A stretch of 34,077 nucleotides of DNA from an uncultured Roseburia sp. (GTDB lineage: Bacteria > Bacillota > Clostridia > Lachnospirales > Lachnospiraceae), in assembly GCA_900756925.1 (NCBI GenBank), contig CAAELX010000039.1, positions 1 through 34,077 on the forward strand, given 5' to 3'. The translations under genes were made by a program, and so were the position numbers. Of this stretch, positions 1-34,077 are shown piece by piece (the first letter of the stretch is position 1; every line of letters starts with the position of its first letter). The notes under the pieces are model-generated. The model saw nothing but the letters and a program-made list of their open reading frames with translations. It had not been told where the DNA came from and made no database searches.

Positions 1-113
1 AGGAAATGCTGACTTTTGCAAATGCGGCAGCATCTGTGATTACAACAAGAAAAGGGGCACTGCGTGTAATGCCAACCAGAGATGAAATTCAGAATCTGCT
101 GGGAATAAAGTAA
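1..113 (+). CDS. PfkB-family sugar kinase (fructokinase-like), C-terminal fragment
   Basis: The frame is already open at the window edge (first full codon at base 3) and stops at TAA 111-113, leaving 36 residues. They include ANAAASVITTRKGAL, followed by MPTRDEIQNLL. This matches the C-terminal helix of PfkB-family carbohydrate kinases of the fructokinase type, where an N-A-A-A/G-stretch lies next to the nucleotide site and the chain ends in a P-T-x-x-E-I/V motif. By family knowledge the protein would phosphorylate fructose or a related sugar in the cytoplasm. The catalytic GAGD motif lies outside the window, so the exact substrate cannot be judged. Confidence 0.7.
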   Translation, partial: EMLTFANAAASVITTRKGALRVMPTRDEIQNLLGIK

Positions 114-130
114 ACGGATATATAAATAGA

Positions 131-164
131 GTATCCAGACCATTTTCCAGAGTGGTCTGGATAC
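131..164 (+). terminator. Perfect 12-bp hairpin after the sugar kinase gene
   Basis: GTATCCAGACCA (131-142) pairs with TGGTCTGGATAC (153-164) across a 10-nt loop. It lies 18 nt after the kinase stop codon, which fits transcript termination, but only TTGAG follows. It is therefore a weak intrinsic terminator or a 3'-end stabilising hairpin. Bases 165-364 hold no gene I can support. Confidence 0.5.
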
Positions 165-364
165 TTGAGATAAAGGGCGGCTGTGTACTATGGTGACAGA
201 TTTTTTGTGTTCCAGGACAGGTAAAACACTGTATGATGAAAAACAAAGCTGCGGTGCAATAGCCCGGCATATATAGCTGAACTTTATATGGAGGAATTAA
301 AAAATAGGATATTATTTTGCCATTTTGCATGGCTCATAGCGTTCACAAAATCTTCACAAAAAAA

Positions 365-391
365 TTAGCACTCACCTCTTGACAGTGCTAA
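365..391 (+). promoter_or_regulatory. CIRCE element (HrcA operator)
   Basis: TTAGCACTC (365-373), a 9-nt spacer, then CAGTGCTAA (383-391). The consensus CIRCE is TTAGCACTC-N9-GAGTGCTAA, so only the first base of the right arm differs. The element overlaps the -35 hexamer of the promoter at 379-407, as expected for HrcA repression released by heat. It controls the Hsp20 gene at 553. Confidence 0.9.
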
Positions 392-407
392 TAATCAGTG
401 CTATAAC
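379..407 (+). promoter_or_regulatory. Sigma-A promoter of the hsp20 gene
   Basis: TTGACA (379-384), a 17-bp spacer, then TATAAC (402-407). The -35 hexamer lies inside the CIRCE operator. Transcription would start near 414, giving a leader of about 140 nt before the Hsp20 start codon. Confidence 0.85.
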
Positions 408-552
408 ATAGTCAGAACAAAGGAAGAGGGAACAAAAGAGAAAGAAAGATTTCCCGAAGTTCCTTCGTCTGAGAGTTCCAAAGAAACAAGGTAAACAATG
501 TGAGATCCGCAGAAGAATCTGTGGATGACAGTTAGAAAAGGAGAGATGACTT

Positions 553-999
553 ATGTTGATGCCTAGTATTTTTGGAGAAAACTTATTTGATGATTTTGAC
601 AATTGGATGAATTTTTCATTCCCGGATGTAGATAAAGAGCTTTATGGCAAACATGCAAAGAACATGATGAAGACAGATGTCAAGGAGACGGACAATGGCT
701 ACGAAGTAGCAATTGATCTTCCGGGCTTCAAGAAAGAGGAACTTCATCTGGAGCTGAACAACGGTTACCTGACGATCAGTGCCAATAAGGGTCTCGACAA
801 GGATGAGAAGGATAAGAAGGACAGATACATTAGACGTGAACGTTACGCCGGAAGTATGAGCAGAAGCTTTTATGTAGGTGACAGCATCAGAGAGGAAGAC
901 ATTCACGCGAAATACGAGAATGGTATCCTGACACTGGATGTCCCGAAGGTAGAGAAGAGAAATGTCCCTGAGAAACGCTACATTGCGATTGAAGGATAA
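553..999 (+). CDS. Hsp20/alpha-crystallin small heat shock protein
   Basis: An ATP-independent holdase chaperone of 148 aa, the usual length for bacterial Hsp20. The alpha-crystallin domain covers about residues 40-140. It opens with YEVAIDLPGFKKEEL and contains the G-I-L-T-L-DVPK strand that closes the fold. The C-terminus has an I-x-I motif (IAI in RYIAIEG), which docks subunits into oligomers. The start ATG 553 is preceded by AAAGGAGA at 537-544. A second ATG at 559 is possible and would remove two residues. The gene is monocistronic, with a CIRCE-controlled promoter upstream and a strong terminator downstream, so it is most likely induced by heat or unfolded protein through HrcA. Confidence 0.95.
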   Translation: MLMPSIFGENLFDDFDNWMNFSFPDVDKELYGKHAKNMMKTDVKETDNGYEVAIDLPGFKKEELHLELNNGYLTISANKGLDKDEKDKKDRYIRRERYAGSMSRSFYVGDSIREEDIHAKYENGILTLDVPKVEKRNVPEKRYIAIEG

Positions 1000-1012
1000 T
1001 AAGGAATACGGC

Positions 1013-1054
1013 AGGAGCCCCGAAAAGCGCGAAGCTTTTCGGGGCTCCTTTTTT
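1013..1054 (+). terminator. Intrinsic terminator of the hsp20 gene
   Basis: AGGAGCCCCGAAAAGC (1013-1028) pairs perfectly with GCTTTTCGGGGCTCCT (1034-1049) over a GCGAA loop. A run of T follows to 1054. It starts 14 nt after the stop codon. Confidence 0.95.
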
Positions 1055-1093
1055 GTCGGTAGAATGTTTGTGAAAACAATAGAAAGGTCAGAG

Positions 1094-1133
1094 AAAAAAA
1101 GAGCTGTCACGTATATGCATACATGACAGCCTC
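1094..1133 (-). terminator. Intrinsic terminator after the initiator tRNA (minus strand)
   Basis: Bases 1103-1109 pair with 1124-1130 (CTGTCA-type arms), and an inner GTAT/ATAC stem (1111-1114 with 1119-1122) extends the hairpin. Read on the minus strand it is followed by seven T (complement of 1094-1100). It lies just beyond the tRNA 3' end and ends that minus-strand transcript. Confidence 0.85.
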
Positions 1134-1140
1134 AAAAGAG

Positions 1141-1214
1141 TTGCGGGAACAGGATTTGAACCTGTGACCTTCGGGTTATGAGCCCGACGAGCTTCCAGAC
1201 TGCTCCATCCCGCG
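1141..1214 (-). tRNA. Initiator tRNA-Met (anticodon CAT)
   Basis: The minus strand folds into a standard cloverleaf of 74 nt without an encoded CCA. Anticodon loop CTCATAA sits on a stem of three G-C pairs (GGG/CCC), and the T arm carries GGTTCAAATCC. The first acceptor pair is a C1-A72 mismatch (complements of 1214 and 1142). The mismatch and the three G-C pairs are the diagnostic features of bacterial initiator tRNA. The gene lies downstream of spmA/spmB on the same strand and has its own terminator. Confidence 0.95.
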
Positions 1215-1272
1215 GTAAGATTTTATAAGTATTATAGTCCTTTCTTTTAGAAATGTCAAATGTTCTGCCGGG

Positions 1273-1800
1273 CTATCCCATATATAAGATAAGAAACACG
1301 CTCGCTGCCGTACCGGCAATCGTTGCAGTCAGCGCTCCGGCGAGGGTATAACGTGTTTTTTTCACTTTCACAGACAGAAAATACACGGACATGGTGTAAA
1401 AAATGGTTTCTGTGCTGCTTAACATTACGGATGCCATTTTTCCGAGCGAGGAATCCGTTCCATATTCCTTATAGATGTCGAGAAGCAGACCGGTTGCAGC
1501 GGAGGAGGAAAACATTTTCACAAGGGTGATGGGAACGAGCTCTGCCGGGAAACCGATGTGATCAGTCAGAACTGCACCAAGCTGAACTGCCGCGTCAAGA
1601 AGCCCGGATGCGCGAAGAACCCCGACTGCCACCATCAGTCCGATCAGCGTTGGCAGGATACCGGCGACCGTTTTGAATCCATCCGCTGCGCCCTGCACGA
1701 ACTCTTCGTAGACCTTCTGATGATTTAAGATTCCGGTTCCGACAATGACAAAAATAAGCATTGGGATTGCCGTCTCGGAGAGGAAGACCAGAAACTTCAT
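1273..1800 (-). CDS. spmB: Spore maturation protein B
   Basis: A polytopic membrane protein of 175 aa (family about 175-180 aa) of the nucleoside-recognition (Gate) domain group. SpmA and SpmB are known in Bacillus to be needed for dehydration of the spore core. Visible features are hydrophobic segments near both ends and a central block ILPTLIGLMVAVGVLRASG, plus SSAATGLLLDIYKEYG and a conserved serine-rich SSTETIFYTMSVYF stretch. The ATG at 1800 is preceded on the minus strand by AGAGGTG with 9-nt spacing. It follows spmA by 22 nt, so the pair is one operon. I see no sigma-factor site I would name for it. Confidence 0.93.
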   Translation of the reverse strand: MKFLVFLSETAIPMLIFVIVGTGILNHQKVYEEFVQGAADGFKTVAGILPTLIGLMVAVGVLRASGLLDAAVQLGAVLTDHIGFPAELVPITLVKMFSSSAATGLLLDIYKEYGTDSSLGKMASVMLSSTETIFYTMSVYFLSVKVKKTRYTLAGALTATIAGTAASVFLILYMG

Positions 1801-1822
1801 CCATGGTACACCTCTTTTTCTG

Positions 1823-2428
1823 TTATTTTAGTTTATGCAGAAAATGAAAATTTAGAACCACTATTTTTCGCAATTTTATAAAAAGAATGGCAGCGAGCGT
1901 AGAAAAAGAGGTTGCCGCAATGGCGGGTCCTACGATCGCGGTTGGATTCACGCTTCCATACTGGCTCCGGTATGCGATGATACTGACCGGAATCAGCTGC
2001 AAAGATGAGATATTCAGAATGAGGAAGTCACACATCTCATCACTGGCACAGTCTTTGCGTTCCTTTTCCAGAGAAGCGAGGCTCTTCATCGCCTTCAGCC
2101 CTGCCGGAGTTGCTGCCCAGCCAAGCCCAAGAAAATTTGCTGCCATATTTTCCGCGATATACCGTCTGGCGTCATGCCCGTGTGGGATTCCTGGGAAAAG
2201 GAAATGAAGAACCGGCTGCATCCACCGGGTCAGCCCTTCGACAATGCCCCCTCTTTCCGCAATCCGCATCAGCCCCATCCAGAAGGACATCACACCAAGC
2301 ATGGTAATTCCAAGCGTCACGGCTTCTTTTGCGGAAGCGAGCGCCGCGTCCGTCACAGCCGGAAGTGTGCCGTGGAATGCCGCGTAGCATATGCCGGCAA
2401 GGATCATTGCTGCCCAGAGAAGGTTCAT
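1823..2428 (-). CDS. spmA: Spore maturation protein A
   Basis: The partner of SpmB and first gene of the minus-strand pair: a 201-aa membrane protein with a Gate-type core. The start is hydrophobic (MNLLWAAMILAGICYAAF), followed by LGVMSFWMGLMRIAERGG and then the family hallmark NMAANFLGLGWAATPAGLKA at about residues 90-110. I chose ATG 2428 because GGTGA lies 5 nt upstream. A GTG at 2437 would add three residues but has no ribosome site. The C-terminal tail (LRKIVVLNFHFLHKLK) is slightly longer than usual. Its presence implies a sporulating organism. Confidence 0.93.
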   Translation of the reverse strand: MNLLWAAMILAGICYAAFHGTLPAVTDAALASAKEAVTLGITMLGVMSFWMGLMRIAERGGIVEGLTRWMQPVLHFLFPGIPHGHDARRYIAENMAANFLGLGWAATPAGLKAMKSLASLEKERKDCASDEMCDFLILNISSLQLIPVSIIAYRSQYGSVNPTAIVGPAIAATSFSTLAAILFIKLRKIVVLNFHFLHKLK

Positions 2429-2494
2429 AGAGGTCACCAGTAAGGGAGGGTTTCTATAAATATATGTTCAGGAAGTGTTTTTATTACAGGTATG

Positions 2495-2525
2495 TTGCTG
2501 ATTTTAAAAAGTTTTGTGCTATACT
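2495..2525 (+). promoter_or_regulatory. Promoter of the sirtuin gene (extended -10)
   Basis: TTGCTG (2495-2500) and TATACT (2520-2525) are separated by 19 bp. The -10 is extended by TG at 2517-2518 (TGCTATACT), which can compensate for the long spacer. The layout is very similar to the promoter at 27885-27916. Confidence 0.55.
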
Positions 2526-2574
2526 AAGGTCATATTTTAAGAGAGTTTGGACAGAAAATAAGGAGGGTGGTTCT

Positions 2575-3294
2575 ATGAGCAACATCGATACCTTTTTACA
2601 AATGGTAAAAGATTCTGACAACATCGTATTTTTCGGCGGGGCAGGCGTATCCACGGAGAGCGGTATCCCGGACTTCCGGAGTGTGGACGGGCTGTATAAC
2701 CAGAAGTATGATTACCCGCCGGAGACGATTTTAAGCCACACGTTCTATCTGCAGCACACGGACGAATTCTACCGGTTCTACCAGGATAAGATGCTCTGCC
2801 TGGATGCAAAGCCGAATACGACGCACTATAAGCTGGCGGAGCTTGAGAAGGCAGGAAAGCTGAAGGCGGTTGTGACGCAGAACATTGATGGATTGCACCA
2901 GTTAGCGGGAAGCAAAAATGTGTTGGAGCTTCACGGCAGTGTGCACAGAAATTATTGCCGCAATTGCGGGAAAGGCTTTGATGCAGCTTATATTCTGCAT
3001 TCGAAGGGCATTCCGTGCTGTGATAGCTGTGGCGGGCAGATTAAACCGGATGTGGTACTGTATGAGGAAGGCTTAGACCAGCAGACGTTGGAGGATGCTG
3101 TCTATTACATCAGCCATGCCGATATGCTGATTATTGGTGGAACATCGCTTGCAGTGTATCCGGCGGCAGGGTTGATTGATTATTACAGAGGGCATAAGCT
3201 TGTGCTGATCAATAAGTCCACAACGCCGATGGACAGCCGCGCAGATCTGCTGATTCAGGCGGGACTTGGGGAAGTGTTTGGGCAGATTGAGTAG
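2575..3294 (+). CDS. NAD-dependent protein deacylase, sirtuin (Sir2/CobB family)
   Basis: Removes acyl groups from lysines using NAD+, releasing nicotinamide and O-acyl-ADP-ribose. The 239-aa length fits bacterial single-domain sirtuins. NAD-binding motif GGAGVSTESGIPDFRS is at about residues 21-36 and TQNIDGLHQLAG at about 101-112. Catalytic His120 lies in LHGSVH. A zinc finger is formed by Cys128, Cys131, Cys149 and Cys152, and GGTSLAVYPAAGL contacts the cofactor near the C-terminus. ATG 2575 is chosen because AGGAGGG lies just upstream. The frame is open farther 5', but that part is non-homologous leader. The gene stands alone, divergent from spmA. Confidence 0.95.
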   Translation: MSNIDTFLQMVKDSDNIVFFGGAGVSTESGIPDFRSVDGLYNQKYDYPPETILSHTFYLQHTDEFYRFYQDKMLCLDAKPNTTHYKLAELEKAGKLKAVVTQNIDGLHQLAGSKNVLELHGSVHRNYCRNCGKGFDAAYILHSKGIPCCDSCGGQIKPDVVLYEEGLDQQTLEDAVYYISHADMLIIGGTSLAVYPAAGLIDYYRGHKLVLINKSTTPMDSRADLLIQAGLGEVFGQIE

Positions 3295-3311
3295 GAAAAA
3301 TCCCGTAATAT

Positions 3312-3332
3312 TAATTACACATGACGTAATTA
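3312..3332. repeat. Inverted repeat upstream of the broken nucleotidyltransferase gene
   Basis: TAATTAC (3312-3318) and GTAATTA (3326-3332) flank a 7-nt centre. It lies about 35 nt before the start of the MNT-type fragment in an AT-rich promoter-like stretch (TATAAT at 3348-3353). It could be an operator of a former toxin-antitoxin pair or only a weak hairpin after the sirtuin gene. Confidence 0.4.
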
Positions 3333-3367
3333 TACTAGTTGTATATTTATAATAATAAAGGCGGGTG

Positions 3368-3520
3368 ATGAAAGTGCGAGCAGAAGAAGTGATAACAGAA
3401 GTAGCAAAATTATGCAGAGAATTTTATGCAGCCGAAGTGATTTTATATGGCTCAAGAGCAAGAGGAACAGCAAGAGAAAGAAGTGACAGGTACCAGTGCC
3501 AAATTCAGCATCACATTTGA
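3368..3520 (+). pseudogene. Truncated MNT-type nucleotidyltransferase (MntA-like antitoxin remnant)
   Basis: A 50-codon frame from ATG 3368 to TGA 3518 encodes the first strand-helix of a minimal nucleotidyltransferase. AEVILYGSRARGTARERSD contains the GSxRxGxxxxxSD signature, in which the final D would be followed by I-D. Here the second catalytic Asp and the rest of the fold are missing. After Ser-Asp the sequence runs into an unrelated tail (RYQCQIQHHI) and stops. Intact family members of about 95-150 aa often pair with a HEPN toxin and AMPylate it; no HEPN gene is present. The likely explanation is a deletion whose right edge lies near 3488. It is followed by a strong terminator. Confidence 0.65.
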
Positions 3521-3530
3521 CTGGGCATGA

Positions 3531-3578
3531 AAAGAAAGTTTTTCCGGAATCCCCATCCGGAAGAACTTTCTTTTTTTC
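3531..3578 (+). terminator. Intrinsic terminator before the kinase/regulator operon
   Basis: AAGAAAGTT (3532-3540) pairs with AACTTTCTT (3564-3572), and an inner TTCCGG/CCGGAA stem (3542-3547 with 3557-3562) completes a long hairpin. Seven T follow at 3571-3577. It insulates the locus starting at 3668. Confidence 0.9.
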
Positions 3579-3667
3579 TGGAAACATTGTAAAATGTAGC
3601 TTATACTGGAAGCAGAACTTCTGATTTCATCAGAGTAACCATCTGGAATATGGGGGAAAACCAGATC

Positions 3668-5350
3668 ATGGAGAAAAAACTGTCCTTACAGAAATTAATA
3701 GCCGAGATTATCTTAGTTGCCTACAGTCTGGTACTGTTAATGCTCGTCTTCTTAGAGGTGTATATGTTTGCCACCTACCGGAATACAATCCGGGAAAAGT
3801 GGCAGAATGCGCTGTATGAGAGTGTACAGAAGGTAGAAGGGACGATAGATTCCATCAATGTGAATATGTATGAGCTGTATTCGTATGATACTAATTTTAA
3901 GGCGCTTGAGACGGCGCGGGGGCTTAACTGTCTGGCGTATGGATACCAACTCAGTGACCAGTTGAAGACGCTCGAACTTTATGAAAAGAGAAATATTTCT
4001 TTCATGCTGTATTACGATGACATGGCATACAGAAAGTATTATTTCAATCAGGGGTTATACTCGAATGCGGATATTGAGGCAATTAAGGAGACGATGGATG
4101 TCCTTGTGGATGCCAGCATTGGATTGAAAAGCTGGAGCTTTCTGGAAATCAACGGCAAACCATATGCAGTCAGTGTCTATCGCTCCGGGCGTGTGGCGCT
4201 GTGCGAGATCTGCAACTTAGAGCAGGTGAAGCAGCTGCTTGGGAAAAAGTTGAAGCAAAATGGGGCAGAAGTGTACGTTGCATATAATGGGACACTGCTG
4301 GAAAAGGATGAAGCTGCACAGGCTTATGCCGGAATGGATTTGGAGAAAGATGCTTATTATAACAGACATTATATTTTTACCGATGAGATCGGAAACACCG
4401 GGCTTAGTATGGTGCTCTGCATTCCGGTCGGGATCTGGACCATTCTGAATATCCAGCAGATTCTGCTGATCCTTGTGATGATGGTGTCCGCTTTCTTCGT
4501 CTGCTGGCTGTACCGGAGACTGAAAAAGGGTTTGATCGAACCGCTTCAGCAGATGACGGCAGAGATGGAGCGGATCAGTGACGGAGAGATGGACACGCGG
4601 ATTGTATCTTCATCCAGATTTGAGGAGATGCAGAGGACGATCGATACCGTCAATGTGATGGTGGACGAGATCCAGAAACAGAAGATGACGCTGTATGAGC
4701 AGACGATCGAGAACCAGAAGGCGCAGATGCAGTATCTGACGATGCAGCTAAAGCCACATTTTTATCTGAATGGACTGAAAACATTGAATGCACTTGCGAT
4801 GAACGGGGAGAATGAGAAGATGCAGGATGTCATCATCAAGCTTTCTTCCTATTTAAGAAATCTGCTTCAGATTGAGCGGGAGGAGATCACGCTTGAGAGT
4901 GAGATTGACTGTGTGAAGAATTATGTGGAGTTTCAGCAGGCGGCGTTGGAGTGCCCAATCACGATCGAATGGCAGGTGGAGGTGGCGAAGTGCTGGTATG
5001 TACCGAATCTCTGCTTACAGACATTTGTGGAAAACAGCGTGAAATATGCGAAAACAATGAGCAGCGCGAGGGGACTTACGATCTGGATCCAGATTCATGA
5101 GCTTGAGACAGAGGATGGCACTTTTCTGGATATTTACATTAAGGACAACGGAACGGGGTTCCCGGAGGATGTGCTTGAGATTATAAACGGACCGGTGATC
5201 AGCGGAAGCACCTGTGTTGGAATCAATAACTTAAAGCGCCGCTGTACGATTCTGTATGGCGATAAATTTGAGTATGAATTTACCAGTGACCCAGGGGCTG
5301 TCGTCAGCTATATCATACCGTATCATAAGAGGGAGGAACAGGTAAAATGA
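3668..5350 (+). CDS. YesM-like sensor histidine kinase
   Basis: The membrane sensor of a two-component pair that typically controls carbohydrate uptake loci in Firmicutes. It has 560 aa from ATG 3668. One transmembrane helix is at about residues 12-36, then an extracytoplasmic sensor region of about 220 residues, a second helix at about 255-285 (QQILLILVMMVSAFFVCWLY) and a HAMP-like linker. The phosphorylated His364 lies in QLKPHFYLNGL, the His_kinase-family H box, and the ATPase domain has FVENSVKYA, DNGTGFPED and GINNLKRRC. I prefer ATG 3668 because GGGGGA lies 10 nt upstream; ATG 3650 would add six residues. Its stop overlaps the regulator start by 4 nt (ATGA). Confidence 0.93.
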   Translation: MEKKLSLQKLIAEIILVAYSLVLLMLVFLEVYMFATYRNTIREKWQNALYESVQKVEGTIDSINVNMYELYSYDTNFKALETARGLNCLAYGYQLSDQLKTLELYEKRNISFMLYYDDMAYRKYYFNQGLYSNADIEAIKETMDVLVDASIGLKSWSFLEINGKPYAVSVYRSGRVALCEICNLEQVKQLLGKKLKQNGAEVYVAYNGTLLEKDEAAQAYAGMDLEKDAYYNRHYIFTDEIGNTGLSMVLCIPVGIWTILNIQQILLILVMMVSAFFVCWLYRRLKKGLIEPLQQMTAEMERISDGEMDTRIVSSSRFEEMQRTIDTVNVMVDEIQKQKMTLYEQTIENQKAQMQYLTMQLKPHFYLNGLKTLNALAMNGENEKMQDVIIKLSSYLRNLLQIEREEITLESEIDCVKNYVEFQQAALECPITIEWQVEVAKCWYVPNLCLQTFVENSVKYAKTMSSARGLTIWIQIHELETEDGTFLDIYIKDNGTGFPEDVLEIINGPVISGSTCVGINNLKRRCTILYGDKFEYEFTSDPGAVVSYIIPYHKREEQVK

Positions 5351-6609
5351 ATCTGTTGATCGTGGATGACCAGAAAACAATTGTCAAGGGACTCCAGGAT
5401 GGCATTGACTGGAAAGCAGCAGGCATTGACGAGGTATATACCGCGTGCAGCGCGCGCGAGGCGAAGCTTGTGCTGATGAACTTCGATGTTGAGATTCTTC
5501 TGACGGATATTGAGATGCCGGAGGAGAACGGAATGGAGCTGCTTGAGTGGACGAAGACGAGATATCCGGAGATTGTTGCGATCTTCCTTACTTCCCATGC
5601 GGATTTTGAGTATGCGAGACAGGCACTTAAGCTTGGAAGCTTCGATTATATCTTACAGCCGGCGCGCTATGAGGATGTACAGCATGTGGTGGAGCGCGCG
5701 GTCGCGGAGGCGAGAAAGAATGTCCATATTAAAAGACTGGAGGAGGCGACACAGATCATCAGCAAGCAGCGTGATGTTGCGCTGGAGCTGATGCTCACGA
5801 AGAGCGAGGCAGAGAACTATGCGGAGGGGGAAGAGATCTTCAAGCGTCTGCAGGAGATGTTCGTGACCCGGTATGAGCATGTTGTATTTTATCCGTGCTG
5901 GATCCAGATTGTACGGTTTGAAAAGATCAGGCATAAATGGAATGCCGGGCTTCTGACATTGGTGTTCCGGAATGTGCTCGAGGAGCTTTTGGAGGATGTG
6001 GCGGTAAAAGCCTGTATCGCGCAGGTCAATCTGGAAAATTACCTGATGTATGTGGCGATGGATGCGCACAAGATCACGCAGGAGCGGTGGCAGGAGGTCT
6101 GGGAGGAGTTTACGGCATTTTTCAATGCGCGGATGGACTTTAGGATTGCAGTCTACCCGGATTATCCGGAGATCGAGACATACCGTCCGGAACGGGATGA
6201 GGCGTTGAAGAAGCGGATTCTTACCAACTGTGAGAAGAAGCCGGGTATCTTCTATGAGACGGAGGAGGATCTGCAGGTGGATGAGAACGAAGAGCGGATC
6301 CGTCTGGCGAAGGATTATGTGAAGACGAATATCAACCGCAGTGTGACAAGGTCGGAGGTGGCAGAGTACCTTCACCTGAATGAAGAATATTTTTCCAGGC
6401 TGTTCAAAAAGTATACCGGATATACCTTCAAGGATTATGAGATGATGGAGCGGATCGAGATTGCAAAGTGCATGTTGGAGAAGTCCCGTTTTTCCGTAAG
6501 TATTATTGCTTCCAAGGTGGGATATGATAATTTCTCCCATTTTTCCAAGGTGTTTAAGAAGTATACAGATCAGACTCCGCAGGAATACCGGAAGAATTTC
6601 CAGAAATAA
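5347..6609 (+). CDS. YesN-like response regulator with AraC-type DNA-binding domain
   Basis: The partner of the preceding kinase, 420 aa. The receiver domain is at about residues 1-120, with acidic pair Asp7-Asp8 and phosphoacceptor Asp54 in LTDIEMPEENG. The usual Lys-Pro near the end of the receiver reads Gln104-Pro (DYILQPARYEDV), a variant seen in this subgroup. The middle 200 residues are a variable linker. Two AraC helix-turn-helix units occupy about 320-420 (VTRSEVAEYLHLNEEYFSRLF, abbreviated; then IIASKVGYDNFSHFSKVFKK). Translation is coupled to the kinase. The probable target is the transporter/hydrolase operon from 6904. An antisense open frame inside it is a coding shadow. Confidence 0.94.
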   Translation: MNLLIVDDQKTIVKGLQDGIDWKAAGIDEVYTACSAREAKLVLMNFDVEILLTDIEMPEENGMELLEWTKTRYPEIVAIFLTSHADFEYARQALKLGSFDYILQPARYEDVQHVVERAVAEARKNVHIKRLEEATQIISKQRDVALELMLTKSEAENYAEGEEIFKRLQEMFVTRYEHVVFYPCWIQIVRFEKIRHKWNAGLLTLVFRNVLEELLEDVAVKACIAQVNLENYLMYVAMDAHKITQERWQEVWEEFTAFFNARMDFRIAVYPDYPEIETYRPERDEALKKRILTNCEKKPGIFYETEEDLQVDENEERIRLAKDYVKTNINRSVTRSEVAEYLHLNEEYFSRLFKKYTGYTFKDYEMMERIEIAKCMLEKSRFSVSIIASKVGYDNFSHFSKVFKKYTDQTPQEYRKNFQK

Positions 6610-6903
6610 AGAATCTGGTTACAAAGCGGCCAAAGACGCTGCTAATGAGGTGTTTGGAGCAGGCAGCAGAAGGAATGATTCCGCCAGAAAGATGGAACAG
6701 TTGTTTGAATTGTACAAGTTTACGAATGCCACGAACCAAACACCGTCAAAATGACGATGATGTCACAAAAAGAACAGTGGAAATCACGAAAAGAGCAGAA
6801 ATAAATCTGCTCTTTTTTTATGATAGAATCATGAAAAGGACATGCGGCTGCAAGAAAGATGATCGCCGCAAGCGATTTTGAAACTCAGAAATGGAGGGGT
6901 ATT
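6610..6903 (+). other. Gap between regulator and transporter operon
   Basis: Several short frames cross bases 6610-6790, but none has a ribosome site together with a recognisable protein, and I call no gene here. The only clear element is the terminator at 6791-6819. The transporter promoter must lie after that hairpin, but no convincing -35/-10 pair is visible, as is common for activator-dependent promoters. Confidence 0.5.
6791..6819 (+). terminator. Intrinsic terminator of the two-component operon
   Basis: AAGAGCAGA (6791-6799) pairs with TCTGCTCTT (6806-6814) over a 6-nt loop and runs into seven T. It separates regulator transcription from the transporter genes. Confidence 0.9.
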
Positions 6904-7818
6904 ATGAAAGGACTAGCAAAATTCAAAAGATACTTACCGCTGTACTTGATGTTTTTACCGGGGGCGTTGTATCTGCTCATCAACAACTACGTGCCGATGG
7001 CAGGCCTGGTTGTTGCATTCAAGAGGTACAATGTCCGGGACGGATTATTCGGAAGTGCGTGGAATGGATTAAAGAACTTCAAGTTCCTGTTCGCAACACC
7101 GGATGCATTCGTGATCACGAGAAATACGATCCTGTATAATGTGGTATTTATTTTCTTAAATACAGTATTGGGAATCATTTTTGCAATCTTTATCTGTGAT
7201 GCGATCAACAAGAAATTAAAGAAATTATATCAGAGTGCGATTCTTTTCCCGTATCTGATGTCAGCCGTTATCGTAGGTTACATCGTATTCGCATTCTGCA
7301 GCCAGACAAACGGTATTTTAAACAACTCGATTCTTCCGGCATTGGGGCTTAACCCGATCAACTGGTATTCGGAAGCAAAGTGTTGGCCGTTTATCCTGGT
7401 ATTTGTCAATACATGGAAGGGTGTCGGATACGGATGTCTGATTTACATCTCCGCCATCAACGGAATTGATCCTTCCCTTTACGAGGCAGCAGCCTTAGAC
7501 GGGGCAACGAAGTGGCAGCAGATTAAAGCAATCACACTTCCATCCTTAGTACCAACCGTAATTACACTGACTCTGATGAGCGTAGGCCGTATCTTCTACT
7601 CTGACTTCGGTCTGTTCTATCAGGTACCTAGAAACTCCGGAATGATTTATTCTACCACAAACGTTATCGATACTTATGTATACCGTGGCTTAATGGAGCA
7701 GTCCAATATCGGTATGTCAGCTGCAGCCGGCTTCTATCAGTCCATCGTAGGATTTATCCTCGTTCTGACAGCAAACTGGGTTGTAAGCAAAGTCAGCAAA
7801 GAAAATGCATTATTCTAA
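6904..7818 (+). CDS. ABC sugar transporter permease, LplB type
   Basis: Inner-membrane subunit of a carbohydrate importer, 304 aa, with about six hydrophobic helices. The EAA loop that docks the ATPase reads LYEAAALDGATKWQQIKAIT at about residues 195-215, followed by LPSLVPT. The N-terminal PLYLMFLPGALYLLINNYVPM block is typical of LplB-type permeases. ATG 6904 has GGAGGGG at 6893-6899; the frame upstream lacks homology. The next permease begins 12 nt after the stop. No ATPase gene follows, so the complex probably uses a shared MsmX-type ATPase encoded elsewhere, as is known for this family. Confidence 0.94.
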   Translation: MKGLAKFKRYLPLYLMFLPGALYLLINNYVPMAGLVVAFKRYNVRDGLFGSAWNGLKNFKFLFATPDAFVITRNTILYNVVFIFLNTVLGIIFAIFICDAINKKLKKLYQSAILFPYLMSAVIVGYIVFAFCSQTNGILNNSILPALGLNPINWYSEAKCWPFILVFVNTWKGVGYGCLIYISAINGIDPSLYEAAALDGATKWQQIKAITLPSLVPTVITLTLMSVGRIFYSDFGLFYQVPRNSGMIYSTTNVIDTYVYRGLMEQSNIGMSAAAGFYQSIVGFILVLTANWVVSKVSKENALF

Positions 7819-7830
7819 GGGAGGCAGACG

Positions 7831-8718
7831 ATGAGAGAAAAACCGTTTTCAAAATATCAGATTTTATCCAATCTGATCATGATTATATGGACAGTCCTGA
7901 TCATTCTTCCGTTTATCCTGTTGTTCATGTCATCCATCACGGATGAGAAGGTGCTGGTAGCAAATGGATATTCCTTCTGGCCGACGAAGTTTTCCATGGA
8001 TGCATATGGATACATTTTAAAATCCGGAAAGAAGATTTTAAGCGCATACGGAGTCAGTATCTTAGTAACAGCGATCGGAACTTTATTAAACGTATTTTTA
8101 TCAGCTATGATGGCTTACCCGTTAGCAGTAAAGAACCTTCCTGGAAGAAAGTTCATGAACTTCTTCGTATTCTTTACGATGTTATTCAACGGAGGAATCG
8201 TTCCATCCTACTTAATGTGGACATCCTTTGGAATCAAAGATACGTTATGGGCGCAGTTATTACCGAACTTCCTCGTAAGTGCATGGAACGTTATGATGAT
8301 CCGTACTTACTTTACGACAAGTATTCCGGACAGCCTTTATGAGGCAGCCGAGATTGACGGTGCCACACAGTTTGAGATTTTCAAAAGTGTCGTTATCCCG
8401 CTTGGAAAACCAATCTTAGTTACCATGGGAACTTTCGCAGGACTGACTTACTGGAATGACTGGACCAACGGATTATACTATCTCGTTAAGAGGAAAGATT
8501 TCTACAACGTACAGAACTTATTAAACCAGATGGTCAGCAACATCCAGTACCTTGCAACAAGCTCGAACTCGAACGTGACTTCAGCAGCCGCAACGATCCC
8601 GTCCACGGCGATCCAGATGGCAATCGCATTCATCGCAATTTTACCGATTATGCTGATCTTCCCGTTCTTCCAGAAGTACTATTCCAAGGGACTTACCCTC
8701 GGTGGTGTTAAGGGCTAA
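7831..8718 (+). CDS. ABC sugar transporter permease, YtcP type
   Basis: The second permease subunit, 295 aa, with six predicted helices. It has the EAA motif LYEAAEIDGATQFEIFKSVV and then IPLGKPILVTMG. FNGGIVPSYLMWTSFGIKDT in the middle is characteristic of the YtcP/LplC branch that imports large or modified oligosaccharides together with an LplA-like binding protein. GGGAGG precedes ATG 7831. It pairs with the gene at 6904 and the lipoprotein at 8785. The coding sequence is rich in TTA and GCA codons, as are its neighbours. Confidence 0.94.
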   Translation: MREKPFSKYQILSNLIMIIWTVLIILPFILLFMSSITDEKVLVANGYSFWPTKFSMDAYGYILKSGKKILSAYGVSILVTAIGTLLNVFLSAMMAYPLAVKNLPGRKFMNFFVFFTMLFNGGIVPSYLMWTSFGIKDTLWAQLLPNFLVSAWNVMMIRTYFTTSIPDSLYEAAEIDGATQFEIFKSVVIPLGKPILVTMGTFAGLTYWNDWTNGLYYLVKRKDFYNVQNLLNQMVSNIQYLATSSNSNVTSAAATIPSTAIQMAIAFIAILPIMLIFPFFQKYYSKGLTLGGVKG

Positions 8719-8784
8719 ACAAAATATTATGAACAGAATAATAAATAAACATTTATTATACATAGAAAAAGGAGGATTTTTACT

Positions 8785-10428
8785 ATGAAAAAAAGATTTG
8801 TGAGCGCATTTTTAGTAGCAGCCATGGCGGTTACGGCATTGGCAGGCTGCGGCGGAAACAGTAACACAGGAAGCACAGGCGGCAGCGCAGCGAGCGGAAC
8901 CGAGACCACAGGAGGCGCTGTATCCGAGGGAGGAACCACAACAACTTCTACCGGAACTTACACAGCGGACAACCCATATCATCTCGTATTTGAATTCGTA
9001 GAGTTCTATGAGCAGGATGATGCAGCACGTACAGCAGTGCAGGATGCCCTGAATGATTACATGAGAGAGAACTATCAGATCGAAGTAGAGTTCTTACCGG
9101 TATCTTTTGCAGATTACCAGTCTACCACACAGCTGATGCTTTCCGGTGGAGATGAATTAGATGTCCTTCCTATCATGTTTAGTTATGCATCCAGCTGGAT
9201 CAATATGGGTGGTATCTACGACATGTCTGATTTGATGAATTCCGATGACGGAGCGAAGATCGTAGAGGCACTCGGCAGTGAAGACACAGCACATGTTGGT
9301 ACGATGAACGGTGTGTTATTCGGATTCCCGGCAAACAAAGAGTCTGTCGAGCTCGGCGGATTATGTATGAGAGCGGATATCTGTGACGAACTTGGCCTGA
9401 CAGAGAAATACAACCTTAACAGAGAAGACAGTGATGTATTTACCGGTGACAGCTTAAGCTGGGATGAAGCAGAGGAGATCTTTGCAGCAGTGAAAGAGGC
9501 TCATCCGGAGATGTATCCACTCTATCTGTACAACTCTGATCAGCTGAACCGCTTTGATTTCGAAGATACATTAGTAGACGGATTTGGTACCTTAAACCTT
9601 GCAGAAGACCGTGAGAGCACAACCGTTGTCAACAGATTTGAGACACAGGAATACAAAGATATCGTCACAAGACTTGCAAAATGGTATGATGCAGGCTACA
9701 TCTATCCGGATGCAGCAACCGATACACAGGGTACTGCAACTATGATGAAAGCTGGTAATACATTCTCTTACGCAACAGCAATCAAACCTGGATTCCTTGC
9801 AGAGGCAAAGGCAGCAAACGGATGTGACTGCTACGTTCTGTATCTGAATCCGGAACCAAATGATGGCTATATTACAACAACAAACGTTTCCTTCATCGAT
9901 ACCGGTATCGCAGCACAGTCCAAGGATCCTGAGATGGCATTCAAATTCATCTCCGCTCTTTACAGCGACCCGACTGTATACAATATGTGGCAGTATGGTA
10001 TCCAGGATGTAAACTATCAGTTACAGGATGATGGAACAGCAACCTTCGTAGACGGAGAAGATGGAAGTAACTACAAGTATCACCAGAATTCAGGATGGGC
10101 AATGGGTAACCAGTTCCAGTCTTATGTATGGAATGACGGAACCAAAGATGCTAATTACTGGGATAAATTAAAATCACATAATGACTGGGCATATTATTCA
10201 CCAGCATACGGCTTCATGTGGGACAGCTCAAACTACTCAACAGAGATCACAGCTTTAACAAATGCTTATGAGACATACCGTTCCGCACTTGATACAGGTT
10301 CTGTAGGACTTGCAAATGTAGACAGCACGATCAAAGCATTAAACGATGCATTATATGCAGCAGGACTTCAGGATGTTATGGATGAGAAGCAGGCTCAGTT
10401 AGATGCTTGGTTAGCAGAGAATAAATAA
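8785..10428 (+). CDS. Sugar-binding lipoprotein, LplA type
   Basis: Extracytoplasmic solute receptor of the importer, 547 aa. It starts with a lipoprotein signal peptide ending in LAGC (Cys21 to be lipidated), followed by a Gly/Ser/Thr-rich tether to about residue 55. The mature part has the family 1 binding-protein fold: VFEFVEFYEQDD near the start, LSGGDELDVLPIMFSYASSW at about 120-140 and PEMAFKFISALYSDPTVYN near 390. The C-terminal segment (about 480-547) resembles the DUF3502-type tail of LplA proteins. The large size is normal for this group, which binds oligosaccharides. AAAGGAGG lies 13-20 nt before ATG 8785. Its terminator lies at 10475-10513. Confidence 0.92.
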   Translation: MKKRFVSAFLVAAMAVTALAGCGGNSNTGSTGGSAASGTETTGGAVSEGGTTTTSTGTYTADNPYHLVFEFVEFYEQDDAARTAVQDALNDYMRENYQIEVEFLPVSFADYQSTTQLMLSGGDELDVLPIMFSYASSWINMGGIYDMSDLMNSDDGAKIVEALGSEDTAHVGTMNGVLFGFPANKESVELGGLCMRADICDELGLTEKYNLNREDSDVFTGDSLSWDEAEEIFAAVKEAHPEMYPLYLYNSDQLNRFDFEDTLVDGFGTLNLAEDRESTTVVNRFETQEYKDIVTRLAKWYDAGYIYPDAATDTQGTATMMKAGNTFSYATAIKPGFLAEAKAANGCDCYVLYLNPEPNDGYITTTNVSFIDTGIAAQSKDPEMAFKFISALYSDPTVYNMWQYGIQDVNYQLQDDGTATFVDGEDGSNYKYHQNSGWAMGNQFQSYVWNDGTKDANYWDKLKSHNDWAYYSPAYGFMWDSSNYSTEITALTNAYETYRSALDTGSVGLANVDSTIKALNDALYAAGLQDVMDEKQAQLDAWLAENK

Positions 10429-10474
10429 AAAACTGTAAACGAAAACAGACAGAAGAAACGATTGAACTAACAGG

Positions 10475-10513
10475 ACGAGGCTGGTCGGGAAGTATCCGGC
10501 CGGCCTCGTTTTT
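10475..10513 (+). terminator. Terminator after the binding lipoprotein gene
   Basis: A 14-bp G/C-rich stem with G-U pairs joins ACGAGGCTGGTCGG (10475-10488) to CCGGCCGGCCTCGT (10496-10509). Five T follow. It lies between the transporter and the downstream enzyme genes, so it may let the transporter be made in excess with partial read-through. Confidence 0.85.
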
Positions 10514-10530
10514 GCGAAGAGGGCAGAAAA

Positions 10531-11949
10531 ATGGTAATAGAGAAGAAGGCATATACAAAAGAGTCCTTCCCATTTATTTCAGCGGCAGAGAAGTCGGATT
10601 TTAAGGCTGCCGGCTATGTGGAGGAAGAATATTTCATGCGGGGAACCGCAAACATATACGAGGAGACCGGGGAAAACAGCAAGAAGGTACGCTATCAGGA
10701 TGTGCCATACTGTAATCGTTTCCTGGTAAGAAAGCCGGAGCATGCCGAAGATTTTTCCGGGGATGTGATGATCGAGATCTTAAATGCCACAGCAGGCTTC
10801 GATATCGACCGTATGTGGATCCTTGGAAAAGATGAGATCATGCGGAGAGGTGCCGTGTATGTCGGGATCACAAGCAAGCCGGATGTCTTCGCTTCCTTAA
10901 AGAAGTTCCATGCAGACCGTTACGGGGAGATTTCCTGGAAGGCACCATTTGAGCGGAAAGAGAACGAGGACGAGAAGAATACAGATCCGAAGGTAGTGCC
11001 GAGAGAGAAAGATCAGGAGACCGGACTTTTCTGGGATATGCTGACAGACCTGACGAAGTATCTGAGGACGGATACACAGATCCTTCCGGCAGGAAAAGAC
11101 AGAAAGATGTATCTGCTCGGATGGTCTCAGTCGGTCGGATACATGACGACTTACCGCAATTATTTCGCTTTTTCTGAGGATGGCGAGAATATATTCGACG
11201 GTTATCTGGCGGCGGGCGGTGTCCATATGTTGGTCATCCCGCTGAATCAGGACGGATATGGCAAGGCGATTCCGCATAAGGAAAAAGTGGACATCATGCC
11301 GGTACCGTTTATCGCAGCCCAGACAGAGAGTGAGAATGCGCATTTTGGCGCATATGAGGCGAGACAGGAGAATTCCGATACACCGGAATTAAAGTACCGG
11401 TGTTATGAGATTGCCGGGTGTACACATGATACGGTTTACTCCCTGCTCGACTATTACAAAGAGGATGCCTATCTCTATGAGATTGGGGTTGGACCACAAT
11501 ATGTCGGGGACAATGAGCACCCGAACGATTATCCATCGCAGTATGCCTTCGCAGCTCTTTTCTCCCATCTGCTCGACTGGGTAAGAAAGGGAATTGTTCC
11601 ACCGGAAGCACCGCGGATTGAGGTGGATGAGGCTCTGGAAAATGTGAGGGACGAAAATGGGAATGCAGTCGGCGGTGTCAGACTGCCGCAGATTGATGTT
11701 CCGGCTGCAACATATTATAATTACAGTGATTCCAGTGTAATACCAGATGGCAGAAATCCGTTGTTTGGACATGTCGAATATTTTTCAAAAGAAAAATTAA
11801 CAGAGCTGTATGGAACGCTGGCAGCTTATGAGGCAAAAGTCAGGGAGTCCGCAAAGCAGGCAGTCAGACACGGCTATCTGTTAGAGGTAGATAAAGAGAG
11901 CTGTGTGCAGAATGCCGTGCAGACCGCAGCAAGACTTGGCTTAGAATAG
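10531..11949 (+). CDS. Alpha/beta hydrolase domain protein
   Basis: A 472-aa cytoplasmic hydrolase without a signal peptide. Catalytic Ser199 sits in LLGWSQSVGYM, a nucleophile elbow of the form G-x-S-x-S, and His299 in AGCTHDT is a fitting catalytic base. MIEILNATAGFDIDRMW and GAVYVGITSKPD near residues 75-115 are typical of a large hydrolase family annotated only as alpha/beta-hydrolase domain proteins, which are often encoded beside glycoside or aromatic degradation genes. Its place between an oligosaccharide transporter and a GH3 enzyme suggests de-esterification of the imported compound; the substrate is unknown. The next gene starts 19 nt downstream. AGAGGG lies 5' of ATG 10531. Confidence 0.8.
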   Translation: MVIEKKAYTKESFPFISAAEKSDFKAAGYVEEEYFMRGTANIYEETGENSKKVRYQDVPYCNRFLVRKPEHAEDFSGDVMIEILNATAGFDIDRMWILGKDEIMRRGAVYVGITSKPDVFASLKKFHADRYGEISWKAPFERKENEDEKNTDPKVVPREKDQETGLFWDMLTDLTKYLRTDTQILPAGKDRKMYLLGWSQSVGYMTTYRNYFAFSEDGENIFDGYLAAGGVHMLVIPLNQDGYGKAIPHKEKVDIMPVPFIAAQTESENAHFGAYEARQENSDTPELKYRCYEIAGCTHDTVYSLLDYYKEDAYLYEIGVGPQYVGDNEHPNDYPSQYAFAALFSHLLDWVRKGIVPPEAPRIEVDEALENVRDENGNAVGGVRLPQIDVPAATYYNYSDSSVIPDGRNPLFGHVEYFSKEKLTELYGTLAAYEAKVRESAKQAVRHGYLLEVDKESCVQNAVQTAARLGLE

Positions 11950-11968
11950 GAAAAGGAGGATTTTTTAT

Positions 11969-12901
11969 ATGTGGAAGTACAAATTTCATGTACCGGAAAC
12001 AAAACAGGTACGTTTACTGGTCTATACAGACTGTGCCAATGAGGCAGATGACCAGTATGCAGTAGCACATGTGCTGATGACACAGAAATTCGATGTGGTT
12101 GGAATTATCGCAGCGCATTTTGACATGAATACAAGAAGAGAGGGCGCACCATATGCGCCGGGCACAACAGCACAGGCAAGCTATGACGAGATCCTGACCG
12201 TGCTCGATAAGATGGGTGTATCCGGACAATATCCGATTGCACTTGGCTCCGGCGTACCGCTCGAGGATGAGAAGACCCCAATCTTATCGGACGGTGCGAA
12301 GATGATCATCGAGGAAGCCATGAAAGACGACCCGCGCCCATTATACATCGGCTGTCAGGGTTCCATCACAGATCTTGCTTCCGCAATCCTTGCAAAACCG
12401 GAAATCTGTGACCGCATGACTGCAATCTGGATCGGAGGCGGAGATTATCCAAACGGTGGATTCGAGTTCAACCTCATGCAGGATATCAACGCAGGAAACG
12501 TATTATTTTCTTCCAAAATGCCAGTATGGCAGATCCCGATGAAAGTATATAAGACCCTTTCCGTATCGCTGGCAGAGCTTCAGTACAAAGTGGAGCCATG
12601 CGGAGAGATCGGAAAATACTTATTTGAGAATCTGGTTGCACTGAACGAGAAGCTTGCCATCATTCCACACTGGCCGCACGGCGAACTGTGGGGACTCGGA
12701 GACCAGGGTGTGATCGCAGTCCTGATGCAGGAGAGCGAACGCGTGGACAACTTCCACATGATCTCTGCACCAAGGGTGAATCCGGAAGACATGACATATG
12801 ATCTGAACACAAATAATCGTGAGATCAGAGTTTATGACTACATAGATTACCGTATCACATTGGAAGATTTCTTTGCAAAATTAGCAATTAACTATCGTTA
12901 A
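11969..12901 (+). CDS. Nucleoside-hydrolase-like protein
   Basis: A 310-aa protein of the nucleoside hydrolase fold. The N-terminal calcium-binding signature reads YTDCANEADDQYA: Asp21, Asp27 and Asp28 match DxDxxxDD of true nucleoside hydrolases, but the second Asp is Ala23 and N-E precedes the Asp pair. That N-E-x-D-D form resembles the Sde182/DUF1593-type branch. WIGGGDYPNGGFEFNLMQDI near 150-170 matches the conserved GG...EFN...D block. It is cytoplasmic, with no signal peptide. AAGGAGG lies 9 nt before ATG 11969. Position between the hydrolase and the GH3 enzyme suggests cleavage of an N- or O-glycosidic bond in the same imported compound. Assignment to fold is firm, substrate is not. 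Confidence 0.82.
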   Translation: MWKYKFHVPETKQVRLLVYTDCANEADDQYAVAHVLMTQKFDVVGIIAAHFDMNTRREGAPYAPGTTAQASYDEILTVLDKMGVSGQYPIALGSGVPLEDEKTPILSDGAKMIIEEAMKDDPRPLYIGCQGSITDLASAILAKPEICDRMTAIWIGGGDYPNGGFEFNLMQDINAGNVLFSSKMPVWQIPMKVYKTLSVSLAELQYKVEPCGEIGKYLFENLVALNEKLAIIPHWPHGELWGLGDQGVIAVLMQESERVDNFHMISAPRVNPEDMTYDLNTNNREIRVYDYIDYRITLEDFFAKLAINYR

Positions 12902-12913
12902 GCCAAAAACTAA

Positions 12914-12954
12914 GCAACTCATAGAAAACGTATAGTGGATTGAGTTGCGTAACT
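12914..12954 (+). repeat. Dispersed structured element, copy A
   Basis: ACTCATAGAAAA (12917-12928) and TTGAGTTGCGTAACT (12940-12954). Its arms GCAACTCA (12914-12921) and TGAGTTGC (12941-12948) form an 8-bp hairpin. A second copy with the same 12-mer and 13 of 15 bases of the right part lies at 27951-27993. Copy A sits in the 80-nt gap before the GH3 gene. Confidence 0.6.
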
Positions 12955-12981
12955 ATTAGAAAAACCTAGGAGGACAAAGAA

Positions 12982-15546
12982 GTGTCAGAAATTTTTGCAT
13001 CAAAAACCCCAGAAGTAGAAGAACGTGAAGTCCTTCACGCAAACCTCTCGAGAGAGCTCGCAGGCGAGTGTATGGTGCTTTTAGAGAACGACGGAGCATT
13101 ACCTTTCGCTGCGAAGAAAGTAGCAATATACGGAAACGGTGTCCGCGGAACCATCAAAGGCGGAACAGGATCCGGAGACGTCAATACCAGAAACAACGTC
13201 AATATCGAACAGGGCTTCGTCAACGCAGGTATTAAGGTTGCAAGCACCGCATGGCTGGACAGACAGGAGCAGAGAGTGAAAGATGCGAAAGCAGCTTATT
13301 TACAGTGGGCAAAAGAGGAAGCTGCAAGGAAAGGCGTACCGGAATTCTCCGTTATGTTCGATACCCCATATAAGGATCCTGCATGTGAGCTTATCACAGC
13401 AGAGGATGTGAAGGGATCTGAGACAGATACCGCAGTTTACGTGATCGCAAGAAATTCCGGCGAGGGTGCAGACCGCTTTGACGAAGCTGGAGATTATCAG
13501 TTATATCCGGAAGAATTAGAGAATATCAAAACAATTGCAGCCGGTTACAAAAACACAATTGTAGTATTAAACATCGGTGGGGTCATGAACCTTTCCGAGA
13601 TTAAGGCAGTGGAAGGTGTGAACGCCATCCTTCTCATGACCCAGCTTGGAAACCTCGGCGGAGATGCCCTACTTGATGTTCTGACCGGAAAAGTGAACCC
13701 ATCCGGAAAGACAACCGATACCTGGGCTAAGAACTACATGGATTATCCTTCTTCCGCAAAGTTCAGCCACAATGAGAGCGTAAACGACGAGATGTATGAG
13801 GATGGTATCTATATGGGCTACCGTTACTTTGACAGCTTTGACGTGGAAACAGAGTACTGCTTCGGATTCGGACGTTCCTACACAGAGTTTGAACTCAAAG
13901 CAGGCGAGATTTCTGTAAATGGAAATGAAGTTCAGGTTCCGGTTGAAGTGAAGAACATTGGAAGCAAATATGCAGGTAAAGAAGTCGTACAGGTATACTA
14001 CAGTGCGATCGGCGGTGAGATTGACAAGCCGTATCAGGAGCTTGCTGCCTATAAGAAGACAAAGCTTTTGGCACCGGGCGAGAGCGAACAGCTTGTGTTA
14101 AGCTACCCGGTATCCCAGATGGCTTCTTACTCTGAACAAGAGGCAGCATGGGTATTAGAGCAGGGCGAGTATGTGATCCGTGTCGGCAATAGCTCCGCAT
14201 CTACCGTAGCAGCAGGCGTTGCAGAGGTTAAAGAATCCGTAAAGACCGTGATTGCAAAGAACCTGTTTGCACTTGATGTGGAATTAGAAGAGATCAGGCC
14301 GGATGCAGGGAAGCTTGCTGCAAAGAAGCAGGCATCTGTCGGCGCTGATGTGAAGAGAGTTGTTGTGGATACCGCGGCCATCCCGACTCAGACCGTTGTT
14401 TATCAGGGAGAGCGTGAGGAGTATCACACTGATAAGACAGAGAAGATCACAATGCAGGATATCCTTTCCGGAAAAGCAACGGTTGAGGAGCTTGTAGCAC
14501 AGCTTACCGTGGATGAAATGGCACAGTTCTGTGTTGGAACACTTCGCGCAGATGGCGGAACCATTGTAGGAAATGCTTCCTATACCGTACCGGGTGCAGC
14601 CGGAGATACTTCTTCCGTATGCAGAGAGTCTCGTGGTATTAAAAATATGATCTTAGCAGACGGCCCTGCAGGTCTTCGTTTACAGCCACATTTCAAAACC
14701 ACAAAAGACGGAACACTCCTTCCGGGCGGTGAGGTGATCGGAGATTCTTACACACCGTTTGACCCGAACTTAAAGGAAGATGAAGTGGATGATTACTATC
14801 AGTACTGCACTGCAATCCCGATCGGCTGGGCACTGGCACAGTCTTGGAATACAGAGCTTGTAGAAAAGGCTGGAGATATGGTGGGAGCTGAGATGGAACA
14901 GTTCCATGTAGATCTGTGGCTGGCTCCGGCGATGAACATCCACAGAAATCCACTCTGCGGACGTAATTTCGAGTACTATTCCGAGGATCCGCTTGTATCC
15001 GGAAAAGTTGCCGCTGCCATGACGAATGGTGTCCAGAAGCATGCGGGCAAGGGAACCACGATCAAGCATTTTGCAGTCAACAACCAGGAAGACAACCGTT
15101 ACTTTGTCAATGCGCATGTGAGCGAGCGTGCACTCCGTGAGATTTACCTGAAAGGCTTCGAGATTACCGTGCGCGAGTCACAGCCGCTGTCCATTATGAC
15201 TTCCTACAACCTGTTGAACGGCATCCACACAGCCAATAGCCACGACCTCATCCAGAGTATGGCAAGAGACGAGTGGGGCTTCGAGGGAACAGTTATGACA
15301 GACTGGTTCACCTCCCAGGATATGCCGATGCTGACCGGTAAGTTCAAACCGATCTACCCAATTTCAGCTTCCACAGGATGCATCTGTGCCGGAAACGACA
15401 TGCAGATGCCAGGCTGCCAGAAGAACGTGGACGATATCGTAAAAGCGGTTGAGACAGGTGAGGAGATCGACGGCTACAAGATTACAAAAGCAGATTTACA
15501 GTACAATGCTGCAAATGTGATCCGCGTGGTTGCAAAGACGATGTAA
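12982..15546 (+). CDS. GH3 beta-glycosidase with swapped domain order
   Basis: Hydrolyses terminal beta-linked sugars with retention. The 854-aa chain starts with what is normally the C-terminal GH3 domain (ECMVLLENDGALPF at about 30-45; GEGADR with probable acid/base Glu161). A fibronectin-III-like region follows at about 310-420, and only then the TIM-barrel domain: GPAGLRL, APAMNIHRNPLCGRNFEYYS, KHFAVNNQEDNR and nucleophile Asp774 in VMTDWF. Inverted order of this kind is known for Ruminococcus and Butyrivibrio beta-glucosidases. No signal peptide, so it acts on imported glycosides. The start is GTG 12982 with AGGAGG at 12968-12973. It is the last gene of the locus, followed by a hairpin. 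Confidence 0.93.
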   Translation: MSEIFASKTPEVEEREVLHANLSRELAGECMVLLENDGALPFAAKKVAIYGNGVRGTIKGGTGSGDVNTRNNVNIEQGFVNAGIKVASTAWLDRQEQRVKDAKAAYLQWAKEEAARKGVPEFSVMFDTPYKDPACELITAEDVKGSETDTAVYVIARNSGEGADRFDEAGDYQLYPEELENIKTIAAGYKNTIVVLNIGGVMNLSEIKAVEGVNAILLMTQLGNLGGDALLDVLTGKVNPSGKTTDTWAKNYMDYPSSAKFSHNESVNDEMYEDGIYMGYRYFDSFDVETEYCFGFGRSYTEFELKAGEISVNGNEVQVPVEVKNIGSKYAGKEVVQVYYSAIGGEIDKPYQELAAYKKTKLLAPGESEQLVLSYPVSQMASYSEQEAAWVLEQGEYVIRVGNSSASTVAAGVAEVKESVKTVIAKNLFALDVELEEIRPDAGKLAAKKQASVGADVKRVVVDTAAIPTQTVVYQGEREEYHTDKTEKITMQDILSGKATVEELVAQLTVDEMAQFCVGTLRADGGTIVGNASYTVPGAAGDTSSVCRESRGIKNMILADGPAGLRLQPHFKTTKDGTLLPGGEVIGDSYTPFDPNLKEDEVDDYYQYCTAIPIGWALAQSWNTELVEKAGDMVGAEMEQFHVDLWLAPAMNIHRNPLCGRNFEYYSEDPLVSGKVAAAMTNGVQKHAGKGTTIKHFAVNNQEDNRYFVNAHVSERALREIYLKGFEITVRESQPLSIMTSYNLLNGIHTANSHDLIQSMARDEWGFEGTVMTDWFTSQDMPMLTGKFKPIYPISASTGCICAGNDMQMPGCQKNVDDIVKAVETGEEIDGYKITKADLQYNAANVIRVVAKTM

Positions 15547-15569
15547 AAACTTCAGAATGAAATGGTGAA

Positions 15570-15599
15570 AAGAGCCGGGCTATGCGAAGCCCGGCTCTT
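15570..15599 (+). terminator. Hairpin after the GH3 gene
   Basis: AAGAGCCGGGC (15570-15580) pairs with GCCCGGCTCTT (15589-15599), a very stable 11-bp stem. The T-run is minimal, so termination may be partial. Confidence 0.7.
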
Positions 15600-15677
15600 A
15601 GCGTATGGCGGTAGTAATTGATATTCTGCCGGCATGATGTTAGAATAAAAGACATCAGAAACAGGAGGAAGCAGAGC

Positions 15678-16775
15678 ATGAAAAAGAAACTGACAGGATA
15701 TCTTTTGGCAGGTCTGATGATGGCTTCTCTGACAGCCTGTGGAAACGGGCAGACGCAGGATACAGCGGAAAATAATACAACATTGGAGGATCAGACGAAA
15801 GAGAGTCCGGCAGACGGGGATTTGGATCAGATAGATACGATACTGGGAACGGTTACAGATACAACAGAGAATACTACAGAAGGGACAGAGAGTGTTACTT
15901 ACACAGACTTTGCATTTCTGTCGCATAACTATTTCTCTTTCAGCAGCGGGGCAGGTGGCTGGTCTACCGATTTTGAAATCGAACAGGACGGCTCTTTTTC
16001 AGGAACCTACCATGACTCCGAATTTGGATCGGCAGGAGATGACTATCCGGGCGGGACAATGTATCTGTGCAGTTTCTCCGGAAAGTTTACAAATCTGAGA
16101 AAGATCAATAAGTACACATATGAGATGGATATGGAAGACCTCACTTATGAGAATACGCCGGGTGAGGAAGAGATTGCGGATAATATGAAGTATATCTACG
16201 ATGAAGCCTACGGTCTGGCGGGCTGCGACACGTTTAAGGTTTATCTGCCGGGCACACCGGTGAGGGATCTGACCGATGAGGAATATCAGTGGGTAAGATG
16301 GGCGAACGAAGGCGACGGGGAAGATGCCGAAACGCTTGCCATACAGGTGATCGTCAACGAAAAGGAAGAGTTTGCAATGTACTCATATATGGCATATCCG
16401 CAGGACGAAAGCTTTTATGAGAGGGCAGAGGACTATCTGGACACCTACGGACAGACGTATGAGACTCTGAAAAAGGAACTGGAAGAGAACTCCATGTCGC
16501 AGGGCGAGATGAACGAGACCGTGCATGACATCTATCTGAACAACGATGAATGCCTGAACTATATCTGGGATCTGATCAGACAGAAGACGGATGGAACCAG
16601 GTTCCAGGAGATTTTAAGCGAGCAGAGACAGTGGATCGCCGATAAGGAGGAAGCCGGACAGAAAATCGGTGAAGAATATAATGGAAGCATGTCTTCCATG
16701 CAGAGCGACTTAAAGATGGCAGAGCTGACGATGGAGCGCTGTAAGGAACTGGCAGAATACCTGAAGGACGAATAA
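15678..16775 (+). CDS. Lipoprotein with C-terminal LprI-like domain
   Basis: A 365-aa secreted lipoprotein. The signal peptide runs to LTAC (Cys21), followed by a Thr/Glu/Asp-rich tether to about residue 75. The central part (about 75-215) is a beta-rich region with no family I recognise. The C-terminal 90 residues (SQGEMNETVHDIY; EQRQWIADKEEAG; ELTMERCKELAEYL) match the LprI/DUF1311 pattern, although the two usual disulphide cysteines are absent. LprI in mycobacteria inhibits lysozyme; whether this one does is unknown. ATG 15678 is chosen over the longer frame because AGGAGG lies at 15663-15668 and it begins the signal peptide. It stands between two metabolic loci. Confidence 0.75.
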   Translation: MKKKLTGYLLAGLMMASLTACGNGQTQDTAENNTTLEDQTKESPADGDLDQIDTILGTVTDTTENTTEGTESVTYTDFAFLSHNYFSFSSGAGGWSTDFEIEQDGSFSGTYHDSEFGSAGDDYPGGTMYLCSFSGKFTNLRKINKYTYEMDMEDLTYENTPGEEEIADNMKYIYDEAYGLAGCDTFKVYLPGTPVRDLTDEEYQWVRWANEGDGEDAETLAIQVIVNEKEEFAMYSYMAYPQDESFYERAEDYLDTYGQTYETLKKELEENSMSQGEMNETVHDIYLNNDECLNYIWDLIRQKTDGTRFQEILSEQRQWIADKEEAGQKIGEEYNGSMSSMQSDLKMAELTMERCKELAEYLKDE

Positions 16776-16877
16776 TGCTGTCAGCTATGCCGGAAGTGGA
16801 TCTGCTAAAAAAAGGAAGGAATATCGAGAAATACGGTATATGTAAGGAATACAGAGAGGTAGCTGATACACGAATTT

Positions 16878-18083
16878 ATGGTTTCCAGAAAAGAGATATT
16901 AAAGCGCCTGTGGGCGCAGATTAATGTAAACGGACATATTATCGGAACCGTAGCAGGCTCCGGGATGACAGCTAAATATGAAGTGATGGGCGGGGCGGAT
17001 TTGCTGCTGGCGCTCAGTGCAGGACGGTTTCGTATCATGGGAAGAAGCTCCTTCACCAGCTATCTGTGCTATGGAGAGAGCAATGAGATTGTTATGAATA
17101 TGGGATGTAATGAGCTGCTTCCAATCATTCAGGATACGCCGGTATTATTTGGACTTTTTGCCAATGATCCGATGATCCACTTATATGATTACATACAGGA
17201 GATCCGTGCCAGTGGATTCTCCGGAGTTGTGAATTATCCAACGATGGGATTGATTGACGGACAGTTTGGTGAGGCACTGCAGGAAGAGGGAAATACTTAC
17301 GAGCGTGAGGTAGAAGCCATCCGGCTGGCACATTATTTTGACCTGTTTACGGTGGCGTTTGTTGTGAATGGTGAGCAGGCGAGACAGATGACAGAAGCGG
17401 GAGCGGATATCATCTGTGCGCATCTGGGGTTGACGAAAGGCGGATTTTTAGGGGCAAAAAAATATATTTCCATCAATGATGCAAGAAAAATATCCGATGA
17501 AATCTTTGATGCCTGTGACAGTGTGCGGGATGATGTGATTAAGATGATCTACGCAGGACCGGCGAATACACCGCTCGATATGCAATATATGTATCAGAAT
17601 ACAAAGTGTCAGGGATATATAGGTGGTTCGACCTTTGACAGGATTCCGACCGAGCGGGCAATTTTGAATACAACAAGGGCTTTTAAAAGTTATGGGGATT
17701 TTGATGCCAACAATCCGATGATGCGGATGTTGGACGGAAACTGGAATTCCGGCGAATACGTGGAGTTTGTGAAGAAATATGTGGAAGAGCATTACATGAA
17801 TGAGATCCAGCTGAGGGATCTTGCAGCAGTTGCGCATGTTTCAGGCTCCTATTTGAGTGTGAAGTTCAAAAAAGAGGTAGGGTGCAGTTTTACGGAGTAT
17901 CTGGTACGGTTCCGCATCAATAAAGCGAAGGAACTGTTTGAACACAGATTTACATCCTGCAAAGAGGTTGCATCTATGGTCGGGTATGCAGACTATACTC
18001 AGTTTTCAAAGATTTTTAAAAAGTATACGGGAAAATCCCCAACAGAATATGTGAGGCAATATAAAGGGCAGATTGACAAGTGA
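16878..18083 (+). CDS. AraC-type regulator with a PEP-hydrolase-like TIM-barrel sensor domain
   Basis: A two-part protein of 401 aa. Residues 1-275 align throughout with the enzyme-like TIM barrel encoded at 19638. Shared blocks are GGAD, SAGRFRI/SGRFRM, YG(E/D)xNx[22 protein letters not shown] and MTEAGADIICAHLGLT. Residues about 295-395 carry two AraC helix-turn-helix units (IQLRDLAAVAHVSGSYLSV; EVASMVGYADYTQFSKIFKK). The enzyme's ICHGGP becomes IYAGPA here (His226 to Tyr225), suggesting ligand binding without catalysis. The start ATG 16878 has only a distant AGAGAGG. The gene ends in its own terminator and stands directly before the four-gene operon that it probably activates. That link is inferred from paralogy, position and the repeats at 18199-18274. 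Confidence 0.88.
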   Translation: MVSRKEILKRLWAQINVNGHIIGTVAGSGMTAKYEVMGGADLLLALSAGRFRIMGRSSFTSYLCYGESNEIVMNMGCNELLPIIQDTPVLFGLFANDPMIHLYDYIQEIRASGFSGVVNYPTMGLIDGQFGEALQEEGNTYEREVEAIRLAHYFDLFTVAFVVNGEQARQMTEAGADIICAHLGLTKGGFLGAKKYISINDARKISDEIFDACDSVRDDVIKMIYAGPANTPLDMQYMYQNTKCQGYIGGSTFDRIPTERAILNTTRAFKSYGDFDANNPMMRMLDGNWNSGEYVEFVKKYVEEHYMNEIQLRDLAAVAHVSGSYLSVKFKKEVGCSFTEYLVRFRINKAKELFEHRFTSCKEVASMVGYADYTQFSKIFKKYTGKSPTEYVRQYKGQIDK

Positions 18084-18093
18084 ATCAGAGTGG

Positions 18094-18123
18094 TAAGCAG
18101 AGGTGAAAACCTCTGCTTATTTT
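18094..18123 (+). terminator. Intrinsic terminator of the regulator gene
   Basis: TAAGCAGAGGT (18094-18104) pairs perfectly with ACCTCTGCTTA (18109-18119) over a GAAA tetraloop, followed by TTTT. It makes the regulator a separate transcription unit. Confidence 0.92.
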
Positions 18124-18198
18124 CATATGGGGGTAAAAATACTACATATATAAAAAAGAAAAGAAATGCAGGAAACCTTGTTATAAAAATAACAATAT

Positions 18199-18274
18199 AA
18201 TATAACAACATGTTTACTTAATATAATAGCCTCTTAAAAAGAATATAACAACAAGAAACACAAATATAACAACA
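18199..18274 (+). promoter_or_regulatory. Three identical 12-bp direct repeats, probable activator sites
   Basis: AATATAACAACA occurs exactly at 18199-18210, 18242-18253 and 18263-18274. Start-to-start distances are 43 and 21 bp, close to four and two helical turns, so all three face the same side of the DNA. The proximal pair with 21-bp spacing ends right at the -35 position of a promoter with TATAAT at 18297-18302. This is the arrangement used by AraC-type activators. A looser copy starts near 18186. The region is strongly AT-rich, so part of the similarity could be compositional. Confidence 0.65.
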
Positions 18275-18302
18275 TTTAAAGAAAGAAAAGAAGGTGTATA
18301 AT
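18274..18302 (+). promoter_or_regulatory. Probable activator-dependent promoter of the Tm-1-like operon
   Basis: A perfect -10 TATAAT (18297-18302) lies 17 bp after a poor -35 (ATTTAA, 18274-18279) that abuts the last direct repeat. Another possible promoter, TTGTTA (18178-18183) with a 17-bp spacer and TATAAC (18201-18206), lies upstream and overlaps the first repeat. The regulator could repress one and activate the other. Confidence 0.5.
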
Positions 18303-18356
18303 TAGAAGCATCAGGAGGACATACAAAGGAGAAGGAAAGTAGGGAGGCGATGCAAT

Positions 18357-19577
18357 GTGAATACTGTAGCACTTGCAGGAACGTTTGACACAAAGGGAAA
18401 AGAATTTCTCTATGTGAAAAAGCTGTTAGAAGCATTGGGGATGCGGACGCTGACGATTCATACGGGGGTATTTGAATCAGAGTTCGAACCTGACGTGACA
18501 AATGAAAGTGTTGCAAAGGCAGCAGGATACGATTTAAGAGCGATTGTCGAGAAAAGGGACCGGTCACTTGCAACAAAAGTGCTGGCAGACGGGATGGAAA
18601 AACTGATTCCGGAATTATACAGGGAAGGCAAATTTGATGGAATCCTGTCATTTGGAGGATCCGGAGGAACCGCACTGGTGACGGCAGCAATGAGAGCGTT
18701 ACCGCTTGGGGTGCCAAAGATTATGGTATCGACGATGGCTTCTGGAAATGTCTCCGCTTATGTAGGAACCAGTGACCTTATTATGATGCCGTCTATCGTG
18801 GATATTGCAGGAATCAATAAGATATCAGAGATGGTATTTACCAATGCAGCAATGGCAATGTATGGCATGCTTCATGGGAAGGAGATGCTGCCGGCAGAAG
18901 AAGAAGCGGAAAAACCGCTTGTTGCAGCGACTATGTTTGGTGTGACAACACCGTGTGTGACACGGGCAAAAGATAAGCTGGAAAAGAACGGTTATGAGGT
19001 TGTAGTGTTTCATGCAACTGGAACCGGTGGTAAGACTATGGAGAAGCTGATCAGAAATGGTTTTTTCAAAGGTGTTTTAGATCTTACTACAACAGAGTGG
19101 TGCGATGAGATCGTCGGAGGAATCCTGGCAGCGGGAGAACACCGGTCAGAGGCGGCAGCCGATTGTGGAATCCCACAGGTAGTGTCAACCGGTGCGATGG
19201 ATATGGTAAATTTCGGACCGCCGGATACGATTCCGGAGAAGTTTCGGGGAAGAAACTTTTACAGACACAATCCGGATGTGACACTTATGAGAACGAATGC
19301 CGAGGAGAACAAAGAGCTTGGAAACAGACTGGCAGAAAAGCTGAACCGGGCATCCGGAAAAACTGTGCTCTGTATCCCGTTAAAAGGTGTGTCAGAAATT
19401 GATGCGGAAGGAAAAGCTTTTTACGGACCATGCGAAGATCAAATTTTATTTAAAACACTCGAAGAGAAGGTGGACAGCAGTGTCGTTGAAATAAAGAAGC
19501 TGAATTATAACATCAACGACCCGCAGTTTGCAGATTATGCAGTAGACCGTCTGATGGAAATGATGCAGACAAGTTAA
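18357..19577 (+). CDS. Tm-1-like ATP-binding domain protein (UPF0261)
   Basis: A 406-aa protein, the normal length of the UPF0261 family. The N-terminal VALAGTFDTKGKEF is the family hallmark. LSFGGSGGTALVTAAMRALPLG (positions about 101-122, glycine-rich) and MVSTMASGNVSAYVG follow, with FHATGTGGKTMEKL near 220 and QVVSTGAMDMVNFGPP near 275. In plants the tobamovirus-resistance protein Tm-1 is this domain fused to a PEP-hydrolase-like TIM barrel; here the TIM barrel is the next gene, in the same order. The bacterial reaction is not known. Start GTG 18357 follows GGGAGG at 18342-18347; the nearby ATG is out of frame and hits a stop at once. First gene of the operon. Confidence 0.93.
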   Translation: MNTVALAGTFDTKGKEFLYVKKLLEALGMRTLTIHTGVFESEFEPDVTNESVAKAAGYDLRAIVEKRDRSLATKVLADGMEKLIPELYREGKFDGILSFGGSGGTALVTAAMRALPLGVPKIMVSTMASGNVSAYVGTSDLIMMPSIVDIAGINKISEMVFTNAAMAMYGMLHGKEMLPAEEEAEKPLVAATMFGVTTPCVTRAKDKLEKNGYEVVVFHATGTGGKTMEKLIRNGFFKGVLDLTTTEWCDEIVGGILAAGEHRSEAAADCGIPQVVSTGAMDMVNFGPPDTIPEKFRGRNFYRHNPDVTLMRTNAEENKELGNRLAEKLNRASGKTVLCIPLKGVSEIDAEGKAFYGPCEDQILFKTLEEKVDSSVVEIKKLNYNINDPQFADYAVDRLMEMMQTS

Positions 19578-19583
19578 TACTGA

Positions 19584-19606
19584 CAATAAGAGAAAAACTT
19601 ATTGTA
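19584..19606 (+). other. Small hairpin between the Tm-1-like and TIM-barrel genes
   Basis: ACAATAAG (19584-19591) pairs with CTTATTGT (19599-19606). No T-run follows, so it is more likely an RNA-processing or stability element in the operon than a terminator. Confidence 0.45.
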
Positions 19607-19637
19607 CAAATTAAATAATTCTTAGGAGGAAAATGAG

Positions 19638-20468
19638 ATGAACAGAATGACAAGAAGTGAGATTTTGGAGAAATTCCGTAGCGAGATCAATGGTGGAAAG
19701 ATTTTAGTTGGTGTTGGAGCAGGAACCGGTATCACCGCAAAGTGCAGTGAAAAAGGCGGTGCAGACATGCTGATTATTTACAATTCCGGAAGATTCAGAA
19801 TGGCAGGAAGAGGCTCTTTGTCAGGACTTCTCGCATATGGCGATGCAAATAAAATCGTACAGGAGATGGGACAGGAAGTACTTCCGGTTGTAAAGAATAC
19901 ACCGGTATTAGCAGGTGTATGTGGTACAGATCCATTCCGTATCATGGATATCTTCTTAAAACAGTTAAAGGATCAGGGATTCAATGGCGTTCAGAACTTC
20001 CCAACAGTCGGACTGATTGACGGAACTTTCAGAGCCAACCTGGAAGAGACAGGAATGGGATATGGATTAGAGGTTGAGATGATCCGCCAGGCACATGAAT
20101 TAGACATGCTTACCTGTCCATATGTATTTGACCCAGAGCAGGCAAAGGCAATGGCAGAAGCTGGTGCTGATATTTTAGTAGCTCATATGGGATTAACGAC
20201 AAAGGGAAGCATTGGTGCAGAGACAGCATTAACATTAGATGATTGCTGTGACAAGATCCGTGCGATTATCGAAGCTGGAAGATCTGTAAGACCAGACATC
20301 TTAGTCATCTGCCATGGTGGTCCAATTGCGGAACCGGAGGATGCAGCTTATGTGATCCACAATGTACCTGAAATCGACGGATTCTTTGGAGCATCTTCCA
20401 TTGAGCGTCTTGCATCTGAAAAAGGAATGACAGCCCAGACAGAAGCATTTAAAGGCATTCAGAAATAA
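19638..20468 (+). CDS. PEP-hydrolase-family TIM-barrel protein
   Basis: A single-domain TIM barrel of 276 aa (Pfam phosphoenolpyruvate hydrolase-like family). Key blocks are [20 protein letters not shown] near residues 25-45, [22 protein letters not shown] near 120, [15 protein letters not shown] near 175, [13 protein letters not shown] with His226, and [10 protein letters not shown] close to the end. This domain is the C-terminal half of plant Tm-1 and is usually encoded beside UPF0261 in bacteria. The name reflects fold relatedness to PEP-converting enzymes and the true reaction is unproven. AGGAGG stands 8 nt before ATG 19638. Its paralogue forms the sensor half of the regulator at 16878, which has lost the His. 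Confidence 0.92.
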
Positions 20469-20476
20469 AAAAAAGA

Positions 20477-20519
20477 GGTACGCCTGCATTCCCGGAAAGT
20501 GGAATGCAGGGACAGTACC
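20477..20519. other. Strong hairpin between the TIM-barrel and permease genes
   Basis: CCTGCATTCC (20483-20492) pairs with GGAATGCAGG (20501-20510), and outer GGTAC/GTACC arms (20477-20481 with 20515-20519) extend it. The A-rich tract lies on the 5' side, so it is not a plus-strand terminator. It may set differential stability of the two halves of the operon mRNA. Confidence 0.5.
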
Positions 20520-20549
20520 GATCATGGATAGACAACGAGGAGGAAGTTT

Positions 20550-21956
20550 ATGGAGGCACAGAAAGCAGTAGAAAAAAAGAATGACAAAATCCAGTTGATT
20601 ATAAAATGGGGGATTGCAATCGGAGTCCCTGCTTTGTTGTATTTCTTGATTCCGGATACGGATGGAATCTCCCTGGAAATGCGTAAGTTCTTTGTTTGCA
20701 CAGCATGGGCGATTTTGACATGGGCAATGAATCTGCTCCCGGTATATATATCAGGATTATTGTTGACAGTGGGAGCTATTTTGTGGGGAGTTGCCCCTGC
20801 AAATGTTGTTTTGGGACCATGGACAGGATCCATTGTATGGTTGTCGTTAGGCGGTCTTACACTGTCTGTAATTTTTGAAAAAAGTGGTCTGATGGAGCGT
20901 ATCGCATATTTTTTCATTGTAAAATCAGGAGGATCCTATAAAGGAATCGTAACAGGTCTGGTACTTTCAGGAGCAATTGTAGGACTTCTTGTTCCGAATA
21001 TGACAGGTCGTGTGGCATTATACTGTGCACTTTGCTATGGAATTTATAATGCACTGAAAATACCGAAAAACAGCAGCGCGGGAGCAGGCATTATGTTTGC
21101 AGGATTTGTTGCGGCAATTGCTCCGTCATGGATGTATTTATCTGCAAGTGAAAATTTACAGCTTGTAAATTCTTATTTAAAAGATACAGGAGAGTCTGTT
21201 ACATGGATGAAATATTTTGTCAGTAACTTCCCTGTAATGTTAATCTGGCTGATCGTTCTTCTTGTCATGGTACGTGTTCTTTTTAAGCAGGATGCGCCAA
21301 TTGATGGAAAAGAATATTTTGAGAAGAAACAGAAAGAACTTGGACCGATGACTGCAAAAGAGATTAAGTTCTTAATCATTCTCCTTGCATTAGTTATTGC
21401 CATTGTTTTTGTAAACGTAGATGCTGGCTGGTTATTTACATTAGCTGTGATAGTCTGCTTTATTCCTGGAATTGATGTTGCGGATGTAAAAGATTTACAG
21501 AAAGTAAACTTTCCGATGGTGTTCTTTGTTGCAGCAACGATGTCAATCGGAAGTATGTCGAATGCAGTTGGTGTGGCAGGTCTTGTAAGTGAATTATTAA
21601 TGCCGGTGCTTCAGAATGTAGGAAACTTTGGTCTGGTTGTTTTCTCATGGCTGACCGGTGTGTTAGTCGATATGTTAATGACGCCTCTGGCAGGAATGGC
21701 AGCATTCTCACCGTTATTCATTGAAATCGCACAGAAACTTGGATTAAGCGCCACAGGTGTCACATTCAGCTTTGTATGGGGCGTTGAACAGCTATTCTTC
21801 CCATATGAGTGGGCATTATTCCTGATTCTGTTCAGTTATGACGTATTTGATACGAAAAAGGCAATCAAATTCTGTACAGTGCGTACAATTTTAAGCCTTA
21901 TCTTTTTAGTAGTACTGATTTATCCATATTGGATGTTAACAGGATTCCTGAAGTAA
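20550..21956 (+). CDS. SLC13/DASS-family anion permease
   Basis: A membrane transporter of 468 aa with about eleven to twelve hydrophobic helices. It belongs to the divalent anion/sodium symporter family: LPVYISGLLLTVGAILWGVAP, then GPWTGSIVWLSLGGLTLSVI at about 90-110, VPNMTGRVALYCALCYGIYNAL near 150, and the second repeat with VFFVAATMSIGSMSNAVGVAG. The family's substrate-binding Ser-Asn-Thr loops are modified (Asn-Met-Thr in the first repeat), so dicarboxylate or sulfate should not be assumed. GAGGAGG precedes ATG 20550. It is encoded between the TIM barrel and the sulfotransferase, and most likely imports the anionic substrate of the pathway. Confidence 0.88.
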   Translation: MEAQKAVEKKNDKIQLIIKWGIAIGVPALLYFLIPDTDGISLEMRKFFVCTAWAILTWAMNLLPVYISGLLLTVGAILWGVAPANVVLGPWTGSIVWLSLGGLTLSVIFEKSGLMERIAYFFIVKSGGSYKGIVTGLVLSGAIVGLLVPNMTGRVALYCALCYGIYNALKIPKNSSAGAGIMFAGFVAAIAPSWMYLSASENLQLVNSYLKDTGESVTWMKYFVSNFPVMLIWLIVLLVMVRVLFKQDAPIDGKEYFEKKQKELGPMTAKEIKFLIILLALVIAIVFVNVDAGWLFTLAVIVCFIPGIDVADVKDLQKVNFPMVFFVAATMSIGSMSNAVGVAGLVSELLMPVLQNVGNFGLVVFSWLTGVLVDMLMTPLAGMAAFSPLFIEIAQKLGLSATGVTFSFVWGVEQLFFPYEWALFLILFSYDVFDTKKAIKFCTVRTILSLIFLVVLIYPYWMLTGFLK

Positions 21957-21986
21957 AAAGTATTCATACAGGTAAAGGAGAAGAGT

Positions 21987-23861
21987 ATGGTTCGTCATGA
22001 AATAAAAAAGAGTCTGATTACCCGTCAGGCAGAAAATGAAAAATTATTTTTAAATCAGTTCCGGGAGGGAAATTACACAGCGAAGAATCCGCTGGTAGTG
22101 TTAAATCCATATGAGATTTCACCATTGACAGCAATGATTCTTTTTAAGACATCTGTAAAACAGGAAGTGACAGTTGTTGTGAAAGGCAAGACACCGGAAG
22201 GGGATGTAAGGCATACGTTCCCGCGGGCAACAGAGCACATCCTGCCAATTTATGGATTGTATGCAGATTATGAAAATACGGTAGAACTTATCTTATCAGG
22301 CGGAGAACGTGAAACTGTCAAAATTCAGACGGCACCGCTTCGTGACAGTGTGCCGGCACCGACGTATTGCCAGAAGAATGCGGAGCATATGGGCGATAAC
22401 TGGGTATTCCTTACTGAGACCTCCAAGGCGGATGCACTTGCCTGTGATTCACAGGGAGAAGTGCGGTGGTATCTGACCATCAATGTCTGCTTTGATATGA
22501 AACGTCTCGCCAATGGACATCTTTTAGTTGGAACAGACCGCCTCATTAAGCTGCCATATTATGTAAGCGGTGTTTATGAAATGGGTGTTCATGGAAAAAT
22601 TTATCGGGAATACAGACTCCCAGGTGGTTACCATCATGATACGTTTGAATTGAAAAATGGTAATATTTTAATGCTCACCCAGATCCCAGGAAGAGATACG
22701 GTGGAAGATACATTGGTTCTGGTAGACCGGGAAACAGGAGATATTTTAAAGACATGGGATTATAAGAAAATTTTACCGTATGACTGTGCCAGCACTTATT
22801 CCGGATCCGCTTCCGCACATGACTGGTTCCACAATAACGCCGTATGGTATGATGAAAAAACAGATTCCATTACTTTATCAGGACGTCATCAGGATGCCGT
22901 TATCAATATTGATTTCGAGACTGGAGAGCTGAACTGGATTATCGGAGATCCGGAAGGGTGGCCACAGGAATATGTAGACAAATATTTCTTCAAACCGGAA
23001 GGGGAACCATTTGAATGGTCTTATGAGCAGCATGGAGTAGTCGTTTGCCCGGATGGAAGCGTTATGATGTTTGACAACGGTCACTATCGTTCCAAAGTCA
23101 AAGAAAATTACATGAAAGCAAAGGACAGCTACTCAAGAGGTGTCAGATACCAGATTGATACAGAGAAGAGAACGATCCGCCAGATGTGGCAGTACGGGAA
23201 GGAGAGGGGAGCTGATTTCTTTTCACCATATATTTGTAATGTGGAATATTATGATGAGGGACGTTATATGGTTCACTCCGGAGGTATTGCCTACAAGAAT
23301 AACGAGCCGTTAGAAGGTCTTGGAAGTATGGATGGAACAGGTCCGGATTGCAGGCTGAATACAATTACCTGTGAGATTGTGGATGATAAAGTAGTTTATG
23401 AGCTTCATGTACCTTCCAATGTATTCCGGGCAGAGAAGCTTCCACCTTATTATGCAGGTGAAGTGATGGAAGAGGGACCGGGAAAAATGGTTGGCTCTAT
23501 GTGCCCGACAGAAGAATTTGAGACAGAAATTCCGGCTGAAAATGCTAATGCAGAACTTCCGGATCATTATGAGGCACTTATAGAAGAAGAGGAAGACCGT
23601 ATCCGCTTCAACGCAACCTTTGAAAAAGGTGAAGTGGCAATGCTCATTCTGGAAGAAGAATCTGGTATACGTCACAGATATTACATTAACACATCTGCAG
23701 CAAAGAGCTACGAGGCAATGTGTGTTGGAACATTTATCAAGAATGATCCGAGAAATGTGGATGTCTATGTCAATAAAGCAGGATTAAGTGGAAAACTGAA
23801 GGTAAAAGTAATTCTTGAGGATAAGATTTACGATACCGGTGTTGTGGTCGCAATGGATTAA
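21987..23861 (+). CDS. assT: Aryl-sulfate sulfotransferase (ASST), cytoplasmic type
   Basis: Moves a sulfo group from one phenolic sulfate ester to another phenol without PAPS. The 624-aa chain has an N-terminal beta domain (about 30-120) and a six-bladed propeller. By comparison with E. coli AssT, catalytic residues His252, His356, Arg374 and the transiently sulfated His436 correspond to His217 (YHHDTFELKNGN), His282 (DWFHNNAVWY), Arg300 (LSGRHQDAV) and His349 (EQHGVVV). The 18-residue step from the second His to the Arg is identical in both. Unlike E. coli AssT there is no signal peptide, and no DsbL/DsbI pair lies nearby. AAAGGAGAAG precedes ATG 21987. Last gene of the operon, followed by a terminator. 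Confidence 0.93.
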   Translation: MVRHEIKKSLITRQAENEKLFLNQFREGNYTAKNPLVVLNPYEISPLTAMILFKTSVKQEVTVVVKGKTPEGDVRHTFPRATEHILPIYGLYADYENTVELILSGGERETVKIQTAPLRDSVPAPTYCQKNAEHMGDNWVFLTETSKADALACDSQGEVRWYLTINVCFDMKRLANGHLLVGTDRLIKLPYYVSGVYEMGVHGKIYREYRLPGGYHHDTFELKNGNILMLTQIPGRDTVEDTLVLVDRETGDILKTWDYKKILPYDCASTYSGSASAHDWFHNNAVWYDEKTDSITLSGRHQDAVINIDFETGELNWIIGDPEGWPQEYVDKYFFKPEGEPFEWSYEQHGVVVCPDGSVMMFDNGHYRSKVKENYMKAKDSYSRGVRYQIDTEKRTIRQMWQYGKERGADFFSPYICNVEYYDEGRYMVHSGGIAYKNNEPLEGLGSMDGTGPDCRLNTITCEIVDDKVVYELHVPSNVFRAEKLPPYYAGEVMEEGPGKMVGSMCPTEEFETEIPAENANAELPDHYEALIEEEEDRIRFNATFEKGEVAMLILEEESGIRHRYYINTSAAKSYEAMCVGTFIKNDPRNVDVYVNKAGLSGKLKVKVILEDKIYDTGVVVAMD

Positions 23862-23874
23862 GACATATATTTGT

Positions 23875-23912
23875 AAAGCGGGATAAGGAATGACAATTCC
23901 TTTCCCGCTTTT
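23875..23912. terminator. Intrinsic terminator between the sulfotransferase and trmB
   Basis: AAAGCGGGA (23875-23883) pairs with TCCCGCTTT (23903-23911), with an inner AAGGAAT/ATTCCTT stem. It serves the plus-strand operon and, because A and T tracts flank both sides, may also serve the convergent trmB. Confidence 0.85.
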
Positions 23913-23928
23913 CCCCTTTTCTGCTTCC

Positions 23929-24567
23929 TTAACGGGAAGCAATCAGCTTACAGATCGGATTCCCTTTCGAGGAGAATTTCTCCTCATATTCTGTCATTAC
24001 ATTCCCTTCGTTCAGAACCGGATCATGGTGCAGATCTCTTGTGGAGGCATCGAGTTTCCAGCCGGCTTCCGGGACTTCCTCTAAGGAGAAGGTGAACAGA
24101 TCCTGGTTGTCGGTCTTGAATTCCAGATGCCCGTCTTTTTTCAAAACCTGATCGTAGCGGGCGAAGAACTGTCTGGAAGTCAGCCGGCGCTTGGCGTGGC
24201 GGTCCTTCGGCCATGGATCTGAGAAGTTTAAGTAGATGCGGTCTACTTCGTCTTTGGCGAACACTTCTGCGATATCAGCGGCATCCATGCAGATAAAACG
24301 GATATTCGGAAGCGGATTTACTTCCATCTTCTGTAAGGCGCGCAGCAGGACGCTGGAGTAGCGCTCGATGCCGATGTAATTGATGTTAGGGTGGAGAGCT
24401 GCCATATCCATAATGAAGCGCCCCTTTCCCATGCCAATCTCGATATGGAGCGGCTGTGCAGAAGAGAAGCACTCCTGCCAGAGTCCCTTGTGTTCCTCCG
24501 GATTTTTGATACAGTATTCACTGCTTGAAATGGCGTCTTCTGCGCCGGGAATATTTCTTAATCGCAT
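23929..24567 (-). CDS. trmB: tRNA (guanine-N7)-methyltransferase
   Basis: Methylates G46 in the variable loop of tRNAs using S-adenosylmethionine. 212 aa, the usual length. HIEIGMGKGRFIMDMAA at about residues 40-57 binds the methyl donor, LNFSDPWPKDRHAKRRL near 118-134 is the TrmB signature, and FKTDNQDLFTFS near 160 is conserved. ATG 24567 (MRLRNIPGAED) is chosen because homology begins there; the frame continues 15 codons upstream without a second candidate of merit. AAAGG lies about 12 nt before it. It converges with the sulfotransferase operon. Confidence 0.95.
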   Translation of the reverse strand: MRLRNIPGAEDAISSSEYCIKNPEEHKGLWQECFSSAQPLHIEIGMGKGRFIMDMAALHPNINYIGIERYSSVLLRALQKMEVNPLPNIRFICMDAADIAEVFAKDEVDRIYLNFSDPWPKDRHAKRRLTSRQFFARYDQVLKKDGHLEFKTDNQDLFTFSLEEVPEAGWKLDASTRDLHHDPVLNEGNVMTEYEEKFSSKGNPICKLIASR

Positions 24568-25047
24568 ATAATAGAAAACCTTTCTTTTGAAGTATAGGAC
24601 TTTTATGACCATGAAAAGTTTTTGCCATTTATGGTCATAAATGCGCGGTTTACATAATGTCTGATGAACCGGGATAAATTTACAATTTCTATCTTACAAT
24701 AAAGCTGCCAAATAAAAAAGCATAAATTTCAAAATCTTAATTCTTTTAAAATCCAATGAAATAGGTTGCATGTATTTTTTTTTGCGCTTATACTGTTACT
24801 GTTGTGACTGGAAAATAATAGAAAACAGTGAAAACGGATACCGGAAGCTTTTGTCAGTCAGATGCAGGACAGACGAAAATACTGGTGGAAAGATTTTTGA
24901 AATAAAATGTATGATACATCTGATTATGCAAAAACTAACGTAGAATTTGACAGAATGTGTCAGCGGAAGAAAAGCAGACCATTACCAGAAACGTCAGGAA
25001 TAGAGAGAATACAAAAGGATTGTATCGGAAATGGAGAATGAACAGAT
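24568..25047. other. Intergenic region between trmB and the carboxypeptidase gene
   Basis: No gene is supported in these 480 bases. The left part holds the trmB leader; the right part has the promoter at 24766-24794 and a leader of about 250 nt before the carboxypeptidase. That leader includes a small palindrome (TGTATGATACA near 24908) but nothing I recognise as a riboswitch. Confidence 0.5.
24766..24794 (+). promoter_or_regulatory. Sigma-A promoter of the carboxypeptidase gene
   Basis: TTGCAT (24766-24771), a 17-bp spacer and TATACT (24789-24794). It predicts a leader of roughly 250 nt. Confidence 0.7.
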
Positions 25048-26448
25048 ATGCTTCAGAATAAATGGAAAAAAGCGGTATGCGTGATTCTTACCGCCATAGC
25101 AGTCTTACAGCTGCCGACAGTGTCAGCAAAGGCAGAAGATTACTGGCCGCAGGCACCGGAGACCGCATCCCCGAGTATTATGCTGATGGAGGCATCTACC
25201 GGGACGGTGCTCTACGAGAAGAACAGCGATGAAGCGCATTATCCGGCAAGTATCACGAAGATTATGACGACGCTGTTAGCACTGGAAAATGGAAACTTAA
25301 GCGACATTGTGACATTTTCGGACGATGCGATCAATAATACAGAAGGGTCCGGTATCGCCAGAGACTACGGCGAGGAGATGACGTTAGAGCAGTGCCTTTA
25401 CGGGGTCATGTTAGAGTCTGCCAACGAATGTGCCTATGCGGTTGCAGAGCATGTGGGCGGAACGGTGGAACACTTTGTGGACATGATGAATGAGAAAGCA
25501 AAAGAGCTTGGGTGTACGAACACACATTTTAATAATCCACACGGATTACAGGATGAGAATCATTACACGACAGCACACGATATGGCACTGATCGCGCAGG
25601 CGGCTTATCAGAATGAGACGTTCCGCATTATCATCGGAACAAAGATCTACACGATTCCACCGACGAACAAGCATCCGAATGAAGAGACAACACTGCGCAA
25701 CCATCACGATATGCTGTGCACCTACCACAATGCGAACCGGAAATATCTGTATCCGTATTGTGTGGGAGGAAAAACAGGTTACACGAACGCGGCAAACAGT
25801 ACGCTTGTTACCTATGCGGAGAAGGACGGGATGACGTTAATCTGCGTCGTGATGAACACACAGTCCCCGAACCAGTTTGCAGATACGGTGAATCTGTTCA
25901 ATTATGCATTTGACAACTTCCAGATGTTAAAGATTGCGGATAATGATAAGATGGACGCCGGGCAGAGCACCGCAGAGAATGGAGGACTGGAGAGAATCGC
26001 ACCGTTTGTGGAGCTGGATAAGAACGCCCAGATCGTACTGCCAAAGACTGTAGATTTTTCGGCTGCGGTTCCAACCGTGGAGGAAGATAACAGTGATCCG
26101 GGTATTGTGGGAACCATCACTTACAGTTACGCGGGAAGAACTGTCGGAAAAGCAGAGATTGAGACAACCGGGGCAGTAGTACAGGGCTATGCCTTTGACA
26201 ACCAGTCGACGGAGGAATTAGAACAGCAGGCAGAGACGGAAATTCAGGTGAGACCGCTCACCGTGATCCTGCTTGTGGCAGCAGTCATCCTTCTTGTGAT
26301 TCTGCTGATTCTTCTGAAGCGCCTGTATGATAATTACTATATTATCAGACACAACCGGGAAGTACGCAGAAGGGGAAGAGAACAGAAGCAGTCCGCAAGG
26401 GCGCGCAGAAAAAGCCGCAGCAGATTCGGAAAACGCAGATGGAGATAG
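25048..26448 (+). CDS. D-alanyl-D-alanine carboxypeptidase (DacF/PBP5 type)
   Basis: A penicillin-binding protein that trims the terminal D-Ala of peptidoglycan peptides outside the membrane. 466 aa with an N-terminal signal peptide (VCVILTAIAVLQLPTVSAKA). The serine peptidase motifs are Ser68-x-x-Lys71 (PASITKIMTT), Ser124-x-Asn126 (ESANECAY) and Lys242-Thr-Gly (GGKTGYT). A beta-rich C-terminal domain follows at about 295-390. The chain ends in a transmembrane helix (VILLVAAVILLVILLILL) and a very basic cytoplasmic tail rich in Arg and Lys. The usual PBP5 has an amphipathic C-terminal anchor; a full helix plus basic tail is a common clostridial variant. ATG 25048 has GGAG upstream. Confidence 0.94.
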   Translation: MLQNKWKKAVCVILTAIAVLQLPTVSAKAEDYWPQAPETASPSIMLMEASTGTVLYEKNSDEAHYPASITKIMTTLLALENGNLSDIVTFSDDAINNTEGSGIARDYGEEMTLEQCLYGVMLESANECAYAVAEHVGGTVEHFVDMMNEKAKELGCTNTHFNNPHGLQDENHYTTAHDMALIAQAAYQNETFRIIIGTKIYTIPPTNKHPNEETTLRNHHDMLCTYHNANRKYLYPYCVGGKTGYTNAANSTLVTYAEKDGMTLICVVMNTQSPNQFADTVNLFNYAFDNFQMLKIADNDKMDAGQSTAENGGLERIAPFVELDKNAQIVLPKTVDFSAAVPTVEEDNSDPGIVGTITYSYAGRTVGKAEIETTGAVVQGYAFDNQSTEELEQQAETEIQVRPLTVILLVAAVILLVILLILLKRLYDNYYIIRHNREVRRRGREQKQSARARRKSRSRFGKRRWR

Positions 26449-26467
26449 AAGAAAACAGGAATTACAG

Positions 26468-26513
26468 AAGGCACAGCTTCCGGGCAATACCGGTTGGCTG
26501 TGCCTTGTATTTT
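26468..26513 (+). terminator. Intrinsic terminator after the carboxypeptidase gene
   Basis: AAGGCACAGC (26468-26477) pairs with GCTGTGCCTT (26497-26506), with an inner CCGG/CCGG stem, followed by GTATTTT. It begins 20 nt after the stop codon. Confidence 0.85.
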
Positions 26514-26550
26514 CTGTCGGGTTTCATCCGCCGACGGATAGATTGCATAA

Positions 26551-27816
<1,266 letters not shown>

Positions 27817-27850
27817 GACAAACCTCCGGTAAATGAGTATATTTATAATA

Positions 27851-27880
27851 ACTATAGCATAGAGGCGGCTTATTTTTCAA
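27851..27880 (-). promoter_or_regulatory. Promoter of the MobA-MobB-like gene (minus strand)
   Basis: On the minus strand TTGAAA (complement of 27875-27880), 18 bp, then TATAGT (complement of 27851-27856), about 35 bp before the start codon. Confidence 0.6.
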
Positions 27881-27884
27881 GTAG

Positions 27885-27916
27885 TTGCTGAATCCAGTGG
27901 AGTTTTGTGATATACT
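27885..27916 (+). promoter_or_regulatory. Promoter of the yaaO-like operon (extended -10)
   Basis: TTGCTG (27885-27890) and TATACT (27911-27916) with TG at 27908-27909 giving TGATATACT. The spacer is 20 bp, so the extended -10 probably carries most of the activity. The stretch AGTTTTGTG before the -10 is shared with the sirtuin promoter at 2495-2525. It diverges from the MobA-MobB-like gene promoter. Confidence 0.55.
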
Positions 27917-27950
27917 TCTATTATTGTTTGTAAGTATAGATAATAGAGAT

Positions 27951-27993
27951 ACTCATAGAAAATCTTCACAGCCTGAATTTGAGTTTCGCAACT
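27951..27993 (+). repeat. Dispersed structured element, copy B
   Basis: ACTCATAGAAAA (27951-27962) and TTGAGTTTCGCAACT (27979-27993). The 12-mer is identical to that in copy A at 12917, and the right part differs at two of fifteen bases. ACTCA and TGAGT (27980-27984) can pair. It lies in the leader of the yaaO-like operon, 21 nt before its start codon and next to its ribosome-binding site. Confidence 0.6.
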
Positions 27994-28014
27994 GTGGGAA
28001 TGGAGGGAGGGCGC

Positions 28015-29469
28015 ATGAAATATATACTCGACTATTTAAAAGAATATTGTGAAGCAGACTACTATCCGTTCCATATGCCGGGACACAAGCGAAGCCATCT
28101 TCCGTTCCCGAATCCCTATGGAATTGACATCACGGAAATTACAGGCTTTGACAACCTGCACCACGCGGAAGGCATTTTAAAAGAGGCACAGGACCATGCA
28201 GCGCAGTTGTATGGTTCGAGGCGCTGCTTTTATCTGGTGAACGGAAGCACCTGTGGTCTGCTGGCTGCAATCTGTGCTGCAACGAAGAAGCGGCAGAAAG
28301 TGATCGTGGCGCGAAACTGCCACAAGGCGGTCTATCATGCCCTGCATCTGCAGGAGCTGCATGCACAATATCTTTATCCGACGATCACGCGGGGCGGTAT
28401 TCAAGGCCAGATTACGGCAGATCAGGTGCGGGACGCGGTAAAAGAGCATCCGGACGCTGCCGCAGTGATCCTGACATCACCGACTTATGAGGGAATCTTA
28501 TCAGATGTGGAACAGATCGCGCAGATCTGCCACAGTGCCGGGATCCCGTTGATCGTTGATGAGGCACACGGTGCACATCTCGGCTTCGGAGGAGATTTCC
28601 CGGAGAACGCGGTGAAGCTTGGGGCAGATGCAGTGGTTATGAGCGTGCATAAGACGCTTCCGGCGTTTACCCAGACCGCTCTTCTGCATCTGAATGGTGA
28701 CCGGATCAGTGAAGAAAAGGTGGCGCGTTATCTTGGTATTTTCGAGACAAGCTCCCCGTCCTATGTTCTGATGGCAGGAATTGATGAGAGCCTGCGGATG
28801 GTAAAGGAGCAGGGAAAAGAACTTTTTACCGCATATCGGAAGAACTTGGAACGGTTTTATCAGAAGGTGGAGCCGCTGCAGGCATTGCATGTGATGAACC
28901 GGAAGGATCTGACAGGGCAGGATGCATTCGGCTGGGATGATGCGAAGCTTGTGATTTTTACCGGGGAGACAGGTCTGACCGGAGAGCAGCTGCACCGGAT
29001 ATTGTTAGAACATTACCATCTGGAAATGGAGATGGTGTCCGGGGATTATGTGCTTGGAATGACGAGCTTTCTGGATACGGGGGAAGGCTTCGACCGTCTG
29101 GCGGAGGCGTTGTTGGAGATAGACAGGTGTGCATGGGGCACAGGGATGAACCGTGGCAGAGCCCTGCATGAGGTGCAGGAGGCATTTATCGAGAAGATTT
29201 ATCAGAAAAACCCGCGCATCATGCAGATCTATGAGGCAGAAGACCGGGAAAGCCAGCTGACCCCATTGCAGGAAGCCGCAGGAAAAGTGGCTGCGGGAAC
29301 TGTTTTCTTATATCCGCCGGGAATTCCGATGATCGTTCCGGGGGAAGTGATTACAGAGTCCCTGATCCAAAACATTACGAAATGTAAAGAAATTGGTCTG
29401 CTGGTAGAGGGCGATATGCTTGTGGAAAAGAATAAAGATTGTATATTTTTAAAGACTATATTATACTAA
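28015..29469 (+). CDS. Orn/Lys/Arg decarboxylase-family PLP enzyme (YaaO-like)
   Basis: A PLP-dependent amino acid decarboxylase of fold type I, 484 aa, matching the short clostridial and Bacillus YaaO/SpeA group. PFHMPGHKR near the N-terminus and DITEITGFDNLHHAEGIL follow the family. DEAHGAHLGF at about 180-190 holds the Asp that contacts the pyridine nitrogen, and Lys213 in SVHKTLPAFTQTA forms the Schiff base. PPGIPMIVPGE near 440 is the C-terminal signature. Substrate (Arg, Lys or Orn) cannot be told. GGAGGGAGG precedes ATG 28015. First of a run of tightly packed genes (13 nt to the next). Confidence 0.92.
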   Translation: MKYILDYLKEYCEADYYPFHMPGHKRSHLPFPNPYGIDITEITGFDNLHHAEGILKEAQDHAAQLYGSRRCFYLVNGSTCGLLAAICAATKKRQKVIVARNCHKAVYHALHLQELHAQYLYPTITRGGIQGQITADQVRDAVKEHPDAAAVILTSPTYEGILSDVEQIAQICHSAGIPLIVDEAHGAHLGFGGDFPENAVKLGADAVVMSVHKTLPAFTQTALLHLNGDRISEEKVARYLGIFETSSPSYVLMAGIDESLRMVKEQGKELFTAYRKNLERFYQKVEPLQALHVMNRKDLTGQDAFGWDDAKLVIFTGETGLTGEQLHRILLEHYHLEMEMVSGDYVLGMTSFLDTGEGFDRLAEALLEIDRCAWGTGMNRGRALHEVQEAFIEKIYQKNPRIMQIYEAEDRESQLTPLQEAAGKVAAGTVFLYPPGIPMIVPGEVITESLIQNITKCKEIGLLVEGDMLVEKNKDCIFLKTILY

Positions 29470-29482
29470 AAAGGTAAGAGAA

Positions 29483-30100
29483 ATGGGAAAAATATATTGT
29501 ATGATGGGAAAGAGCTCGACCGGCAAAGACACGCTGTACAAGAGACTTTTGGCGGACAGGGAGCTTTCCTTAAAAACACTGATCCCGTATACGACAAGAC
29601 CTATCCGGGACGGAGAGACGGACGGCGTGGAATACTTTTTCTGCGACGAGGCAAAGCTGCAGGAGCTAGAGCAGCAGGGCAGAATCGTGGAACTGCGTGC
29701 TTATCACACAGTCTGCGGCATCTGGAAATATTTTACCGTGGATGATGGACAGGTGCAGTTGGAAAAGGACAGCTACCTTGTGATCGGCACATTAGAGGCC
29801 TATCGGGGCATCCGTGCTTACTATGGGGCAGCGAATGTGGTGCCGGTTTATATCGAGGTGGAGGACGGAGAGCGTCTTTTTCGGGCATTAAGTCGGGAGC
29901 GTGCACAGGAACACCCGAAATATGAGGAGATGTGCAGAAGATTCTTAGCAGACAGCGAAGATTTTTCCGAGGAAAAGTTAAGGGAAGCAGGAATCGGACA
30001 GCGTTTCGAAAACCGGGAGCTTGCAGTGACAGAGCGGGAGCTTGTGGCGTATATTTTAGAATGTGAACATCAGAATGGAGCGGCATATGGCAGGATTTAA
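29483..30100 (+). CDS. Guanylate-kinase-like P-loop kinase
   Basis: A 205-aa kinase with Walker A GKSSTGKDT (residues 9-17) and the guanylate kinase block PYTTRPIRDGETDGVEYFF near 36-54, which holds the GMP-contacting Arg and Tyr. The later HTVCGIWKYFTV replaces the usual H-x-x-x-YGT element. It could phosphorylate GMP or another nucleotide. Its slot, between the YaaO-like gene and holB, is occupied in Bacillus by tmk, a thymidylate kinase of different sequence type. The start ATG follows AAAAGGTAAGAG. The C-terminus overlaps holB by 14 nt. Confidence 0.85.
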   Translation: MGKIYCMMGKSSTGKDTLYKRLLADRELSLKTLIPYTTRPIRDGETDGVEYFFCDEAKLQELEQQGRIVELRAYHTVCGIWKYFTVDDGQVQLEKDSYLVIGTLEAYRGIRAYYGAANVVPVYIEVEDGERLFRALSRERAQEHPKYEEMCRRFLADSEDFSEEKLREAGIGQRFENRELAVTERELVAYILECEHQNGAAYGRI

Positions 30101-31076
30101 GGATATTATCGGACATGAACAGATTATAGAACATTTGCAGAACGCGATCTCGATGGATAAGGTGACGCACGCTTACATTTTGAACGGACCGGACCGATCC
30201 GGGAAGATGATGTTAGCGGAAGCCTTTGCAATGGCATTGCAGTGCGAGAAGGGCGGCAGTGAGCCGTGTCTGGCATGCCATTCGTGCAAACAGGCAGAGA
30301 GCCATAACCAGCCGGATATCATCTATGTGAAGCACGAGAAGCCGAACACGATATCCGTGGATGACATCCGTACGCAGGTGAATAATGATATTGTTGTAAA
30401 GCCGTATAGCAGCCGGTATAAGATTTACATCATAGACGAGGCGGAGAAGATGAACCAGCAGGCGCAGAATGCGCTGCTTAAGACGATCGAGGAGCCGCCG
30501 GCGTACGCGATTATTTTACTCTTGACAACAAATGCCGATCTGTTCCTTCCGACGATTCTGTCAAGGTGCGTGTCGCTGAATTTGAAGGTGGTGCCGGATG
30601 AGAAGATCAAACGGTTCCTGATGGAAAAGTATCAGATTCCGGATTATCAGGCAGATGTCTGTGTGGCATTTGCCCAGGGAAATGTCGGAAAAGCGATCCA
30701 GCTGGCTTCCTCGGAGGATTTCAACGAGATGAAGGCTTCGGCATTGCAGTTGATCAAACGGTTAGACGACATCGACCTGTATGAGATGACCGCTGCAGTG
30801 AAGCAGATCAGTGAGTATAAGTTGGAGATCAACGATTATTTTGATCTGATGATGATCTGGTTCCGGGATGTGTTATATTTCAAAGCAACCGGAGATGTGA
30901 ACGGACTGATTTTCAAAGATGAAGTCTATGATATCAAGAGACAGGCAGAGAAGAGCTCTTACAATGGAATTAACACAATCTTAGAGGCGCTGCGCAAGGC
31001 ACAGCTCCGTTTGGATGCAAATGTGAATTTTGATCTTGTGATTGAGCTGTTACTGCTCACGATAAAGGAGAATTAG
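30087..31076 (+). CDS. holB: DNA polymerase III delta' subunit
   Basis: Part of the clamp loader that places the sliding clamp on DNA. 329 aa from ATG 30087, chosen for GGAG at 30077-30080 and for homology starting at FKDIIGHEQ. An AAA+ fold with GPDRSGKMM in place of a full Walker A (Met where Ser/Thr would follow Lys), so it probably does not hydrolyse ATP, as in other delta' subunits. The zinc module has Cys53, Cys61, Cys64 and Cys67 (CEKGGSEPCLACHSC). Conserved YIIDEAEKMNQQAQNALLKT is the DExx region, and LSRC is a sensor motif. Its stop is 1 nt before ricT. Confidence 0.94.
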   Translation: MAGFKDIIGHEQIIEHLQNAISMDKVTHAYILNGPDRSGKMMLAEAFAMALQCEKGGSEPCLACHSCKQAESHNQPDIIYVKHEKPNTISVDDIRTQVNNDIVVKPYSSRYKIYIIDEAEKMNQQAQNALLKTIEEPPAYAIILLLTTNADLFLPTILSRCVSLNLKVVPDEKIKRFLMEKYQIPDYQADVCVAFAQGNVGKAIQLASSEDFNEMKASALQLIKRLDDIDLYEMTAAVKQISEYKLEINDYFDLMMIWFRDVLYFKATGDVNGLIFKDEVYDIKRQAEKSSYNGINTILEALRKAQLRLDANVNFDLVIELLLLTIKEN

Positions 31077-31077
31077 A

Positions 31078-31986
31078 ATGGTAAAAGTAGTAGGAATCCG
31101 GTTCCGGAATGCAGGAAAAATTTATTATTTCGGACCTGGAAAGTTACAGTTAAAAGCAGGTATGCACGTCATCGTGGAGACGGCAAGGGGCGTGGAGCTC
31201 GGAACCGTTATGACGAACCCAAGGGAAGTGTCCGAGGAGAGCGTGATCCAGCCGCTTAAGCCGGTAATCCGGATTGCCACAGAACAGGACGAGAAACAGG
31301 TGGAGAAGAACCGGGAAAAAGAAAAAGAAGCGTATAAGATCTGTCAGGAAAAGATTGCGAAGCATCATCTTGACATGAAGTTAGTGGAGGCAGAATATAC
31401 TTTTGACAACAACAAGCTTTTATTTTATTTTACAGCAGATGGAAGAATCGACTTCCGTGAGCTGGTAAAAGATCTTGCCGCAGTGTTCCGCACGAGAATT
31501 GAGCTGCGCCAGATCGGAGTGAGGGATGAGACAAAGATTATGGGCGGTTATGGCATCTGTGGACGAGAGCTTTGCTGCCATACATTCCTGTCCGAGTTTG
31601 CACCAGTTTCCATCAAGATGGCGAAGGAGCAGAATCTGTCCTTAAACCCGACCAAGATTTCCGGTGTGTGTGGAAGACTGATGTGCTGCTTAAAGAACGA
31701 GCAGGACACATATGAATACTTGAACAGCAGATTGCCAAATGTCGGGGACTATGTGACAACGGATGACGGACTGAAAGGAGAGGTCTCCTCTGTAAATGTA
31801 CTCCGTCAGCTGGTGAAGGTACTGGTGGAAGTCAACGATGAGAAAGAAATCCGGGAGTATCATGCAGACCAGCTGAAGTTCAAACCAAAGAGAAGAAGGG
31901 ATGTCAAACTGACCGCACAGGAATTGAAGGAACTGTCAGCATTAGAAGACCGCGGAGGCAAGTCAAAGTTTGATGAAGGAAAATAA
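31078..31986 (+). CDS. ricT: RicT/YaaT, PSP1-domain iron-sulfur protein
   Basis: A 302-aa member of the PSP1 family. In Bacillus RicT (YaaT) joins RicA and RicF in a complex with iron-sulfur clusters that stimulates mRNA maturation by RNase Y and affects sporulation and competence. The N-terminal VVGIRFRNAGKIYYFGPG, the central GGYGICGRELCCHTFLSEF and SGVCGRLMCCLKNEQDTYE are hallmark blocks; the paired cysteines are the probable cluster ligands. The C-terminus is a KOW-like segment then a basic tail. No ricA or ricF gene is in the window. GGAG precedes ATG 31078. It overlaps the next gene. Confidence 0.94.
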   Translation: MVKVVGIRFRNAGKIYYFGPGKLQLKAGMHVIVETARGVELGTVMTNPREVSEESVIQPLKPVIRIATEQDEKQVEKNREKEKEAYKICQEKIAKHHLDMKLVEAEYTFDNNKLLFYFTADGRIDFRELVKDLAAVFRTRIELRQIGVRDETKIMGGYGICGRELCCHTFLSEFAPVSIKMAKEQNLSLNPTKISGVCGRLMCCLKNEQDTYEYLNSRLPNVGDYVTTDDGLKGEVSSVNVLRQLVKVLVEVNDEKEIREYHADQLKFKPKRRRDVKLTAQELKELSALEDRGGKSKFDEGK

Positions 31987-32716
31987 TCTGATCCACGAAG
32001 GGGAGCGGCTCGACGAGCTGCAGCGCAACGGATATTACATCATTCAGAATCCGGGGCGGTTCTGTTTTGGCATGGATGCCGTGCTGCTCTCTGGGTTTGC
32101 AAAGGCAAAGACCGGGGAAAAGGTGTTAGACCTTGGCACGGGAACCGGCATCATTCCAATCCTCATGGAGGCGAAGACACAGGCGACGGATTTCACTGCG
32201 CTTGAGATCCAGGAGGAGAGCGCCGACATGGCGAGACGGAGTGTGGTATACAATCATCTGGAAGATAAGATCAAAGTAGTGACTGGAGACATTAAGGATG
32301 CTTCAAAGCTGTTTGGAGCATCTTCTTTTCATGTCATTACGACGAATCCGCCGTATATGATCGGGACACACGGGGAAAACTCCCCGGCAAAAGCGAAAGC
32401 GATCGCAAGGCATGAGGTGCTGTGCACGCTCGATGATATTTTAAGGGAAAGCGCAAGGCTTTTAGTGCCGGGTGGACGGTTTTACATGGTGCACAGACCG
32501 TTCCGTCTTGCAGAAATTATGAGCAAAATGGTGGAGTACAGGATCGAACCGAAGCGGATGCGTTTCGTGCACCCGTTTATAGACAAGGAGCCGAACATGG
32601 TGCTGATCGAAGGACTCCGGGGAGGAAAATCGAGGGTTACGATTGAGAAACCACTGATTGTATACAAGGAACAGGGTGTATATACAGATGAGATTTATGA
32701 GGTATATGGGTATTGA
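31973..32716 (+). CDS. TrmN6-like tRNA adenine-N6 methyltransferase (YabB family)
   Basis: An S-adenosylmethionine-dependent methyltransferase of 247 aa. VLDLGTGTGIIPILM (about 43-57) binds the methyl donor, and TTNPPYM (about 124) is the NPPY motif of enzymes that methylate the N6 of adenine. FCFGMDAVLLSGFA near 25 is typical of the TrmN6/YabB group, which acts on tRNA1-Val A37 in E. coli; the exact tRNA here is inferred. ATG 31973 is used (a TTG three bases upstream is possible). It overlaps the end of ricT by 14 nt, suggesting translational coupling. Confidence 0.9.
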   Translation: MKENNLIHEGERLDELQRNGYYIIQNPGRFCFGMDAVLLSGFAKAKTGEKVLDLGTGTGIIPILMEAKTQATDFTALEIQEESADMARRSVVYNHLEDKIKVVTGDIKDASKLFGASSFHVITTNPPYMIGTHGENSPAKAKAIARHEVLCTLDDILRESARLLVPGGRFYMVHRPFRLAEIMSKMVEYRIEPKRMRFVHPFIDKEPNMVLIEGLRGGKSRVTIEKPLIVYKEQGVYTDEIYEVYGY

Positions 32717-32733
32717 GATTTTTTTCTCAATAT
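32710..32733 (+). other. Hairpin at the end of the methyltransferase gene
   Basis: GTATTGAGA (32710-32718) pairs with TCTCAATAT (32725-32733) with a T-rich loop. The stop codon lies inside the stem. It is not a standard terminator because the T-run is in the loop. Confidence 0.35.
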
Positions 32734-32809
32734 CAATAAAGATATTTTCAGTATATTTTGCGTAGAAGACAGCAGAATGGAAAATATCGGAATCAGGAGG
32801 GATAGAAAT

Positions 32810-33562
32810 ATGTTTAATAAAATTACGATTGGACCGATTAACGTCTATATGTACGGTCTTATGATTGCGCTTGGCTTTGCGATGGCACTTTTGCTGTGCA
32901 GCTACCGTGGAAAAAAGAAGGGGCTGAGCGAGGACATTATCTGGGGCATTTTCTTCTGCGCACTGATTGGCGGAATGGTCGGATGCCGATTATTGTATTA
33001 TATCGTGGAGCTTCCGCAGATTATACAGGATCCGTCGATTTTGTGGAATTTCAAGAACGGCTATGTTGTATATGGCGGAATTATCGGCGGCGTCCTGACA
33101 AGCTGGGCATACTGCCATAGGAAGAAAGCAAATTTTGTTTCCTATTTTGATCTTGTTATGCCGGCAGTCTCTATGGCACAGGGGTTCGGACGTCTCGGCT
33201 GCTTTTTTGCAGGCTGCTGTTACGGAAGGGAGACAGACGCGTGGTATGGTATTACCTTCACCCACTCCGATTTTGCGCCGAACGGTGTGAAGCTGATCCC
33301 GACGCAGCTGATTTCCTCCGCAGGGGACTTCCTGATCTGCGGAATCCTGCTCTGGTACGCAGCAAAGAAACCGAAGCCAGGCAGAGTGGCCTCCATGTAT
33401 CTGCTGCTGTACGGGACGGGAAGGTTTCTGATTGAATTTCTGCGGGATGACTACCGCGGAAGTCTCGGTATCTTTTCCACATCGCAGATTATCTCTTTTG
33501 GGGTTGTGGCACTGGGAATTGTGCTTTACAATGTGATTCCGAAGGTGGCGAAGGAAGCGTAA
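32810..33562 (+). CDS. lgt: Prolipoprotein diacylglyceryl transferase
   Basis: Attaches diacylglycerol to the lipobox cysteine of prolipoproteins in the membrane; the two lipoproteins at 8785 and 15678 would be substrates. 250 aa with about seven hydrophobic helices. GRLGCFFAGCCYG near 130 and the C-terminal GRFLIEFLRDDYRG are Lgt signatures. The position of E. coli His103 (HGG) reads Tyr-Gly-Gly here (YVVYGGIIGGVL), and the signature Asn after GRLG is Cys, both features of a clostridial branch. ATG 32810 is used since AGGAGGGA lies 8 nt upstream; a longer frame from 32777 lacks homology. Confidence 0.92.
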   Translation: MFNKITIGPINVYMYGLMIALGFAMALLLCSYRGKKKGLSEDIIWGIFFCALIGGMVGCRLLYYIVELPQIIQDPSILWNFKNGYVVYGGIIGGVLTSWAYCHRKKANFVSYFDLVMPAVSMAQGFGRLGCFFAGCCYGRETDAWYGITFTHSDFAPNGVKLIPTQLISSAGDFLICGILLWYAAKKPKPGRVASMYLLLYGTGRFLIEFLRDDYRGSLGIFSTSQIISFGVVALGIVLYNVIPKVAKEA

Positions 33563-33590
33563 ACTGGGGTTAGCTAACTAAATAACTAAG

Positions 33591-33847
33591 GGACGCTGCC
33601 GGTCGACAGGCTTTGACAGCCGAAAGAGAGCGGTACTTCCTCCGAAATTCCATTACGCCAGGAACTCCGATGAGCCCCTAAGCGGCTGATTCTCTCAGCA
33701 ACGGCTTCGAGAATACTTGACAATAGAATGTGCGCAAAGCGTGCATTCTATTGTAATCCAGGGTCTCATCTCCGTGGCGTAGAGGAAATTTCTTCGGAAG
33801 TACCGCTCTCTTTCGGCATACGAAGGGTATGGAACGGCAGCTGCGGA
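33591..33847. ncRNA. Large nested inverted-repeat structure, possible structured RNA
   Basis: Helices nest as follows. GCTGCCG (33595-33601) pairs with CGGCAGC (33835-33841). 33620-33640 pairs without mismatch over 21 bp with 33796-33816. 33644-33651 pairs with 33784-33792 with one bulge. TACGCCA (33654-33660) pairs with TGGCGTA (33775-33781). GATGAG (33669-33674) pairs with CTCATC (33765-33770). Side hairpins are GCTGA/TCAGC (33685-33699), CAATAGAATG/CATTCTATTG (33721-33753) and CATAC/GTATG (33817-33831). The fold is of riboregulator complexity, lies between lgt and a convergent gene, and has no coding frame. Strand and family are undetermined; a remnant of a mobile element end is the alternative. 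Confidence 0.5.
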
Positions 33848-33898
33848 TCTTGATTCTGTAGTTTTATTGATAATGGTTTTAAAGTCTACTGACCTACA

Positions 33899-34077
33899 TT
33901 ATGATTTTTGAGCAAGCTGTTCTTTTAAACGTTTGATTTCGTTATCCTTTTCGGAAATGACACTATCCATCTCAGAAATAATCGTATCTTTTTTCGAGAG
34001 TTCTTCTTTGTTCTTTTCGAGTTCTTCTTTGTTTTTTTCAAGTTCTTCCTGCATTTTTTCCATTCTGGCATTATGCA
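33899..34077 (-). CDS. Coiled-coil C-terminus of a protein running off the window (possibly Rpn-family nuclease)
   Basis: Minus strand, stop TAA at 33899-33901; 58 complete residues are visible. They form a charged coiled coil (NARMEKMQEELEKNKEEL, ISEMDSVISEKDNEIKRLKE) ending in LAQKS. Such tails are common at the C-terminus of Rpn-family recombination-promoting nucleases (PD-(D/E)XK transposase-like) in Lachnospiraceae, but no catalytic region is in view, so the family is a guess. The repeats at 33998-34060 lie within it. It is convergent with lgt and faces the structured element. Confidence 0.55.
   Translation of the reverse strand, partial: HNARMEKMQEELEKNKEELEKNKEELSKKDTIISEMDSVISEKDNEIKRLKEQLAQKS
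33998..34060 (-). repeat. Three 21-bp tandem repeats in the coiled-coil gene
   Basis: Units at 33998-34018, 34019-34039 and 34040-34060 are near-identical (each contains AGTTCTTC on the plus strand). Each encodes seven residues of type E-L-x-K-N-K-E, one heptad of the coiled coil. Such repeats can expand or contract by slippage. Confidence 0.75.

Follow-up and report, generated by a model that had tools for sequence, protein, structure and literature searches.

An ORF check of the window, the whole stretch of 34,077 nucleotides that was analysed, confirmed five ORFs on the plus strand between positions 16878 and 23861, at the coordinates that an earlier sequence-only reading had assigned to them. 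Gene identities were taken from Pfam profile matches, which agreed with that reading for all five genes (Table 1). The gap between REG and UPF0261 comprises 273 bp and holds a terminator-like hairpin, with repeats and a promoter-like site downstream of it. The gaps inside UPF0261-PEPH-DASS-ASST are 60, 81 and 30 bp long. Because of the hairpin, the repeats and the promoter-like site in the 273-bp gap, REG probably has a transcript of its own, and the other four genes probably form an operon separate from this regulator gene. The five genes and the terminator at position 23875 were found as previously described; the single operon postulated for them is better divided, since REG possesses its own terminator-like hairpin. 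Promoter-like sites are not commoner in this region than expected by chance (19 versus a shuffle mean of 20.9). In relatives, -35/-10-like elements were also read by eye 3' of site 3.

Table 1: Genes and putative control elements of the cluster (positions in the window).
Feature	Position	Strand	Remarks
REG	16878..18083	+	PF09370 TIM barrel (E 4.6e-98) and AraC-type HTH
Hairpin, terminator-like, 3' of REG	18088..18124	+	-20.9 kcal/mol, z -7.1, 0/200 shuffles as good
Candidate operator site 1	18200..18211	+	ATATAACAACAT
Candidate operator site 2	18243..18254	+	ATATAACAACAA, 43 bp after site 1
Candidate operator site 3	18264..18275	+	ATATAACAACAT, 21 bp after site 2, touches -35-like element
Promoter-like TTTAAA-16-TATAAT, four-gene operon	18275..18302	+	consensus match only
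UPF0261, Tm-1 N-terminal half	18357..19577	+	Pfam N and C domains
PEPH, PF09370 TIM barrel, Tm-1 C-terminal half	19638..20468	+	E 3.9e-128
Hairpin without T-run, PEPH/DASS gap	20477..20519	+	-23.4 kcal/mol, z -4.9
DASS-type anion permease, Na_sulph_symp	20550..21956	+	Pfam
ASST, PAPS-independent aryl-sulfate sulfotransferase, without hydrophobic N-terminus	21987..23861	+	Pfam E 2e-103
Operon terminator hairpin	23875..23911	+	-22.4 kcal/mol, z -6.4

The ASST protein matched PF05935 above the cut-off and carries an N-terminal Ig-like domain. Its His349 aligns with the position occupied by His in 3elq and by Asn in 4p04 (E. coli AssT); H217, H282 and R300 are also present. We take the E. coli AssT counterparts of H349, H217, H282 and R300 to be His436, His252, His356 and Arg374. 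All four residues are invariant in 24 aligned ASST sequences, the window protein included, which bears out the earlier claim of a catalytically intact enzyme. The cytosolic PAPS-independent ASSTs of Desulfitobacterium, Desulfosporosinus and Hungatella effluvii show 55–60% identity to the window ASST, and the H. effluvii cluster copy shows 78%. These cytosolic enzymes and the window ASST share the catalytic residues and have no signal-peptide-like stretch. ASSTs shift a sulfo group onto another hydroxyl, and its simple removal is not their reaction. The seven cluster hosts have 3–7 ASST genes each; an ASST is therefore not necessarily bound to a single pathway. Sulfo transfer between phenols by an H. 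effluvii ASST, which probably is the 78% relative in the cluster, is described in PMC11576661. According to PMC13426309, it is mostly unknown which acceptors bacterial ASSTs use in nature and what they do physiologically.

The permease exceeded the Pfam cut-off (score 102.4 versus 27) and stayed below that of TIGR00785 (91.4 versus 198.6). The cluster copies of DASS have PN[MI]TGR and MTP[LM]A at the sites where SNT motifs would presumably be expected. The usual substrates of DASS carriers are di- and tricarboxylates.

UPF0261 contains both Pfam domains of its family and a Tm-1-like fold. The re-alignment in the structure search covered only Foldseek's top 1000 chains, and folds missing from it are uninformative. 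PDB entry 9mpy is a UPF0261 protein with bound acetovanillone, Saro_1862 of Novosphingobium aromaticivorans, which probably is MarK. Saro_1862, together with the Hpe/Acv acetovanillone pathway, is among the closest known counterparts; the protein is 37% identical to the window protein over 343 residues. A 74% relative of it occupies the kinase slot in a kinase-carboxylase-phosphatase-type operon, a phenol-type one; in N. humi the partners of the Saro_1862 relative are carboxylase and phosphatase genes, with no PEPH, DASS or ASST there. By analogy, UPF0261 probably is an ATP-dependent kinase for a phenol or enol hydroxyl. The view that the function of UPF0261 is unknown is weakened by the ligand in 9mpy, and the bacterial role, formerly regarded as not established, is no longer blank. 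The aromatic molecule postulated before gains indirect support as an aromatic hydroxyl substrate from this ligand and from the kinase place of the 74% relative. Several observations count against the aromatic reading. The window UPF0261 lies outside the Saro_1862 clade and distant from it in a tree of 26 rows with weakly supported deep forks, and PEPH is missing from the N. humi stretch. In addition, UPF0261 neighbours elsewhere often look sugar- or acid-related, namely glycerate kinase with ABC genes, a RuBisCO-like protein, RpiB or TIM, FGGY kinase with CoA activase, and MmgE/PrpD.

PEPH matched PF09370 (PEP_hydrolase/TBST), has the Mll9387 fold and resembles phosphate-binding lyase/aldolase barrels. 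Its name, phosphoenolpyruvate/phosphonopyruvate hydrolase, derives from titles and Pfam, and no such activity was found in the sources consulted. In plant Tm-1 and Tm-1-like protein UPF0261 and TBST are fused, whereas two separate genes are present here; compared with plant Tm-1, the locus adds a regulator, a permease and ASST and has no antiviral context. PMC5028733 calls the UPF0261 half of the plant Tm-1-like proteins uncharacterised.

REG combines a PF09370 barrel with an HTH_18/HTH_AraC domain, in agreement with the dedicated sensor proposed earlier. Conservation in at least 15 of the 16 PEPH enzymes marks 49 positions, and all 8 REG barrels retain 27 of these. The polar residues E38 and H226, invariant in the PEPH enzymes, are missing from 8/8 REG barrels. 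Because these two residues are lost, REG is likely a dead-enzyme sensor, built from a spare copy of the pathway enzyme PEPH.

Regulators of the AraC family bind direct repeats arranged in tandem close to the -35 element. Upstream of UPF0261 lie direct repeats ATATAAMMACAW, spaced by 43 and 21 bp. They are conserved in place among relatives, near a -35-like element, and the 43-bp spacing of sites 1 and 2 recurs in 7 other arrays. Where DASS-ASST forms a separate block, as in two genomes, the same array lies upstream of DASS. This array, upstream of UPF0261 and in split layouts upstream of DASS, is new here. Dinucleotide shuffling of the gap, repeated 20,000 times, gave the 0/43/64 arrangement 0 times, for a pattern picked after such gaps had been seen. 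Across eight genomes totalling about 39 Mb, matches to a strict 36-bp form were restricted to genes of the cluster. A related 36-bp pattern gave 6 matches versus 3 for the reversed control in ten other PF09370-bearing genomes, five of which had no match; 5 matches precede UPF0261 (G371, G666, G679, G333, G011) and 1 lies elsewhere in G333. With 6 matches against 3, the wider regulon search therefore yielded no substrate hint. Since the array precedes DASS too where the blocks are split, both are likely under shared control by one regulator, and transcription or induction of DASS-ASST apart from the Tm-1-like genes is indirectly disfavoured.

Eighty ASST loci were compared. REG, UPF0261 and PEPH stand beside 7 of the 8 closest ones; in the eighth (L015) these three genes are lost and DASS and ASST are damaged. 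Of all 80 loci, 71 showed no UPF0261 or PEPH within the examined flanks. The order of the two blocks is swapped in L007 (and in L006/G006 as far as the contig ends show) versus L001–L005, and in two Hungatella loci other genes separate REG from UPF0261 and DASS from ASST. Other sampled Clostridia have REG-UPF0261-PEPH without ASST or DASS. ASST or DASS does not adjoin in 9 of the 14 family-sample genomes with PF09370 or in 16/17 of the class sample; in a tenth genome of the family sample, G011, no PF05935 was found anywhere. The neighbourhood recurs in other genera, so the earlier reading's refuting case, conservation within a single strain, does not apply. ASST and DASS join the UPF0261-PF09370 pair at the closest loci and not in most genomes of both samples; among the sampled genomes this partnership was seen only in one Lachnospiraceae group. 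Among the papers listed by the literature search, none was found to join UPF0261 or Tm-1-like with ASST, a null that depends on wording: "aryl-sulfate sulfotransferase" with "Hungatella" returned 0 papers, though a differently worded paper has the H. effluvii enzyme.

Gene content, conservation, joint loss and the shared repeat array, together with the published ASST activity and the acetovanillone bound by a UPF0261 protein as analogies, suggest a REG-switched regulon for an aromatic hydroxyl compound, a reading to which we give an even chance. We infer its individual steps, including substrate and direction of transport. REG would bind a metabolite of the pathway, use its AraC domain to bind the ATATAAMMACAW repeats next to the -35 element, and so activate the operon. 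The anion moved by DASS would be organic and might be an aryl sulfate, and the cytoplasmic ASST would shift a sulfo group between phenols, thereby freeing (or capping) a hydroxyl. UPF0261 would phosphorylate the phenol hydroxyl with ATP, and PEPH is proposed, by analogy, to act on the phosphorylated product. In a more specific form, which is tentative and somewhat doubtful, sulfate would be exchanged for phosphate: DASS would take up aryl sulfates, ASST desulfate them onto a second acceptor, UPF0261 form aryl (or enol) phosphates and PEPH cleave or rearrange these, while the dead-PEPH regulator would sense the phosphorylated intermediate. If true, this pathway would provide a physiological role for cytosolic ASSTs of gut bacteria and a chemical reaction for both Tm-1 halves.

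A non-aromatic substrate would fit the neighbours of UPF0261-PEPH elsewhere (glycerate kinase with ABC transport, FGGY kinase, MmgE/PrpD, and the RuBisCO-like protein with RpiB or TIM) and the usual substrates of DASS carriers. UPF0261 would then phosphorylate an enolic or acid-sugar hydroxyl, PEPH cleave the product, DASS import a dicarboxylate and ASST handle an aliphatic or enol sulfate. The H. effluvii ASST does act on aliphatic alcohols, at 10–15 mU/mg, but this is far below its activity with phenols according to PMC11576661. Acetovanillone in 9mpy also speaks against this explanation, which we regard as unlikely.

Transfer between phenols would suit a detoxification in which ASST sulfates a toxic phenol that the cell makes or encounters, DASS exports the sulfate by anion exchange and UPF0261-PEPH serves as parallel disposal; phenol sulfation by gut bacteria is cited as a possible detoxification in the review PMC13426309. 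However, an intracellular sulfo donor would itself need import and nothing in the analysis favours export; this route appears improbable. Finally, DASS-ASST and REG-UPF0261-PEPH might adjoin by chance or shared mobility without a common pathway; this would agree with the swapped block order and with the fact that most sampled genomes have the trio or the pair but no ASST next to it. Conservation, the array shared even by separated blocks and their common decay in L015 disfavour such a chance neighbourhood, and we consider it very improbable. For the regulon reading, the conserved gene set unites the questions of ASST role and UPF0261 function, and a candidate operator with one sensor makes them testable. 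It may bear on the handling of sulfated phenols by gut bacteria.

More distant loci share parts of this set. Diplocloster loci L008/L014 have DASS (48%), two ASSTs, PEPH and UPF0261 (34–35%) together, as in the window, but differ by an extra RuBisCO-like protein and amidohydrolase and by having no REG and no repeat array within the stretch examined. ASST occurred in 16 records of the plasmid collection, and UPF0261 was not annotated in the two loci examined. The UPF0261-PF09370 pair itself is found in rhizobia, Thermomicrobium and Haloterrigena, adjoining or separated by a single gene in 7 of the 9 annotated plasmid loci that were read, out of 343 records with a match; no ASST is annotated there, ABC, MFS or dicarboxylate symporter genes lie near, and a cupin is present in 3/9. 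The flanking genes of the window gave no substrate clue when scanned; they encode a two-component system, an ABC permease, an alpha/beta hydrolase, a nucleoside hydrolase, a GH3 enzyme, an LprI-like lipoprotein and housekeeping functions.

The cluster comprises five genes, encoding REG, UPF0261, PEPH, DASS and ASST, and all five products scored above the Pfam cut-off. REG, a PF09370 TIM barrel with an AraC HTH, has a strong hairpin of its own downstream, and 273 bp separate it from UPF0261; the gaps downstream of UPF0261, PEPH and DASS measure 60, 81 and 30 bp. We read this layout as a regulator gene and a separate operon UPF0261-PEPH-DASS-ASST ended by a hairpin. The PEPH/DASS gap holds a strong hairpin lacking a T-run (z −4.9), which may control how strongly the two parts of the operon are expressed relative to each other. 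Elsewhere in the window, a GH3 enzyme carries its Pfam C-terminal domain ahead of the N-terminal domain.

Positions of the features in the window and in the compared loci
Feature	Sequence	Position	Strand
REG-UPF0261-PEPH-DASS-ASST cluster	window	16878-23861	plus
Direct repeats 5' of UPF0261	window	18200, 18243, 18264	
Hairpin, PEPH/DASS gap	window	20477-20519	
Hairpin ending the operon	window	23875-23911	
GH3 enzyme	window	12982-15546	
Repeat array 5' of DASS	L007	8344, 8387, 8408	
FAD oxidoreductase gene	L002	9038-9979	
FAD oxidoreductase gene	L004	9041-9979	
REG-UPF0261 fusion	L006	2110-3946	
Diverged cluster	L008	6906-17273	
UPF0261 operon, Novosphingobium humi plasmid	L139	7926-13314	

To assess conservation of the neighbourhood, each species was represented by one genome, and these genomes were scanned with an alignment of 24 ASSTs; relatives were encoded at 118 places, of which the best 80 were kept. 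Among these best 80 of 118, eight loci showed an ASST identity of at least 70%, and REG, UPF0261 and PEPH were present in seven of the eight. The hosts are Diplocloster modestus, D. agilis, Hungatella effluvii, H. hathewayi and three uncultured relatives. DASS lies within the cluster in six of the seven; the contig of the seventh, L006, begins at ASST, and a DASS gene lies at the end of another contig (L213) of that genome. In the remaining 70 loci of the best 80, several of them on short contigs, tblastn at E 1e-8 detected no UPF0261 or PEPH match.

The seven clusters are not identical gene for gene. L007 has the order DASS-ASST-REG-UPF0261-PEPH, as does L006 as far as its contig ends reveal; thus, the blocks moved yet remained together. 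Both Hungatella loci carry 2.3-2.5 kb with other genes between REG and UPF0261, including an alpha/beta hydrolase in L002 and a MatE transporter on the opposite strand in L004. Between DASS and ASST they encode a thioredoxin-reductase-like FAD oxidoreductase (Pfam scan for L002), which the window cluster lacks. In L006, REG residues 1-301 are joined to UPF0261 from residue 93 onwards, and the HTH and the repeat array are gone; this is either a deletion or a fault of the metagenome assembly. L015, the eighth close locus, has tRNA genes and flanks in common with L003 (82-84% nucleotide identity). It lacks REG, UPF0261, PEPH and DASS codons 1-130, its ASST misses residues 460-539 in frame, and PF09370 is absent from the entire metagenome-assembled genome. 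The cluster genes appear to have been lost together here, allowing for a possible assembly error. On this comparison the linkage of the cluster genes is well supported.

Upstream of UPF0261 the window carries direct repeats ATATAAMMACAW (at most one mismatch) spaced by 43 and 21 bp, the third abutting a promoter-like -35 element. Shuffling the gap 20,000 times by dinucleotides did not once produce this 0/43/64 array. Arrays with the 43-bp spacing precede UPF0261 in L001-L005 and L007. L007, where DASS-ASST form a separate block, has a further array 5' of DASS. None was found in L008 and L014, two diverged Diplocloster loci without REG, or in L015, where REG is lost. Because the array neighbours REG and is absent where REG is absent, REG is proposed to bind the repeats as a candidate operator. 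Lone sites (at most one mismatch) occur elsewhere in several loci, with 0.25-0.6 expected per locus.

A strict 36-bp pattern (22 specified bases, at most three mismatches) was searched in eight genomes of about 39 Mb. It gave eight matches, every one at the cluster, and one in the reversed control. The matches lie 5' of UPF0261 in G001-G005 and G007, partly by construction since the pattern was derived from UPF0261 gaps, and 5' of DASS in G007 and G006, both with no mismatch. The L007 pre-DASS array had been found with the UPF0261-gap pattern before the 36-bp pattern was written, and the G006 place was already visible in an earlier scan with a mis-spaced pattern. A looser 43-bp pattern (at most two mismatches) gave 15 matches, seven at the cluster (0-1 mismatch) and eight elsewhere (one with one mismatch, seven with two); the reversed control gave 11, so these eight are at noise level. 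A related pattern matched six times in ten further genomes with PF09370, five of these matches preceding UPF0261; its reversed control matched three times. Judged by this comparison, UPF0261-PEPH and DASS-ASST are probably under shared control.

To characterize the REG barrel, 16 PEPH enzymes and eight REG barrels were aligned. A residue is conserved in 15 or more of the enzymes at 49 positions; all eight REG barrels keep it at 27 of these, and all eight lack it at five (E38, M55, L64, V85 and H226). Two of the five stand out on chemical grounds: E38, which is V, A, L or I in REG, and H226, which is Y or C. The REG barrel is thus predicted to be non-catalytic and to bind a pathway compound.

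The window ASST retains its catalytic residues. No hydrophobic stretch was found at its N-terminus, so the enzyme should be cytoplasmic. PMC11576661 reports that a purified H. effluvii ASST acted on phenol and catechol when supplied with p-nitrophenyl sulfate and shares 58.5% identity with ASSTA. Four ASSTs from Desulfosporosinus, Desulfitobacterium and Dehalobacterium stood in for ASSTA itself in a comparison with all seven H. effluvii ASSTs found. Since only the cluster copy reached a similar value (58.0-58.6%), the enzyme of that paper is probably the cluster copy. The chemistry of the pathway is a reasoned guess: an aromatic kinase/sulfotransfer reading has about an even chance, and a non-aromatic enol or acid as substrate is rather unlikely.

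Beyond the close loci, a second and diverged version of the set is present in L008 and L014, where ASST identity is 58-59%; it comprises DASS at 48%, two ASSTs, and PEPH and UPF0261 at 34-35%; the Pfam-scanned L008 also encodes a RuBisCO-like protein, an amidohydrolase and a metallo-beta-lactamase-fold gene. A RuBisCO-like protein with UPF0261 and PEPH, lacking ASST, occurs in L129, L133, L135, L136 and L182. In a family sample of 299 genomes, including some already known from ASST loci, PF09370 exceeded the cut-off in 14. ASST stands beside it in four (G002-G005), nine showed no adjoining ASST within stretches of 18-20 kb, and G011, a genome without PF05935, carries the REG-UPF0261-PEPH trio on a contig of 3.2 kb. 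In a class sample PF09370 was present in 17 of 391 genomes. Besides G004, the other 16 showed neither ASST nor DASS within 14.6-19.9 kb, and in nine of them the trio is contiguous. Consequently, the trio looks like an older module, to which DASS-ASST was probably added in one Lachnospiraceae group.

Long REG ORFs (542-622 aa) accompany the trio in L167, L168 and L174; in L167, the one Pfam-scanned, an FGGY kinase and a BadFG/HgdC-type CoA-enzyme activase adjoin it. One run in a Lachnospiraceae genome (L134) contains six PF09370 barrels and two UPF0261 genes. The Novosphingobium humi plasmid operon, unannotated in its record, comprises UPF0261, biotin carboxylase, carboxyltransferase and HAD phosphatase genes and likely represents a single-component-kinase acetovanillone-type pathway.
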